This document shows positions 1 through 64,000 of a stretch of DNA of 64,000 nt, piece by piece. This stretch comes from Janthinobacterium agaricidamnosum NBRC 102515 = DSM 9628 (lineage in GTDB: Bacteria > Pseudomonadota > Gammaproteobacteria > Burkholderiales > Burkholderiaceae_D), in assembly GCF_000723165.1 (NCBI RefSeq), contig NZ_HG322949.1, positions 4,611,258-4,675,257 on the forward strand, written 5' to 3'. The translations under genes were made by a program, and so were the position numbers. Positions within the stretch are counted from its first letter, which is position 1; every line of letters starts with the position of its first letter. The notes beneath the pieces are model-generated. The model had not been told where the DNA came from, ran no database searches, and saw only the letters and a list, made by a program, of their open reading frames with translations.

Positions 1-1
1 C

Positions 2-1117
2 CGGGCGCACGACCATGCCGTATCGGGGCAAGGTAACCTGGCTGGCGGCAACAGTCCGCTGTGGCATGGCGCCGCTGGCGGCGGCCACCGCAACGGCGCG
101 GCGCAATGGGGCATCCGCAGCAAGGAATTCGGCGGCGCCGGTTACAACCAGCTGCTGTTCGACGATACCGACCAGCAAGGCCGGATTCAATTGAAAAGCA
201 GCCAGGCGGCCAGCGAATTGAATTTGGGCCATTTGATACACAGCGCCGACAATTACCGCGGCAGCCTGCGCGGCAGCGGCGCCGAATTGCGCACCGACGC
301 GTATGGCGCGGTACGCGCCGGCGCCGGGTTATTAGTGTCGAGTTATGCGGTCACGCATGGCGCGGCGCGGCGCGATCCGGCCGGCGACAATGCCCCCGGC
401 ATCGCGCTGCTGAAACAGGCGGTGGTGCTGGCAGAGACCTTCGGCAAGGCCGCCAAAACGCATCAGACGGTGGCCTGCAGCGAGAATGTGGCGCCGTTAA
501 AAGCGTTGCTGGCAAGCGTATCCGGCATGCATGACATGGACGGCAGCGAAGTCCCGCACGTCAAGGACCCGATCATCGCGCTGTCGGCCAAGGCGGGATT
601 GGGTGTGGTGGCCGGGCAAAACATGCAGATGAGCAATGGCGAGACGGTGACCCTGATGAGCGGCTTGGACAGCCAGTTCATCGGCGGCGGCCAATGGCGG
701 GTGCACACCGGCCAGGCGATCGGTGTGCTGGGCGGCGCGGTGCAGGCCGGCGACGACAATGTGGGCCTGCAATTGATCGCGGCCAGGAACACGATTGAAT
801 TGCAGGCGCAAAGCGATGTGATGAATATCCAGGCGCGCGACGAAATCGATGTCATCAGCGCCAACGCCCACATCGACTGGGCGGCGGCGAAAAGCATCAG
901 CATGTCGACGGCGGGCGGCGCGAATATCACGATTGCAGGCGGCAATATCACGGTGCAATGTCCGGGCAAGATCATCATCCATGCTGGGAAGAAGGCTTTT
1001 ACCGGACCGACGCGTGTGAATTATCCACTACCGGCACTGCCGACCAGCGTATGCAAAGCTTGCCTATTGGCCGCCTTGCGTAGCGGCAGTCCATTTGTCG
1101 CGCCAAGCGCAGCGTGA
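2..1117 (+). CDS. vgrG: Type VI secretion VgrG tip protein, C-terminal part (5' end outside window)
   Basis: VgrG trimers form the spike on the Hcp tube of the type VI secretion system and carry effectors into target cells. The reading frame is open from base 2, so the N-terminal gp27/gp5-like part lies before the window. Seen here are the GAGYNQLLFDDT segment typical of the end of the Vgr core, then a DUF2345 region with beta-helical repeats (QAQSDVMNIQARDEIDVIS and following), ending shortly after the last repeats. There is no added toxic domain at the C-terminus, so this looks like a structural, cargo-carrying VgrG. A DUF4123 adaptor begins 9 bases after the stop, followed by lipoprotein and phospholipase genes, which is the usual layout of a VgrG cargo module. 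A first in-frame Met at 191 is internal and not the real start. Confidence 0.93.
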   Translation, partial: RAHDHAVSGQGNLAGGNSPLWHGAAGGGHRNGAAQWGIRSKEFGGAGYNQLLFDDTDQQGRIQLKSSQAASELNLGHLIHSADNYRGSLRGSGAELRTDAYGAVRAGAGLLVSSYAVTHGAARRDPAGDNAPGIALLKQAVVLAETFGKAAKTHQTVACSENVAPLKALLASVSGMHDMDGSEVPHVKDPIIALSAKAGLGVVAGQNMQMSNGETVTLMSGLDSQFIGGGQWRVHTGQAIGVLGGAVQAGDDNVGLQLIAARNTIELQAQSDVMNIQARDEIDVISANAHIDWAAAKSISMSTAGGANITIAGGNITVQCPGKIIIHAGKKAFTGPTRVNYPLPALPTSVCKACLLAALRSGSPFVAPSAA

Positions 1118-1126
1118 GGAAATCCC

Positions 1127-2053
1127 ATGTACTTTGCCATTGATACTCCCGATGCAAACTGTCCGGTACTGATTGCGCAGCAATTGCAGGAAGTGCGCAC
1201 CACCGATGAGACTGCTCCCCTGCACTTGTTGGCGCTGGTCGATGGCGCCTTTGATGAAGCATTGTTTACCGAGCGTTATCGGAACCGCCTGCCGCGCCAA
1301 TCGCTGTATGCACACACCGCGCTGCAAAGCTTCGGCAATGCATCACCGCATGTGCTGGCAGCGCCTGCGGGCGACGAGGCACAGGCGGCCTGGCTGCAAC
1401 GTTTGTTTGAGATATGCGCAGGCAAGCCTATGCTCAGCATTATCGCCAGCAGACTCGATGTCGCGGCATTCGCGCAACACCTGCGCCCCTACCTGATCGC
1501 CATCACGCCGGACACCGTCGAATGGCCGGTGCGTTGGGGCGATACGCGCATCTTGCCGGCGCTGCTGGCGGCATTGACGCAAGCCCAGCACAGCCATTTG
1601 CTCAGTCCGGTCTATCGCTGGTGGTCGGTACGGCGCGATGGCGGTTTGATCAGTTGGCAAGGAGCGGGAGACATCCAGCCGACCGATGCCGGTTTTGACA
1701 AGCTGCCGTTGAGCGACTCGGCTTTTGCAGCCTTGGTCGACGCAGCGGAAGCCGATGCCGTACTCGCCAATCTACACGACACGCAACCGGATTTGTTTCA
1801 TTCCAGCAGCCCTGCCGAATGCCATGCCCGGGTAGCGCGTCACCTGACCCTGGCCAGCGCCAGCGGCATCGAAGCGGCCGGACCACGCCAGCATTTCAGC
1901 GCACTCGCCTTGATGCTGGCCGATGATTTTAGCGCTCATCCAGCGATGGCGAACCTGCTGCGGCGCACTCGGCAAGGTGCAAATTATCTGACGGAAATCG
2001 ATACGCTGCCGGAAGATTTTTGGCAAGCCAGAACGACTGTATCATCAATTTAA
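1127..2053 (+). CDS. DUF4123 T6SS effector adaptor/chaperone
   Basis: This 308-residue protein has the features of DUF4123 proteins: a short N-terminal beta-strand/helix region with a LLALVDGAFDE segment, a middle part ending in the conserved RWGDTRILPALL stretch, and a helical C-terminal half. Family members load a specific effector onto the matching VgrG tip and are generally encoded between vgrG and the effector gene, exactly as here. The start is supported by a strong GAGGAAA Shine-Dalgarno sequence 5-6 bases before the ATG. It probably acts in the cytoplasm. The likely client is the DUF2235 phospholipase encoded two genes downstream; this pairing is inferred from position only. Confidence 0.88.
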   Translation: MYFAIDTPDANCPVLIAQQLQEVRTTDETAPLHLLALVDGAFDEALFTERYRNRLPRQSLYAHTALQSFGNASPHVLAAPAGDEAQAAWLQRLFEICAGKPMLSIIASRLDVAAFAQHLRPYLIAITPDTVEWPVRWGDTRILPALLAALTQAQHSHLLSPVYRWWSVRRDGGLISWQGAGDIQPTDAGFDKLPLSDSAFAALVDAAEADAVLANLHDTQPDLFHSSSPAECHARVARHLTLASASGIEAAGPRQHFSALALMLADDFSAHPAMANLLRRTRQGANYLTEIDTLPEDFWQARTTVSSI

Positions 2054-2073
2054 CTGAAACTTATGGAGATAGT

Positions 2074-2520
2074 ATGAAATGGTTTTTTATTGTTCTTATT
2101 TCATTTTTAATGAGTGCTTGTGCTGCTCGGCAGCAAAAGGAATCGACGATGGCTCCAGCTTCCGTAGGCATAGTAAATCATACCGGAAATTATATTCATA
2201 GCGCATCGGTAAATGGTGCCGGGGGAGCAAATATGGCGAGGTGGGGGGCAGGAGGGGCTGATGTTTGCTGTACCTCAATCCCAAAAGTCTGGTATCCCGG
2301 CATGAAAGTGTTGGTTAGATGGAATATGCCCGAGGGGCATACAGATATATTTAAGGAAAAAATTGTTGAAGTTGAAAAATACGATGAAGCTGGTGATATT
2401 TACATGCATTTCTTTCCTAATGATGAGGTACGTGTAGTGGTTTCCAATGCCAGAGGTGCAAGTTCGGCACATCCGATTATTCATTATGGAAAACCGGAAA
2501 CCATTTCTTCAGGAAAATGA
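2074..2520 (+). CDS. DUF3304-type lipoprotein, probable immunity protein for the adjacent Tle1 effector
   Basis: The start was set at 2074 because a GGAG site lies just upstream and the protein then begins with a clean lipoprotein signal: MKWFFIVLISFL followed by lipobox MSAC, with Cys16 as lipid-attachment residue. The longer frame from 2020 would overlap the adaptor gene and bury the signal. The mature part (about 130 residues) has the pattern of DUF3304 proteins, which are often found beside VgrG and DUF2235 genes. Phospholipase effectors of the Tle1 group act in the periplasm, and their known immunity proteins are periplasmic lipoproteins, so immunity is the likely role (inference). The stop overlaps the effector start as ATGA, suggesting translational coupling. 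Base composition is AT-rich compared with vgrG, pointing to recent acquisition. Confidence 0.75.
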   Translation: MKWFFIVLISFLMSACAARQQKESTMAPASVGIVNHTGNYIHSASVNGAGGANMARWGAGGADVCCTSIPKVWYPGMKVLVRWNMPEGHTDIFKEKIVEVEKYDEAGDIYMHFFPNDEVRVVVSNARGASSAHPIIHYGKPETISSGK

Positions 2521-4700
2521 TTGCGATGATTTCCAAAACTCCCATATCTGCACCATTTCCTGTTGATAATTTTTTACTGCCATCGATTAAAGAACAGTCA
2601 AAAATATCCATGATTACATGCGATAAATCATCAGACACAAAATGCAGTATTCCTATTAGAGTCGGCCTGTTCTTTGATGGTACAAATAATAATTTGGAAC
2701 GTGACAGAGATGGCAAAAGAATCGGCGTGCCAGATTCAAAAACAAAAATTCCTGTTTTTATAAAAAACAAACCATTAAAGCTTGAAGAATACAGTCATAG
2801 TAACGTTGCAAGACTTTTTTTTGCATTTGCTCAAAACAAGGAAGGAAGTGGTTATTTTCGCAACTATATGGCTGGTGTCGGCACACCTTTTCCAGAAATT
2901 GGAGAGTTGACCGAATCTGATGATGGCAAGGCTTTTGCCAAAGGCGGGCAACCTCGAATTATCTGGGCGCTACTACAAGTGTTGAATGCCATTCACCTGA
3001 CTGCGGATGGATTGAAGACTCCGCTTTACAAACCAGAAGAAATTGGTAAATATGCACAAGATTATGATGAAGAGGTTGGAAAGAGTGATGGCGATGTTTA
3101 TGGTAACCGGCAACAAATTACCCATGTCTCATGGTTTGCCAAACATATAGCCAAGCTTGAAAAAGCGCGTGAAACACGTCCCAAGCCTTTGATCCCTTCA
3201 GTGACATTAGATGTATTTGGTTTTTCGCGCGGCGCCGCCCAAGCTGTAGCTTTTTGCCACTTATTCAATGATCTGCTGGTTGAGAATAAGTTGGCGGGAA
3301 TTCCTGCAACTATAAATTTTCTGGGCTTATTCGACACGGTTGCCACCGTCGGCGTATCCGCTTCAGTAGCTCGCACCTTGCCAGTGCCTGATGGTTTCGC
3401 CGATGGTCATTTTTCTTGGGCCAAAAGAATACTCGACCCTCTGCCTGCCTGCGTCAACAAAGGTTTGCATTGTATAGCCGCACATGAACAGCGCATGAAT
3501 TTTCCTGTGACCGGTTTAGCGACGGGAAACAAAATAATAGAAATGTATTTTCCGGGAGTCCACTCCGATGTGGGCGGTGGATACGCCCCTGGTGAGCAAG
3601 GAAAAGGACGAGGCGCCCAAGCCGCGATGCTTTCGCAAATCCCATTGGCATATATGTATAAGGCTGCGAGGCTCCAAGGAGTTCCCTTGCAGCCATTCAG
3701 CGAATTGGAAACACGTTTGCAAGATGAATTTCAGGTTGACTTAAACTTGGCTTCGGCATGGAATGCCTATACAAAAGCGCTTGACGATGAGGGTGGATTG
3801 CTGCTGAAACATATGGAGCTTTACCTTCGTTGGCGTGCCGCCCGCATGGAGTCACTTGAACAAATCGCCAGCTTCAAGGCTGCCGATCCGCAGGCTCAAC
3901 AGGATTTGCAAGATTCCAATCGTATGCTGGCCGGCGATGTTCGAGCGATGAAATTTAGAAGCAAGTTAAATTCGATGAGTAAAGATATGAATAGCTTGCC
4001 TTTTTCGCAAGCCGATGCTGTAAATATTAGTCAATGGCAATATCTTAGGGCACAAAAATCAGTTCCTTTAAATAAATGGGAACAATGGGCTCTTTCAGCC
4101 TATAACACCGCCGAAGCATTGCCTGATGATGTCATGCGATTCTTTGATGACTACGTACATGATTCATTGGCAGGCTTTTATTTGGCTGGAGAAGTAACTG
4201 AATATGATAAACGCGCCAAGGCAAGCAAAGTCATGAAGGAAAATCCCGGTACTCTTAAAGGTTTTGATAAGAAGGTGTTTGATATAACAAGTAAAGCACA
4301 GGTGGCACAGAAAAAGAAAGAACGTGGCGAAATATTAAATCAAGAAGAGGAAAATCTGGCCAATGAAGCCGAATACGGCACTCCGTATCCGATCATGACC
4401 GATACTGACAGTGCCGATTTGCGAAACGCAATGATCTTGACACAAACTTCCACCAGACGTGAAGGCGGAGGATATTTCATGCGACGCGGTTATTACCCTC
4501 ATGAGGGATTTCTATTTTTTCGTAGAAGTAAGTATGAAAATCAATTGCAGCGCACTCCCCGCGTGCCTAAAACAAGTAAAGCGGACAAAAAAGATTCACC
4601 GGTATTTGATATGGTGTGGAGCGAGGACATGGCGACCGATTTGCGTATCGCGGATGCCCGGCAATTCAATGGCTACGGTGCGAACTTGGCAATTGTGTAA
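2517..4700 (+). CDS. DUF2235 / Tle1-family T6SS phospholipase effector
   Basis: The 727-residue protein carries the hallmarks of DUF2235 hydrolases: the FFDGTNN motif at residues 52-58, the nucleophile elbow GFSRG with Ser237, and the HSDVGGGY motif with His349 and Asp351. This set is typical of Tle1 effectors, which hydrolyse phospholipids in the periplasm of the attacked cell after T6SS delivery. There is no signal peptide, as expected for a T6SS cargo. The C-terminal part, from about residue 400, is rich in charged helices and may mediate VgrG or adaptor contact. An alternative start at codon 4 (2526) cannot be excluded. The gene is notably AT-rich relative to its flanks and lies between a vgrG and a decayed vgrG tail, which suggests exchange of cargo by recombination. 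The exact lipid specificity cannot be read from sequence. Confidence 0.9.
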   Translation: MIAMISKTPISAPFPVDNFLLPSIKEQSKISMITCDKSSDTKCSIPIRVGLFFDGTNNNLERDRDGKRIGVPDSKTKIPVFIKNKPLKLEEYSHSNVARLFFAFAQNKEGSGYFRNYMAGVGTPFPEIGELTESDDGKAFAKGGQPRIIWALLQVLNAIHLTADGLKTPLYKPEEIGKYAQDYDEEVGKSDGDVYGNRQQITHVSWFAKHIAKLEKARETRPKPLIPSVTLDVFGFSRGAAQAVAFCHLFNDLLVENKLAGIPATINFLGLFDTVATVGVSASVARTLPVPDGFADGHFSWAKRILDPLPACVNKGLHCIAAHEQRMNFPVTGLATGNKIIEMYFPGVHSDVGGGYAPGEQGKGRGAQAAMLSQIPLAYMYKAARLQGVPLQPFSELETRLQDEFQVDLNLASAWNAYTKALDDEGGLLLKHMELYLRWRAARMESLEQIASFKAADPQAQQDLQDSNRMLAGDVRAMKFRSKLNSMSKDMNSLPFSQADAVNISQWQYLRAQKSVPLNKWEQWALSAYNTAEALPDDVMRFFDDYVHDSLAGFYLAGEVTEYDKRAKASKVMKENPGTLKGFDKKVFDITSKAQVAQKKKERGEILNQEEENLANEAEYGTPYPIMTDTDSADLRNAMILTQTSTRREGGGYFMRRGYYPHEGFLFFRRSKYENQLQRTPRVPKTSKADKKDSPVFDMVWSEDMATDLRIADARQFNGYGANLAIV

Positions 4701-4754
4701 ATGTTGTTTTACTCGTCAGGCAGATGCCTGTCACGCTGTGCATGGAGGACATGG

Positions 4755-4931
4755 TGTAGCGCCGGCACGAATGTCGCCATTCAAATAAGTACTGGCATGG
4801 CAATTGGCCTGATGAGCCGACTGGACAGCCAGTTCATCGCTAACGGCCAATGCCGCTTGCATCCGCACGCCGGAAGGCACGATGCAGGCGCTGCCTTGGG
4901 CGAAGCGATTGTCAATCAAAACATCATTTAA
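4755..4931 (+). pseudogene. Decayed fragment of a vgrG C-terminal region
   Basis: Translation in the frame of 4755 gives a stretch containing LMSRLDSQFIANGQ, closely matching LMSGLDSQFIGGGQ in the vgrG at the left end; the residues before it (SAGTNVAIQIS) also align with VAGQNMQMS there. The match extends at DNA level for roughly 45 bases around 4808-4852 and then breaks down, with frame changes and an early stop. There is no credible start or length for a working protein. It appears to be the residue of a second vgrG 3' end left behind the effector, as expected from duplication or recombination at vgrG cargo sites. Confidence 0.65.
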
Positions 4932-4984
4932 TCAATCAAGAAGACTTTTAGATAAGTGAGTATTTATCTACGTAGTCTGTGCAA

Positions 4985-5013
4985 TTGACTCTAATAATGA
5001 TAATCATTACCAT
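4985..5013 (+). promoter_or_regulatory. Promoter with embedded Fur box for the FecA-like receptor
   Basis: A near-consensus Fur box lies at 4993-5011; it matches 17 of 19 positions of the classical GATAATGATAATCATTATC operator. It sits between a TTGACT -35 element (4985-4990) and a TACCAT -10 element (5008-5013) with a 17-base spacer, so bound Fur would block RNA polymerase directly. The receptor ATG follows at 5117 with a GGAGA ribosome site at 5106-5110. This predicts repression in iron-replete cells. Confidence 0.8.
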
Positions 5014-5116
5014 TCGCATCTCATAGATTTTTGCCAGTCTCTGCCGCCTCCGCTTCGAATCTGTCGCGTCGCCTACACAGTCTGCGCAAACAGTTCATTC
5101 GCCCCGGAGATCGTTC

Positions 5117-7228
5117 ATGCACCAGACTTTGCAACATCCGCAATTCCCCCTGCGCCGCTTGCCATATGCTATCGCCCTCGCCTTGCTGGCCTTGCCGGGC
5201 GTCACGCTGGCGCAACAAGCCGATACCGGTGGCGCCGAGGCCGCCGTGATGGACACGGTGCAAGTGAGCGGAAACTGGCTGGGCACAGGGTTGCAGAACA
5301 GCATCAAGAATTTCCCAGGCTCTCGTACCGTGGTGCAAAAGGATGCGATTGAAAGTTCCGGCGCCGCCAGCATCAGCGACGTGATGCGCCGCATCCCGGG
5401 CGTACAGATCAGCGACAACTCGGGTAGCTCGGGCAGCGCGGTGTCCCTCAATATCGGCGTGCGCGGCCTGGCCGGACGTTATTCGCCGCGCAGCACCGTG
5501 CTGCTCGACGGCATCCCGCTGGCGGTCGCGCCTTACGGCCAGCCACAATTGTCGTTCGCGCCTGTCAGCCTGAACAATATCGAATCGGTCGATGTGGTGC
5601 GCGGCGGCGGCGCGGTGCGCTACGGCCCGCAAAACGTCGGCGGCATCATCAATTTCAAGTCCCGCTCCATCCCGACCACCAGCGGCCTGCAGGGCGATGC
5701 GACGGTGCGCTACAACAGCTATAGCGAAGTGGGCCACAACACCCAATACAGCGCCTTCGTCGGCAACCAGCTCGACAATGGCGTGGGCTTTGCCGTGCTG
5801 TACTCGGGTCTCGATGGCAGCGACTGGCGCGTCGGCAGCAATGAAAAGGTCAACGATTTCGCGCTGAAGCTGCGCTACGACCTGAGCCCGACCTCCGAAA
5901 TCTACGGCAAGCTGTCGTATTACGACGTCACCTCGTACACCCCTGGCGGTTTGACGGTGGCGCAATACAAGGCCGATCCTTTCCAGAACACCCGCAAGAC
6001 CGATTTCTGGAGCGGCAACCGCAGCGCCGCCGACATCGGCTACCTGAATACCATTTCGGCCAACCAGGAATTCGAAATCCGCGCGTATTACAACAAGAGC
6101 GAACGTCAAAGCACGCTGGTCAATACGGCTTTCACCGGCCTGGGCCATCAGCCGCGCAATTACCAGGTGCTCGGTATCGAACCGCGTTATACGCAGCGCT
6201 TCAGCATCGGCGGCGTCACCCAGGATGTCACGGCCGGCTACCGCTACCTGCGCGAGCGCGCCGATGAAACCGTGTACAACACGGTGATCGCCAGCGGCGT
6301 CAACCAGGCGCCGACCGCTTTTGCGAATAATTCGACCGACGCGCATGCTTTTTACATCGATGACAAGATCGCCGTCGGCGCATGGCGCATCACGCCGGGC
6401 ATACGTTACGAACACATCGAGACGACCCGCATCAACCACGTCCCGACCGATCAGGAAATCGAGTTAACCAACAACAAGCCTTTGCCGTCGTTGAATATCG
6501 CTTACTTGCTGACCAATGACTTGACGGTGTTCGGCAACTACAGCACCTCGTTTGGCGCGGTGCAAAACACGCAATTGAATACGCAATCGGCCAACAATCC
6601 GTTGAGCCCGGAACTGGCCAAGACGATGGAAGCCGGCGCACGCTGGAAAAGCAGCGGTTTTTCGGCGGAAGCGACACTGTTTAATATCAAGTTCGACAAC
6701 CAGATCCAATCGGTCGGCAGCGGCCTGAACCTGACGTTTGAAAATATCGGCGCGACCCATCACCGCGGCCTGGAAACGGCGTTCGACTACAAGTTCGACA
6801 AATCCGGACCGCTGGCCGGCTTGAACGCCTTTGCCAATTATTCCTATACCCATGCGACGCTGGAGTCCGGCGCGAATGCCGGCAACGATGTGGCCTTTTA
6901 TTCACGCAATACCGATACCATCGGCGCACGTTATGAAATCGGCTCCTGGGCCTTGAATCTGTCGACCGTCCATCAAAGCAGCCAGTTTGCCGACGATGCC
7001 AACACGGTGGCCGAATCGGCCGACGGCAAGCTGGGCACCATTCCAGGCTACCGTACCTGGAATGCGCAAGTGAGCTGGAAAGTACCGCATCAAAAAGGCG
7101 TTGAAGTCCTGGCAGGCGTCAACAACCTGGCCGACACGCGCTTTTTCACGCGCACCTCGGATAACAACCTGGGCAAGATGGTCGGCGCGCCGCGCATGGT
7201 GTATCTCCAGGGCCGCTGGGTTTTCTAA
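5117..7228 (+). CDS. FecA-like TonB-dependent outer-membrane receptor (iron chelate uptake)
   Basis: This 703-residue outer-membrane receptor has a signal peptide ending ...GVTLAQ, a plug domain and a 22-strand-type beta barrel ending in an aromatic residue (WVF). The plug contains RSTVLLDGIP, APYGQPQLS and VVRGGGAVRYGPQNVGG, which closely resemble the plug of the ferric dicitrate receptor FecA. Unlike E. coli FecA, there is no N-terminal STN signalling domain: the plug begins almost directly after the signal peptide, and no fecI/fecR genes are nearby. Control is therefore more likely by the upstream Fur box alone. Substrate is probably a ferric carboxylate or similar chelate, inferred from plug similarity. 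A strong intrinsic terminator follows the stop, so it is likely monocistronic. Confidence 0.9.
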   Translation: MHQTLQHPQFPLRRLPYAIALALLALPGVTLAQQADTGGAEAAVMDTVQVSGNWLGTGLQNSIKNFPGSRTVVQKDAIESSGAASISDVMRRIPGVQISDNSGSSGSAVSLNIGVRGLAGRYSPRSTVLLDGIPLAVAPYGQPQLSFAPVSLNNIESVDVVRGGGAVRYGPQNVGGIINFKSRSIPTTSGLQGDATVRYNSYSEVGHNTQYSAFVGNQLDNGVGFAVLYSGLDGSDWRVGSNEKVNDFALKLRYDLSPTSEIYGKLSYYDVTSYTPGGLTVAQYKADPFQNTRKTDFWSGNRSAADIGYLNTISANQEFEIRAYYNKSERQSTLVNTAFTGLGHQPRNYQVLGIEPRYTQRFSIGGVTQDVTAGYRYLRERADETVYNTVIASGVNQAPTAFANNSTDAHAFYIDDKIAVGAWRITPGIRYEHIETTRINHVPTDQEIELTNNKPLPSLNIAYLLTNDLTVFGNYSTSFGAVQNTQLNTQSANNPLSPELAKTMEAGARWKSSGFSAEATLFNIKFDNQIQSVGSGLNLTFENIGATHHRGLETAFDYKFDKSGPLAGLNAFANYSYTHATLESGANAGNDVAFYSRNTDTIGARYEIGSWALNLSTVHQSSQFADDANTVAESADGKLGTIPGYRTWNAQVSWKVPHQKGVEVLAGVNNLADTRFFTRTSDNNLGKMVGAPRMVYLQGRWVF

Positions 7229-7252
7229 ACGCCCCTTCCAGCACTCCCCACA

Positions 7253-7293
7253 CGCCGGCCATCGTCTTGCACGATGGCCGGCGTTGTTTTTTT
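7253..7293 (+). terminator. Rho-independent terminator of the FecA-like receptor gene
   Basis: A perfect 13-bp stem (7253-7265 paired with 7271-7283, arms CGCCGGCCATCGT and complement) with a 5-base loop is followed by a T-rich tract through 7293. It lies 25 bases after the receptor stop codon. Confidence 0.92.
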
Positions 7294-7529
7294 CTCCTCC
7301 CCGCTGCGCAGAAAAACAACAAGCTGCGCCGTGCGTTTCCGGGAGATTAGCCTGTCCCTCCCAGTAGATTATTACACCACATTATTTAATTGCCTTGCAG
7401 CAAATAATAATTTCAATTTTTATACATTTTTCGATGTCATTGATGAGCATGCTCAAGATGCCGATGATACAATTCACATATCGATTAAGAAACTAAGTTA
7501 CATTAAATACAATTCACTGGGAATAGGCT
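7294..7529. other. AT-rich intergenic region before the PEP-CTERM gene
   Basis: No supported gene. The right half (from about 7370) is strongly AT-rich, as in a promoter region, and includes the 12-bp palindrome TGAGCATGCTCA at 7444-7455. No convincing -35/-10 pair was found. A ribosome site (GGGAATAGG) precedes the next ATG at 7530. Confidence 0.5.
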
Positions 7530-8213
7530 ATGAAAATCTCACCCGTACTGTTGACCGTCTTCGCATTCAGCGCCCTGGTCGCAGCAGGCAGCGCCAGCGC
7601 CGCCAACACCCCGGCAACCCCGCTCGTTCCAGCCAATCCGAACCTGGTCGTCAACGGCAGTTTTGAAGCGAATACTTTCAACGGTTCGTTCACCCAGCTG
7701 AGCGCGGTGAACGGCTGGACTTCGTCGAATGGCGTGTTTGAATTGCAAAAAGGCGCAAACCAGGGCGGCATCAGCGGTTTCATGCCAAACGCGGCCGATG
7801 GCATTCAATATCTGGAATTGAACAACAACAACCTGTCGTCGGTATCGCAAAACCTGGCCACCAAGGCTGGCGGTCTGTACTCGCTGTCGTTTTCTTTCGC
7901 CGGCCGTCCGGACACCCCGAACCAGCTGCCTAGCCTGATAAACGTGTACTGGGGCAATACCCTGCTGAATCCGTCGCCGCTGGTCGGCACCGATACCGGC
8001 AGCTGGCAAAATTTCAGCCTGAGCACGCTGACGGCGCAAGGTGCGCTGACGTCGCTGCGCTTTGAGTCGGTCGGCCCGACCGGCGCGCCGACCTTCGGCT
8101 CCTACCTCGACAACGTGACCGTGACCGCCGTGCCGGAACCGGAAAGCTACGCGATGCTGCTGCCGGGCCTGGCCTTGGTCGGTTTCATGGCGCGCCGTAA
8201 AAAAGCGGCCTGA
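7530..8213 (+). CDS. PEP-CTERM sorting-domain exported protein
   Basis: The 227-residue protein begins with a Sec signal peptide (MKISPVLLTVFAFSALVAAG, cleavage after ...ASA) and ends with a complete PEP-CTERM signal: VPEPESYAMLLPGLALVGFM followed by the basic tail ARRKKAA. Proteins with this tripartite tail are processed by an exosortase and sent to the cell surface or extracellular matrix. The middle part, beginning NLVVNGSFEANTF, resembles the jelly-roll fold of DUF642/carbohydrate-binding-like modules, with a SLSFSFAGRP core. No exosortase gene is in the window, so it must be encoded elsewhere. Ligand and role are unknown; exopolysaccharide or biofilm association is only an inference from the family. 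Confidence 0.88.
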   Translation: MKISPVLLTVFAFSALVAAGSASAANTPATPLVPANPNLVVNGSFEANTFNGSFTQLSAVNGWTSSNGVFELQKGANQGGISGFMPNAADGIQYLELNNNNLSSVSQNLATKAGGLYSLSFSFAGRPDTPNQLPSLINVYWGNTLLNPSPLVGTDTGSWQNFSLSTLTAQGALTSLRFESVGPTGAPTFGSYLDNVTVTAVPEPESYAMLLPGLALVGFMARRKKAA

Positions 8214-8235
8214 GCATTCCGCAGTATTCCTGACC

Positions 8236-8272
8236 AAGCCGCCCGGTAATTGTTGACCTGGCGGCTTTTTTT
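8236..8272 (+). terminator. Rho-independent terminator after the PEP-CTERM gene
   Basis: Arms AAGCCGCC (8236-8243) and GGCGGCTT (8260-8267) form an 8-bp stem followed by a run of T residues to 8272. The convergent folE gene ends 23 bases further on; the weaker T tract on its side makes it mainly a plus-strand terminator. Confidence 0.8.
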
Positions 8273-8295
8273 ATGGCGCACGCGGTGACGGTTGT

Positions 8296-8946
8296 TTATT
8301 CGAAACTCCCGCCCAGCGAATTGGCGATCATCGCCTGGAAGTCCTGGCGCAGTGCACGGTCGCTGCGGAACTGGCCCAGCATCTTCGACGTCACCGTCAC
8401 CGCGCCCGGCTTGCTGACGCCGCGCGTGGTCATGCACATATGCGCCGCCTCGATCACCACCGCCACGCCGCGCGCCTGCAAGGTGTCGTGGATGGTGTCG
8501 GCGATCTGGGCAGTCAGTTTTTCCTGGATTTGCAAACGCTTGGCAAATACGTCGACCACCCGCGCCAGCTTGCTGATGCCGACCACCCTCTCGCGCGGCA
8601 AATAGGCAATGTGGGCACGGCCGATGATGGGCACCATATGGTGCTCGCAATGCGATGCGAAGCGCACGTCGCGCACGATCACCATCTCGTCGTAGCCGTC
8701 GGACTCTTCAAAGGTGGCGCTCAGTTCGCGGGCGGCGTCGGCCTCGTAACCGGCAAAAAATTCGCGGTAGGCGCGCACTACCCGGTCCGGCGTATCGATC
8801 AAGCCTTCGCGGCCGGGATCGTCGCCAGCCCAGCTGATCAGGGTTTTGACAGCGGCCAACGCTTCTTCGCGGCTGGCGCGGCCGGAAGCGGCGGCAGGAA
8901 ATGAGAGGGATTCAGGCATTATCGAGTTTGATGTGATCCGCGTCAT
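8296..8946 (-). CDS. folE: GTP cyclohydrolase I (FolE)
   Basis: FolE converts GTP to 7,8-dihydroneopterin triphosphate, the first step of tetrahydrofolate synthesis. The 216-residue sequence contains all family signatures: [14 protein letters not shown], the [12 protein letters not shown] motif, and AHMCMTTRG. The three zinc ligands are present as Cys100, His103 and Cys171 in the numbering of this frame. The C-terminal segment ([10 protein letters not shown]) is also typical. Met10 (codon at 8919) is an alternative start; neither has a strong ribosome site. No pterin or folate genes are adjacent. Confidence 0.96.
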
Positions 8947-9133
8947 GCGGTGAGATGGACATGATAGGGTTTCTCGCCATCAAATGCAACCAACTTGCAT
9001 TAATGGAGTTCAAAACGCTGTATTAAACACCTACAGTCTTGAGCAATGTTGCACAAAAGAACTTGATTGAGGCTACAATGACATGTCTTTTGCCAACATT
9101 TTTGGCAATACCGAACCGCCGCCAGGGAATACC

Positions 9134-9583
9134 ATGTCTGAAGAAAAAAGCGTTACCGATTTCAATTCCTACGGCAAGGAAACGCCGGTCGGCCGGCCCG
9201 ATATCGATGGCCGCGCCGGGGTCTTCGTGCCGACCGAGGAGTTTGACATCGACAATACCACCACCATCCGCAAGGGCGCCGGCATCGTCGGTTTCGGCAA
9301 CCTGGATGGCACGCTGACGGTCTATTACGAAGCCAACCGCTTCGATGAAAGCGGCTTGCACAAGTGGGAACACAAGGCCCGCAAGGCGTATGACCGGATG
9401 GTGATGGGCGCGCCGACGGTGTCGAAAACCAAGATCGAAGCGAAGATGCTGGAACAGGTCGGCATCATCGACGGCATGGGGATCAACTTGAAGCATCCTG
9501 AGCGCCTGGCGCACTGGCTGCAGATATCGAACGTGATGGATACCGCGCCGGAACAGCCGGTGGTGATGTGGAAAAACCGCTAA
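9134..9583 (+). CDS. Conserved-looking hypothetical protein
   Basis: A soluble, acidic 149-residue protein without signal peptide or membrane segment; not recognised. The start at 9134 is preferred to the in-frame ATG at 9083, because an AGGGA ribosome site lies five bases before it and a TACAAT -10-like element at 9074-9079 (extended, preceded by GGC) would place the RNA start at or after the first ATG. It contains a compact region with GAGIVGFGNLDGTLTVYYE and a C-terminal helical part with MLEQVGIIDGMGINL. Codon usage fits the genome, so it is probably a native gene. It stands alone between folE (opposite strand) and a small membrane-peptide gene. Confidence 0.7.
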   Translation: MSEEKSVTDFNSYGKETPVGRPDIDGRAGVFVPTEEFDIDNTTTIRKGAGIVGFGNLDGTLTVYYEANRFDESGLHKWEHKARKAYDRMVMGAPTVSKTKIEAKMLEQVGIIDGMGINLKHPERLAHWLQISNVMDTAPEQPVVMWKNR

Positions 9584-9728
9584 TCAGGCTTGGCAGCGCT
9601 TCCACAGTATTGGACGAGGTGTTGTCCTACACGGGGGCGGACATTCATCTGATGCCCAAGAGCATTATTTAAACCTATCATACAGGCATAGACTCACACC
9701 ATCCCAACGAATTGACCAGGAGTACCCC

Positions 9729-9848
9729 ATGTCTCGCCTTTTACCCATCGTCTTCGGCGCTTTACAGCTTGGACTGGTCGGTGCGGCGACATATGTGCTG
9801 TGCTCGGCCAGCGTACTGAACGAAGCTTCAGTGTTCCTGGCGCACTAA
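9729..9848 (+). CDS. Small hydrophobic protein, 39 residues
   Basis: A short frame (MSRLLPIVFGALQLGLVG and on) has an ideal ribosome site (AGGAG at 9718-9722, six bases before the ATG) and encodes a single predicted membrane helix from about residue 5 to 28, with a short polar tail ending FLAH. Good initiation context and normal codon use support translation. No family was recognised. Such single-helix proteins are often small membrane regulators, but nothing here shows a partner. Confidence 0.5.
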   Translation: MSRLLPIVFGALQLGLVGAATYVLCSASVLNEASVFLAH

Positions 9849-9856
9849 TTACGCAG

Positions 9857-9893
9857 AAAAAATGGCACACCGGCCTGCCCGGGTGCGCCATTC
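9857..9893 (-). terminator. Terminator of the Tyr/Pro-rich lipoprotein gene
   Basis: On the minus strand a stem formed by AATGGC-CAC-CCGG and its near-complement (one mismatch and a bulge) is followed by six T residues (9862 down to 9857). It lies about 20 bases beyond the lipoprotein stop codon. Confidence 0.65.
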
Positions 9894-9914
9894 AAGCGAT
9901 CAATCGCTGCACTC

Positions 9915-10304
9915 TTAACGGCGGCCGTGGAAGCCGCCATAGCCGCCCCAGCCGCGATGGCCGTAACCGCCCCAGCCGCGGTGGCCGCCGACGAACAGGA
10001 AATCGAAGCCAATCGACACTGGCGGATTGTAATAATACGGCTGCGGGTAATACACCGGCTGCTGCACATATACCGGTTGCTGCACATACACAGGCTGCGG
10101 CGCGCCATACACCGGCTCGCTGGTATATTGCACGGTCGTTGGCGCGGACACATATCCAGCTTGCACCGGTTCCGACGATACCGTATGCCATTGATATGGA
10201 TCGACCGGCGTCACCACGCGGGTACCATAATATGCCGGACCCGGCGGCACGACGGCGCAACCGCCCAAGGCGGCCAGTGACATCACTACGATCAAGCTTT
10301 TCAT
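9915..10304 (-). CDS. Small lipoprotein rich in Tyr, Pro, Gln and Gly
   Basis: The 129-residue protein starts at 10304, where AGGAGA stands about six bases before the ATG; the seven additional codons upstream lack a ribosome site. It has a lipoprotein signal MKSLIVVMSLAALGGC with lipidated Cys16. The mature part is low in complexity: repeats of the type QQPVYVQQPVY, a PQPYYYNPP stretch, then a short hydrophobic GFDFLFVGG and a Gly/Trp/Tyr-rich tail with two copies of GHRGWGGYG. Similar Tyr/Pro/Gly-rich small lipoproteins are common in Burkholderiales and have no assigned function. It is probably anchored in the outer membrane, since residue 17 is Ala and not Asp. It has its own terminator. 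Confidence 0.75.
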   Translation of the reverse strand: MKSLIVVMSLAALGGCAVVPPGPAYYGTRVVTPVDPYQWHTVSSEPVQAGYVSAPTTVQYTSEPVYGAPQPVYVQQPVYVQQPVYYPQPYYYNPPVSIGFDFLFVGGHRGWGGYGHRGWGGYGGFHGRR

Positions 10305-10431
10305 GATAATTCTCCTATTTCCCATGACTTACTATAGGAAATAAATCAGGGGGACGCTGCACATTTAACAGCTTGTTACATCGGCCTCGTCAACGTTACA
10401 TGGGACCGGCACACCAGCCCCATCGTGCGCG

Positions 10432-11004
10432 TCAAAGATGGTCGATATCGCACATATCGAGCGCACGACCGCCAGCATCGTAGCGCAAGGCGCAGACTTC
10501 AAAGCGTACACCATAATCGAGATCGATGCGCTGCACCTCGCCGTATCGCAGCTTGAAACTGCGAGCCAGCTCACTGCGGGCGGACAAGGCGCCGACATCC
10601 GATGGTATCGCCATCACCGCGTCGAAACCGGGCTGGTGCACCTCCTGGCGCCGCGCTATATCGGTAAGCAAGGTGACATCGAGCTGCAAGCCGCCCAGCA
10701 CATAACTGAAGAACGTCACCTTGCGCTGGGCGCTCATGACGCCCCAGGCACAAGCGCCGGCGGCATCGCATTGCCTGATTTGCGCCAAGGGGAAATATTC
10801 CTTTCCACCCTGTAATTTCTTCAAGGGCCAGCTGGAACGCAATCCGTCGCGCTTGCCGCTGAGCGGATTGATCCACGTCAAGCGGTTAACCAGCGACACA
10901 TACTGGCCATCTTTTTGCGGATCGTCGGGACTGGAAAAGGAGGCGCAAGCCGACAGCGTCAACGGCAAGGCAAGGAACAATACCGGCAGCAAGAATTTAC
11001 TCAT
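10432..11004 (-). CDS. Hypothetical lipoprotein
   Basis: The 190-residue product starts at 11004, where a typical lipoprotein signal begins (MSKFLLPVLFLALPLTLSAC; lipobox LSAC, Cys20). The frame is open further upstream but the extra residues would hide the signal. The mature domain has four further Cys residues (in the QCDAAGACAW and VCALRYDAG...MCDIDHL regions), which could form two disulfides in the periplasm. The family was not recognised and no neighbour explains its function. The ribosome site is weak. Confidence 0.65.
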   Translation of the reverse strand: MSKFLLPVLFLALPLTLSACASFSSPDDPQKDGQYVSLVNRLTWINPLSGKRDGLRSSWPLKKLQGGKEYFPLAQIRQCDAAGACAWGVMSAQRKVTFFSYVLGGLQLDVTLLTDIARRQEVHQPGFDAVMAIPSDVGALSARSELARSFKLRYGEVQRIDLDYGVRFEVCALRYDAGGRALDMCDIDHL

Positions 11005-11090
11005 GATCGCGACTCGCTCGTTTAAAGAAGTATCGGCTGGCACTGGCCAGCTCACGGTAACACAGATCAAGGCCGCATGCGGCGCCATGC

Positions 11091-11131
11091 AAAAACGGCC
11101 CGCCCCACGATGGCAGTCGTGAGCCGGGCCG
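11091..11131 (-). terminator. Terminator downstream of the first TonB_C gene
   Basis: Read on the minus strand, arms CGGCCCG and CGGGCCG with an inner CACGA/TCGTG pairing form a long stem, followed by TTTTTG (11095 down to 11091). It ends transcription coming from the TonB_C genes. Confidence 0.78.
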
Positions 11132-11183
11132 CATCAAGGGCCGGGAGCCTGGGGAACCGTCCGCCGCTGCGGACCTCAGGCCA

Positions 11184-11531
11184 TCAGTCCAACTTCCAGG
11201 CGTAATCCACCTTGGTCCAGGTCTGCGCCGCGCTGCCATCCTTGGTGCCCGGCTTGAATTTGCAAGCGCTGAGCGCCTTGATGGCGGCCTTGTCGAGGTT
11301 CTTGAAACCGCTGCTCTTTTCCACTTTCGATTCCGCCACGCTGCCATCGGCATTGACCAGGAAGCTCATCGAGACCGTGCCTTGCTCTTCATTCATCAAC
11401 GAAGCTTTCGGATAATCGGCCTTGCAATTCTTTGAATCGAAACTGGCAGGAACTTCAGCCGCAAATGCTGCGGAGGAGACAGAAACCAGCAACGCTGCCG
11501 CTACACTCGCAAAACGCTTATTTTTAGACAT
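11184..11531 (-). CDS. Stand-alone periplasmic TonB C-terminal-domain protein (copy 1)
   Basis: This 115-residue protein has a signal peptide ending SSAAFA and then a single TonB_C domain with EEQGTVSMSFLVNADGSV and the conserved LDKAAIKALSACKFKPGT segment. It lacks the cytoplasmic/membrane anchor and the Pro-rich linker of true TonB, so it cannot transduce energy by itself and is probably a soluble periplasmic protein. Two Cys (NCKADYP and SACKF) may form a disulfide. The start at ATG 11531 has GGGGAAAC upstream; a TTG four codons earlier is less likely. The second copy lies immediately upstream on the same strand, and about four fifths of mature residues are identical. Confidence 0.8.
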   Translation of the reverse strand: MSKNKRFASVAAALLVSVSSAAFAAEVPASFDSKNCKADYPKASLMNEEQGTVSMSFLVNADGSVAESKVEKSSGFKNLDKAAIKALSACKFKPGTKDGSAAQTWTKVDYAWKLD

Positions 11532-11603
11532 TTGTTTCCCCAAATATTTTTAATCAGAACAAACGATTTCAGACACCCTGGAACGATACTCGCGCAATCT
11601 GTT

Positions 11604-11945
11604 TTACAGCTTCCAGACGTAGTCGACCTTGGTCCAGGTCTGGGCCACGCTGCCATCCTTGGTGCCAGGCTTGAACTTGCAGGCGCTGATGGCTTTAACG
11701 GCAGCCTTGTCCAGATTCCTGAAGCCGCTGGTTTTTTCAATTTTCGATTCGATGACGCTACCCTCGGCCGACACCAGGAACGCCATCGAGACGGCGCCCT
11801 GCTCTTCATTGACCAAGGAGGCTTTCGGATAATCAGCCTTGCAATTTTTTGCATCGAACGATGCCGGAACTTCAACGGCGAAGGCGGTGGCGCTCACGCC
11901 GGAGAACAGTACCGCTGCAATAACACTGACAAAACGCTTATTCAT
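11604..11945 (-). CDS. Stand-alone periplasmic TonB C-terminal-domain protein (copy 2)
   Basis: A 113-residue paralogue of the next gene, with a signal peptide ending ATAFA and one TonB_C domain (LDKAAVKAISACKFKPGT). The paired Cys residues and the final VDYVWKL are conserved between the two copies. The ATG at 11945 is preferred over a GTG two codons upstream. The 72-base gap to copy 1 contains no terminator, so the two may be cotranscribed. A role in TonB-dependent uptake or in envelope maintenance is possible; the family gives no specific function. Confidence 0.8.
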   Translation of the reverse strand: MNKRFVSVIAAVLFSGVSATAFAVEVPASFDAKNCKADYPKASLVNEEQGAVSMAFLVSAEGSVIESKIEKTSGFRNLDKAAVKAISACKFKPGTKDGSVAQTWTKVDYVWKL

Positions 11946-12045
11946 GATCACACTTTTTCCACAACGTTAAACAAAACCTGGACCGCACCATCAGCGGCAG
12001 CCGCAGCGCGCTCGCGCGGCAGCGGCCCCTGCTGGTTAACACGGC

Positions 12046-13818
12046 TTAAAACTCTTCCCACTCGTCATTGGCGCCAGCGCTGGCGACAACTCTCTTCGGC
12101 GCCGGCGCCGCTGCGGCGGCAGCTGGCGCGGCGACTTTACGCGGTGCTGGCTTGGCGGCGCGCAAGGCGGCCACCGGCTTGGCTTTGACATGCGGCGCCA
12201 GCGGCGCGGCCACGGCTGCCGGGGCCGGCTGATAAGCGACGGCTTTTTCTTCGCCTTCGACCAGTTTGAAGATGCTGACCACGTGGGCCAGTTCGGCGGC
12301 CTGGTCTTGCAGGCTTTGCGCAGCGGCGGCGGCTTGTTCCACCAGCGCGGCGTTTTGCTGGGTCATGCTGTCCATTTCGATGATCGACAGGTTGACTTGC
12401 TCGATGCCGGCGCTTTGCTCCTGGCTGGCATTGGCGATTTCGCTCATGATGTCGGTCACGCGCTTGACGCTGTCGACCACTTCGCCCATCGTCACGCCGG
12501 CCTGGCCGACCAGCTTGGTGCCGGCTTCGACCTTGCCGACCGAGTCATCGATCAAGCCCTTGATTTCCTTGGCCGCCGCGGCCGAACGTTGCGCCAGGTT
12601 GCGCACTTCGGTCGCCACCACCGCAAAGCCGCGGCCTTGTTCGCCGGCGCGCGCCGCTTCCACCGCGGCGTTCAGCGCCAGGATGTTGGTCTGGAAGGCA
12701 ATGCCGTCGATCACGCCGATGATGTCGACAATTTTCTTCGACGAGTCGTTGATCGACCCCATGGTGCCGACCACTTGCGCCACCACCTCGCCGCCCTTCA
12801 GGGCCACGTCGGACGCGGTCGCCGCCAGCTGATTCGCTTCGCGGGCATTGTCGGCGTTCTGCTTCACGGTCGACGTCAGTTCTTCCATCGCCGACGCGGT
12901 TTTTTCCAGCGAGCTGGCCTGCATTTCAGTGCGCGACGACAAATCGATATTGCCGGCCGCGATTTCACGCGACGCCGTGCCGATGGTTTCGGTGCCGACC
13001 CGCACCTGGCCGACGATGCCGACCAGGCTGTTGCGCATTTCCTTCATTTCCGCCAGCAGGCTGGAATTGTCCGACGCCTGGGTGTTGATCGCGATCGACA
13101 GGTCGCCATTGGCGATGCTGCCGGCGATGGCCGCCGTGTAATCCGGTTCGCCGCCCAGCTGCTTCAGCAGGCCGCGGGTGATCACGAACGCCGCCGCCAC
13201 GCCCAGCGCCACCGCCAGCGCGCCGAGGATGATCATGAAGGTGCGCGCATTGTCGAACGCGGTGCGGGCATCGGTTTGCACCTGGGCATTCAATTTGTCT
13301 TCCAGCGACGCCAGTTGTTCCAGCGCTTCCATCCATTTTTTCTGGACCGGGCGGATTTCCTTGATCATCACCTTGGTGGCGCCTTCGGCGTCGTTGGCCA
13401 GCCACAGCGCGGACGCCTTGGCGATGGCCGGCATCGCCGTCGCTTCATACTCCTTGATGGAGGCGAGCAAGGTCTTTTCTTCGGCCGTGGATTCCAGCGC
13501 AAACTGGGCTTCCAGTTTCTTCTGGGTTTCCTGGTAGGTATTGGTCTGGCTCTTGATGCGGGCCATTTCCGGCTCCATATCGCCGGCGTCGGTCATCAAG
13601 GTCAGGATGCGCAGCGACGTGATACGGTCGCTGACATTGCCGCGCATGTCGATCACCAGCCGGGTGACCACGTTATTGACACTGACCACATGGTCGAGGC
13701 GATCCTGGATTTGCGCCATGCGGCCGATGCCGACGACGGTCACCGCGATCAACAACACCAGCACCAACGCAAACCCCAAACCGAGGCGGCTACCAACCTT
13801 CATTTTTGCTAAATTCAT
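12046..13818 (-). CDS. Methyl-accepting chemotaxis protein with four-helix-bundle sensor
   Basis: The receptor (590 residues from Met at 13818) has a first membrane helix (about 11-32), a four-helix-bundle periplasmic sensor (about 35-190), a second membrane helix (about 194-215), a HAMP domain starting with the [14 protein letters not shown] segment, and a long signalling coiled coil whose hairpin tip is [20 protein letters not shown]. An Ala/Pro-rich linker leads to the final NDEWEEF, resembling the C-terminal pentapeptide that tethers CheR/CheB in other bacteria. The ligand cannot be predicted. An upstream ATG at 13842 is in frame, but MNLAKMKVG is the typical beginning in this family and has a better ribosome site. 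No che genes are adjacent. Confidence 0.94.
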
Positions 13819-14196
13819 TTCGGCTCTTCGTAAATGACTCATTGATAAGAATTTTGCCCGGCATTACATGACGAAGGCTGCGACGCACCGGCTTCCCGCG
13901 GCCCGATCCTGCCCGCTGGTCTCCGGCCGCACGCAGCCTCGTTTGTTCTTGACCCTCGCCGCCAGCGACTGACTGCGCATGCAAATTTATTCACAGGGTT
14001 TGTTTCTTGCTATTCCTTGTAATGTCACAGGAGCAATCGATTTTACCGTGAGAAATATTTGTCTATAATCAATTATAGATGTAAATTTTGCCTCAAAGCA
14101 AGCAATAACTGCCTCATTAATTTGCAGATTAACTTTCTGCGGGGAAATTACGGGATCGCCGTGACTTGCATGGAAAAAGTCACGAATACCGAGAAT
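13819..14196. other. Intergenic region upstream of the chemoreceptor, downstream of dusA
   Basis: No gene is supported. The part from about 13985 to 14160 is AT-rich and probably includes the chemoreceptor promoter, but no clear sigma70 or sigma28 element was found. A TTG-initiated frame at 14059-14307 runs into dusA on the other strand and was judged spurious. Confidence 0.4.
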
Positions 14197-15195
14197 TTAT
14201 GCGTGATGCGGCATTTTTGTGATGGCTTCCAGCAACAATCCAGCATCGCCGAGCGCCAGTTTTTTCGAGTCCGACAAGGTTTGCCGAAACGAGCGGGCGC
14301 CCGGTAAACCTTGCATCAAACCGAGCATGTGGCGCGTGATGCTGTTCAATTTCAGCCCCTTCTTTCCCTCCTTGTCCAGTTGCGCGCGAATGTATGGAAT
14401 CATCGCTGCGAGGATTTCCTCGCGGGTCTTGACAGCGCTGTCGTCGCCGTAATAGCGCTGGTCGAATTGCGCCATCGAATACGGGTTGTGATACGCCTCG
14501 CGGCCCAGCATCACGCCATCCAGGTGCTGCAAGTGCAAGTCGATCTCGGCCAGCGTCTTGATGCCGCCGTTGATGATGAATTCGAAGTCAGGAAAGTCGC
14601 GCTTCAAGCGGTAGGCGTAGTCGTATTTGAGCGGCGGCACTTCGCGGTTTTCCTTCGGGCTCAAGCCTTTCAGGATCGCATTGCGCGCGTGCACGATAAA
14701 CGTCTTGCAGCCGGCGCCGGCCACCGTGCCGACGAAATCGCGCACGAAGTCGTACGACTCGGTATCGTTGATGCCGATCCGGTGTTTCACCGTGACATCG
14801 ATGCTGACCGCGTCGCGCATCGCCTTGACGCAATCGGCCACCAGCTGCGGTTCGGCCATCAGGCAGGCGCCGAACGCGCCCTTCTGCACCCGCTCCGACG
14901 GGCAGCCGCAATTGAGGTTGATTTCATCGTAGCCCCATTGCTGGCCCAGCCTGGCGCTGGCGGCCAGATCAAACGGGTCGCTGCCGCCCAGCTGCAGCGC
15001 GACCGGATGCTCTTCGTCGTTGAAGCGCAGGTGGCGTTCGACGTCGCCGTACACCAGCGCGCCGGTGGTCACCATCTCGGTGTACAGCCAGGTATGGCGC
15101 GTGATCTGGCGGTGGAACAGCCGGCAATGGCGGTCGGTCCAGTCCATCATCGGGGCCACCGACAGGCGGCGCGAAGGCAAGGTTTTGGTAGTCAC
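14197..15195 (-). CDS. dusA: tRNA-dihydrouridine synthase A
   Basis: DusA reduces uridines in the D-loop of tRNA (U20/U20a in the family) with FMN and NADPH. The 332-residue protein shows LSVAPMMDWTDRHCR at the N-terminus, the active-site motif NLNCGCPSERVQ with the catalytic Cys98, the VTVKHRIGIND segment and the FIINGGIKT phosphate-binding region. Length and motif order fit DusA rather than DusB or DusC. It stands alone on the minus strand between typA and the chemoreceptor. Start and length agree with the family. Confidence 0.96.
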   Translation of the reverse strand: MTTKTLPSRRLSVAPMMDWTDRHCRLFHRQITRHTWLYTEMVTTGALVYGDVERHLRFNDEEHPVALQLGGSDPFDLAASARLGQQWGYDEINLNCGCPSERVQKGAFGACLMAEPQLVADCVKAMRDAVSIDVTVKHRIGINDTESYDFVRDFVGTVAGAGCKTFIVHARNAILKGLSPKENREVPPLKYDYAYRLKRDFPDFEFIINGGIKTLAEIDLHLQHLDGVMLGREAYHNPYSMAQFDQRYYGDDSAVKTREEILAAMIPYIRAQLDKEGKKGLKLNSITRHMLGLMQGLPGARSFRQTLSDSKKLALGDAGLLLEAITKMPHHA

Positions 15196-15327
15196 GGCAA
15201 CAACTCGCTAAAAAAATGGGGCTAAAACACCAAACCCGCTGGCGCATCACCGGTTAAAGTCATGCGGCACAGCGGGCCCGGTACGTCACCGCCACGGAGG
15301 GCGGCAACGCTTTGTCATACGATCGGA

Positions 15328-17160
15328 TTACGATTCGCGCGATGCTTTTTTACGCTCGTGCTCTTTCAGGAAACGCTTGCGCAGGCGGATCGATTTCGGG
15401 GTGATTTCCACCAGTTCGTCGTCCTCGATGAATTCGACCGCGTATTCCAGCGACATCTGGATAGGCGGCACCAGGCGCACCGCTTCGTCGGTACCCGACG
15501 AACGCACGTTGGTCAGCTGTTTGCCCTTGATCGGGTTGACCACCAGGTCGTTGTCGCGCGAGTGGATACCGATGATCATGCCTTCGTACACCGGGTCATT
15601 ATGCGATACGAACATGCGGCCGCGGTCTTGCAGTTTCCAGATAGCGTAGGCAACGGCGGCGCCGTCGTCTTGCGAGATCAGCACGCCGTTGCGACGGCCG
15701 GCCATTTCGCCACGGCTGTTGTCGACTGCCGCGTATTCGTGGAACACGTGGCTCATCAGGCCGGTGCCGCGGGTCAGGGTCATGAATTCGCCCTGGAAGC
15801 CGATCAGGCCACGCGCAGGGATCAGATACTCGAGACGCACGCGGCCCTTGCCGTCCGATTCCATGTTTTGCAGGTCGCCACGACGACGGCCCAGTTCTTC
15901 CATGACGCCGCCCTGGTTGGCTTCTTCAACGTCGACCGACAGGTTTTCAAACGGCTCCTGGCGCACGCCATCGACCATCTTGAACACCACGCGCGGACGC
16001 GATACGGCCAGTTCGAAGCCTTCGCGACGCATGTTTTCGATCAGAATCGTCAGGTGCAGCTCGCCGCGGCCCGATACTTCGAAGATCGTGTCGTCGTCGG
16101 TTGGCGCCACGCGCAGGGCAACGTTGGCTTTCAATTCTTTGTCCAGACGGTCGCGCAATTGACGCGAGGTGACGAACTTGCCTTCGCGGCCAGCCAGCGG
16201 CGAGTTGTTGACCATGAAGTTCATGGTCAGGGTCGGCTCGTCGACGGTCAGCATCGGCAGCGCTTCCGGGGTATCCAGTGCGCACAGCGTCGAACCGATG
16301 CCGATTTCGTCGATACCGTTGATCAGGCAGATGTCGCCGGCGACCGCTTCGTCCACCAGCACGCGCTCCAGGCCCTTGAAGTTCAGCACCTGGTTGATGC
16401 GGCCCTTGATCGGGGTGGCGCCTGGACCATCGATGACCAGCACGTCCTGGCCGACCTTGACGGTACCGCGGTTGACGCGGCCAATGCCGATCTTGCCGAC
16501 GTACGAAGAGTAGTCCAGCGAGGTGATTTGCATTTGCAGCGGGCCTTCCGGATTGTCGTCACGCACTGGAACGTGTTCCAGGATGGCGTCGAACATCGGC
16601 TTCATGTCGCCGCCGCGCACGTCTTCGGTCAGGCCGGCGTAGCCGTTCAGGCCCGAAGCGTAAACGATAGGGAAATCCAGTTGCTCGTCGGTCGCGCCCA
16701 GTTTGTCGAACAGTTCGAACGTCTGGTTGATGGCCCAGTCCGGGCGCGCGCCTGGACGGTCGATCTTGTTGACGATAACGATAGGCTTCAGACCCAGTGC
16801 CAGCGCCTTGCGCGTGACGAAACGGGTTTGTGGCATCGGGCCTTCTTGTGCATCGATCAGCAGCAATACCGAGTCAACCATCGACAGTACGCGCTCTACC
16901 TCGCCGCCGAAGTCGGCGTGGCCTGGGGTATCGACGATATTGATGTGGGTGCCTTGGTACTCAACGGCGCAGTTCTTCGACAGAATCGTAATGCCGCGCT
17001 CCTTTTCGAGGTCGTTCGAGTCCATGACACGCGTGTCGACCGCCTGGTTTTCACGGAAGGTGCCGGACTGGCGCAGCAGTTGGTCAACCAGGGTCGTTTT
17101 GCCGTGGTCAACGTGGGCGATGATTGCGATGTTGCGAATTGCGCGTTTTGTATTTGACAT
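15328..17160 (-). CDS. typA: Ribosome-associated GTPase TypA/BipA
   Basis: TypA (BipA) is an EF-G-like GTPase that binds the 70S ribosome and aids 50S assembly and stress adaptation. The 610-residue sequence has G1 (AHVDHGKTT, residues 15-23), G2 (ERGITI), G3 (DTPGHADF) and G4 (NKID), a domain-II beta barrel, EF-G-like domains III and V, and the family-specific C-terminal domain with [19 protein letters not shown]. Its length is normal. The gene lies downstream of truB, but a 187-base gap with a possible extended -10 element suggests it may also have its own promoter. Confidence 0.97.
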
Positions 17161-17244
17161 GGTCGTAGTAGTTACTGAAAAACTGCGGAGTGCGTACGGA
17201 GGTGTACGGGATACCCGAATGCTAATCTGTTTCCGGAACCGCGC

Positions 17245-17253
17245 AGTATAGCA
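17245..17253 (-). promoter_or_regulatory. Possible extended -10 promoter element for typA
   Basis: On the minus strand TGCTATACT gives a TGn extended -10 with TATACT (17250 to 17245), about 85 bases before the typA start. No good -35 was seen, so confidence is low. Confidence 0.35.
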
Positions 17254-17347
17254 TGTTGCGTTGCAGCGCTATTTTAAAATTGCTGGCGGTTGCGGCAGTC
17301 GGGGGGTTACAACAACAAGCCAGCAGACTGCGCTGGCCCTTCTTGAT

Positions 17348-18289
17348 TTAATTCGGTGGATGCGCCGTGGCGATCAACCGTTCCGGCGCCAGGATGGCAT
17401 ATTCCTGTAGCTGGCCGGTGCCCAGCAAACGCGGGCCGTGATACACCCGCACCCGGCCCGGATCGTCGGGCACGGCCACGTTTTCCTTGCCCAGCGCGAT
17501 GCGCTGGCCGTGCAGGAAACGTTTCGCCAATGCATCATCCAGCAGGATGGCCGGGAAACTCGACAGCAAGGCGTCGACCGGCTCCAACAGGCCCAGCGGT
17601 TCGGCGTGGGCGGTCAGCGCGTCGAGCGTGATCACGCCGGCTATCGTCAGCGTACCGACCTTGGTGCGGCGCAGCGCATTCAGGTGCGCGCCGCAACCCA
17701 GCGCCGCGCCGATGTCCTCGCCCAGCACGCGGATATAAGTACCCTTGCTGCACATGACCGACAACGTCAGGAACGGCGCTTCATAACTGATGAATTCCAG
17801 CTGGTGTATCGTTACCGGGCGCGCTTCGCGTTCCAGCGTGATGCCGGCGCGCGCATATTCATACAGCGGCTTGCCGTCGCGCTTGAGCGCCGAATACATC
17901 GGCGGCACTTGCATGATGTCGCCACGAAAACGTTCCAGTACAGCATAGATCTGTTCGCGCGTCACATCCACTTCGCGCGTGGCAAGCACCGCGCCTTCGG
18001 TATCGCCGGTATCGGTGCTCACGCCGAGGTGCACCACGGTCTCGTACGTCTTGTCGGCTTCCAGCAAATCCTGGGAAAACTTGGTCGCTTCGCCAAAGCA
18101 CAGCGGCAGCAGGCCGGTCGCGAACGGATCCAGCGTGCCGGTATGGCCCGCCTTTTTCGCGTTCAGCACGCGCTTGACCTTGATCAGCGCGTCATTGCTC
18201 GACCAGCCGACAGGCTTATCGAGCAGCAATACGCCATCGACCAGGTCACGCACCCGCTTGATGCCGGGCGGTCTTGTCAAGCCGGCCAC
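17348..18289 (-). CDS. truB: tRNA pseudouridine-55 synthase TruB
   Basis: TruB makes the universal pseudouridine at position 55 in the T-loop of tRNA. The 313-residue protein carries GVLLLDKPVGWSSN and the catalytic motif GHTGTLDPFATG with Asp54, plus the later YSALKRDGKPLYEYAR segment. It begins with GTG at 18289, three bases after the rbfA stop, with GGAA about eight bases before it; translational coupling with rbfA is likely. It is the last gene of the rimP-nusA-infB-rbfA-truB cluster, a conserved translation operon. Confidence 0.97.
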   Translation of the reverse strand: MAGLTRPPGIKRVRDLVDGVLLLDKPVGWSSNDALIKVKRVLNAKKAGHTGTLDPFATGLLPLCFGEATKFSQDLLEADKTYETVVHLGVSTDTGDTEGAVLATREVDVTREQIYAVLERFRGDIMQVPPMYSALKRDGKPLYEYARAGITLEREARPVTIHQLEFISYEAPFLTLSVMCSKGTYIRVLGEDIGAALGCGAHLNALRRTKVGTLTIAGVITLDALTAHAEPLGLLEPVDALLSSFPAILLDDALAKRFLHGQRIALGKENVAVPDDPGRVRVYHGPRLLGTGQLQEYAILAPERLIATAHPPN

Positions 18290-18292
18290 CGC

Positions 18293-18718
18293 TTATTCCG
18301 CGTCCGCTTCAGGTGCGGCGTCCGGCTTGACGTCCGGTTCGGCGTCAGCCGCGCGGGTCGCGTTGGCCTTGTCGATCAACAGCGACATTTCCATGCCGCG
18401 CGAGGTCGATGTGTCGTGCACAAAATGCAGTTGCGGCAAGGTGTGGATGTGCAAACGCTTGCCCAGCAAGCCACGGATGTAGCCGGACGACGACGTCAAT
18501 CCTTCGATGGTGTTCTTGATGGCTTCCTTGGTATCTTTCAACATCGTGAAAAACACCTTGGCGTGCGCATAATCGGGCGTGATCTGCACTTCGGTGATGG
18601 TGACCATGCCGACGCGCGGGTCCTTGATTTCGTAGGCGATGATTTCCGCCAGGTCGCGCTGGATCTGGTCCGCTACGCGCAAGCCGCGCGCCGGCATGGT
18701 TTTGCTATGTTTTGCCAT
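18293..18718 (-). CDS. rbfA: 30S ribosome-binding factor A
   Basis: RbfA binds the 30S subunit late in assembly and helps 16S rRNA 5' end maturation. The chosen start at 18718 gives a 141-residue protein beginning [20 protein letters not shown], as in relatives; the longer frame upstream adds 25 residues unlike the family. The KH-like fold region contains [20 protein letters not shown]. The C-terminal tail is Ala/Asp/Pro-rich and variable. It lies between infB (gap of 120 bases) and truB (gap of three bases). Confidence 0.96.
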
Positions 18719-18838
18719 GATGAATACTACTTTTCCTAAGTGCCGCAGGGCGCATGGTCCAAAACGGTTGCCCGCCCGGCCCATGCGCCCCACGTGTTTC
18801 GCGCGGACATCGATATGTCCGCGCCGATACTGATTGGA

Positions 18839-21715
18839 TTACAGCGTACGCGCGATTTCCTGGACTTCGAACACTTCCAGCACGTCGCCGACTTCGATGT
18901 CGTTGTAGCCCTTGAGCGACAAACCGCACTCGAAGCCCGAACGCACTTCTTTCGCGTCGTCCTTGAAACGTTTCAGCGAGTCGATCTCGCCGCTCCAGGT
19001 AACGATGTTGTTGCGCAACAAACGTACCGAAGAACCACGCTTGACGACACCGTCGGTGACCAGGCAACCGGCGATCGCGCCCACTTTCGAGACCAGGATG
19101 ACCTGGCGGATCTCGACCGAACCAATGATGCTTTCGCGTTTCTCTGGAGCCAGCATGCCGGACAGCGCGCTGCGGACATCGTCGATCGCATCGTAGATGA
19201 TGTTGTAGTAACGAATATCCACGCCGTTCGACTCGGCCAGCTTGCGGGCTTGCGCGTCGGCACGGGCGTTGAAGCCGATGATGACCGCTTTCGAGGCCAC
19301 CGCCAGGTTGACGTCGTTTTCCGAAATGCCGCCGACCGCCGCATGCACCACCTGGACCCGGACTTCCGAGGTCGACAGTTTTTGCAACGATTGCACCAGC
19401 GCTTCCTGCGAACCTTGCACGTCGGTTTTGATGATCAATGGCAAGTTTTTGACTTCGCCTTCGGCCATCTGGTCGAACATGTTTTCCAGTTTCGACGCTT
19501 GCTGTTTCGCCAGTTTCACGTCGCGGAACTTACCTTGACGGAACAAGCCGATTTCACGCGCCTTGCGCTCGTCAGCCATGACCACCACTTCTTCGCCGGC
19601 TGCCGGCACTTCGGTCAAGCCCTGGATTTCGACCGGGATCGACGGACCGGCTTCATTGATCGGCTTGCCGTTTTCATCCAGCATGGCGCGCACGCGGCCA
19701 TACGAGGAACCGGCCAGCACCACGTCGCCGCGGCGCAGGGTACCCGATTGCACCAGGATCGTCGCGACCGGGCCACGGCCCTTGTCGAGACGGGACTCGA
19801 CCACCAGGCCGCGCGCCGGCGCGTCGACCGGGGCGCTCAATTCCAGCACTTCGGCTTGCAGCAATACCTGTTCCAGCAACTCGTCGATACCGGCGCCGGT
19901 CTTGGCCGACACTGGCACGAATGGCGATTCGCCACCGTATTCTTCCGGCACCACTTGTTCGGCGACCAGCTCTTGCTTGACGCGGTCCAGGTTGGAACCC
20001 GGCTTGTCGATCTTGTTGATCGCCACCACCAGCGGTACGCCGGCTGCTTTCGCGTGGGCAATCGCTTCCTTGGTTTGCGGCATCACGCCATCGTCCGCTG
20101 CGACTACCAGGATCACGATGTCGGTTGCTTTCGCACCACGGGCACGCATCGCCGTAAAGGCTTCGTGACCTGGGGTATCCAGGAAAGTGATGATGCCGCG
20201 CGGCGTTTCGACGTGATAAGCGCCGATGTGCTGGGTAATCCCGCCGGCTTCGCCCGACGCGACCTTGGCGCGGCGGATGTAATCGAGCAAGGAGGTCTTA
20301 CCATGGTCGACGTGACCCATGACGGTGACCACCGGAGCGCGCGGCTTGGCTTCGAAGTGCGCGTGCTCGCCGTTGTCGGCCAGCAATGCTTCAGGATCGT
20401 CCAATTCGGCGGCAAATGCCTTGTGACCCATTTCTTCCACCAGAATCATGGCGGTTTCCTGGTCCAGCACCTGGTTGATGGTGCACATTTGGCCCAGTTT
20501 CATCAAATGCTTGATGACTTCCGATGCCTTGACCGACATTTTATGGGCCAGTTCGGCGACGGTGATCGTCTCCGGCACGTGGACATCCTTGATGACGGCT
20601 TCGGTAGGCGCCTGGAAATTGGTTTCACGGTCTTCGTGGTGCGCAGAACGACGGCCCTTGGCGCCACCGCGCCAGCTGTCGCGTCCGCCCGCAGGGCCGC
20701 TATTGCCGCGTGGCTTGGCTGCGCCAGGCGCACCGCGTTTTTTCGCGTCGTCCGACCAGGTCGACGAGACGTTCGCCGACTTGATCGATTTCTTGTCGGC
20801 CACGGCCGGCTTTTTATCGCCAGGCTTGTCGCCCGGTTTTTTATCGGCAGGCTTGTGCAGCGTGCCTTCCGGCGCTTTCGGCTTGACCACGGCGGCGGCC
20901 ACCGGAGCCGGTTCCGGCGCCTTGATCGCGCGGCGCGGCGCATTCATCATCGCCTTGATTTGCGCAACTTCGTCGGCCACGGCTTTACGGGCGCGTTCGG
21001 TCGCTTCCGCTTTTTCAGCGGCTTCCTTGGCTGCCTGGGCAGTCGCGGCGGCTTTTTTCTTCGCTTCTTCGGCGGCCAGGCGTTTTTTCTCTTCGCCGGC
21101 GGCGTCGTCGGCAACCGCAGGGGCACCCGCCGCTACGGCGGCGACCGCGGTGGCGGCCTTGGCGGCGGCTTTCCTGGCTTCCGCTTCGGCTTCTTTCTTC
21201 GCATTCAATTCAGCTTGCTGGGTGGCCTTGGCTTGCGCCTCTTTCTCGGCATCCAGCTTGGCCAGGCGTTCCTGCTTTTCGCGCAGGTCGGCTTCCTGGC
21301 GGGCGATCAATTCAGCCTGCTTGCGGGCTTCCTCTTCACGGCGCGCCACTTCAGCGTGGTCGATCACCGGCGCGGCCGGCGCCACTGGCGCAGGGGCCGG
21401 TGCCACGGCTTCGTCGCGCTGGACAAAAGTGCGTTTCTTGCGTACTTCAACCTGGATCGTGCGCGACTTGCCGGTGGCGTCAGCCTGCTTGATTTCTGTC
21501 GTTTCCTTGCGGGTCACGGTGATTTTCTTTTTCTCAGTGTCAGCCGCTGCGCCATGGGTGCGGCGCAGATGATCCAAAAGCTTGTCTTTATCATCTTTCG
21601 ACAATGGATCTGACGTCGAACTTTTTTCGACGCCGGCAGAACGCAGCTGCGTCAGCAGCAAATCTGCAGGCATCTTCAGTTCGGTGGCAAATTGGGCTAC
21701 GTTGTTACTCGCCAT
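18839..21715 (-). CDS. infB: Translation initiation factor IF-2
   Basis: IF-2 is the GTPase that brings fMet-tRNA to the 30S subunit and promotes 50S joining. The 958-residue protein has the N-terminal IF2_N domain ([14 protein letters not shown]...), a second IF2-associated segment, a long Ala/Lys/Glu-rich coiled region (about 90-330) and a second IF2_N-like domain near 380-430. The GTPase follows (GHVDHGKT at 467-474, DTPGHE, NKID) with domains II, III and IV, ending in [15 protein letters not shown]. It follows nusA after 46 bases on the same strand. The long frame on the opposite strand (18740-21613) is a codon-bias shadow. Confidence 0.98.
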
Positions 21716-21761
21716 TCAGTCCTCTTTTCTATGTGTCGCGGAGATGATAAAGATACTCAAA

Positions 21762-23812
<2,051 letters not shown>

Positions 23813-23892
23813 GAAAATTCTCCAGAATAAGGCCGCCTTAGCGACAGATGGCCCCGAATGGAGCCACATTAATTCACATCAAACGGTTCAAC

Positions 23893-23917
23893 AAAAAAAA
23901 AATGGGCATCTGCCCAT
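23893..23917 (-). terminator. Premature terminator in the rimP-nusA operon leader (putative attenuator)
   Basis: On the minus strand ATGGGC-AGAT-GCCCAT (23917 to 23902) forms a short GC-containing hairpin followed by ten T residues (to 23893). It lies between the operon promoter and the rimP TTG start, about 70-90 bases into the leader. A terminator here would make NusA-sensitive attenuation possible. I recall that a rimP-leader attenuator has been proposed in other proteobacteria; whether this is the same element needs a covariance search. Confidence 0.78.
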
Positions 23918-23990
23918 CTTCTTGTGTTTCCAACCAGATGAAAGCACTCCCCACCAAACCACCCTGCGGAGAACTTTTATTAGGCTGCAG

Positions 23991-24019
23991 ATTATAACCT
24001 CTTATTAACTTCGCTGCAA
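23991..24019 (-). promoter_or_regulatory. Sigma70 promoter of the rimP-nusA-infB operon
   Basis: On the minus strand TTGCAG (24019-24014) and a perfect TATAAT (23996-23991) are separated by 17 bases. The RNA would begin near 23984, giving a leader of about 170 bases before the rimP start, with the premature terminator inside. Confidence 0.78.
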
Positions 24020-24078
24020 TGCCGCAAAGCGCATGTATGCGCACTGCCAGCGCCATTACAACACTATCAAGAGATTAC

Positions 24079-24107
24079 GGCGGCCCGGCGCACCGCGCCA
24101 GGCCGCC
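24079..24107 (-). terminator. Stem-loop after rluB
   Basis: A strong stem (GGCGGCC with GGCCGCC, then GGCGC with GCGCC, one mismatch between) lies 17 bases beyond the rluB stop. There is no T tract on the minus side, so it may be a 3' stabilising structure or a Rho-assisted end rather than a classical terminator. Confidence 0.45.
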
Positions 24108-24123
24108 ACAAGATACTGGCTGC

Positions 24124-26181
24124 TTAACCCTTGCTGCGGCGGCGCGGCATGCCCTGGTCCATGCCGCCGCGCGGCTGGCCTGAACGCGGCTGGCCCTGGC
24201 CGCCGGACGGATTGCGGCGCGGGCCGGTATTGGCGAAGCCGAGCGCGGTTTGCAATGGGTCCGGCTGGCGCGAACGCTGCGGCGCGCGGCCTTCGCCGCC
24301 CGGACGGCCCTGCCCCTGCGCACGGCCCTGCCCTTGCGGACGGCCCTGGCCTTCGAAAGGCGCCGCGGAAGCGGACGAGCGCGGCTGGCCGGCGAACCCG
24401 CCACCCTGGCCACGGCCCGGACCACCCGGACGGCCCTGACCGCCACCTGGACGGCCCTGACCCTGCGGACGGGCGAACTGGCCTTGCGGCTGGCCACGGC
24501 CCGGACCACGGCCGGCGACCGGGAATGGATCCGCGTTGCGGTTGCTGACGTCGATGCGGTTGCCGTTCGGCTCGCGCTCGCGGCTTTCGCGGCCCTTGGC
24601 GGCGGCTGCCGCGCGCGGGTCGCCGGAAGCCGGCGTTTTTTTCTCGATGCCGTAGGCGGCCAGCAGGTCGCGCACGGTATTTTCTTCCATTTCTTCCCAG
24701 CGGCCGCGCTTCAGGCCGCTCGGCAAGGTCATCGCGCCGTAGCGGGTACGGATCAGGCGCGACACGGTCAGGCCGATCGCTTCGAACATGCGGCGCACTT
24801 CGCGGTTACGGCCTTCGCCGATGATCACGCGGTACCACTTGTTGATGCCTTCGCCGCCGCCGTCGGCGATCTTGGAGAATTGCGCCATGCCGTCTTCCAG
24901 CTCTACGCCGGCCAGCAATTTCTGGCGCATGCCCTCTTCCAGTTCGCCCAGCGTGCGCACCGCGTATTCGCGGTCGATGCCGTAGCGCGGGTGCATCAAA
25001 CGGTTGGCCAGGTCGCCCGAGGTGGTAAACAGCAGCAAGCCTTCGGTATTGAAGTCGAGCCGGCCGACCGCCAGCCATTTGCCGGCCTTCATGGTCGGCA
25101 GGCGGTCGAACACCGACGGACGGCCGTCCGGATCGTCATGGCTGACGATTTCGCCGGCCGGCTTGTGGTACACCAGCACGCGCGGCGGCTTCTTGCTGAC
25201 GCGGCGTTGGATCAGCTTGCCGTTGATGCGGACGTGGTCGGTCGGCAGGATGCGCTGGCCGATGTGGGCCGGCTCGCCGTTGACCGACACGCGGCCGGAC
25301 ACGATCAAGTCTTCCATGTCGCGGCGCGAACCGAGGCCGGCTTCGGCCAGCACCTTGTGCAGCTTCGGCGCATCGTCGTCGGAAGTCAGGTCGCGGCGCA
25401 CCACGGCTTTTTGCGGACGGCCGCGGCCGGTATCTTCGCTGTCGAAGGCGTCCGACGTGACGAACGAAAACACCTCGTCGGCATCGCTGGTCCGGGTTTG
25501 AATATCCTTGTTGCGGCCGCCTTTCTTGCGGCTCTTGCCGGCATCCTTGCCGGCGCCGCGCACGTCATTGCGGCGCTGCGGACGGGCCGGCGCGACGGCG
25601 ATCGCATTGCCTTCGGCATCCAGCACCGGCGCGGCAACAATTGCAACCGCGGCTGCAGCGACCTCAGCCTCCGGGCGCACGTTGCGCTGGTTGCGCGGCT
25701 GATTGACGCGCGGTGCGCGCTCAGCTTGCTGGGCGCGCATCTGGCGCGGACCACGCGGCGCGCGTTCTTCGCGCGGCGCGGCGGTGTCGCCTGCGGCTGC
25801 ACTTGCAACGACTTCAACAGCGCTTTCAGCAGCGACTTTCGGCGCACGCGGCGTCCGCGGCGCACGGGCCGGCACAGCATCCGGGGCAACCGCGGCTGCC
25901 ACCGCCGGCGCTTGCGCCTGCACGTCAACCTGGGCGGCCGGTTTGGCGCGCGTTTTTTTCACTGGCGCCGGGGCGCCGGCATCGGCAACCGCTTCGGCGG
26001 CGGCATCGGCCTTGGCGCGGCGCTTCGGTTTGGCCGGCGCGGCGCCATCGGCGGTCGCCGCCGCGGTATCGGCCTCGATCTGGGCCTTGGTGCGGCGTTT
26101 CGGTTTTACCGCGACGGCGGCGGCATCGTCGGGCGCGCCATGGGCGGCGGTCACTGTCTCTGGTGTATTCGGATTAGTCAT
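24124..26181 (-). CDS. rluB: 23S rRNA pseudouridine-2605 synthase RluB with long low-complexity extensions
   Basis: The central part holds an S4 RNA-binding domain ([20 protein letters not shown]) and a RsuA/RluB catalytic domain with [13 protein letters not shown], whose Asp376 is the catalytic residue, and NRMLHPRYG-like substrate motifs ([10 protein letters not shown]). Usual family members have roughly 250-350 residues; this one has 685. The additions are an Ala/Lys/Pro-rich N-terminal region of about 270 residues with repeated [16 protein letters not shown] units, and a Gly/Gln/Arg/Pro-rich C-terminal tail of over 100 residues with repeated GQGRPGG units. The start at 26181 ([10 protein letters not shown]) overlaps the scpB stop by a few bases. 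These tails may be disordered RNA-binding segments (inference). Confidence 0.92.
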
Positions 26182-27043
26182 TATTCGTTTCTTGGTTGTG
26201 CTGACCTGGCGCAGCGTCAACCGTTAATTCTGGCGCAGGGTCGTGAGTGAAGGCTTCAACGATAGAAGCATCGGGGGCGGCATCAGGGCTTGCTGTCACA
26301 TCGGTCACAGCCAGATCGCTACCTGCACCAACATCTGGTGCAACTTCGCTTGTTGCCATTTCTTTTGGTGTTTCCGGCAAAACCGGGGTCTCCAGCGTTC
26401 CAGGGGACTCGACAAGCTCCACCGGATTCGCCGCTTTTTCAAAATTCTCTTGCAAGGCCGCTTCCAGGGCTTCCATTTCCAGCCCGCTGCCCTGCATTTC
26501 GCTGATTTGCTGCAACGGCGGCAGCTGGGACAGCGCATTCAAACCCAGGTCATCCAAAAACTGCTTGGTAGTGGCCAGCAAGGCCGGCCGTCCCACCACG
26601 TCGCGGTAGCCGATCGCATCGACCCAGCCGCGGTCTTCCAGCATCTTGATGGTTTGCGAATTGACCGCCACGCCACGGATTTCCTCGATATCGCCGCGCG
26701 TCACCGGCTGGCGGTAAGCGATGATGGCGAGGGTTTCCAGGGTTGCCCGCGAATACTTCGGCGGCCGCTCCGGCGTCAAGCGGTCCAGGTACATCTTCAT
26801 TTCCGGACGGCTCTGGAAGCGCCAGCCGGTCGCCAGGCTGACCACTTCCACGCCTTTGCCGGCCCAGTCGTCGCGCAACTCTTCCAGCAGTTGCTTGATG
26901 GTGTCGGCGCCGACGCCGACGCCGCGCGCGCGGCCGTTATCGTCGATATCGACGAACAGCTTTTTCAGGCTGTGGATCGACAATGCTTCACGAGCGCACA
27001 GCAACGCGGTTTCGAGGACTTTTTTAGCCTCTATTGTATTCAT
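26174..27043 (-). CDS. scpB: Segregation and condensation protein B
   Basis: ScpB is the winged-helix kleisin partner in the SMC-ScpAB condensin that compacts and segregates the chromosome. The 289-residue protein (start 27043, [15 protein letters not shown]) has two winged-helix domains with the conserved [23 protein letters not shown] region split over residues 110-135 and [10 protein letters not shown] long acidic Pro/Val/Ala-rich tail of about 90 residues follows. The usual neighbour scpA is not adjacent here. It overlaps rluB, an association often seen in Burkholderiales. Confidence 0.94.
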
Positions 27044-27483
27044 AGCAATTCTGTGCGGATGTGTATTGCAATTCGTCTGCAAACAAAGAAATCAAAACAA
27101 ATCGTATCAACGGAACAGGATCAGGCATCGGTGGATGCCGCCTTTGCACTACACGTTGAGGCTGTTTTCCGACGCCCTGGCCGATGCGCGCCGAGCGGGA
27201 ATATTACAGATGGAGAGAAAAGTACCCTGCCATCGACGACGCCGATTAACTGCATCTGGCTAGCCGTTGATTTCAAAGCGAAACGCGATCCCGACCAGCA
27301 GCCTTGACGGCTGTTGCGCGATTCACTTGCGTGAACAGCTGACTGGGCGGCAGACGCCGTTTCATCCAACGACGCCAATTGTACCCGATAAAAGCGGGAA
27401 AAGCGCAAAACGCCAAAAAACGCCCTGCGCTGTATTTATATGTTGTATTTACACTCTGACGATAAGAACGGTGACGGCCACGA
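27044..27483. other. Intergenic region between glk and scpB
   Basis: About 440 bases with no supported gene. A minus-strand frame (27121-27408) and a plus-strand frame (27267-27551) have no ribosome site and no recognisable domain. The scpB promoter should lie here, but no clear element was found; no terminator for glk was seen. Confidence 0.4.
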
Positions 27484-28509
27484 TCAAGCCGATGCCAGTT
27501 TTTCCGACAGGATCTCCGAACATCCGAGGAAGGCCGGATATTGGGCGGTAATCACGTAAGTGGGCACTTGCGCCATATATTTATGGAAACGGCCTTTTTG
27601 CTCGAAACGGGCGCGGAAACCGGAACGGTCGAAGCGCTCGCCGAGGCGCGGCACGATGCCGCCGCCGATATACATGCCGCCCAGCGCGCCCAGCGTGATG
27701 GCGATGTTGCCGGCCACGGTGCCCAGCATTTCGCAAAACACTTCGATCGCCTGGTCGCACAGCGGCGATTCGCCGGCCAGCGCGCGGCGCGTGATTTCAG
27801 CGGCGGGAATCGGTTCGGCGGCAACGCCGGCCTGGTCGGCCAGCGCGCGGTAAATCAATTCCAGGCCGACGCCGGAAATCAGCCGTTCGGCCGACACGTG
27901 ATCGAATTCGCGCCAGGCGAATTGCAAGACCTTGATTTCGACCTCGTTCGATGGCGCAAAAGTCACATGGCCGCCCTCGCTTTGCAGCGCGATCCAGCTA
28001 TTCTTGCTCGGAATCAGTCCCGACACGCCGAGGCCGGTGCCGGCGCCCAGCAAGCCCAGCGCATCGCCTTCGCGCGCCAGACCGCCGCCGACCTGGCGCT
28101 TCTGGTCGCAGGTCAGCGCCGGCAGCGAACGGGCCAGCGCGGTGAAATCGTTGACCACGACAAAAGTCTCGAAGCCGCAATCGACGCGTACCGCCTCGAT
28201 CGAAAAGGCCCAGTCGTGATTGGTCATCTGCAAAAAGTCGCCGTCGACCGGATTGGCGATCGCCACCGCCGCATGGCGCACATCCTGGCCGCCGGCCGCC
28301 GCGATATTCGGCAAGGCCAGATACGCTTTCAAGGCGTCGGTGAAAGTGGGGTAGTTCGCGCAAGGCAAGACTTCGACCAGGCCGATCTGCCCCGCCGCCA
28401 CTTCCAGCGCAAACCGCGCATTGGTGCCGCCGACATCGGCCAGCAGGCGCGGACCATGTTCAAACTTCGTGGCAGAAACTGACGGCACCGGCGGGGACAG
28501 ATTGCTCAT
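27484..28509 (-). CDS. glk: Glucokinase
   Basis: Glk phosphorylates cytosolic glucose with ATP to glucose-6-phosphate. The 341-residue protein is of the E. coli-type ROK-independent glucokinase family: [14 protein letters not shown] phosphate-binding loop (22-35), the catalytic [10 protein letters not shown] with Asp121, the [11 protein letters not shown] loop, and [10 protein letters not shown]. An N-terminal addition of about 20 residues precedes the core. It is a single gene here; a TATAAA -10-like element occurs at 28605-28610 on the minus strand but without a clear -35. Confidence 0.95.
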
Positions 28510-28748
28510 GATATCGAATAAGGGCTAAAGGGCTAAGGGCTGAAAAAAGAGAACGCCATGATGGGCGGCAAGAAGCGGCCAAAATGGAAGCCAAGCTTAA
28601 TGGATTTATACTGGGCTACGCAAGCAATCTTTGTAGTTTAAGTACAGGATTTGCACTTTTTAAGGGAGAAATGCGAGAAAACAGACATTTATCAAAGGTA
28701 GTCAAACTACGTCCGCTCCCCGAAAGCAAGCGCTGACACACCGTTAAG

Positions 28749-28765
28749 TCCTTGATATTCAAGGA
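28749..28765. promoter_or_regulatory. 17-bp perfect palindrome, possible operator
   Basis: TCCTTGATATTCAAGGA is symmetrical around the central base. It has the size and form of a dimeric regulator site and lies upstream of glk in an otherwise empty region. The regulator is unknown. Confidence 0.4.
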
Positions 28766-28852
28766 ATTTATACGAAAAAGGACGGAATGGCGTGATTTTC
28801 AAGCGTGACGACCGCAATTCATGGCTGACTGGCGACAGCCGGCAACGCAGTT

Positions 28853-28886
28853 GGTATTTTTACTACCAATTCATAGTAAAAATACC
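28853..28886. repeat. Inverted repeat with 13-bp perfect arms at the end of the dedA-rhodanese gene
   Basis: GGTATTTTTACTA (28853-28865) and its exact complement (28874-28886) are separated by eight bases. An alternative hairpin, TTGGTA with TACCAA (28851-28869), overlaps the left arm, so the two are mutually exclusive. On the minus strand the repeat lies about 20 bases beyond the gene's stop, but no T tract follows the stem. It might be a terminator, an RNA 3' structure or a protein site. Confidence 0.55.
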
Positions 28887-28906
28887 GTAGTCGCCGGGCG
28901 TGACGA

Positions 28907-29869
28907 TTACAGGCTGCCGGCCAGTCCCGGCGTGACGGCTGGCGCCGGCGGCTCGCTGCCGCGGGTGGCCGCATTCCATGCGTCCAGACCGCCGTGCAGC
29001 GGCTTGGCGCGGTGGAATCCATGTTCATGCAGGATTTTTGCCACGTGGGCGGCGGTGACGTCGTTGGGGCAACTGCAATACACGATGATGTCGCTATCCT
29101 TGTCATAGGCTTGCAGCACCACCGGTTCGCCGCCGTTAAAGAACAGCGCGCCCGGCACCGCCGGCTCCAGCCCCTGGGCGGTGACGCTGCGCGCATCGAC
29201 CAGCACCGGTTCCCTGCCCTCGTTGATCATGTCGAGCAATTCCTCGATGCCGATACGGTCGACTTGCAATGCTTGGCGAAAACGTTTGCGTTCGATGTAT
29301 TTATACAGCAGGAACAAACCCAGCAAGACCATCAGCACGACCAGCGCGGTGGTGCCCATGGTGCTGAGGGTATCGAGCACGCTTTGCACGCTGGCATGGA
29401 AATAGGCGCCGATGGCGATGCCCGCGCCGCTCCACAGCAACGCGCCGAGGAAACTGAAACACAGGAATTTTTCCAGCCGGGTGCCCATTGCGCCCGACAT
29501 CGGCGCGGCGATGGTATTAAAGCCCGGAATGAACTTGGCGACGATCAACGCCTTCGGCCCCCAGCGGTTGAAATTGTCTTCGGTCTGGCTGACGCAATAA
29601 TCGGGCGACAACGATATCCGGCACAGCAATTTCAAAATCCGCTTGCCAAAATACCGTCCCGCGCGATACCACGTAAAATCGCTGATCATGCACGCCAGCA
29701 AAGCTACCCCCAGTACCGAATACCAGTGCATATCGCCATCGACGGCCAGCGCGCCCGCCACGATCAGGATCGGATAGGCGGGTATCGGCAATCCTGCCTG
29801 TTCGACCAGGACGATCGCAAACACGATCAGGACGCCGTAATGTTCGAGGAGATGAATGAGGGTTGGCAT
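28907..29869 (-). CDS. DedA-family membrane protein fused to a rhodanese domain
   Basis: Residues 1 to about 195 are a DedA/SNARE-associated (VTT) membrane domain, with hydrophobic segments near 10-40, 50-62, 138-155 and 172-190 and the conserved KFIPGFNTIAAPMSGAMG region. Residues about 203-305 form a rhodanese domain: VLVDAR, then the active-site loop beginning at Cys265 in VYCSCPNDVTAAHVA, and GGLDAW near the end. Known DedA proteins flip lipids such as undecaprenyl phosphate; rhodaneses carry sulfur on the catalytic Cys. The fusion implies a membrane-tied sulfur or redox function, probably cytoplasmic, but no substrate is known. Confidence 0.92.
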   Translation of the reverse strand: MPTLIHLLEHYGVLIVFAIVLVEQAGLPIPAYPILIVAGALAVDGDMHWYSVLGVALLACMISDFTWYRAGRYFGKRILKLLCRISLSPDYCVSQTEDNFNRWGPKALIVAKFIPGFNTIAAPMSGAMGTRLEKFLCFSFLGALLWSGAGIAIGAYFHASVQSVLDTLSTMGTTALVVLMVLLGLFLLYKYIERKRFRQALQVDRIGIEELLDMINEGREPVLVDARSVTAQGLEPAVPGALFFNGGEPVVLQAYDKDSDIIVYCSCPNDVTAAHVAKILHEHGFHRAKPLHGGLDAWNAATRGSEPPAPAVTPGLAGSL

Positions 29870-30046
29870 GTTGGTATTTTATCCCATCTGACCTGATCAA
29901 GTATGGGCGTACTCCAGGATTAAGGCAGCAAGCATGCGGCTTGTAGCCATTGCGCAACTTACTTTTTCCTATATATCGACATCCGACATAAACACAAGCC
30001 TCAACGATTTTATATGACAACCCAGCCTACCCCGAGGACAACCCCG

Positions 30047-31072
30047 ATGCCCCATCCATATTTCACCATCAACCATCGCGCCGCCATGCTGCTGGCGGCC
30101 GCGCTGCCGGCAGTAATACAGAGCGCCCAGGCCGCCGGCCCGTCCTACGGCGTCGAACTGCAAGGTTTCAGCTATCCCCATCCGATCCAGTCGTTCAACT
30201 TCATATCGCAGGGCCAGCCGCTGAAAATGGCGTATATGGACGTGGCGCCGAAAGGCACGCCGAACGGCCAGACCGCGGTGCTATTGCACGGAAAGAATTT
30301 CTGCGGCGCAACGTGGGAGCAGACCATCACCGCGCTCAGCGAGACCGGCTACCGGGTGGTGGCGCCGGATCAGATCGGCTTTTGCGCATCGACCAAGCCA
30401 GAACATTATCAATATACTTTCCAGCAACTGGCCGGCAATACCGCGGCGCTGCTGCAGCATATCGGCGTGACGCGCAGCGTCGTCATCGGCCATTCGACCG
30501 GCGGCATGCTGGCCACCCGTTATGCGCTGATGTATCCGCAAGCCGTGTCGCGGCTGGTACTGGTCAATCCGATCGGGCTGGAAGACTGGAAGGCGCTGGG
30601 CGTGCCGCACCGCACGGTCGACCAGTGGAACGAGCGCGAATTGAAACTCAGCGCCGAGTCGGTGCGGAACTATGAAAAATCGACCTATTACGTGAATCGC
30701 TGGAAACCGGAATATGAGCGCTGGGTCGACATGGTGGTCGGCTTGAACCAGGGTCCGGGCCACCAGCTGGTGGCGTGGAATTCGGCACTGATCTACGACA
30801 TGATCTTCACCCAGCCGGTGATCTATGAATTCCCGCTGCTGAAAATGCCGGTCGCGCTGATGATAGGCGACGCCGACACCACCGCGATCGGCAGCGACAT
30901 CGCGCCGCCGGAGGTCAAGGCCAGGGTCGGCCATTACGAAGTACTGGGCAAGCAAGCGGTCAAGCTGATCCCGCAAGGCCAGCTGATCGAATTCCCGGGC
31001 CTCGGCCATGCGCCGCAAATGGAGCAGCCGGACGCCTTCCACAAGGAACTGTTGAAAGTGCTGGCCCGGTAA
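30047..31072 (+). CDS. Exported alpha/beta hydrolase
   Basis: The 341-residue protein from 30047 has a GAGG ribosome site nine bases upstream and a signal peptide (MPHPYFTINHRAAMLLAAAL, cleavage after AQA). An in-frame ATG at 30014 lacks a ribosome site. The hydrolase core has the oxyanion strand VLLHGKNFCGATW, the nucleophile elbow GHSTGG (Ser150), an acidic residue in GDADTTAIG and the catalytic His in GLGHAPQMEQP. This is a complete triad, so an active periplasmic esterase or related hydrolase is expected. Substrate is not predictable. It is convergent with the peptide ABC operon. Confidence 0.9.
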   Translation: MPHPYFTINHRAAMLLAAALPAVIQSAQAAGPSYGVELQGFSYPHPIQSFNFISQGQPLKMAYMDVAPKGTPNGQTAVLLHGKNFCGATWEQTITALSETGYRVVAPDQIGFCASTKPEHYQYTFQQLAGNTAALLQHIGVTRSVVIGHSTGGMLATRYALMYPQAVSRLVLVNPIGLEDWKALGVPHRTVDQWNERELKLSAESVRNYEKSTYYVNRWKPEYERWVDMVVGLNQGPGHQLVAWNSALIYDMIFTQPVIYEFPLLKMPVALMIGDADTTAIGSDIAPPEVKARVGHYEVLGKQAVKLIPQGQLIEFPGLGHAPQMEQPDAFHKELLKVLAR

Positions 31073-31159
31073 TTGATTACGCCGCCGGAGTGGCCATATT
31101 TTGACAGGGCGGTTGCCTGTTCGCTCCTGCCCGGCTACCTGGCGATTGGCCAGCCACGC

Positions 31160-32992
31160 TTATCTGGCCGGCGCCGGGCTCATGCCGCGCGCCGGGGTCG
31201 ATTGCGAATCGATATCGATATAGCGCCACTCTTCCAGCAAGAAGGGATGCTTCTTGTAGCCCAGCACATTCTTTTGCGCCAGCACATTGCTGACGCTCGC
31301 ATAGCCGATCAGCACGCCGCCGGTCACTTCCAGCCGGCGCGCCATTTGACGGTACAGCGCGGCGCGTTCCGGGCCGGCCGGTAATGTCTGGCTGGCCACA
31401 TACCATTGATCGTATTGCGCATCCTGGTAGCAATTATTATTGCTCTGGTAAGAATTCGGGCCGTAAAACGATTGCATGAAACTATCGCCGTCAGGAGTAT
31501 CGGCGGCCATTGGCGCGTAGAACGCTTGCGACTTGCAATTCTTTAGTTCTTCGATCAGGTCGCCGACTGTTTTCAACTCGGTTTCCATCTGGATGCCGAG
31601 CGCGGTATAGGCCTTGCGCCATAACTCGGCGCGCAGCACGCCGGCGCTGCTGCTGACCGATGAAAAATGGATCAGCAGCGGTTTGCCGTCCGGTAAAGTG
31701 CGCCAGCCATCCGGGCCTTTTTTGTAGCCGAAGCGGTCGAGCAGCTTGTTGGCCAGCACCGGATCGTATTGCAGCACACTTGTGTAGTCCGGATCGTAGC
31801 CAGTCATGCCCGGCGCGACCGGATGGTCCTGGCGCTGGCCCTCGCCACGCAAGGCAATGCGGATTTCCTGATTCACATCGTAGGCCATTGCCATGGCCCG
31901 GCGCAACGCGATCTTTTCTTTCGAGAAGCCACCGACTACCGGATCTTTCATATTCCAGTAGTAGGCATTGATGGTCGGGGCCAAAAAGCGCGACAGTTGC
32001 ACTCCCCTGGCGGCCAGTTCCGGCCGCAGCTTGCCGTCCTGCAGCGCTTTCGCCGCCAGCTCGCCATGCAGCGCGAACAGATCGGCGGCGCCGCTCTGGA
32101 ACGACAGCCAGCCCGACTGGCCTTCGGTCTGGATGCTGATGTCGATGCGGCCGATCTGCGGCATCCTCTTGCCCTTCATCTGGGACACGATGCGCTGGTC
32201 GTCGGGATCGGCGCCAGGCGCGACATCCCAGGTTTCCGGCAAATGGTCGGTATTTTCATCCAATACGATACGGCTGCCGCGCACCCACTCGCCCAATTTG
32301 TAAAAGCTGGTGCCGACCGGATTCGACCCGACCGCGCCCTTGACATCGCCATAGCGTTCGACCACTTCACGCGCCAGCGCGGCGGCGGGCACCTGCGCCA
32401 GCAGCAGCGCAAAATTGAAATTGGCCTGCTTCAGATGGATGCGCAACGTGTATGGATCGAGCAACTCGAAACCGGCGACATTCTTGTCATAACTAAACTT
32501 CTTGTTTTTCCGGGCATCGGCCACCAATTCATCCAGGCCAAGCACCGCATCCTGTAATAAGGTGCTGTTCGGCGAGAACAGCCGCGGATCGGACAAGCGT
32601 TTCCAGGAGTACACAAAATCGGCCATCGTCAATGTGCGGCGCTTGCCCTTGAAGGCGGGGTCCGGCGTGAACAACATGCCTTTTTTGAGGCGGATGGTAT
32701 AGGTCTTGCCATCGGCCGAAATGTCCGGCATCGCGGCCGCCGCTTGCGGTATCACCTTGACCGGACGGGCCAGGTAATCATAGGTGTACAAGGTATCGAA
32801 AATGGCGTGTTCGATCACCAGGCTGGATTCATCGTTCGAGGTGGCCGGATCGAGGCCGGTCTCGGCGGCCGGCAAGATGTAATGCAAGACCTTCAGCGGC
32901 GCCGGCGCAGGGCTGGCCGCGGCCAGCGTGGGCATCGCGGTCAAGCCGACACAGCCAGCCAGCGCCAGGCGGCGCATCCATGGTGATTTCAT
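31160..32992 (-). CDS. Oligopeptide-type ABC transporter substrate-binding protein (copy B)
   Basis: A periplasmic binding protein of family 5 (610 residues from Met at 32992, chosen by match to the paralogue MKSPW...; an ATG at 33004 is also possible). It has a signal peptide ending PTLAAA, the LHYILPAAETGLDPATS start of the mature domain, the DGKTYTIRLKKGMLFTPD signature and the ADFVYSWKRL segment typical of DppA/OppA-like proteins. It is the last gene of the five-gene ABC operon, 66 bases after the ATPase gene. The opposite end of the operon encodes a close paralogue, so two ligand specificities may share one permease. Confidence 0.92.
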   Translation of the reverse strand: MKSPWMRRLALAGCVGLTAMPTLAAASPAPAPLKVLHYILPAAETGLDPATSNDESSLVIEHAIFDTLYTYDYLARPVKVIPQAAAAMPDISADGKTYTIRLKKGMLFTPDPAFKGKRRTLTMADFVYSWKRLSDPRLFSPNSTLLQDAVLGLDELVADARKNKKFSYDKNVAGFELLDPYTLRIHLKQANFNFALLLAQVPAAALAREVVERYGDVKGAVGSNPVGTSFYKLGEWVRGSRIVLDENTDHLPETWDVAPGADPDDQRIVSQMKGKRMPQIGRIDISIQTEGQSGWLSFQSGAADLFALHGELAAKALQDGKLRPELAARGVQLSRFLAPTINAYYWNMKDPVVGGFSKEKIALRRAMAMAYDVNQEIRIALRGEGQRQDHPVAPGMTGYDPDYTSVLQYDPVLANKLLDRFGYKKGPDGWRTLPDGKPLLIHFSSVSSSAGVLRAELWRKAYTALGIQMETELKTVGDLIEELKNCKSQAFYAPMAADTPDGDSFMQSFYGPNSYQSNNNCYQDAQYDQWYVASQTLPAGPERAALYRQMARRLEVTGGVLIGYASVSNVLAQKNVLGYKKHPFLLEEWRYIDIDSQSTPARGMSPAPAR

Positions 32993-33070
32993 TGTAACTT
33001 TCATTATGTGCAGCGTGGCCCCGCCAGGGAAAAACCGCCGCAGCGCGCACTGGCGCTCCGGCGGGTGCCG

Positions 33071-34792
33071 CTACAGCTGCATGCCGCGGGGAATCGCGCC
33101 GAGCAGGGTTTGCGTATAAGGATGGGTAGGATTACGGTACAACTCATCCGAATTCGCGATCTCGACCACCGCGCCCTGGTTCATCACCATCACCTGGTCG
33201 GCGATATATTTGACCACTGACAAGTCGTGCGAAATGAAGATGTAGCTGAGGCCGAATTCATCCTGCAAATCCTGCAGCAAATTCAAGACCTGGGCTTGCA
33301 CCGATACGTCCAGCGCCGACACCGATTCATCGCACACCAGGATTTCCGGCTGCATCGTCAGGCAGCGCGCGATCGCGATGCGCTGGCGCTGGCCGCCGGA
33401 GAATTCATGCGGATAACGGTGGAATGCTTGCGCCGGCAAGCCGACCTTTTCCAGCAGCCAATAGGCTTTTTCGATGCGCTCCTTGTCGTTGCCGCCGATC
33501 TTGTGGATGCGCATCGGCTCCAGCAAGATTTGTCCGACAGTAAAACGCGGATTCAGCGACGCATACGGATTCTGGAAAATAATCTGGATGCGGCGTTTAT
33601 ACGGCAAGTATTCGCGGTCCGGCATGGCGATCAAGTCCTTGCCTTCGAACATGGCGGTACCGCCGGTCGCCTTGTGCAGACGCAACAAGGTCAAACCAAC
33701 GGTGGTCTTGCCGGAACCGGATTCGCCGACCACGCCGAGGGTCTTGCCGCGCGGCAGGTTGAACGATACATCCTTGACGGCCTTGAATTCGCGCTTGCCG
33801 AACAGCCCTTCGCGCAGGTAAAAACTCTTGCTGAGGTTTTTCACCACCAGCACGTTTTCATCGTCCGGCACATAACCCCGGCTGCGTTCGCGCACTTCGA
33901 TGCCGGGACCGGCGCTGCCATTCAGGTAATCGTTGATGATCGGCAAACGCCAAGGCCGGTGATCCAGCGATGGACGGCAATGCAGCAATGCCTTGGTGTA
34001 GGAATCTTGCGGGTCGTCGAATACTTGCCTGACGTCGCCCGTTTCGCGCACTTCGCCATGGCGCATCACGATGACCTGGTCGGCGATCTCGCCCACCAGG
34101 CCCAGGTCGTGGGTGATGAACAAGACCGACATCTGGTGTTTCTTTTGCAGCTTGGCGATCAAATCCATGATCTGCTTCTGGATCGTCACGTCGAGCGCGG
34201 TGGTCGGCTCGTCGGCGATCAGCAATTTCGGTTCGCAGGCGATCGCCATCGCGATCATCACGCGCTGCTGCTGGCCGCCCGACATCTGGTTCGGATAAGC
34301 GTCGATCTTGGTCTTCGGATCGGGAATCCCGACTTCTTCCAGCAATGCCAGCGTGCGGGCGCGGGCTTGCTTGCGGTCCATGCCCATGTGCTGGCGCAAT
34401 ACTTCGGCGATCTGGAAACCGACCGTGAACACCGGATTCAGCGACGACATCGGTTCCTGGAAGATCATCGAAATATCCTTGCCGCACATGTCGCGCCGCT
34501 CGGCGATGGACAGTTTCAGCAAGTCGCGGCCGTCGAAGAAAATGCCGCTGGCCGGATCGATGATGGTGTTATCCGGCGGCAGCAGCCCCATCACCGCCAG
34601 CGAACTGACCGACTTGCCGCTGCCGGACTCGCCGACCAGCGCCACGGTGGCATTGCGCGGTATGTTGAAGGAAAGGCCTTTGACGGCTTCGAAGGTATTC
34701 TTTTTATCGAGCCGGAACGTGACGCGCAGATTGCGCACTTCCAGCAAATTGTCCGGACTCATGGGAGCTTGATTGGTATGTGCTTGATGCAT
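33071..34792 (-). CDS. Fused double ATP-binding protein of an oligopeptide-type ABC transporter
   Basis: The 573-residue protein carries two complete ABC domains, as in YejF or GsiA. Domain 1: Walker A GESGSGKS (54-61), signature MSGGQQQR, Walker B LLIADEPT. Domain 2: Walker A GESGSGKT (356-363), signature FSGGQRQR, Walker B ILVCDES. Each domain has the OppD/OppF C-terminal segment. Both sites appear catalytically intact. It lies 12 bases downstream of the permease gene and drives uptake through the two permeases encoded upstream. Confidence 0.95.
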   Translation of the reverse strand: MHQAHTNQAPMSPDNLLEVRNLRVTFRLDKKNTFEAVKGLSFNIPRNATVALVGESGSGKSVSSLAVMGLLPPDNTIIDPASGIFFDGRDLLKLSIAERRDMCGKDISMIFQEPMSSLNPVFTVGFQIAEVLRQHMGMDRKQARARTLALLEEVGIPDPKTKIDAYPNQMSGGQQQRVMIAMAIACEPKLLIADEPTTALDVTIQKQIMDLIAKLQKKHQMSVLFITHDLGLVGEIADQVIVMRHGEVRETGDVRQVFDDPQDSYTKALLHCRPSLDHRPWRLPIINDYLNGSAGPGIEVRERSRGYVPDDENVLVVKNLSKSFYLREGLFGKREFKAVKDVSFNLPRGKTLGVVGESGSGKTTVGLTLLRLHKATGGTAMFEGKDLIAMPDREYLPYKRRIQIIFQNPYASLNPRFTVGQILLEPMRIHKIGGNDKERIEKAYWLLEKVGLPAQAFHRYPHEFSGGQRQRIAIARCLTMQPEILVCDESVSALDVSVQAQVLNLLQDLQDEFGLSYIFISHDLSVVKYIADQVMVMNQGAVVEIANSDELYRNPTHPYTQTLLGAIPRGMQL

Positions 34793-34804
34793 GGCGCTTC
34801 CTGT

Positions 34805-35941
34805 TTATTTCACTTTGGGATCGAGCGCATCGCGCAGCGCATCGGTAAACAGCGAGAACGCCGTCACCAGTACCGCCATCGCCACCGCTGCGGCGGTCAA
34901 TTGCCACCACTTGCCAAGAATCAATTCGTTTTGCGCCTCGTTCAGCATGCTGCCCCAGGACACCACGCCGACCGGCACGCCGAAACCGAGGAAGCTCAGG
35001 ATCACCTCGGCCTTGATGAAACCGACCACCAGGATCGACATTTGCACCAGCGCCACGTGGCTGATGTTCGGGAAGATGTGCGAGAACATCTTGCGCCAGT
35101 GCGACGCGCCGATCGCGTCGGCCGCCATCACGTATTCGCGTGCCTTGTGCTTGATGTATTCGGCGCGGATCTGGCGGTACGGCCCGGTCCAGCCGGTCAG
35201 GCCGAGGATCAGCACGATGGTGGTCACGCCTTTTTGCTGCAATACGGCGGCCACCGTCAAGATCATCAGGATCGATGGGATCGACGTGAAGATGCTGTAG
35301 AACCAGTTAAAGAAATCGTCGATGAAGCCGCCGTAATAACCGGAAAACGCGCCGAACAAGGTGCCGAGGATGACTGCCAGCAAGGCCGCCACCAGGCCGA
35401 CCACGATCGACGTTTCGGCGCCCTTGATGGTTTTCTTGAGGATGTCATGGCCCCACTTGTCGGCGCCGAACGGCAGCGTTTCGCGCTTGGCCAGCACGCC
35501 GCCCTCGCGCACATGGCCGAGTGCGATATGCAATTGCGTCATCTCGGCCGCCAGCGGATCGGCCACGCCGTACATATCGATGGTCAGCGACGGATCGCGG
35601 CCGATTTCGGCCTTCAACTGGCGGATATCCTCGGCCAGCGGATCGAGCACATTGACCGGGGTCGGCGCATCGGCGTCGACCGCTTTCCTGACCGCGAAAC
35701 CGGAAGTGGCGTCGGCGCCGACAAAGGCCGGCGGTGCATAACTGACAGCGACTTCGTTTTCCCAGTCGGACACGATCAAGCCGCTGGCCGACAGCACCAG
35801 CATCAACAGGAACGCGCCGACCACGGCCAGTGCCGCCATGGCGACTTTATCGGCGCGCAAACGGCGCCAGGCCAGCGCCCACAGGCCGGGCGAGGCGATG
35901 GCCGGCGCAGCGGCCGCCGGCGAAATGGTTGTATTCGACAT
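34805..35941 (-). CDS. ABC transporter permease, OppC/YejE-type
   Basis: A 378-residue inner-membrane permease with one N-terminal helix (about 35-58), a periplasmic segment of about 110 residues, and a BPD_transp_1 core with five helices. The cytoplasmic coupling loop EYVMAADAIGASHWRKMFSHIFPNI is present. The large periplasmic insertion resembles YejE of the microcin C/peptide transporter. ATG 35941 has AAGGAT upstream; a GTG one codon before is possible. It follows the other permease by eight bases. Confidence 0.93.
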   Translation of the reverse strand: MSNTTISPAAAAPAIASPGLWALAWRRLRADKVAMAALAVVGAFLLMLVLSASGLIVSDWENEVAVSYAPPAFVGADATSGFAVRKAVDADAPTPVNVLDPLAEDIRQLKAEIGRDPSLTIDMYGVADPLAAEMTQLHIALGHVREGGVLAKRETLPFGADKWGHDILKKTIKGAETSIVVGLVAALLAVILGTLFGAFSGYYGGFIDDFFNWFYSIFTSIPSILMILTVAAVLQQKGVTTIVLILGLTGWTGPYRQIRAEYIKHKAREYVMAADAIGASHWRKMFSHIFPNISHVALVQMSILVVGFIKAEVILSFLGFGVPVGVVSWGSMLNEAQNELILGKWWQLTAAAVAMAVLVTAFSLFTDALRDALDPKVK

Positions 35942-35949
35942 CACTATCC

Positions 35950-36888
35950 TTACTTCAGTTGTACGCGTGGATCGACCGCCTGATACATCAGGTCAGTGAG
36001 CAAGTTGAAGATCATGGTGGCGACGGCGACATACACGGTAATCGCCTTGATCACCGGAAAATCGCTGCGCTCGACGGCCAGGATCACTTCGCGGCCGATG
36101 CCGGGGATGCCGAAGAACCGTTCCAGCAGGAACGCGCCGATCAGCAGCGCCGGCAAGTTGGACATCACATAGGTGATGATCGGAATCGCCGCGTTGCGCA
36201 GCACGTGGACCCACATGATGCGGCCTTCCTTCAAGCCCTTGGCGCGCGCGGTGCGCACATAATCCTGGCTCGCCTCATCCAGCACGAAGGTGCGGAACAG
36301 GCGCAGCGTCGGCGCGATCGATACCGCCAGGCCGATCAGGATCGGCAGCGTCGAATAGCGCAGCAGGTTTTCCCAGAAACTGTCGCCCCAGCCTTGCACC
36401 GGGAACAGGCCCAGCTTGTAGGCGAAACCGTACTGGAACACGATGATGTAGACCAGGATGCTGATCGACATGCCGACGGTGCAGGCGATCATCACCGCGC
36501 GGTCGGTCAGCGAGCCGCGCACGAAGGCGATCACCAGCGCCAGCGCGATGCCGAAGAAGGTTTCCAGGATGGTCAGCGGTATCAGCACCGTCAGCGACGG
36601 GCCGAGCCGGCTGGCGATGATGTGCGACACGGTTTCGCCGGTGGCCCAGCTCTGGCCAAAATCGAAGGTGACGATTTGCTTGATGAAAATCCACAACTGG
36701 ATGTAGTACGGCTGGTCGACGCCCAGCTGGCGGCGGATATTGGCGATGCTTTCGGCATTAGACATCTTGCCGGCCAGGATGTAGGCCGGATCGCCGCCGA
36801 CCCAGTTAAACAAGATAAACACCAGCAAGACCACGCCCAGCATGGTGGGCAGCATTTGCCACAGGCGGCGCAGGATATAAGCAAACAT
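35950..36888 (-). CDS. ABC transporter permease, OppB/YejB-type
   Basis: A 312-residue inner-membrane protein with the standard first helix (MFAYILRRLWQMLPTMLGVV), an FDFGQSWATGETVSHII segment and the coupling loop DYVRTARAKGLKEGRIMWVH. It has about six helices. With the OppC-type protein it forms the peptide channel. It starts 28 bases downstream of binding protein copy A. Confidence 0.94.
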   Translation of the reverse strand: MFAYILRRLWQMLPTMLGVVLLVFILFNWVGGDPAYILAGKMSNAESIANIRRQLGVDQPYYIQLWIFIKQIVTFDFGQSWATGETVSHIIASRLGPSLTVLIPLTILETFFGIALALVIAFVRGSLTDRAVMIACTVGMSISILVYIIVFQYGFAYKLGLFPVQGWGDSFWENLLRYSTLPILIGLAVSIAPTLRLFRTFVLDEASQDYVRTARAKGLKEGRIMWVHVLRNAAIPIITYVMSNLPALLIGAFLLERFFGIPGIGREVILAVERSDFPVIKAITVYVAVATMIFNLLTDLMYQAVDPRVQLK

Positions 36889-36916
36889 GATATTTCCTAA
36901 AAGTTATAAGCAGCGC

Positions 36917-38725
36917 TTATTTAGCCAGCGCCGGGTCGATATCGATGTATTGGAATTCCTCCAGCAGCACTGGATGCTTCTTGTAGCCGAGCACGGTCTT
37001 TTGCGCCAGCATATTGCGGTAGCGGGCATAGCCGATCAGCGAACCGGCGTTCACTTCCAGCTGGCGTGCCATCTTGTGGTACAGCGCGTCGCGTTCCGGA
37101 CCGTCCGGCAATTTCTGGCTGGCGGCATACCATTGGTCATATACCGGGTCCTGGTAACAGCCATTGTTATTCTGCTTGGCGTTCGGACCGTAAAACAATT
37201 GCATGAAGTTATCGCCGTCCGGATAGTCGGCAATCCATGGCGCGGTACGCGTCTGCAACTTGCAATTCTTTTCCTCTTTCATGATGTCGCTGAAAATCAT
37301 GCGGTCGTTTTCCATCCTGATGCCGATCGCGTTGTAGGTCTTGCGCCACATCTCGGCTTGCAGCACGCCATTGGCTTCGTTGCGCGACACATAGCGGATC
37401 AGCAGCGGCTTGCCGTCCGGCAAAGTCCGCCAGCCATCCGCGCCCTTCTTGTAGCCGAATTTGTCGAGCAGCTTGTTGGCCAGCACCGGATCGTATTGCA
37501 GCAAGCTCTTGTATTTGGGATCGTAGCCGACCACGCCCGGCGGGATCGGATAGTCGAGGCGCTGGGCCTGGCCATTCCACACGATGCGGATTTCCTCATC
37601 GATATTGTGGGCCATCGCAATCGCGCGGCGCAGTGCGATTTTCTCTTTCGAGAAACCGCCCAGTACCGGATCTTCCATATTCCAGTAGTAATACGTCATT
37701 TCCGGATCCAACAGGCGCGACAGTTGCACGCCCTTGGTCGCCAGTTCCGGCCGCAACTTGCCGTCGAGCATCGCTTTCGGCGCCAGCGGACCATCCAGCC
37801 AGAACAGGTCGGTGCCGCCGCTCTGGAATGACAGCCAGCGCGACTGATCTTCGATCATCACGCTGATCTCGATGCGGCCGATTTGCGGTATCTTCTTGCC
37901 CTTCATCTGGGCCACGATGCGCTGGTCGTCGGGATCGTCGCCAGCCTGGAAATTCCAGGTTTCCGGCAAATGGTCGGTGTTTTCATTCAAGACGATGCGG
38001 TTGCCGCGCACCCACTCGCCCAATTTATAAAAGGCGCTGCCGACCGGGTTCGACGCGACCTCGCCCTTGATATCGCCATATTTCTCGACCACTTCGCGCG
38101 CCAGCGCCGACGTCGGCTGATGCGCCAGCACCATCGGCAAATTGAAGTCGGTCTGTTTCAGGTGGATACGCAGCGTGTACGGATCGAGGATCTCGAAACC
38201 GGCGACATTCTTGTCGTAATCGAGTTTATTGGTTTTCTTGGCTTCTGCCGCCAACTCATCAAAGCCGACGATCTTGTTTTCAAACAGCCAGCTATGCGGC
38301 GACGCCAGGCGCGGATCGAACAAGCGCTTCCAGGAATACACAAAGTCGGCCATCGTCAATTCGCGGCGCTTGCCCTTGAACGCTGGATCGGGCGTAAACA
38401 AGATGCCCTTTTTCAAGCGGATGGTGTACGTCTTGCCATCGGCCGAAATTTCCGGCAGCGCGGCGGCCGCTTGCGGCACGATCCTGGCCGGACGCGCCAG
38501 GTAGTCATAGGTATACAGCGTGTCGAACATCGCCTGGACAATCAGGTTGCTGTACAGGTCGCGCGCGGTGGCTGGATCAAAACCAGTTTCGGCGGCCGGT
38601 AAGATATAGCGCAAAACCTTGACCGGCGCTTTGGCGGCGGCCGCGGCGCTGGCGGCCAGCGGCGTGATACCGGCCATGCCGATACAGGCGGCCAGCGCCA
38701 GGCGGCGTATCCATGGTGACTTCAT
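36917..38725 (-). CDS. Oligopeptide-type ABC transporter substrate-binding protein (copy A)
   Basis: First gene of the operon; 602 residues from Met at 38725, which has GGAAAGG about six bases before it. The signal peptide (MKSPWIRRLALAACIGMAG, ending ASAAAAAK) precedes a family-5 binding domain with VLRYILPAAETGFDPATA and DGKTYTIRLKKGILFTPD. It is highly similar to copy B at the end of the operon through nearly its entire length, so one arose from the other by duplication. YejA-like members bind peptides or peptide-nucleotide compounds; the ligand here is not known. Confidence 0.93.
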   Translation of the reverse strand: MKSPWIRRLALAACIGMAGITPLAASAAAAAKAPVKVLRYILPAAETGFDPATARDLYSNLIVQAMFDTLYTYDYLARPARIVPQAAAALPEISADGKTYTIRLKKGILFTPDPAFKGKRRELTMADFVYSWKRLFDPRLASPHSWLFENKIVGFDELAAEAKKTNKLDYDKNVAGFEILDPYTLRIHLKQTDFNLPMVLAHQPTSALAREVVEKYGDIKGEVASNPVGSAFYKLGEWVRGNRIVLNENTDHLPETWNFQAGDDPDDQRIVAQMKGKKIPQIGRIEISVMIEDQSRWLSFQSGGTDLFWLDGPLAPKAMLDGKLRPELATKGVQLSRLLDPEMTYYYWNMEDPVLGGFSKEKIALRRAIAMAHNIDEEIRIVWNGQAQRLDYPIPPGVVGYDPKYKSLLQYDPVLANKLLDKFGYKKGADGWRTLPDGKPLLIRYVSRNEANGVLQAEMWRKTYNAIGIRMENDRMIFSDIMKEEKNCKLQTRTAPWIADYPDGDNFMQLFYGPNAKQNNNGCYQDPVYDQWYAASQKLPDGPERDALYHKMARQLEVNAGSLIGYARYRNMLAQKTVLGYKKHPVLLEEFQYIDIDPALAK

Positions 38726-38988
38726 GTAAAACCTTTCCATCTCTGTTATTTCCGCATTGAATTAGTGCACTGTGATCGCCATCCGCTGGATTGCAGCCGA
38801 CAGCTTCCAAGTTCCATCCCTGTGGCGCAAACTCTACGCAAGATTTGTGCCTTGCCCGCAAGGTACAGGCGTTTCCCCGCCGCGTCAAAAAAAGGCGTAA
38901 CGATAACGCATATTTCGCGCCTCAGGCTTAAGGCATGGGGGTTGAAAAAGACCGTGATGCAGCGCAACATAGTTGTCTAGACATGACA

Positions 38989-39005
38989 TTGCTGCGACGC
39001 AGCAA
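38989..39005. promoter_or_regulatory. Inverted repeat TTGCTGC-GAC-GCAGCAA (site 1)
   Basis: A perfect 17-base inverted repeat with arms TTGCTGC/GCAGCAA around GAC. The same 15-base core pattern recurs at 39082-39096 with TTT in the centre. Both lie in the divergent promoter region, which suggests either a pair of operator sites or related RNA stem-loops. Confidence 0.5.
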
Positions 39006-39080
39006 ATTGACACAAAAACATATCCGTAGGAACCCTTACGTTGCTTCTCATTGTAAAGTTGAAATCTAAAAAATTTCAAT

Positions 39081-39114
39081 ATGCTGCTTTGCAGCATTTA
39101 TTTTTTATTTTTTT
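39081..39114 (+). terminator. Terminator-like hairpin, second TGCTGC/GCAGCA repeat
   Basis: ATGCTGC-TTT-GCAGCAT (39081-39097) is followed by a T-rich tract to 39114, giving the form of an intrinsic terminator on the plus strand. Another hairpin, TTGAAAT with ATTTCAA (39059-39079), is directly before it. No plus-strand gene ends here, so it may end a small RNA or shield the receptor promoter. Confidence 0.5.
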
Positions 39115-39175
39115 GATATTCCTAAAAAAGCATCGAAAATTATGTTGTTTCTATGCCGAATAAGAACGCTCTTCG

Positions 39176-39205
39176 TTGACACTCAAAGCCGCCAAGTGGT
39201 CTTAT
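39176..39205 (+). promoter_or_regulatory. Possible promoter of the TonB receptor at 39335
   Basis: A perfect TTGACA -35 (39176-39181) is followed after 18 bases by TCTTAT (39200-39205), a weak -10. The receptor ATG is 130 bases downstream. Confidence 0.35.
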
Positions 39206-39334
39206 GACCCCGAGGAAAAATAACTGAATAGAATTTTTCCACATCGATTGCCGACGCAGCAATCGCCTTTGAAAAAAAATGCCGAACGTCTTGCTTACCC
39301 GGCCGGACCGACGGTTTTAATGGGAGTTTTGAGA

Positions 39335-42109
39335 ATGATGATGGAAAAAGCTATATCCCGCTCGGTACGCCTGATTTGCTCAGGTGGTATTGCTGCGGTC
39401 ACCCTCGGCATGCTGGCGCAGCCGGCCATGGCGCAAGACGCCAACGTGCAGCGGGTGGAAGTCACCGGGTCGAGCATCAAGCGCGCCACCGCCGAAACCG
39501 CGTCGCCGGTACAAATCATCACCAGTGACGACTTGCTCAAATCGGGCAAGGCGACGGTCTCCGAATACCTGCAAACCCTGACCGCCGATGGCGCAGGTTC
39601 GCTGCCTACCGGCTTCGGCAACGGTTTTGCCGCCGGTTCCACCGCGATTTCGCTGCGTGGCCTGGGTGCGACCTCGACGCTGGTACTGCTGAACGGCCGC
39701 CGCATGGCGCCGTTCGCCCGCGCCGACGATGGCCAGAAAAGCTTCACCGACCTGTCGACCATCCCGATGCAAATCGTCGAGCGGATCGAGATCCTGAAAG
39801 ACGGCGCTTCGTCCACCTACGGCGCCGATGCGATCGCCGGCGTGGTCAACATCATCTTGCGCAAGGACTTCGAAGGCTTGACCGTCAAAGCCGATAGCGG
39901 CATTTCCGGCTATGGCGACGACAAGCAGAACAAAGCCTCGATCACGTATGGCAAGGGCAACCTTGAGACCGACAAATATAACTTCGTCATCAACGCCGAA
40001 TACAACCAGTCGGACATGCTGATGAATACCGACCGGTCCAGCCGCAAATGGATCGGCAAGAGCGACCTGCGCGCCTATGGCTATCCGCTGTCGAACCAGT
40101 TCACCACCGGCCAGCTTACCAGCAACCCCGGCGCCAGCCCCACCGGTTCGATCTTCAATCCGAATACCGGCAAGTATGTTTCCCTGCCGGGCTGCTCCGC
40201 ACTGTCGACCACCACGCCGCAAGACCCGAATGGCGGCTGCGCATGGAACCAGGATCAGTTCCGCTCGATGCAGCCCAAGATCGAGTCGGTCAATCTCTAC
40301 ACCCGCGGCACCTGGCAGCTCAATAGCGAGACCCAGGCTTACGCCGAAGCCGGCTACTCGAAGCGCGATACCGCCTTTACCGTGATCCCGCCTTCGGTCA
40401 GCCAGGTTGTCGCCTTTCCTGGCGGCGTAATCAACTATGGCGCCGGCGCCAATGCCGTGCAACTGGCCGCGTCTCATCCGCAAAATCCGTATGGCCAGGC
40501 GGTCAACCTGCGCTATTCCGCATTCGACGTGGGCCCGAGCACACGCCAGGCCAATAACGAGTTCAGCCGCTTCGTGGTCGGCCTCAAAGGTTCGGCGATG
40601 GGCTGGGATTACGATACCGGCTTCACCCACTCCGAATCAAAGCTGCACCTCGATTACAGCAATATGCTGAACATGAAAGTGCTCAAGGCCGCATTGGGCG
40701 ATCCAACCAGCAAGTACTTCCCGTACTACATCGGTTCGCAGGCGTACAAGAACCCGGCTTCGCTGTATGCCGCCATGGTGACCCACGCCACCTCCGATTC
40801 GACCACCAAGCTCGACATCATCGACTTCAAGGCATCGCGTGAACTGTTCGCCCTGCCGGGCGGTAACCTGGGTATCGCGGTCGGCGCGGAACACCGGCGC
40901 GATAAACTCGACAATCCTTCGCTGTCGGGCACCGAAGACGGCTCGATCAACACCAGCTATGTGGCCGCCAAAGGTGACAGCAAAGTGTCCGCGGTATTCG
41001 TCGAACTGCTGGCGCCGGTACTGAAAACAGTGGAATTGTCGGGCGCAGTACGTTACGACAAATACGACAACTTCTCGTCGACCACGCCAAAACTGGGCGC
41101 CAAATGGACCCCGCTGAAAACCTTCGCCTTGCGCGGCACGTATTCGGAAGGTTTCCGCGCACCCGGCCCAGCGGAAAGCAATAGCAGCTCGCAATCGACC
41201 GGCAACTCGACCGTGCGCGATCCTATCCGTTGCCCGAACGGCAAGAAACTGCCTGGCGCCGACGATGCGGATTGCAGCATCACGATCTCGGCAATCAAAG
41301 TCGGCAATCCGGATCTGCGTCCTGAAACGTCCAAAGGCTACACCCTGGGCATGGTATGGGATCCGATCGACAACCTGAGCCTGTCGCTGGACGGCTGGAA
41401 AATCAAACGCAGCGATGAAATCAATCCAACGACCTACAGCGATGCAGCCGCCTTGCCTAGCGCGGTCCGCAATCCGAACAATAACCTGACCATCAACGGC
41501 GTCGTGGTGCCGAACACGGGCAGCTTGTTGATCGTCAATGCGCCCTACCGCAACTCGAGCTTCACCGAAATCAAAGGTGTCGACCTGGATGTGAAACAAC
41601 GCTTGCGCCTGGGCGCATACGGCCGCGCCACCATCGGCCTGACCTGGACCCACGTCGCCTCGTGGGTACGTGCCGAATCGGACACGGCACGCTCTCAATA
41701 TGCCGGCACCCATGGCAATTGCGATACGTCGGACTGCGCCGGCACGCCGAAAGACAAGATCAACGTCACCGGTTCCTGGGACCTGGGCAACTGGAATGTC
41801 AGCGGCATCATCAATTACCGCTCCGACATGAAGAACGTGCGGGTTGAAGGCGATCCTTGCGCCTCCCAGTTGACGGACGGTACGCCTGCGCCTAACGGTT
41901 GCAAGATCGCATCGTTCACCACGCTCGATCTGTCGACACGCTGGAATTACAGCAAGCAACTGCAATTGTTCGCGTCGATCAACAACGTGACCGATAAAGT
42001 TGCGCCACTCGATCCATTGACTTACGGCGGCATCAGCTACAACCCGATGGACGCCAGCGGCGCCATCGGCCGCTACTTCAAGGTCGGCGCCAGCTACAAA
42101 TTCTTTTAA
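39335..42109 (+). CDS. TonB-dependent receptor (large, peptide/unknown substrate)
   Basis: The start was set at 39335 (MMMEKAISRSVRL), with GGGAG eight bases upstream; the frame is open earlier without a ribosome site. The 924-residue protein has a signal peptide ending QPAMAQ, a TonB-box-like VQRVEVTGS, a plug domain with LRGLGATSTLVLLNGRRMAP and ILKDGASSTYGADAIAGVVN, and a barrel ending YKFF. It belongs to the large receptor group common in Oxalobacteraceae, Xanthomonads and Caulobacter. It is divergent to a peptide ABC operon, so a peptide or siderophore-like substrate is possible, but this is position-based inference. It is a close paralogue of the receptor at 46701. A strong terminator follows. 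Confidence 0.9.
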   Translation: MMMEKAISRSVRLICSGGIAAVTLGMLAQPAMAQDANVQRVEVTGSSIKRATAETASPVQIITSDDLLKSGKATVSEYLQTLTADGAGSLPTGFGNGFAAGSTAISLRGLGATSTLVLLNGRRMAPFARADDGQKSFTDLSTIPMQIVERIEILKDGASSTYGADAIAGVVNIILRKDFEGLTVKADSGISGYGDDKQNKASITYGKGNLETDKYNFVINAEYNQSDMLMNTDRSSRKWIGKSDLRAYGYPLSNQFTTGQLTSNPGASPTGSIFNPNTGKYVSLPGCSALSTTTPQDPNGGCAWNQDQFRSMQPKIESVNLYTRGTWQLNSETQAYAEAGYSKRDTAFTVIPPSVSQVVAFPGGVINYGAGANAVQLAASHPQNPYGQAVNLRYSAFDVGPSTRQANNEFSRFVVGLKGSAMGWDYDTGFTHSESKLHLDYSNMLNMKVLKAALGDPTSKYFPYYIGSQAYKNPASLYAAMVTHATSDSTTKLDIIDFKASRELFALPGGNLGIAVGAEHRRDKLDNPSLSGTEDGSINTSYVAAKGDSKVSAVFVELLAPVLKTVELSGAVRYDKYDNFSSTTPKLGAKWTPLKTFALRGTYSEGFRAPGPAESNSSSQSTGNSTVRDPIRCPNGKKLPGADDADCSITISAIKVGNPDLRPETSKGYTLGMVWDPIDNLSLSLDGWKIKRSDEINPTTYSDAAALPSAVRNPNNNLTINGVVVPNTGSLLIVNAPYRNSSFTEIKGVDLDVKQRLRLGAYGRATIGLTWTHVASWVRAESDTARSQYAGTHGNCDTSDCAGTPKDKINVTGSWDLGNWNVSGIINYRSDMKNVRVEGDPCASQLTDGTPAPNGCKIASFTTLDLSTRWNYSKQLQLFASINNVTDKVAPLDPLTYGGISYNPMDASGAIGRYFKVGASYKFF

Positions 42110-42131
42110 TTCGCACTTGAATTAAATCAGC

Positions 42132-42163
42132 AAGGGACGGTGAGTGATCACCGTCCCTTTTTT
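42132..42163 (+). terminator. Rho-independent terminator of the first large receptor
   Basis: AAGGGACGGTGA (42132-42143) pairs perfectly with TCACCGTCCCTT (42148-42159) around a GTGA loop, followed by T residues to 42163. Confidence 0.93.
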
Positions 42164-42321
42164 ATTGCCCCCTCTCTGCTCCCTGCCTCTCATCGTCGTC
42201 CCTCGCGCCATCCTTCCACCCCGGCCGTCGTCACCAGGCCAGCACAATCAGCGCCATTCTTGCAAAATCTCAAATATCTTTTCCGCAATTGTTGTTTAAA
42301 CACACAAACGTCTATGCAATG

Positions 42322-42350
42322 TTGACTTTTTGTCGATCAAATAGTTACAT
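42322..42350 (+). promoter_or_regulatory. Sigma70-like promoter candidate of the receptor at 42493
   Basis: TTGACT (42322-42327), 17-base spacer, TTACAT (42345-42350). Transcription would begin near 42357 and leave a leader of about 135 bases containing the 42392-42406 palindrome. Confidence 0.45.
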
Positions 42351-42391
42351 TCCATGGATGCAAAATGGTAAACATTTTTCGTTGATTTTTT

Positions 42392-42406
42392 ATTACATGA
42401 TGTAAT
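42392..42406. promoter_or_regulatory. 15-bp palindrome ATTACATGATGTAAT, possible operator
   Basis: Perfect symmetry around one central base, in the untranslated leader of the receptor gene downstream of the promoter candidate. It has the form of a GntR- or similar dimer site, but the regulator is not known. Confidence 0.4.
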
Positions 42407-42492
42407 GGCCAAACAGCCGTTCGCCTTGTCTGGCGACGCCGCCGGCCGTTTTCAATCTAGTCACCCGTGCTGTTCCATCTGGAGTTTTGAAT

Positions 42493-45147
42493 ATGATCAG
42501 AGAAATACCGCTATCCCGCTCGATCCGCATCATCTGCGCCGCAGGCCTCGGCTTGCTGGCCTTGCCGGTGCTGGCCCAGGAAGCCGCGCCTGAAACGGTG
42601 CAACGCGTCGAAATCACCGGGTCGTCGATCAAACGGCTGGTATCGGAAACCGCCAATCCGCTCACCGTCTTCAAGGCGGAAGAATTCGCCAAGCAAGGCT
42701 TGACGACGGCGCAGGAAGTACTCAGCAAGATTCCATCGAATGCATCGAGCCTGGGCAGCGGCAACGCGGTCGGCGGCAATACCAGCGGCTTGCCGACCGG
42801 CGGCCAGGCCAGCGCCGACTTGCGCGGCCTGGGCGGCGACAAAACCCTGGTCCTGCTGAATGGCCGGCGCATCGCCAACCATCCATACGACGGCGCCAGC
42901 GTCGACTTGAACATCATCCCGATTTCCGCGCTGGACCGGGTCGAAGTGCTGCGCGACGGCGCCTCGGCGATCTACGGCACCGACGCGATCGGCGGCGTGA
43001 TCAACTTCATCACCAAGCGCTCGATCAATGTCACCAATATCACCGCCGAACTGATAACACCGGAACACAAGGGCGGCGCCGAGCAGCGCATCAACCTGTC
43101 GTCCGGCTTCGGCAAGCTCGATACCCAGGGCTACAACATCTTCGGCGTGCTCGATTATCACAAGCAAGGCGTGCTGACTTCGCAAGACCGCGATTTCTCG
43201 AAAACCGGCATCATCCCGAACCGCGGCCTGGCCTTGACCAGCGGCACCACCTTCCCCGGTAATTATTTCGATCCAGGTTCAGGCGTCACCGGCAATCCGG
43301 GTTTCGCCAGCGGTTGCAACCCGCCGCTGTCGGTGCCGGGAAACGGCACTTGCCGCCAGGATTACACGCGCCAGATCGACGATTTGCCGAAGCAGGAACA
43401 ATTGGCATTCTTCGGCAAGGGCGCCTTCAAGCTTGGCGACGGCCACCTGGCCACCGTCGAGTATTTGCACTCCGAGAACAAGGTCCAGTCGCGCACCGCG
43501 CCCCCGCCGCAAATCGAACTGGTGCTGCCGAATACCAGCAAGTATTACCCGGGTAATCCTGGCGGCGGCGTGCCGGCCCAGGCCGGCCTGTCGGGCCAGC
43601 CATTGATCGTCAACTGGCGCCCGACCGAGGCGGGGCAACGGCAAATCGATTCGAAAGGCACGGCCGACCGGCTGGTGCTGGCGCTGGAAGGCGAACTGGC
43701 CGGCTGGGACTATAAAACCGGCCTGACCTATTCGATCAGCAAATCGGCGGAAAACTTTACCGGCGGTTATGTGCAAGACGCATCGTTCGCGGCCGGCGTG
43801 CGCAACGGCATCCTCAATCCATTCGCCGCGCAAGACGCGGCCGGCGCCGCCTACCTGGCCAGCACCGCATTGCGTGGCGAGGTGCAAAACGCCAAGGTCA
43901 CCACCACCGGTTTCGATATCAAGGGCAGCCGCGAATTGACGCAACTGGCCGGCGGCCCGCTGGCGATCGCGCTGGGCGGCGAATTGCGCCATGAAAAAGC
44001 CGCCTTCAACGTCAACCGCGATATCGCCAGCCAGGCCACCAGTTCCGGCCTGTCCGGCTCGCAGTCGAAAGACGGTTCGCGCAATATCGAAGCGGTGTTC
44101 GGCGAAGTCAACTTGCCGCTGATTAAGGACCTGGAAGTCAACCTGGCGGTGCGTTTCGATAACTACAGCGACGTCGGCAATACCACCAACCCGAAACTGG
44201 GCGTGCGTTACCAGGCCAGCAAACAAGTCGTGCTGCGCGGTTCGGCCAGCACCGGCTTCCGCGCGCCGACGCTGTTTGAAAAAAATGCGCCGCCATCGAA
44301 AAACGATACCAACGATAGCTACGACGATCCGATCCTGTGCCCGGGCGGCAAGCCGACGCCGGCCGCCAATCCGCTGCGCGATTGCGATTTGCAGCAATTC
44401 AAGCTGCAAGGCGGCAATGCCAACCTGAAACCGGAAAAATCGAAAACCTTCGCCTTCGGCGTGGTGCTGGAACCGATCCCGGAAATCACCGTGGCGCTCG
44501 ATTACTGGAATATCCATTTGAAGGACAAGATCGCCGCGTTGCCGGAACAATCGATCTACGGCAACTATGAGAAATACAAGGCCTTGTTCTTGCGCAATCC
44601 GGACGGTTCGCCGTACGCGATCCTGGACTTGAACGACAACCTGGGCGAGGTCAAGACCGACGGTATCGATGTCAGCTTGAATGCACGTTTGCCGCGCACC
44701 AATGGTTACGGCGACTTCAGCCTGTCGGTGGATGGCACTTATGTCCACAAATACGATTACCAGAACGAGCGCGATGGCGCATTCATCAGCAACGTCGGAC
44801 GTTACGCCGATAATAATCCAGTGTTCCGCTGGAAACATACGGCGGCGCTGAACTGGCGCCTGGGCAATTGGGGCGCGACCGTGTCGCAAACCTATAAGTC
44901 GCGCTATACCGACCAGAACAATGTCGATGCGCAATACCAGCACGATGTGTCGTCGTACAGCTTGTGGAATCTGTCGGGCAGCTACACCGGCTTCAAGGGC
45001 GTGCTGGTGACGGCGGGTGTCAAGAACCTGTTCGACAAGGAACCGCCATTCTCCAACCAGGGCTCGCTGTTCCAGAAGGGTTACGATCCGCGCTACACCG
45101 ACCCGGTCGGCCGCGCGTTCTACCTGCGCGGCAGCTACACGTTTTAA
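42493..45147 (+). CDS. TonB-dependent receptor (second of the group)
   Basis: ATG at 42493 follows GGAG by eight bases; an upstream TTG at 42487 is unlikely. The 884-residue protein has a signal peptide (IREIPLSRSIRIICAAGLG, cleavage after LPVLAQ), TonB-box-like VQRVEITGS, a plug with LRGLGGDKTLVLLNGRR and VLRDGASAIYGTDAIGGVIN, and a barrel ending RGSYTF. It is more distant from the two neighbouring receptors than they are from each other. The leader words GGAGTTTTGA before the start are shared with the receptor at 39335, suggesting common origin of the 5' region. Substrate unknown. Confidence 0.91.
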   Translation: MIREIPLSRSIRIICAAGLGLLALPVLAQEAAPETVQRVEITGSSIKRLVSETANPLTVFKAEEFAKQGLTTAQEVLSKIPSNASSLGSGNAVGGNTSGLPTGGQASADLRGLGGDKTLVLLNGRRIANHPYDGASVDLNIIPISALDRVEVLRDGASAIYGTDAIGGVINFITKRSINVTNITAELITPEHKGGAEQRINLSSGFGKLDTQGYNIFGVLDYHKQGVLTSQDRDFSKTGIIPNRGLALTSGTTFPGNYFDPGSGVTGNPGFASGCNPPLSVPGNGTCRQDYTRQIDDLPKQEQLAFFGKGAFKLGDGHLATVEYLHSENKVQSRTAPPPQIELVLPNTSKYYPGNPGGGVPAQAGLSGQPLIVNWRPTEAGQRQIDSKGTADRLVLALEGELAGWDYKTGLTYSISKSAENFTGGYVQDASFAAGVRNGILNPFAAQDAAGAAYLASTALRGEVQNAKVTTTGFDIKGSRELTQLAGGPLAIALGGELRHEKAAFNVNRDIASQATSSGLSGSQSKDGSRNIEAVFGEVNLPLIKDLEVNLAVRFDNYSDVGNTTNPKLGVRYQASKQVVLRGSASTGFRAPTLFEKNAPPSKNDTNDSYDDPILCPGGKPTPAANPLRDCDLQQFKLQGGNANLKPEKSKTFAFGVVLEPIPEITVALDYWNIHLKDKIAALPEQSIYGNYEKYKALFLRNPDGSPYAILDLNDNLGEVKTDGIDVSLNARLPRTNGYGDFSLSVDGTYVHKYDYQNERDGAFISNVGRYADNNPVFRWKHTAALNWRLGNWGATVSQTYKSRYTDQNNVDAQYQHDVSSYSLWNLSGSYTGFKGVLVTAGVKNLFDKEPPFSNQGSLFQKGYDPRYTDPVGRAFYLRGSYTF

Positions 45148-45162
45148 TTTAAAACGCGCTTG

Positions 45163-45200
45163 AAAAACCGCCGCCGGCAGCGATGCCGGCGGCGGTTTTT
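45163..45200. terminator. Bidirectional terminator between a receptor gene and aroG
   Basis: AAAAACCGCCGCCGGCA (45163-45179) pairs perfectly with TGCCGGCGGCGGTTTTT (45184-45200) around a GCGA loop; T tracts occur on both strands. It serves the convergent receptor and aroG genes. Confidence 0.93.
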
Positions 45201-45211
45201 ATTTTATCGGC

Positions 45212-46273
45212 TCAGTTCTCGTCCTGCAAACGGCGCTGTTTGACCGCCGCCGCCAGCGTTTCCAGCACCGCCACGCTGCTTTGCCAATCGATGCAGCCAT
45301 CGGTGACCGACTGGCCGTACACCAGTTCCTTGCCCGGCACCAGGTCCTGACGTCCCGCCACCAGGTGCGACTCTACCATCACGCCGACGATGCGGCTGTC
45401 GCCGCTCGCCACCTGGGCCGCGATATCGGTGCACACCGGCACCTGGTTTTCCGGTTTTTTGGAACTGTTGGCGTGCGAAGCGTCGATCATCAGGCGCGCC
45501 GCCAGGCCTTGGGCGCCGATCGCCTTGCATGCTTCTTCGACGCTGACCGCGTCATAATTCGGCGCCTTGCCGCCGCGTAAGATGATGTGGCAATCTTCGT
45601 TGCCGTTGGTCGATACGATCGCCGAGTGGCCGCCCTTGGTGACCGACAGGAAATGATGCGGCTGCGACGCGGCCTTGATCGCTTCCACCGCGATCTTGAC
45701 GTTGCCGTCGGTGCCGTTCTTGAAACCGACCGGACAGGACAAACCGGACGCCAGTTCGCGGTGCACCTGCGATTCGGTGGTGCGCGCGCCGATCGCGCCC
45801 CAGCTGATCAAGTCGGCGATGTATTGCGGACTGATCACGTCGAGGAATTCGGTGCCGGCCGGCAAGCCCAGTTCGTTGATGTCACGCAGCAATTCGCGCG
45901 CCATGCGCAAGCCGTCATTGATGCGGAAACTGTTATCCATGTAGGGATCGTTGATCAAGCCTTTCCAGCCCACCGTGGTGCGCGGTTTTTCGAAATACAC
46001 GCGCATGACGATTTCCAGTTCGCCGGCGAAACGGGCGCGTTCCTTGACCAGCAGGCGCGCATATTCCATCGCCGCCTTGGTGTCGTGGATCGAGCACGGC
46101 CCGATGACGACCATCAGGCGGTCATCCTGGCCGTGCAGGATGCGGTGCAGCGCGATACGCGCGGCGGCGGCGGTTTGTCCGGCCTGTTCCGAGCACGCGA
46201 ATTCGCGGATCAGATGCGACGGCGGGGTCAGTTCCTTCATTTCGCGGATGCGCAGGTCATCGGTGCGTGGCAT
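45212..46273 (-). CDS. aroG: 3-deoxy-7-phosphoheptulonate (DAHP) synthase, class I (AroG type)
   Basis: DAHP synthase joins phosphoenolpyruvate and erythrose-4-phosphate, the committed step of aromatic amino-acid synthesis. The 353-residue protein (start 46273, GGAG seven bases before it) shows the class-I AroFGH pattern: MVVIGPCSIHD, MRVYFEKPRTTVGWKGLIND, ARTTESQVHRELASGLSCPV, the metal-binding HANSSKKP region and GVMVESHLVAGRQ. It is probably feedback-inhibited by Phe or Tyr as in related isozymes. Upstream on the same strand are a terminator, a Phe/Tyr-rich leader frame and a promoter, indicating control by attenuation. It ends at a bidirectional terminator, so it is a single-gene unit. 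Confidence 0.96.
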   Translation of the reverse strand: MPRTDDLRIREMKELTPPSHLIREFACSEQAGQTAAAARIALHRILHGQDDRLMVVIGPCSIHDTKAAMEYARLLVKERARFAGELEIVMRVYFEKPRTTVGWKGLINDPYMDNSFRINDGLRMARELLRDINELGLPAGTEFLDVISPQYIADLISWGAIGARTTESQVHRELASGLSCPVGFKNGTDGNVKIAVEAIKAASQPHHFLSVTKGGHSAIVSTNGNEDCHIILRGGKAPNYDAVSVEEACKAIGAQGLAARLMIDASHANSSKKPENQVPVCTDIAAQVASGDSRIVGVMVESHLVAGRQDLVPGKELVYGQSVTDGCIDWQSSVAVLETLAAAVKQRRLQDEN

Positions 46274-46315
46274 GGTGTTCTCCAAAAAAATTAAGATCAA
46301 ATAAATCGTCGAGGT

Positions 46316-46346
46316 AAAAAAAAACCGCCATCGCTGGCGGTTTTTT
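46316..46346 (-). terminator. Attenuator terminator in the aroG leader
   Basis: On the minus strand AAAAAACCGCCA-GCGA-TGGCGGTTTTTT (46346 down to 46319) forms a compact stem followed by T residues to 46316. It is 42 bases upstream of aroG and downstream of the aroG promoter, thus inside the leader RNA. Its 5' arm ACCGCC (46341-46336) is complementary to GGCGGT in the last codons of the leader frame (46403-46398), so an antiterminator can form instead. Confidence 0.82.
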
Positions 46347-46390
46347 AGAATTTGCTGGGATCTCGCTATTGCTGCTACGTGAACCGGCCG

Positions 46391-46459
46391 CTACTCCACC
46401 GCCTTTGGGTTGGAATTGCTAAAGTAAAAATAGCTGGTAAAAAACGCGGAGCGTAACAT
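46391..46459 (-). CDS. Phe/Tyr-rich leader peptide of aroG (22 residues)
   Basis: This frame starts with ATG at 46459, roughly 28 bases after the predicted transcription start, and ends with TAG at 46391. It codes for MLRSAFFTSYFYFSN plus seven further residues: Phe at 6, 7, 11 and 13 and Tyr at 10 and 12, so six of eight consecutive codons in the region 6-13 are aromatic. A weak GGA-type ribosome site lies ten bases upstream. Leader peptides rich in the regulated amino acid are the classical sensor of ribosome-mediated attenuation (as in pheA or trp leaders). A stalled ribosome at 10-13 would leave the downstream GGCGGT free to pair with the terminator arm and so permit aroG transcription. 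Function is inferred; a 22-codon frame by itself could be chance, but position, content and pairing agree. Confidence 0.75.
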   Translation of the reverse strand: MLRSAFFTSYFYFSNSNPKAVE

Positions 46460-46493
46460 GCAGAAAATCCAATAAATGTGTGACTGTTGGATG

Positions 46494-46523
46494 ACTATAA
46501 CAACAATCGGCCACGCTTGGCAA
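46494..46523 (-). promoter_or_regulatory. Sigma70 promoter of the aroG leader transcript
   Basis: On the minus strand TTGCCA (46523-46518) and TATAGT (46499-46494) are separated by 18 bases; each matches five of six consensus positions. Transcription should begin near 46487, just upstream of the leader peptide. Confidence 0.7.
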
Positions 46524-46700
46524 GCGATTGTCGCGCGGCACTATGTCGCATGCCGGCCACAACACCGCTGAAAGACGCGCACCACTGATGCATCTCCAAG
46601 GCCGAAAAGGGCAACGGCGAAGACTGGATCGTCTCGCCAACCGATGCGCCGGCCGCGCCGGCGCCCCCCCGATTGTTAGCTTGTCACCTAGGAGATCGAC
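46524..46700. other. 5' region of the third large receptor, divergent from aroG
   Basis: GC-rich, with no gene seen. A possible decayed coding stretch (ISKAEKGNGEDWIVSPTD) occurs in one plus frame at about 46590-46645 but has an upstream stop and no start. No clear receptor promoter was found. A ribosome site (AGGAG 46690-46694) precedes the receptor ATG. Confidence 0.35.
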
Positions 46701-49556
46701 ATGACTGAAACACTGTTGTCGCGCATGCGTTATACCGTTGCCGGAGCCGGCATCCTGCTGGCGCTTCCCGCGCAGGCGCAAGCGCAGGAAGGCAGTCCGC
46801 AAGTGGTGCCGCGGGTTGAAATTACCGGCTCCAACATCCGCCGCGCGCAAGCCGAGACGGCGTCGCCGGTACAAACCCTGAGCGCGGCCGACATCGAAAA
46901 ATCGGGCAAGACCAGCGTCGCCGAATTACTGCAGACGCTGGCGGTTGATAACCAGGGTTCGGTACCCAGCAACTTCGGCAACGGTTTTGCCGCCGGCGCG
47001 GCCGGCGTGTCGCTGCGCGGGCTGGGCGCCGCGTCGACGCTGGTGCTGCTGAACGGCCGCCGGGTCGCGCCGTACGGCCTGGCCGACGATGGCCAGAAAG
47101 TGTTTTCCGACCTGAACATCATTCCGCTCGAAGCGGTGGAGCGGGTCGAAATCCTCAAGGACGGCGCGTCGGCGATCTACGGTTCCGATGCGATCGCCGG
47201 CGTGGTCAACGTCATCTTGCGCAAGGATTACCAGGGCACCGCCATCAAGGCCAGCTACGGCAAGTCGCGCTACCGGGACGGGCGCGATAGCCGGGTGTCG
47301 CTGACCCATGGTTTCGGCGACCTCGACAACGACCGCTACAACCTGCTGCTGAATCTCGAATACGGCGAAAAACGCGAAATCTGGAACCACGACCGCGACG
47401 GCCGCGGCGCGATCGGCCGCGGCGCGATCGGCCGCGCCGACTTGCGCGACCAGGGTTTCAGCGCCGTCGAGGCGCTCGGCGGCACCGGCGCCATCACCAC
47501 CAATAACGCGGCCGGCAACGCCATCAACGGCAATGTGCGCAATCCCGCCACCTTCGATTATTACAACCGCGGCAACCTGGCCGGGACCGGCTTCACGCGC
47601 CAGTTTCCCGCCGCGGCCTGCGGCAACTTCACCGGCCACCCGCAAGGCGATCCGGGCGGCGGCTGCCTGATCGATGCGCAACAAATCTATAGCCAGATCC
47701 AGCCGCAACAAAAAACCGTCAACTTCTTCGGCCGCGGCGCGTACCAGATCAACCCCGGCCTGCAGACTTATGCCGAACTGAATCTGTACCACAGCGATAC
47801 GCACTCCGCCACCACGCCGTCGAGCGTCAGCGGCTCGGTCGGTTCGCCGGCTGGTCCGGTCAGCAATGCCGGCGCGGCGCTGGGCGCGGATCATCCGGAC
47901 AATCCGTATTTCGGCACGGCGGCGCGGCTGCGCTACCTGGCGGCCGATGTCGGCCCGCGCGTGTCCGACATCGAATCGACCTTCGTGCGGCTGGTGGCCG
48001 GTATCAAGGGCAGCGTGGCCGGATGGGACATCGACAGCGCGCTGCTGTATTCGCAAAACAAGATCAGCCACGATCAAACCGGCTATTTGCAGCGCAACGT
48101 CGCGTTCGCGCTGCTCAATCCGACGCCGGCCAATGTCGCCGCCGCCCAGCTGAATCCGGCCTACGCGGCGCTGCCGCCGGGCAGCGTGTGGCGCATCGCC
48201 GAAAACGCCGGCCTGAATTCGGCCGCGCTGTATGCCGCGCTGTCGCCGCAACTGTCGAACGACGCCAGAACCCGCCTGTCGCAAATCGACTTCAAGGCCA
48301 GCCGCGAATTGAACCAGTTGCCGGGCGGTGCGCTGGGTCTCGCGCTGGGCGCCGAATTTCGCCATGAAACCACCGAGCTGGGACCGACGCCAGGCACGGA
48401 AACCGGCAACATCATCGGCCTCGGCTACTCCGCCTACAAAGGCAACCGCAACTCGTCGGCGCTGTATGCGGAATTGCTGGCGCCGGTGCTGAAAACGCTG
48501 GAATTGTCGGCCGCGCTGCGCGCCGACCATTTTTCCGATGTCGGCAATTCCTACACGCCGAAGATCGGCGCCAAATGGACGCCGCTGCGCGAGCTGGCGC
48601 TGCGCACCACTTTCGCCAAGGGTTTCCGCGCGCCCAGCGCGGCGGAAAACGGCGTCGGCGGACTGGCGGCGTTTTCCACCGCCGCCGATCCGCTGCGCTG
48701 CGCACTGGGCGTCGCGGCGGCGTGCGACCCGGCCTCGATCGCGGTGATCACGTCGCCCAATCCCGCCTTGCAGCCGGAACGTTCGAAAAGCTATTCGGCG
48801 GGACTGATCTGGGACCCGCGCCCGCGCAGCAGCGTATCGCTGGATGTGTGGGAAATCAGGCGCACCAATGAAATCAACCAGGAGCAGACCGACGCCGCGA
48901 TCGCCGCCGGCCATATCGCGCGCGATCCCAGCACCGCCACCGCCATCCCCGGCGATCCGGGCGCGATCACGGCGGTGCTGGCCAATTACGTCAATTCGGC
49001 CAGCACCAAGGTGCGCGGCGCCGACCTCGATGCGCGCCAGGGCTTTGCGCTGGGGAACGGATGGGGCAACCTGACCTTCGACCTGAAATGGACCCATCTG
49101 TTCAAATGGCTGCGCACCGAACAGGATGGCAGCCAGCGCGACTTTGCCGGCACCCACGGCAATTGCGACGTGACCAACTGCATCGGCACGCCGGATGACC
49201 GGGTCAACCTCGGCGCGACATGGGAACGCAACGACTGGCGCGTGTCGGCGCTGGCCAATTACCGGGGTTCGCTCAGCAACACCGCCTTCAAGGATGACCC
49301 GGACGGCTGCGCCAGCCATTTTGCCGACGGCAGCGATGCGCCGCGCGGCTGCAAAATTGCGTCGTTCACCACCATCGACCTGACCTTGCGCTGGAAGGCG
49401 GCGCCGCGCATCGAAGTGTTCGGCTCGATCCAGAACCTGTTCGACAAGATCGCGCCGCTCGATCCGCTGACCTATGGCGCGGTGTCGTACAATCCGCTCG
49501 ACTACAGCGGCGCGGTGGGGCGTTATTTCAGCGCAGGCATGCGCTACAAGTTTTAA
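46701..49556 (+). CDS. TonB-dependent receptor (third of the group)
   Basis: The 951-residue protein starts at 46701 with AGGAG upstream. It has a short signal peptide ending QAQAQ, TonB-box-like VPRVEITGS, a plug with LRGLGAASTLVLLNGRRVAP and ILKDGASAIYGSDAIAGVVN, and a barrel ending MRYKF. It is a clear paralogue of the receptor at 39335: both share FGNGFAAG in the plug, HGNCD...CAGTP/CIGTP-like pairs in a late loop, and an almost identical IAPLDPLTYG segment near the C-terminus. An in-frame 15-base tandem duplication lies at 47400-47429. Substrate unknown; the cysteine pairs suggest disulfide-bearing surface loops. Confidence 0.91.
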   Translation: MTETLLSRMRYTVAGAGILLALPAQAQAQEGSPQVVPRVEITGSNIRRAQAETASPVQTLSAADIEKSGKTSVAELLQTLAVDNQGSVPSNFGNGFAAGAAGVSLRGLGAASTLVLLNGRRVAPYGLADDGQKVFSDLNIIPLEAVERVEILKDGASAIYGSDAIAGVVNVILRKDYQGTAIKASYGKSRYRDGRDSRVSLTHGFGDLDNDRYNLLLNLEYGEKREIWNHDRDGRGAIGRGAIGRADLRDQGFSAVEALGGTGAITTNNAAGNAINGNVRNPATFDYYNRGNLAGTGFTRQFPAAACGNFTGHPQGDPGGGCLIDAQQIYSQIQPQQKTVNFFGRGAYQINPGLQTYAELNLYHSDTHSATTPSSVSGSVGSPAGPVSNAGAALGADHPDNPYFGTAARLRYLAADVGPRVSDIESTFVRLVAGIKGSVAGWDIDSALLYSQNKISHDQTGYLQRNVAFALLNPTPANVAAAQLNPAYAALPPGSVWRIAENAGLNSAALYAALSPQLSNDARTRLSQIDFKASRELNQLPGGALGLALGAEFRHETTELGPTPGTETGNIIGLGYSAYKGNRNSSALYAELLAPVLKTLELSAALRADHFSDVGNSYTPKIGAKWTPLRELALRTTFAKGFRAPSAAENGVGGLAAFSTAADPLRCALGVAAACDPASIAVITSPNPALQPERSKSYSAGLIWDPRPRSSVSLDVWEIRRTNEINQEQTDAAIAAGHIARDPSTATAIPGDPGAITAVLANYVNSASTKVRGADLDARQGFALGNGWGNLTFDLKWTHLFKWLRTEQDGSQRDFAGTHGNCDVTNCIGTPDDRVNLGATWERNDWRVSALANYRGSLSNTAFKDDPDGCASHFADGSDAPRGCKIASFTTIDLTLRWKAAPRIEVFGSIQNLFDKIAPLDPLTYGAVSYNPLDYSGAVGRYFSAGMRYKF
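47400..47436 (+). repeat. In-frame 15-base tandem repeat within the receptor gene
   Basis: GGCCGCGGCGCGATC occurs at 47400-47414 and 47415-47429, followed by a partial third copy (47430-47436). It codes for repeated GRGAI in an extracellular-loop part of the barrel and is probably a slippage product. Confidence 0.7.
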
Positions 49557-49572
49557 AGCGGATCTAACGCGG

Positions 49573-49606
49573 GCATAACCCGGACGCTTGCGCTTCCGGG
49601 TTATGC
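49573..49606. terminator. Stem-loop between a receptor gene and tldD
   Basis: GCATAACCCGGA (49573-49584) pairs perfectly with TCCGGGTTATGC (49595-49606) around a 10-base loop. There is no T tract on either side, so termination is likely but not certain. It lies between two convergent genes. Confidence 0.5.
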
Positions 49607-49621
49607 TTGCGGACTGGCGAT

Positions 49622-51082
49622 TTACGCGGTGCCGCCGACCGTCACGCCATCGATGCGCAGCGTCGGCTGGCCGACGCCGACCGGCACGCTCTGGCCTTCC
49701 TTGCCGCACACGCCGACGCCGGAATCGAGGCGCATGTCGTTGCCGATCATCGAGACCCGGTTCAATACATCGGGACCGTTGCCGATCAGCGTAGCGCCCT
49801 TGACCGGATAGGTGATCTTGCCGTCTTCGATCATATACGCTTCGCTGGCCGAGAACACGAACTTGCCGTTGGTGATATCGACCTGGCCGCCGCCGAAATT
49901 GACCGCGTACAGACCGTTCTTGACCGACGCGAGAATTTCACCCGGATCCTTATCGCCGCCCAGCATATAGGTGTTGGTCATGCGCGGCATCGGCAAGTGG
50001 GCAAACGATTCACGGCGCGCATTGCCGGTGACCGGCATTTTCATCAGACGCGCATTCATCGTATCCTGGATATAGCCTTTCAGGATGCCGTCCTCGATCA
50101 GCGTGGTGCACTGGGTCGGATTGCCTTCGTCATCCATGTTCAGCGAACCGCGGCGGTCGGCCAGCGTGCCGTCGTCGACCACGGTGACGCCCTTGGCGGC
50201 CACGCGCTGGCCAATCTGGCCGGAAAACGCCGACGAACCCTTGCGGTTGAAATCGCCTTCCAGGCCATGGCCGATCGCTTCGTGCAGCAGGATGCCGGGC
50301 CAGCCCGGCCCCAGCACGATGGTCATCGGACCGGCCGGCGCCGGACGCGCATCGAGGTTGACGATGGCCGAATTGACCGCGTCGGTGGCGTATTGCTCCA
50401 GCAGCGCGTCGTCGAAATACGCATAGCTGTAACGCCCGCCGCCGCCGGACGAGCCCATTTCGCGGCGTCCGTTCTGCTCGGCGATGACGGTCACCGACAG
50501 GCGCACCAGCGGCCGGATGTCGGCCGCCAGCACGCCGTCGCTGCGCACCACCAGCACCACGTCGTATTCGCCGGCCAGGCCAGCCATCACTTGCACCACG
50601 CGCGTATCCTTGGCGCGGGCGATTTTTTCTACCCGTTCCAGCAACTTGACCTTGGCGGTGGCATCCAGCGACGTCAGCGGATCGTTCGGCAAATACAGCG
50701 CACGGCCGCCCTGCTGCGTCATGCTGGACGCGACCTTGATCTTGCCGGCGCCGGCGCGCGCGATGGTACGCGTGGCGGCCGCCGCTTCCAGCAAGGCGCG
50801 TTCGGAAATGTCATCGGAATACGAAAAAGCCGTCTTGTCGCCGGACACGGCGCGCACGCCGACGCCCTGGTCGATCGAAAAACTGCCGGTCTTGACGATG
50901 CCCTCTTCCAGGCTCCAGCCCTCGTTCTTGGTGAACTGGAAGTACAGGTCGGCGTAATCGACCTTGTGGGTAAACATGCTGCCAAGCGCTTTCAGCAGCT
51001 TGTCTTCATCCAGCCCGAACGGCGTCAGCAAGATGTCGCGCGCCACGGCCAGCGTTGAGAGATTGGGTTCGAATGGAATCAT
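49622..51082 (-). CDS. tldD: Metalloprotease TldD
   Basis: TldD with TldE forms a heterodimeric protease that degrades unfolded peptides and matures antibacterial peptides such as microcins. The 486-residue protein (start 51082, MIPFEPNL, with AGGA just upstream; an ATG ten codons earlier has no ribosome site) contains the zinc motif HEAIGHGLEGD with His267, Glu268 and His272, and the final VGQPTLRIDGVTVGG. The gene follows yhdP and the amidohydrolase gene on the same strand, an order well conserved in proteobacteria. The partner tldE (pmbA) is not in the window. Confidence 0.96.
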   Translation of the reverse strand: MIPFEPNLSTLAVARDILLTPFGLDEDKLLKALGSMFTHKVDYADLYFQFTKNEGWSLEEGIVKTGSFSIDQGVGVRAVSGDKTAFSYSDDISERALLEAAAATRTIARAGAGKIKVASSMTQQGGRALYLPNDPLTSLDATAKVKLLERVEKIARAKDTRVVQVMAGLAGEYDVVLVVRSDGVLAADIRPLVRLSVTVIAEQNGRREMGSSGGGGRYSYAYFDDALLEQYATDAVNSAIVNLDARPAPAGPMTIVLGPGWPGILLHEAIGHGLEGDFNRKGSSAFSGQIGQRVAAKGVTVVDDGTLADRRGSLNMDDEGNPTQCTTLIEDGILKGYIQDTMNARLMKMPVTGNARRESFAHLPMPRMTNTYMLGGDKDPGEILASVKNGLYAVNFGGGQVDITNGKFVFSASEAYMIEDGKITYPVKGATLIGNGPDVLNRVSMIGNDMRLDSGVGVCGKEGQSVPVGVGQPTLRIDGVTVGGTA

Positions 51083-51145
51083 GATCCTGTCTTTTTTATC
51101 GGTTAATGCCATTGTAGGGGATAGCGGCGACGCTTGCCCGAAAGC

Positions 51146-51943
51146 TTACATGGTGCGGTGCAGCAAAGCGGGCAGCGACTGGCGCACGCCGGCCAGGTAG
51201 GATGGATCGATGGCGCCGCCGACCACGCCCTCGCCTTCCGGCAGCACCGCCTTGATCTCGCCCCACGGGTCGATCAGCATGCTGTGGCCCCAGGTGCGCC
51301 GGCCATTGGCATGCCGCCCGCCCTGCGCCGACGCCAGCACGTAGCACTGGTTTTCGATGGCCCGCGCGCGCAGCAGGATTTCCCAGTGCGCCAGGCCGGT
51401 GGTGTGGGTGAAGGCGGCCGGCACCACGATCAGCGCGCAATCGCCCATCGCCCGGTACAGTTCCGGGAAACGCAGGTCGTAGCACACCGACAGGCCGACC
51501 TTGCCGAACGGCGCCTCGAAACTGCCGACCGCCGCGCCCGGCACGATGGTGCGCGATTCGTTATACGATTCTTCGCCCCTGGTAAAACCGAACAAATGTA
51601 TCTTGTCGTAGCGCCCGGCCGGCTGGCCCGATGGATCGTAGACCAGCGTGGTGTTCAGCACCTTGCCTTCGGTATCGGACACCAGCGGCAAGGTGCCGCC
51701 GATCAGCCAGATGCCGTGCCGGCTCGCCATGTCGGCCATGCAGTCCTGGATCGGTCCGCTGCCGGGACGCTCGGCATGCGCCACCTTGTCGGTTTCTTGG
51801 TGGCCCATGATGGCCCAGTATTCCGGCAACAGCACCAGGCTGGCGCCGTCCGCGGCCGCCTGCCCGACCAGCCGGCGCGCGCTGGCCAGGTTGTCGCTGA
51901 CGGATGGCGACGAAATCATTTGTATTGCGGCGACTGTATTCAT
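51146..51943 (-). CDS. Nitrilase-superfamily carbon-nitrogen hydrolase (Nit1-like amidase)
   Basis: The 265-residue protein has the Glu-Lys-Cys triad of the nitrilase superfamily: Glu41 in LVLLPEYWA, Lys114 in RYDKIHLFGF, and Cys154 in LSVCYDLRFPELYR. The segment DKIHLFGFTRG and overall length match the Nit1 group, whose members act as deaminated-glutathione amidases in metabolite repair. It begins nine bases after the yhdP stop, with AAGG upstream, so the two genes are probably cotranscribed and lead into tldD. Confidence 0.92.
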   Translation of the reverse strand: MNTVAAIQMISSPSVSDNLASARRLVGQAAADGASLVLLPEYWAIMGHQETDKVAHAERPGSGPIQDCMADMASRHGIWLIGGTLPLVSDTEGKVLNTTLVYDPSGQPAGRYDKIHLFGFTRGEESYNESRTIVPGAAVGSFEAPFGKVGLSVCYDLRFPELYRAMGDCALIVVPAAFTHTTGLAHWEILLRARAIENQCYVLASAQGGRHANGRRTWGHSMLIDPWGEIKAVLPEGEGVVGGAIDPSYLAGVRQSLPALLHRTM

Positions 51944-51952
51944 GGTCTGACC

Positions 51953-54900
51953 TTATTTAGCGGTGTTCTTGGCATCGGCGGCAGGCACAGGCAATGGCGC
52001 CATCTTTTCCGGATCGAGCTTGGTCACCTGCGGCGCTTTCCACGGCCCCTTGATTTGCATATGGTAAGTCAACGCCTTCATCACCGGCGCCCGCAAAAAC
52101 AGTTGCGCCAGGAAACTGCCGATGCCGATCACCGGGTTCACCGCCAGCGCATACACCAGCGGGCCGGTGCCGAGGTTAAATTCAGGAATCACCACCACCT
52201 GCAGATTGGTTGATTCATTGGCGATGTCGGCCGTGCCATCCATCAAGACAGTGGCGGCGACGCCATGCATTTTCAAGTTCTCGGTTTTCACCACGCCGTG
52301 GCTGATGCTGGCGTTGGCCGTGATGCCGTCGAACGCCAGCCCTTCCGAAAAGACATCGTGGAAATCGAGCTTCAACAAGCGCGGCAACGCTTGCAAGCTC
52401 AGCACGCCGAGCAATTTGGCGGCGCCGGGGTCTTGCTTCAGGAATTGCCCGGACTCGACATTCATCTGGATCTGGCCCGACAGCGTCGGAATATCCAGCG
52501 AATACGGCAAGCCTTTCCATGCGATGTCGCCGCTCAGCTTGCCCTTGCCGCGCCGCACCGTATCGGCGAAGCCAAACCGGTCCAGCAACTTGCCGGCGTC
52601 GATGATGTCGAGATTAAAATTCAGGCTGGTGGTGCTGTCGCCGTCCTTGATGACCCATTTGCCGCTGCCCTTCAATTCGCCGTCCGGCGTGGCCAGGCCC
52701 AGCTTGCCGATGCGCCATTCGCGGCCGCCGGCCGCGATCGTATTGTAGGCACGCAACTCCAGCCGGCCGAGCTGCTTGTTGAACAGTTCAAAGCGTTCAG
52801 CAATGATATCGAGCGACGGGATGCTTTGCGCCGCGCTCTTATTATTTTCAAGTAAGTTCTTGACCTCGGCGGCGTCCGCTTCCGGTATCGTCAGCGACGA
52901 CAGCCGCGCCGTCATCTTGCCGAGGCCGGACGGGGTTTCGATCCAGGTCACATAACCGGCCACCTGTTTCGCTTCGATATTGGCTTGCCACACGTCTTTT
53001 TGATGGGTCGCGCCGACCACCACGTTTTCCAGCTTGCGCTCGCCCAGCAGCAATTCGCCGGCGCGCGCCGCCATCGCATCCGGGATCACGTACTGGCCGA
53101 TGTCGGGCATGTCGCCGCTGTCGGCCGTCTCGTCCTTGCCGCCGGACGGTCCGGCGATCGCGCTGCCGGCCGCGATCCACGCATCGACGTCGAGCGACTT
53201 CATGTTGACGTTGAGCGCCATGCCGCTGTCCGGTTCGGGCGCCGCCACGTTGACGCCGATGCCGCCGCGCAGCAGGCGCCACGGCTCCTTGCCCTGTTTC
53301 TGGCGCTGGTAGCGGGCGGCGATGCCGGAACCGACATTGATGCGGATGTCGTCGCTGCGCACGCCCGCGTCATTGGCCACATTGCCGGTCAACACAAACC
53401 GCACCGGCAAGCTGTCGCCGGCGTTTTTCTTCAGCGGCGCCGGAAAATCCAGTCCCATGCCGGTCAATGGCGAATCGACCGCGACCACCACCTGATGGTC
53501 GCGCGCCGTGATCAGGCCGGAGTAGCGCGCGCCGCCGCTCACATGCCCGGCCAGGCGCTGCATCACCGGCGCCGGGTAAGTCTTGCGCAAGCCTTCGGCC
53601 GTCATCGCGCCGGCGATCCGCACCTGGATCGAATTATCCTTTTGGGTGCCGCCGGAAATCGCCACCGGGCCGCCCAGCAAGTTGCCGTTCAAGCCATTCA
53701 GGTTGACGCCTTTTTCATTAAATTCGATCTTGCCGGTGCCGCCCAGCACCGGCGGCAAATCGCGGAACAGCACCACGTCGTTGCCGCCCAATTGCACGCT
53801 GCCCTGCACCTTCGATTCCAGCAGGTGCGACAGCGGCAAATGCAGCTTCAAGGCCAGCTTGGCGTTACCGGTGGCCAAGGTTTCATCGGTAAAATGATCG
53901 ATCCATCCCAGCACCGGCGAGGCAGCCACGTACTTGAGGAATTCCTGCATCGGCGCGGCCGCGTTGCCGTCGATGTCGAGCATCATGTCGTGCAAGGTCA
54001 GGTCGGGGATCACCGCCTTGACGGCCGACAGCGCCGCGCCGCCGGTGGTGGCGGTGTCGCCGCGAATTTCCATGCGCGCCCGGTCGAACACAAAACTGCC
54101 CTTGATATGTTCGGCTTGCGGCCACAGCGGGGCCTTGCCGTCGGCCGCGTATTCGCCGGGCGCATAATTCAGGCGGGCGTCGGCCAGCTTGCCGGCGACG
54201 CGGAATTCGCCGGCCGCGCGCTGCGCCGCCGTGTCGGCCTTGAACGGGAATTCCGCCAAGTCGCCGCGCAGGCGCACGCTGACATCGTGCGCCATGCCGT
54301 CTTCCAGCGCGCCGGTCAGCCAGTGGTGCAAGTCCGGTGGGGTTTCCAGGGGTAAATAACGGCCGATGGTCTTCAAGTCGAAATTATCCAGCGTGCCGCT
54401 GATGTCGACCTGGCCCGGGCCGCTGCCGGCGGCATCGAGCGGCAGCACGTGGCTGCCCTTCAGGCTGCCTTTCAAGCCTTGCTGCACAAAATCGAATTGC
54501 TCGACCTGCACCCGCAATTGTTTTTTATCTTCGAACATCCAGCGCGCCAGCACATTCATGGTCTCGAACGGCATGGCCGGTTCGCTGAAATAGCCGGGCA
54601 TTTTCAACAGCAAGTCGTGCGAGCGGATGGTCAGCGCGCCGCCCTTGTCGCTGGCGTCTATGCTGCCGCTCAAGTTTTCAAAGCCGGGCAGCGCCGGCGC
54701 GGCGGCCAGCGCCATGCCGGTGGCCGTCTTCGGCTGGGCCGGCCTGGCCGCCTGCGGATTCAAGCCCAGGCCATCGAGCTGGCCACGGATGCGATAAGAC
54801 GTAACAGCCGGCAACTCCCCCTGCCATTCGGCGGAAAAATCCTGCAAGCGGCCGCGCGGCGCCACTTCCTCGAGCATGCCACGCTGTTGTGGGCTCATCG

Positions 54901-56146
54901 GCAAACGGCCGGCCAGCGCGGCCAGCGTTTGCAAGTCGAGCAATTTGGCCTCGATGCGCATCTTTTGCGGCTTGCCCCTGGCCGCCGCCACATATTGTTC
55001 AGACAAAGTGGTCGGCGGCAAGCTGAGGCCGTCGCTGGTTTCCAGAGAGAAATTGGTCAACACCACCGAATGGCCGCGCGCGCCAAAGGTCGGCTTGCTG
55101 TCCGGCGCTTCTGCCATGAAATCTTCTTTGGCGGAGATGCGGCCATCGACCTTGCGCAAATCCAGTTGCGGCACATCCTTAGCCAAGCGCGCCTGCACCT
55201 CGGACAAATGCAGGTCGGCGGTAAAGCCGGCCAGCTTGGCGTGATCCAGGCTGATCCACGCGCGCAAGGCGCCCTTGCCTTGCGACAACTCAAACGAGGT
55301 ATTCACATAATTGCCGACATAGCTGCGCCACACCGCCAGGTCGGCATTCTTCAAGTCGGCATACAGCTCGCCTTTCCACATCGTCACATCGGACAGACGC
55401 GCGGCGAACGCCGGATGCGAAAAGTTGGCGCGCACATCCAGCGGCGCGGCCAGCGCGGCCGGCGGCGTCGCTTGCAAGCCCAGCTGGTGATTGCGCCATT
55501 TATTACGCAGTAACAGATTGACATTGTCCAGCGCCAGCTCGGGGCGCTGGTACTGGTCGTCAGTCCAGCGCAGCCTGCCTTCGCGGATGACGATTTCGCG
55601 CTGCGACAAGACCCAGTCGGCGCCCTTGCCATCGGCGCCGGGCCTGGTCTCGATCAAGATGCCGGCCACATACAGCTTGCCGTCCGTGGCGCGCCGGATA
55701 TCGAGGTCGGGCCGGATGATTTCCAGCGATTCGAAACGCACCGTGCCGTACAGCACGCTCCACCAGGACAAGGTGGCCGATACGCTCGGCAAGCTCAGCG
55801 CCTGGCGGCCATCCTTGTCGTGGACCGTGACGTCGCCAAGGAACAAGCTGGGCCGCAAGCCGTTCCACGACGCATAGATGCGCGCGATGGCGACCGGATT
55901 GCCGAGCGCCTTGCTGGCCAGCCGTTCGATATCGCCCTTGTAATAGTCAATGTTCGGCAACACCGCATACCGCAGGAATAAAAACACGACGGCAAACGCG
56001 AAATACGCCAGCAAGGCCAGCTTGATGGTGAAGCCCAGCACATGGTGGCTGGCCAGGTTGGCCATCCGATAGGCGGCGCGAAGCCGGCTCCAGCGCACGG
56101 CCAGGGGCACATGTGCGGTCGCGCTTTGCTCCGGCGGTTTTTGCAT
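51953..56146 (-). CDS. yhdP: AsmA-like envelope protein YhdP
   Basis: YhdP is a very long bridge-like protein that helps phospholipid transport from inner to outer membrane. This 1397-residue protein has an N-terminal membrane helix (about 38-60, LGFTIKLALLAYFAFAVVFLFLR split over it), a long periplasmic beta-rich region of the DUF3971/AsmA type, and a C-terminal AsmA_2 segment (SLQALPRLLKLDFHDVFSEG). Length is within the family range. It is the first gene of the yhdP-amidase-tldD unit and is divergent from glnE. Confidence 0.94.
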   Translation of the reverse strand: MQKPPEQSATAHVPLAVRWSRLRAAYRMANLASHHVLGFTIKLALLAYFAFAVVFLFLRYAVLPNIDYYKGDIERLASKALGNPVAIARIYASWNGLRPSLFLGDVTVHDKDGRQALSLPSVSATLSWWSVLYGTVRFESLEIIRPDLDIRRATDGKLYVAGILIETRPGADGKGADWVLSQREIVIREGRLRWTDDQYQRPELALDNVNLLLRNKWRNHQLGLQATPPAALAAPLDVRANFSHPAFAARLSDVTMWKGELYADLKNADLAVWRSYVGNYVNTSFELSQGKGALRAWISLDHAKLAGFTADLHLSEVQARLAKDVPQLDLRKVDGRISAKEDFMAEAPDSKPTFGARGHSVVLTNFSLETSDGLSLPPTTLSEQYVAAARGKPQKMRIEAKLLDLQTLAALAGRLPMSPQQRGMLEEVAPRGRLQDFSAEWQGELPAVTSYRIRGQLDGLGLNPQAARPAQPKTATGMALAAAPALPGFENLSGSIDASDKGGALTIRSHDLLLKMPGYFSEPAMPFETMNVLARWMFEDKKQLRVQVEQFDFVQQGLKGSLKGSHVLPLDAAGSGPGQVDISGTLDNFDLKTIGRYLPLETPPDLHHWLTGALEDGMAHDVSVRLRGDLAEFPFKADTAAQRAAGEFRVAGKLADARLNYAPGEYAADGKAPLWPQAEHIKGSFVFDRARMEIRGDTATTGGAALSAVKAVIPDLTLHDMMLDIDGNAAAPMQEFLKYVAASPVLGWIDHFTDETLATGNAKLALKLHLPLSHLLESKVQGSVQLGGNDVVLFRDLPPVLGGTGKIEFNEKGVNLNGLNGNLLGGPVAISGGTQKDNSIQVRIAGAMTAEGLRKTYPAPVMQRLAGHVSGGARYSGLITARDHQVVVAVDSPLTGMGLDFPAPLKKNAGDSLPVRFVLTGNVANDAGVRSDDIRINVGSGIAARYQRQKQGKEPWRLLRGGIGVNVAAPEPDSGMALNVNMKSLDVDAWIAAGSAIAGPSGGKDETADSGDMPDIGQYVIPDAMAARAGELLLGERKLENVVVGATHQKDVWQANIEAKQVAGYVTWIETPSGLGKMTARLSSLTIPEADAAEVKNLLENNKSAAQSIPSLDIIAERFELFNKQLGRLELRAYNTIAAGGREWRIGKLGLATPDGELKGSGKWVIKDGDSTTSLNFNLDIIDAGKLLDRFGFADTVRRGKGKLSGDIAWKGLPYSLDIPTLSGQIQMNVESGQFLKQDPGAAKLLGVLSLQALPRLLKLDFHDVFSEGLAFDGITANASISHGVVKTENLKMHGVAATVLMDGTADIANESTNLQVVVIPEFNLGTGPLVYALAVNPVIGIGSFLAQLFLRAPVMKALTYHMQIKGPWKAPQVTKLDPEKMAPLPVPAADAKNTAK

Positions 56147-56394
56147 CAGTAAGCTAATAAATCGGGTCCGGCATCAAATGGATTGCTAAAATCGCCTGGA
56201 TGTTTATTCTTTGATAAAGAATAGTACCCTTGCGTCCAGGCTGCGCCTCCCTTACCATCGTTCCAGAGACAGCCTCCGGCCAGGTAGGGCGCCGCCAGGC
56301 AGCGTCTGCTGCTGCGCCCACGGTAGCGCCTGCGGCCTAATTTTACCGCATACCCTGCGGAAACCCGCCACTTTAGGAAGCGAAACCAATAACA

Positions 56395-59169
56395 ATGAGC
56401 ACATCCCCCCTGATCCGCGCTTCCCGTTTTTACCAGCGCTGGCTGAATGCCGCTCCGGAACGGGCCGCCAAGATGGAACAATTCGCCGCCGCGCCGCTGG
56501 CCGGGGCCGACCTGGACGCCTTGCTGGCGGCCGAAAGCGCGGCGGTATCGCCGCCGCTGCCCTTGCAGCGCGCGATGCGCCGCCTGCGCAACCTGCTGGT
56601 CTGCGGCTTGATCCGGCGCGACCTGGACGGTCTTGCCGACCTGCATGAAGTGGTCACCGCCATGACCGAGTTCGCCGATTTTGCGATCCGGCGCCATGTG
56701 CGGGCCTTGATGGCCGACATGGTGGCCTTGCACGGCATGCCGGTCGGCGCAGAGTCCGGCGAAGCGCAGGAATTGATGGTGCTGGCGATGGGCAAGCAAG
56801 GCGGCGGCGAGCTGAATGTATCGTCCGACATCGACCTGATCTTCGTGTACCCGGAAGATGGCGATACGCAAGTAACCGAAGCCGGCCAGCGCAGCCTGTC
56901 CAACCATGAATTTTTCATCCGTCTTGGCAAGAAGCTGATCGCGGCGCTGTCGGAAATCACCGAAGACGGCTTTACGTTCCGGGTCGACATGGCGTTGCGG
57001 CCGAACGGCGGTTCCGGCCCGCTGGCGGCCAGCCTGGCGATGGTCGAGCAATACCTGATCGTCCAGGGCCGCGAGTGGGAACGCTACGCCTGGGTCAAGG
57101 CGCGCGCGGTGACCGGCACGGCGGCCGATATCGCCGCGCTGGACGCCATCGTGCGGCCGTTCGTGTTCCGCCGCTACCTCGATTTCGGCGTCATCGACGC
57201 GATCCGCACCATGCATGGCCAGATACGCGCCGAGGTCAACCGGCAGGAGCGGCTGCATCCTGACCGCAGCAACAACGTCAAGCTAGGCCGCGGCGGAATC
57301 CGCGAAATCGAATTCCTGGCGCAGGTGTTTCAATTGATACGAGGCGGCCGCGACACGGCGCTGCGCGACCGTTCGACCCGGGCCACCTTGCGCGTGGTGG
57401 CCGAAAAAGGCTTGCTGGAACCGGCCATCGTCGAGCAACTGCTGGCGTCGTACACCTTCTTGCGCAATCTGGAACACCGTCTGCAATACCTGGACGACGC
57501 ACAAACCCACACCTTGCCGGCCAACGACAGCGACCGGCTGCTGGTCGCGCACATGATGGGTTTGCCCGACACGGCCACCCTGCTGGGCCAGCTGGAAGCG
57601 CACCGGGTATTCGTCGCCGGCCAGTTCGATGAAATGTTCAGCGACAAGAGCAGCGCGCCGGCCGACGGCAAGCTGGACCCGCAGTCGAGCAATGACTGCG
57701 CCGATCCGGACAACCATGAAGCGATCGAGGCGCGTTTCGCGGCGCTCGGTTTCAGCGATCCGGCCGGCGCCGCGCGGCGCCTGATCGCCACGTGGCAGGC
57801 GCCGCGCCTGCAATCGCTGCCGGAAGCGAGCCGCAACCGGCTGGTGGCGCTGGTCAACTCGGCCCTGCCGCTGATCGCTTCCTGCGGCCAGCCGGCCAAC
57901 GGCGCCAACCATCTGGCGACGCTGGGCCGCCTGCTCGATTTCCTGGAAGCCATCGCGCGCCGTTCGGCCTACCTGTCGCTGCTGACCGAATATCCGCATA
58001 CGCTGGCGCGGGTGGTGCGCATGGTGTGCGCCAGCGGCTGGGCCGCGACTTTCCTGACCCAGCATCCTATCCTGCTCGATGAATTGCTCGATGAGCGGCT
58101 GCACAATTCGGTGCCCGACCCGGCCGCGCTGGCGCTCGACCTGCAACAGCAACTGGCCGGCGCCAGCGGCGATACCGAACGGCAAATGGATATCTTGCGC
58201 GAAGTGCATCATGCGCAATTGTTCCACTGGCTGGCGCAAGACCTGGCCGGCGACCTGACGGTCGAAAAGCTGGCGGATTATTTGTCGTCGCTGGCCGACA
58301 TCATTGTCGCCGCGACCATCCAGGGCGCGTGGCAGACCGTCGCCACGCGCCACCGCGAGGTGCCGAAATTCGCCGTCATCGCGTACGGCAAGCTGGGCGG
58401 CAAGGAACTCGGGTACGTGTCGGACCTGGACGTGATCTTCCTGTTCGACGACGACGACCAGGAAGCGCCGATGCTGTACGCCAAGCTGGCGCAGCGCTTC
58501 ATCACATGGATGACGGCGCATACCTCGGCCGGCATCCTGTTCGATATCGATATCGCGCTACGTCCCGACGGCGCTTCAGGTATGCTGGTGTCCAGCGTAC
58601 AGGCATTCGAGAAATACCAGGACAGCTCGGCGTGGATCTGGGAACACCAGGCGTTGACGCGGGCCCGTTTCTGCGCCGGCGACATCGCCATCGGCCAGCG
58701 TTTCGAGCGCATCCGCGACAAGGTGCTGCGCAAGGAACGTTCCGAAAGCTGCGGCTTGAAACAGGAAGTGGTGAACATGCGCAAGAAAATGCGCGACGCC
58801 CATCCTGCCAAGCCGCCGCTGTTTGATCTGAAACAAGATCCGGGCGGCATGATCGATATCGAATTCATGGTGCAATACCTGGTCTTGCAATATGCGGCGC
58901 GCTACCCGGAATTGACGGCCAACGCCGGCAATATCGCCCTGCTGAAACTATGCGGCCAGCTCGGCCTGATCGATGCCGCCCTGGCGGCCAAGGTCGGCGA
59001 CGCTTACCGCGCGCTGCGCAAGATGCAGCACCAGATGCGTTTGCAGGGCCAGGATCTGGCGCGGGTCGAACCGTCCGTATTGCAGGAACATGCGGATCAC
59101 GTCATTACTTTATGGAATAGTTTATTCGGCGCCAGCACACAGGATGGAGCGCCGCATGAGAACCAGTGA
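56395..59169 (+). CDS. glnE: Bifunctional glutamine synthetase adenylyltransferase/deadenylylase
   Basis: GlnE adds and removes AMP on glutamine synthetase in response to PII and glutamine. The 924-residue protein has two nucleotidyltransferase domains: the adenylyl-removing half with GKQGGGELNVSSDIDLIF (133-150) and the adenylylating half with GKLGGKELGYVSDLDVIFLF (665-684). Each is followed by a helical regulatory domain. All metal-binding Asp pairs (SDIDLIF and SDLDVIF) are present. It stands alone in its orientation at this position, followed by a DUF1275 gene. Confidence 0.97.
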   Translation: MSTSPLIRASRFYQRWLNAAPERAAKMEQFAAAPLAGADLDALLAAESAAVSPPLPLQRAMRRLRNLLVCGLIRRDLDGLADLHEVVTAMTEFADFAIRRHVRALMADMVALHGMPVGAESGEAQELMVLAMGKQGGGELNVSSDIDLIFVYPEDGDTQVTEAGQRSLSNHEFFIRLGKKLIAALSEITEDGFTFRVDMALRPNGGSGPLAASLAMVEQYLIVQGREWERYAWVKARAVTGTAADIAALDAIVRPFVFRRYLDFGVIDAIRTMHGQIRAEVNRQERLHPDRSNNVKLGRGGIREIEFLAQVFQLIRGGRDTALRDRSTRATLRVVAEKGLLEPAIVEQLLASYTFLRNLEHRLQYLDDAQTHTLPANDSDRLLVAHMMGLPDTATLLGQLEAHRVFVAGQFDEMFSDKSSAPADGKLDPQSSNDCADPDNHEAIEARFAALGFSDPAGAARRLIATWQAPRLQSLPEASRNRLVALVNSALPLIASCGQPANGANHLATLGRLLDFLEAIARRSAYLSLLTEYPHTLARVVRMVCASGWAATFLTQHPILLDELLDERLHNSVPDPAALALDLQQQLAGASGDTERQMDILREVHHAQLFHWLAQDLAGDLTVEKLADYLSSLADIIVAATIQGAWQTVATRHREVPKFAVIAYGKLGGKELGYVSDLDVIFLFDDDDQEAPMLYAKLAQRFITWMTAHTSAGILFDIDIALRPDGASGMLVSSVQAFEKYQDSSAWIWEHQALTRARFCAGDIAIGQRFERIRDKVLRKERSESCGLKQEVVNMRKKMRDAHPAKPPLFDLKQDPGGMIDIEFMVQYLVLQYAARYPELTANAGNIALLKLCGQLGLIDAALAAKVGDAYRALRKMQHQMRLQGQDLARVEPSVLQEHADHVITLWNSLFGASTQDGAPHENQ

Positions 59170-59203
59170 ATATCGCTGCAAAACATCGCAGCAAAGGAGC
59201 AAC

Positions 59204-59965
59204 ATGCACTTCCCGTATCTGTTCCACCTCAGCGGCGACAAACGCAATGTACGCACCGATCGCCATCTGGGCTGCTTATTGGCCTTTATCGCCGGCATGG
59301 TCAATGTCGGCGGCTTTTTGGCAATTGGCAGCTATACCTCGCACATGACCGGCCTCCTGTCGGCCATGGCTGACGATCTGGTCGATGGCAATGTCTCCGT
59401 GGTACTGGCGGCGCTCAGCGCGTGGGGCGCTTTCCTCGGGGGCGCGGCGATTACCGCGCTGCTGGTCAACTGGGGCAGGCGCCGCAAATTGCACAGCCGC
59501 TTCGCGCTATGTCTGCAACTGGAAGCCGCACTGCTATTGTTCTTCGGCCTGGGCGGCACCTACCTGGCCGGCATGCGCGACTTGCTGGCGCCCGCCACGC
59601 TGCTGCTCTTGTGCTTCATCATGGGCTTGCAAAACGCCATCATCACCACCGTGTCGGGCGCCGTGATCCGCACCACCCATGTGACCGGATTATCGACCGA
59701 TATCGGCATCGAACTTGGCAAGCTGATCTATTACAACCGGCGCCAGCTGCCCGAACTGACCGTCACGGCCAACCGCCAGAAACTGCAATTGCACTCGTTG
59801 CTCGTCGCCTACTTTTTCGCCGGCGGCGTGTGCGGCGCACTGGGTTCCCAGCATATCGATTTTTTCAGCGCCACCATCCTGCTGTCGCTGATACTGGGCG
59901 CACTGTCGATCGGCCCGGTCTGGCGCGACGTGCGCATCCTGGCGCGCTTTTATCGCCGCAAATAA
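59204..59965 (+). CDS. YoaK/DUF1275 family membrane protein
   Basis: The 253-residue protein has about six membrane helices and the typical DUF1275 motifs: GMVNVGGFLAIGSYTSHMTG in the first helices, GLQNAIITTVSGAVIRTTHVTG, and a late hydrophobic FFSATILLSLILGALSI. The start at 59204 is supported by AAGGAG at five bases; the frame is open upstream into glnE. Some relatives have been linked to transport, but there is no established function. A bidirectional terminator follows. Confidence 0.9.
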   Translation: MHFPYLFHLSGDKRNVRTDRHLGCLLAFIAGMVNVGGFLAIGSYTSHMTGLLSAMADDLVDGNVSVVLAALSAWGAFLGGAAITALLVNWGRRRKLHSRFALCLQLEAALLLFFGLGGTYLAGMRDLLAPATLLLLCFIMGLQNAIITTVSGAVIRTTHVTGLSTDIGIELGKLIYYNRRQLPELTVTANRQKLQLHSLLVAYFFAGGVCGALGSQHIDFFSATILLSLILGALSIGPVWRDVRILARFYRRK

Positions 59966-59966
59966 T

Positions 59967-60001
59967 AAAAAGCCCGCCGGCTTGAAACGCGGCGGGCTTT
60001 T
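59967..60001. terminator. Bidirectional terminator between the DUF1275 gene and gap
   Basis: AAAAGCCCGCC (59967-59977) pairs with GGCGGGCTTTT (59990-60000) around a 12-base loop, with T tracts on both strands. It serves both convergent genes. Confidence 0.88.
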
Positions 60002-60049
60002 GCGAATATCGCTGCCGGCTTATTCAGCCGGCATTTATTTTTCCAACAC

Positions 60050-61060
60050 TTATTTGGCCGACATCAAGGCCACGGTGGTGTCCAGCATGCGGTTCGAGAA
60101 ACCCCACTCATTGTCGTACCACGACGACACCTTGACCAGGCGGCCCGACACTTTGGTCAGGGTCGCGTCGAAGTTCGACGAAGCAGGATTGTGGTTGAAG
60201 TCGATCGATACCAGCGGTTCGGTCTGGTACGTCAGGATACCGGTCAACGCGCCTTCGGACGCGGTCTTCATCAGCGCGTTGACTTCGTCGACGGTGGTGT
60301 CGCGCTTGGCGATGAACGACAGGTCGACCAGCGACACGTTGATGGTCGGCACGCGGATCGCGAAACCGTCCAGCTTGCCGTTCAATTCAGGCAGCACCAG
60401 GCCAACCGCGGCGGCGGCGCCGGTCTTGGTCGGGATCATGCTCATGGTGGCCGAACGGGCGCGGCGCAAGTCTTCATGCATCACGTCGGACAAGACCTGG
60501 TCGTTGGTATAAGCATGCACGGTGGTCATCAGGCCGCTTTCGATGCCGATCGCGTCATTCAGCGGCTTGACCAGCGGAGCCAGGCAGTTGGTGGTGCACG
60601 ATGCATTCGAAATCACGGTATCCGTGGCTTTCAGCACCTGGTGATTGACGCCGTACACGATGGTGGCGTCGACATCCTTGCCGCCTGGCGCGGAAATGAT
60701 GACTTTCTTGGCGCCGCCCTTCAGGTGGGCCGACGCTTTTTCCTTGGTGGTGAAAAAGCCGGTGCACTCCAGCACCACGTCCACGCCCAGCTCGCCCCAT
60801 GGGATTTCTGCCGGGTTGCGCTGTGCGAAGACGCGGATCGGATCGCCGTTCACGATCATGTTGTCGCCTTCGACGGTGACGGTGCCAGGGAACTTGCCAT
60901 GCGCCGTATCGTAGCGGGTCAGGTGGGCGTTCGACTTGGCGTCGCCGAGGTCGTTAATCGCCACGATCTGGATATCTTGTTTCTTGCCGCCTTCATAGAA
61001 TGCGCGCAAGACATTGCGGCCGATGCGGCCATAACCGTTGATTGCAACTTTGATCGTCAT
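60050..61060 (-). CDS. gap: Glyceraldehyde-3-phosphate dehydrogenase, type I
   Basis: GAPDH oxidises glyceraldehyde-3-phosphate to 1,3-bisphosphoglycerate with NAD. The 336-residue protein has the nucleotide-binding [14 protein letters not shown] (8-21), the catalytic [13 protein letters not shown] with Cys155, and the later [12 protein letters not shown] signature. Asp37 in VAINDLGD fits NAD preference. A strong AGGAG precedes the ATG. It is downstream of tkt on the same strand with a 101-base gap containing a stem-loop; a shared transcript is likely. Confidence 0.97.
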
Positions 61061-61127
61061 ACTCTGCTCCTGATTAAAAAGATGAGGTACTTGGCACTAC
61101 ATTCTCATTGATGGTGTTACTACCGAC

Positions 61128-61153
61128 GGCGGCCCGGCCTGAACCCGGCCGCC
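61128..61153 (-). terminator. Stem-loop between tkt and gap
   Basis: GGCGGCC (61128-61134) pairs with GGCCGCC (61147-61153). There is no T tract, so it may be an RNA-processing or partial-termination structure within the tkt-gap unit. Confidence 0.35.
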
Positions 61154-61161
61154 TTGATTCC

Positions 61162-63162
61162 TTATGCCGCGGCGATCACCGACTTCGCCTTGGCCACCAC
61201 GTTGTCCACGGTAAAGCCGAAATGCTTGAACAAGACACTGGCCGGCGCGGATTCGCCGAAGGTGTCGATGCCGACCACGGCGCCTTCCAGGCCGACGTAT
61301 TTGTACCAGAAACTGGTCACGCCTGCCTCGATAGCCACCCGTGGCGTGCCTTTGGTCAACACGCCGGCCTTGTAGGCGGCATCCTGGCGGTCATACACGT
61401 CGGCCGACGGCATCGATACCACGCGGGCCGCGATGCCTTCGGACGCCAGCGCGCTGGCGGCGGCGACCGCCAGTTCCACTTCGGAACCGGTGGCGATCAA
61501 GATCACCTGGGCGTCGGCGACGTCTTGCAGCACGTAGCCGCCACGGCTGATGTCGGCGATCTGTTCGGCGCTGCGCTCTTGATACGGCAAGTTCTGGCGC
61601 GAGAAGATCAGCGTCGACGGGCCATCCTTGCGGCGCACGGCGGCGCCCCAGGCGGCGGCCGATTCGACGGTGTCGCATGGACGCCAGTTGTCCAGGTTCG
61701 GGATCAGCCGCATGGCCGACACGTGTTCGACCGATTGGTGGGTCGGGCCGTCTTCGCCGAGGCCGATCGAATCGTGGGTGAACACGAAGATCGAACGCAG
61801 TTTCATCAGCGCGGCCATGCGCAGCGCATTGCGGCTGTAATCGGAGAAGGTCAGGAAGGTCGCGCCAAACGGGATGTAGCCGCCATGCAGCACGATGCCG
61901 TTCATGATCGCGCTCATGCCGAATTCGCGCACGCCATAGTTGATGTGGTTGCCAGGCTTGCCGGAACGCACAGCGATCGATTCTTTCCAGTTGGTCAGGT
62001 TCGAGCTGGTCAGGTCGGCCGAACCGCCGAGGAATTCAGGCAGCGCCGGCGCCAGCGCCTGGATCGCGTTCTGGCTGGCCTTGCGGGTGGCGATGTTTTC
62101 TTTTTTCTCGACGCACGAGGCGATCGCGGCGGCCAGCACGGTGTCGAAGTTTTCCGGCAAGTCGCCTTTCATGCGGCGCGACAATTCGGCGGCTTGTTGC
62201 GGGAATTGCGCGCTGTACGCGGCAAAACGCTGGTTCCAGTCGTTTTCCAGCAACGCGCCCTGTTCTTTCGCATCCCAGGCGGCGTACATGTCCGCCGGCA
62301 TTTCGAATGGCGCGGCGTCCCAGCCGATGTAAGCGCGCACTGCCGCGATTTCCTTGTCGCCCAGCGCGGCGCCGTGCACTTTGTCGCCGCCTTGCAAATT
62401 AGGCGAACCCTTGCCGATGATGGTCTTGCAGCAGATCAGCGTCGGCTTGTCGGACGTCTTGGCGGCGGTGATGGCGGCGTCCAGCGCGGCCACGTCATGG
62501 CCGTCGACGGCCGGGATCACGTTCCAGCCATAGGATGCGAAACGTTGCGGCGTGTCGTCGGTGAACCAGCCCTCGACCTTGCCGTCGATCGAAATGCCGT
62601 TGTCGTCGTACAGTGCGATCAGCTTGTTCAAGCCGAGGGTGCCGGCCAGCGAACACACTTCGTGCGAGATGCCTTCCATCAGGCAACCGTCGCCGAGGAA
62701 GGCGTACGTGTAGTGATCGACGATATCGAAACCTGGACGGTTGAATTCAGCCGCCAGCAATTGTTCCGACAAGGCCATGCCGACCGCGTTGGCGATACCC
62801 TGGCCCAGCGGACCGGTGGTGGTTTCGACGCCCGGCGTGATATCGACTTCCGGGTGGCCCGGGGTTTTCGAATGCATCTGGCGGAACGCGCGCAGGTCGT
62901 CCATCGACAGGTCGTAGCCGGTCAGGTGCAGCAGCGAGTAATGCAACATCGAGCCGTGGCCGTTGGACAGCAGGAAGCGGTCGCGGTTCAGCCATTTGGG
63001 ATTGGCTGGATTGTGGCGATAATGACCACTCCACAATGCGACGGCGATCTCGGCCATGCCCATCGGCATGCCCGGGTGGCCGGAATTAGCTTGTTGTACA
63101 GCGTCCATCGCCAGTGCGCGGATCGCATTGGCCATCTTGGTGGTAGGGAGCGTAGATTTCAT
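61162..63162 (-). CDS. tkt: Transketolase
   Basis: Transketolase moves two-carbon units between sugar phosphates in the pentose phosphate pathway and supplies erythrose-4-phosphate, a substrate of the DAHP synthase also encoded in this window. The 666-residue protein has the N-terminal [19 protein letters not shown], the thiamine-diphosphate motif beginning GDGCLMEG and ending with the DDNGISIDG segment, and the pyrimidine-binding domain with [14 protein letters not shown]. Length fits the family. It lies upstream of gap on the minus strand, a common arrangement in Burkholderiales. Confidence 0.97.
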
Positions 63163-63228
63163 GGTGGTGTGGTCAATCGCGGAGTTTGGATTCGTTTGCA
63201 GTAGGGCTTGCTACTTTGGGGACGAAGT

Positions 63229-63237
63229 ATTTTACCA
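63229..63237 (-). promoter_or_regulatory. Possible extended -10 element for tkt
   Basis: TGGTAAAAT on the minus strand gives a TGn extended -10 with TAAAAT about 70 bases before the tkt start; no clear -35 was seen. Confidence 0.3.
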
Positions 63238-63344
63238 GACCGGGGGTGTGCGAATTAAAATTGCACCGCGAAGTCGCGGGTTTTTACTGTGCTTTTGTGC
63301 AACTTCGTCATTTTTTAGCTGTTTTTACTTTTCCAGGACTTTGC

Positions 63345-64000
63345 ATGCCGCGTTTTTTTTGCCCACAAGAACTCGCCGTCGGCGCCCAGCTCACCCTGCC
63401 GGAGGCGGTAGCCCACCATATACAAGTGGTGCGGCTGGCGCCGGGCCACGACATCACCCTGTTCAACGGCCAGGGCGGCGAATACCTGGCCACCTTGTCC
63501 AGCATCGAAAAGCGCCGCGTCACGGCCCAGATCGTGCAGCACCTGCCGCGCGAAACCGAATTGCCGTACGCGGTGACGCTGGCCCAGGCCTTGCCGGAAG
63601 CGTCGAAAATCGACTGGATCATCGAAAAGGCGATCGAACTGGGCGCGTCCGGCATCGAGCCGCTGGCGGCGCAACGCTGCGTGGTGCGCCTGTCGGCCGA
63701 GCGGGCGGAGAAAAAACATGCGCATTGGCAAGGAATCATCGTCTCGGCGTCCGAACAAAGCGGCCGCAACCGGCTGGCGCAACTGGCCCCGCTGCAAGAC
63801 TTCAAAAGCTGGATCAGCCACAGCGATCGCAGCCAGCGCATCATCCTGACGCCGCGCGCCGGGCAATCGCTGGCCGGCTGGGCCCGTGAACAGGCGCCGC
63901 AAGCGGTGACGCTGATGATCGGCCCGGAAGGCGGTTTCAGTATCGACGAAGAAAACCTGGCCATCGCCAACGGCGCGCTGGCGCTGGCGATGGGGCCGCG
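63345..64000 (+). CDS. rsmE: 16S rRNA m3U1498 methyltransferase RsmE, 5' part (3' end outside window)
   Basis: RsmE methylates U1498 of 16S rRNA near the P-site. The frame starts with ATG at 63345, with AGGA about eight bases before it, and runs to the window edge without a stop (218 complete codons). Seen are the N-terminal PUA-like domain (MPRFFCPQELAVG, AHHIQVVRLAPG) and the SPOUT domain with KIDWIIEKAIELGASGIEPL, ERAEKKHAHWQGIIVSASEQ and the SAM-knot IGPEGGFSIDEE. Roughly 25 C-terminal residues are missing. Long minus-strand frames here are shadows. Confidence 0.95.
   Translation, partial: MPRFFCPQELAVGAQLTLPEAVAHHIQVVRLAPGHDITLFNGQGGEYLATLSSIEKRRVTAQIVQHLPRETELPYAVTLAQALPEASKIDWIIEKAIELGASGIEPLAAQRCVVRLSAERAEKKHAHWQGIIVSASEQSGRNRLAQLAPLQDFKSWISHSDRSQRIILTPRAGQSLAGWAREQAPQAVTLMIGPEGGFSIDEENLAIANGALALAMGP

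Follow-up and report, generated by a model that had tools for sequence, protein, structure and literature searches.

A putative ribosome-mediated attenuator with a phenylalanine- and tyrosine-rich leader peptide upstream of aroG in Janthinobacterium agaricidamnosum and other Proteobacteria

The leader of the Escherichia coli pheA gene contains Phe codons and follows the scheme of alternative 1:2, 2:3, and 3:4 pairings, and an attenuator of the Corynebacterium glutamicum aroR-aroF genes was reportedly described by Neshat et al. in 2014. For C. glutamicum, attenuation by ribosome stalling at a Phe-Tyr-Phe leader peptide is described (PMC11802643, PMC4046766), with an effect of Phe limitation on aroF and, as far as the available text of the first source goes, none of Tyr availability. 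A further motif (uORFC-13-1) precedes aroF in 24 representatives from Acholeplasma and environmental sequences, and its frame encodes at least one Phe residue (PMC8632094). In gammaproteobacterial lineages TyrR and TrpR regulons were described or reconstructed (excerpts of PMC5343134). Overall, leader attenuation is a textbook mechanism and a DAHP synthase attenuator is already known in Corynebacterium; a leader before aroG in Proteobacteria was not found described in a literature search, and the survey of Vitreschak et al. 2004 may list some.

The leader analyzed here resembles the C. glutamicum aroR-aroF leader (a likeness of description, not of sequence comparison) in that an aromatic leader precedes a DAHP synthase gene. 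It differs from the leader of this actinobacterium, as far as the latter is described in the sources, by a longer aromatic cluster, by Trp in many relatives, and by its presence in three classes of Proteobacteria. With uORFC-13-1, as outlined in PMC8632094, it shares a short frame with a Phe codon and a terminator before a DAHP synthase gene. The E. coli pheA leader (Rfam RF01859, Phe_leader) shares the Phe-codon leader and the 1:2, 2:3, 3:4 scheme but belongs to a different gene. The RF01859 model scored 20.5 bits on the correct strand of the window, below its gathering score of 55; no Rfam family reached its threshold in the window, and nine loci searched at the gathering threshold gave no match to any family. 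Sub-threshold names for the window (rimP, RNAI, Leu_leader, and others) were disregarded. The enteric DAHP synthases share the pathway step and the end-product logic but are controlled by the DNA-binding TyrR and TrpR and not by an RNA leader (portions of PMC5343134 and PMC11878033). The original prediction had drawn the same contrast, which is in line with the available text of PMC5343134, and the one named enteric locus in our sample (Pantoea, L272) was scored without a leader.

The window is the whole stretch of 64,000 nucleotides from J. agaricidamnosum NBRC 102515 = DSM 9628 that was analyzed. Its aroG gene was identified by the NCBIfam AroG equivalog model (582.4 bits, cut-off 568) and by Pfam DAHP_synth_1. 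The original prediction placed a promoter, a 22-codon frame, a GGCGGT word and a terminator with nine T residues in this order upstream of the gene, and both its coordinates and its codon numbers are right (table 1).

Table 1. Features of the aroG locus, in positions of the window
Feature	Positions	Strand	Description
Sigma70-like promoter	46523-46494	-	TTGCCA-18-TATAGT; consensus match alone, 10/12 positions, TG before the second hexamer
Leader peptide frame	46459-46391	-	MLRSAFFTSYFYFSNSNPKAVE; 22 codons, ATG 46459, TAG 46391, stop included
Segment 1	46449-46436	-	contains Phe6 and Phe7; partner by folding 46400-46384
Segment 2 word (antiterminator strand)	46403-46398	-	GGCGGT; leader codons 19-21
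Segment 3	46341-46336	-	ACCGCC; terminator 5' arm, also partner of segment 2
Intrinsic terminator (3:4)	46346-46316	-	AAAAAACCGCCA-gcga-TGGCGGTTTTTT at 46346-46319
Terminator T run	46324-46316	-	nine T; 42 nt before aroG
aroG	46273-45212	-	type I DAHP synthase, 353 aa; ATG 46273, GGAG 46283-46280
Terminator-like hairpin	45163-45200	listed as +	17 pairs; between aroG and the convergent gene

The leader frame of the window contains six aromatic residues (Phe6, Phe7, Tyr10, Phe11, Tyr12, and Phe13) and no Trp. Promoter-like words are also visible by eye 5' of the leader in many relatives, and a promoter scan listed no further promoter-like site between 46316 and aroG. The leader folds at -47.9 kcal/mol compared with -37.6 +/- 3.85 kcal/mol for dinucleotide shuffles (z -2.68), a value that 1 out of 200 shuffles reached. 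Folding displays the leader terminator whereas a simple terminator scan of the window did not list it, we think because the T run begins inside the stem. The aroG gene is flanked by two long frames, one convergent (42487-45147, plus strand) and one divergent (46701-49556, plus strand), which by eye both resemble TonB-dependent receptors.

A total of 318 DAHP synthase loci were gathered for the analysis of conservation. A leader was defined as a terminator (6 of 9 T in the first scoring round, 5 of 9 T in later rounds) combined with a frame in which Phe, Tyr, or Trp make up at least four of ten codons, and was found at 213 of the 318 loci. Counts per set take in 317 of the 318 loci (L282 left out): a leader precedes aroG at all 32 loci examined in the genus (32 of 39 genus genomes), at 75 out of 81 loci examined in other genera of the family (out of 180 other family genomes), at 29 out of 74 loci in the rest of the order (45 were scored without), at 57 out of the 80 named loci (the top 80 among at least 588 matches), and at 20 of 41 loci from other classes. 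The sets are non-random samples, to which the phylum-wide search contributed only part of its matches, and they overlap partly, as named loci may be species that are present elsewhere without names. The counts are low rather than high, since the automatic choice of terminator or frame failed at at least nine loci where a leader is visible by eye (L049, L125, L131, L206, L209, where the frame differs, L214, L221, L283, and L299). Two other loci were L040, with only three aromatic codons in ten, and L065, which lies at a contig end. One of the two outcomes named as refuting the original prediction was that relatives do not keep the leader frame or its aromatic codons; both are conserved, the opposite of that outcome.

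The leader is also present in Burkholderia-type betaproteobacteria, Xanthomonas-type gammaproteobacteria, and Bradyrhizobium-type alphaproteobacteria. Named carriers identified by the definition above include Janthinobacterium, Rugamonas, Massilia, Noviherbaspirillum, Herminiimonas, Paraburkholderia, Caballeronia, Cupriavidus, Xanthomonas, Pseudoxanthomonas, Dyella, Rhodanobacter, Bradyrhizobium, Mesorhizobium, and Devosia; Trinickia and Bordetella genomosp. 2 are carriers by eye. The named loci scored without a leader include Undibacterium, Thauera, Azoarcus, Rhodocyclus, Methylotenera, and Pantoea, and inspection of one Undibacterium locus (L220) by eye revealed no such leader. At several loci (L070, L077, L082, L090, L095, and others) the end of another frame (TVGGT-like, by eye) lies upstream of aroG and there is no leader; at L131 and L206 the same type of frame end lies farther upstream, with the leader in between. 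None of nine second DAHP synthase copies carries a leader, including both others of the window's genome (L179 and L180), and the idea that the same leader serves other DAHP synthases was rejected on these nine copies. One member of the genus contains a second aroG copy (G017:C123:50454-51506) that is 84% identical.

The composition of the leader peptide was analyzed in 166 distinct leaders, chosen by the aromatic criterion so that the presence of aromatic residues as such is by construction. Their best ten-codon windows contain 638 Phe, 347 Tyr, and 72 Trp codons, with Phe encoded by TTT (477) and TTC (161), Tyr by TAC (197) and TAT (150), and Trp by TGG (72). Tyr occurs in 159 out of 166 distinct leaders, Trp in 70, and all three amino acids in 66. 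As both Phe codons and both Tyr codons are used and the Trp codon TGG joins the cluster, the conserved property is apparently the kind of amino acid and not the letters or a T run. In the Xanthomonas leader L233 (MNANRSFYFWYYGFPMPLAEEGVRSP) and the Bradyrhizobium leader L244 (MITVATSYFWYFSYDSSLAAGGSRSI) Phe, Trp, and Tyr stand side by side, and some leaders within the family also have Trp in the cluster (e.g., L072, L127, and L129). The peptide that follows the aromatic cluster varies between families while the GGCGG word persists in nearly all leaders, and the stop codon lies -5 to 25 nt from the segment 2 word in 94% of 164 distinct word-bearing leaders. Four distinct leaders (L086, L093, L115, and L258) start with GTG. 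In L003, which belongs to the same genus, an additional C behind the aromatic cluster causes a frameshift, resulting in a leader of 38 codons that ends at the terminator; the extra C could be real or a sequencing error.

The pairings were examined in an alignment (A2) of 50 diverse leaders out of 51 chosen (L049 was dropped) and in sets of distinct cores, and relatedness among the leaders remains in all shuffle, permutation, and swap controls. The terminator stem consists of 93.9% standard pairs with a covariation of 0.156 compared with 0.092 in shuffled alignments (0 out of 500 as high), and its score drops when the stem is slid by one to three columns. The 2:3 helix displays 74.3% standard pairs and a covariation of 0.055 compared with 0.032 (1 out of 500 as high); four of its pairs changed on both sides, a count that 107 out of 500 shuffles reach. 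The GGCGG/CCGCC core is nearly invariant and therefore gives no covariation information. At its edges, the base that precedes GGCGG and the one that follows CCGCC (p-1:a+1) form a Watson-Crick pair in 66 of 127 distinct cores compared with 47.8 +/- 3.6 when permuted, and the base after GGCGG and the base before CCGCC do so in 76 of 127 compared with 64.6 +/- 2.9; pair q+2:b-2 displays no covariation among the same 127 cores, and in the window itself p-1:a+1 is a mismatch of two A residues. Among 161 distinct cases, the duplex that a leader's own segments 2 and 3 form is at -14.74 compared with -14.01 +/- 0.13 for permuted partners (0 out of 5000 as low). The GGCGGT/ACCGCC pairing and the terminator stem, which the original prediction regarded as mutually exclusive, both covary at their variable edges.

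Folding of the window's leader further suggests a helix between segment 1 and a partner that overlaps the GGCGGT word and the stop codon (table 1). This predicted 1:2 helix is absent from the original prediction and completes the classical attenuator scheme. Among 185 leaders, the own 1:2 duplex is at -23.2 kcal/mol compared with -20.5 kcal/mol for swapped partners (25 drawn from the set), and the own duplex is more stable than the swapped mean in 77% of the leaders and not in the other 23%. The features of an attenuator that were found are a frame with aromatic codons, a terminator between frame and gene, an antiterminator that excludes the terminator, and, by folding and spacing, a 1:2 helix over the control codons with the stop near segment 2.

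A covariance model built for the RNA element (R1) was used to search 200 genomes of the order, some of which supplied sequences for building the model. In the 49 genomes with the strongest hits (E 7.9e-22 to 7.1e-7) all of these hits lie directly upstream of an aroG-type gene, as determined by inspection of 30 loci and three stretches and by coordinates for the others. The next hit (genome G322, 8.0e-7) consists of a frame MVTFSVVYNVYFYWYRSSGGAKGC and a terminator before an unknown 204-aa frame; this locus (L369, G322:C20:48227-48352, minus strand) has YFYWY in its frame and a GGCGG/CCGCC terminator and does not precede aroG. Among the weaker hits that were checked, one (G622, 9.4e-6) lies upstream of aroG and three (G286, G617, and G005) do not. 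The overall tally of 123 out of 200 genomes includes many terminator-only matches with E up to 0.01 and is not a count of carriers. In the window's genome the element scored 91.2 bits and the next place 28.7 bits, the latter with the terminator end only, and the pattern GGCGG-gap-CCGCC-gap-GGCGGTTTTT occurs in two places, the element and a G+C-rich stretch at 5016706.

The presence of the leader was mapped onto a quick AroG tree (FastTree) of 168 loci, in which leader presence was assigned manually to L040, L049, and L283, the visible leaders of L206, L209, L214, and L221 were scored absent, and L125, L131, and L299 were not included. The leader changes 16 times on the tree compared with 34.4 times with shuffled labels (0 out of 500 as low), indicating that the leader largely tracks the gene; the tree does not separate gain of the leader from its loss or transfer.

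Based on its parts, their conservation, and the covariation, the element is very probably a ribosome-mediated transcription attenuator of aroG that responds to aromatic aminoacyl-tRNA. Ribosome-mediated attenuation was the reading of the original prediction, and the conserved frame and codons together with the covarying exclusive pairings support it. The aroG leader is proposed to work like the pheA, trp, and his attenuators. When charged tRNA-Phe and tRNA-Tyr are plentiful, the ribosome would reach the leader stop codon at the end of segment 2 and occupy this segment, and the 3:4 terminator would halt RNA polymerase before aroG. Under a shortage of charged tRNA, the ribosome would stall at the Phe and Tyr codons and open the 1:2 helix, and the freed segment 2 would pair with segment 3 before segment 4 is made, allowing transcription to continue into aroG. 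The transcription start, the translation of the frame, the stalling, the direction and size of the response, and the relative weight of Phe and Tyr are inferred.

Two models of a ribosome in place were used for folding. In the stricter model the RNA 5' of the ribosome is free to pair and the fold is taken before segment 4 is made; the 2:3 helix of the window then has a probability of 0.89 when the ribosome stalls at Phe6 and 0.93 when it stalls at Phe7, and of 0.00 both in the absence of a ribosome and with the ribosome at the stop codon. Stalls at codons 10-13 give 0.00-0.12 in this model and the 5' RNA pairs with the segment 2 region. The looser model keeps all RNA 5' of the ribosome unpaired and works with a wider segment 2; the probability in the window is then 0.99-1.00 at every aromatic stall (1.00 for codons 10-13) and 0.74 at the stop codon. 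Over 48 leaders, one of which (L049) was scored on a wrong frame, aromatic stalls average 0.98 and stalls at codon 2 average 0.92, compared with 0.48 for a ribosome at the stop codon and 0.43 with none. In the full transcript of the window the 3:4 pairing has a probability of 1.00 in all eight conditions. The terminator thus always wins in the finished transcript, and antitermination must be kinetic, as in the textbook case. The folds fit an antiterminator that depends on stalling; they vary with the model and do not single out the decisive codon.

The leader would sense both Phe and Tyr under the proposed attenuation, and in some lineages Trp may be sensed as well, given the Trp codons in 70 of the 166 distinct leaders. 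It is conceivable, at a tentative level, that Phe alone is the signal and the Tyr codons are passengers, which is a sub-case of the attenuator and no alternative to it. The codons within the window's 1:2 helix are Phe6 and Phe7, stalls at these two codons and not at codons 10-13 free segment 2 in the stricter model, and the Phe-Tyr-Phe leader of Corynebacterium aroF responds to Phe and, in the available text of PMC11802643, not to Tyr. The frequency of Tyr in the criterion-selected leaders, where it often alternates with Phe, argues against passengers.

A plain terminator in the 5' UTR that sets a fixed low level of aroG or yields a trans-acting small RNA, with the Phe-rich frame as a by-product of composition, is very unlikely. 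The window's leader is indeed T-rich, and shuffles of this stretch reached a best frame with six aromatic codons in ten in 8 out of 2000 cases; a trans action of attenuator RNAs also has a precedent in rnTrpL of Sinorhizobium (as described in part of PMC10117765). Composition does not account for a cluster that, in the criterion-chosen leaders, uses both codons of Phe and of Tyr and accepts TGG, nor a plain terminator for antiterminator edges that covary alongside the terminator. It is hardly credible that stalling is caused by the sequence of the nascent leader peptide or by a small molecule bound to it (as in tnaC) and not by uncharged tRNA: the C-terminal half (SNSNPKAVE in the genus) is near-constant among close relatives but differs outside the family (PLADREG, PLAEEGVRSP, and SSLAAGGSRSI), and the one-base insertion in L003 alters the C-terminal frame. 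Since the C-terminal peptide varies while the GGCGG word stays, it seems to be RNA pairing that is constrained there. Chance as the origin of the leader, which the window sequence by itself makes only moderately unlikely, is ruled out by the conservation upstream of aroG in the genus and the family.

The mixture of Phe and Tyr codons, with Trp in places, permits a clear test of whether an attenuator of aroG integrates several amino acids or reads one. The leader offers points of intervention for strains of Burkholderiales and rhizobia that produce aromatics, and the covariance model could be used to annotate the aroG leader in many genomes. DAHP synthase guards the entry to the shikimate pathway, and the control of its expression outside the enteric bacteria is little described in the literature that was searched. 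On balance we lean slightly towards the view that the leader represents an old family of RNA switches, tied to one type of AroG in the alpha-, beta-, and gammaproteobacteria, that would sense Phe-, Tyr-, and often Trp-aminoacyl-tRNAs and thereby gauge, at the first step of the common pathway, the total demand placed on it; the lineage of the window would have kept Phe and Tyr only, and TyrR and TrpR would replace the switch in enteric bacteria.
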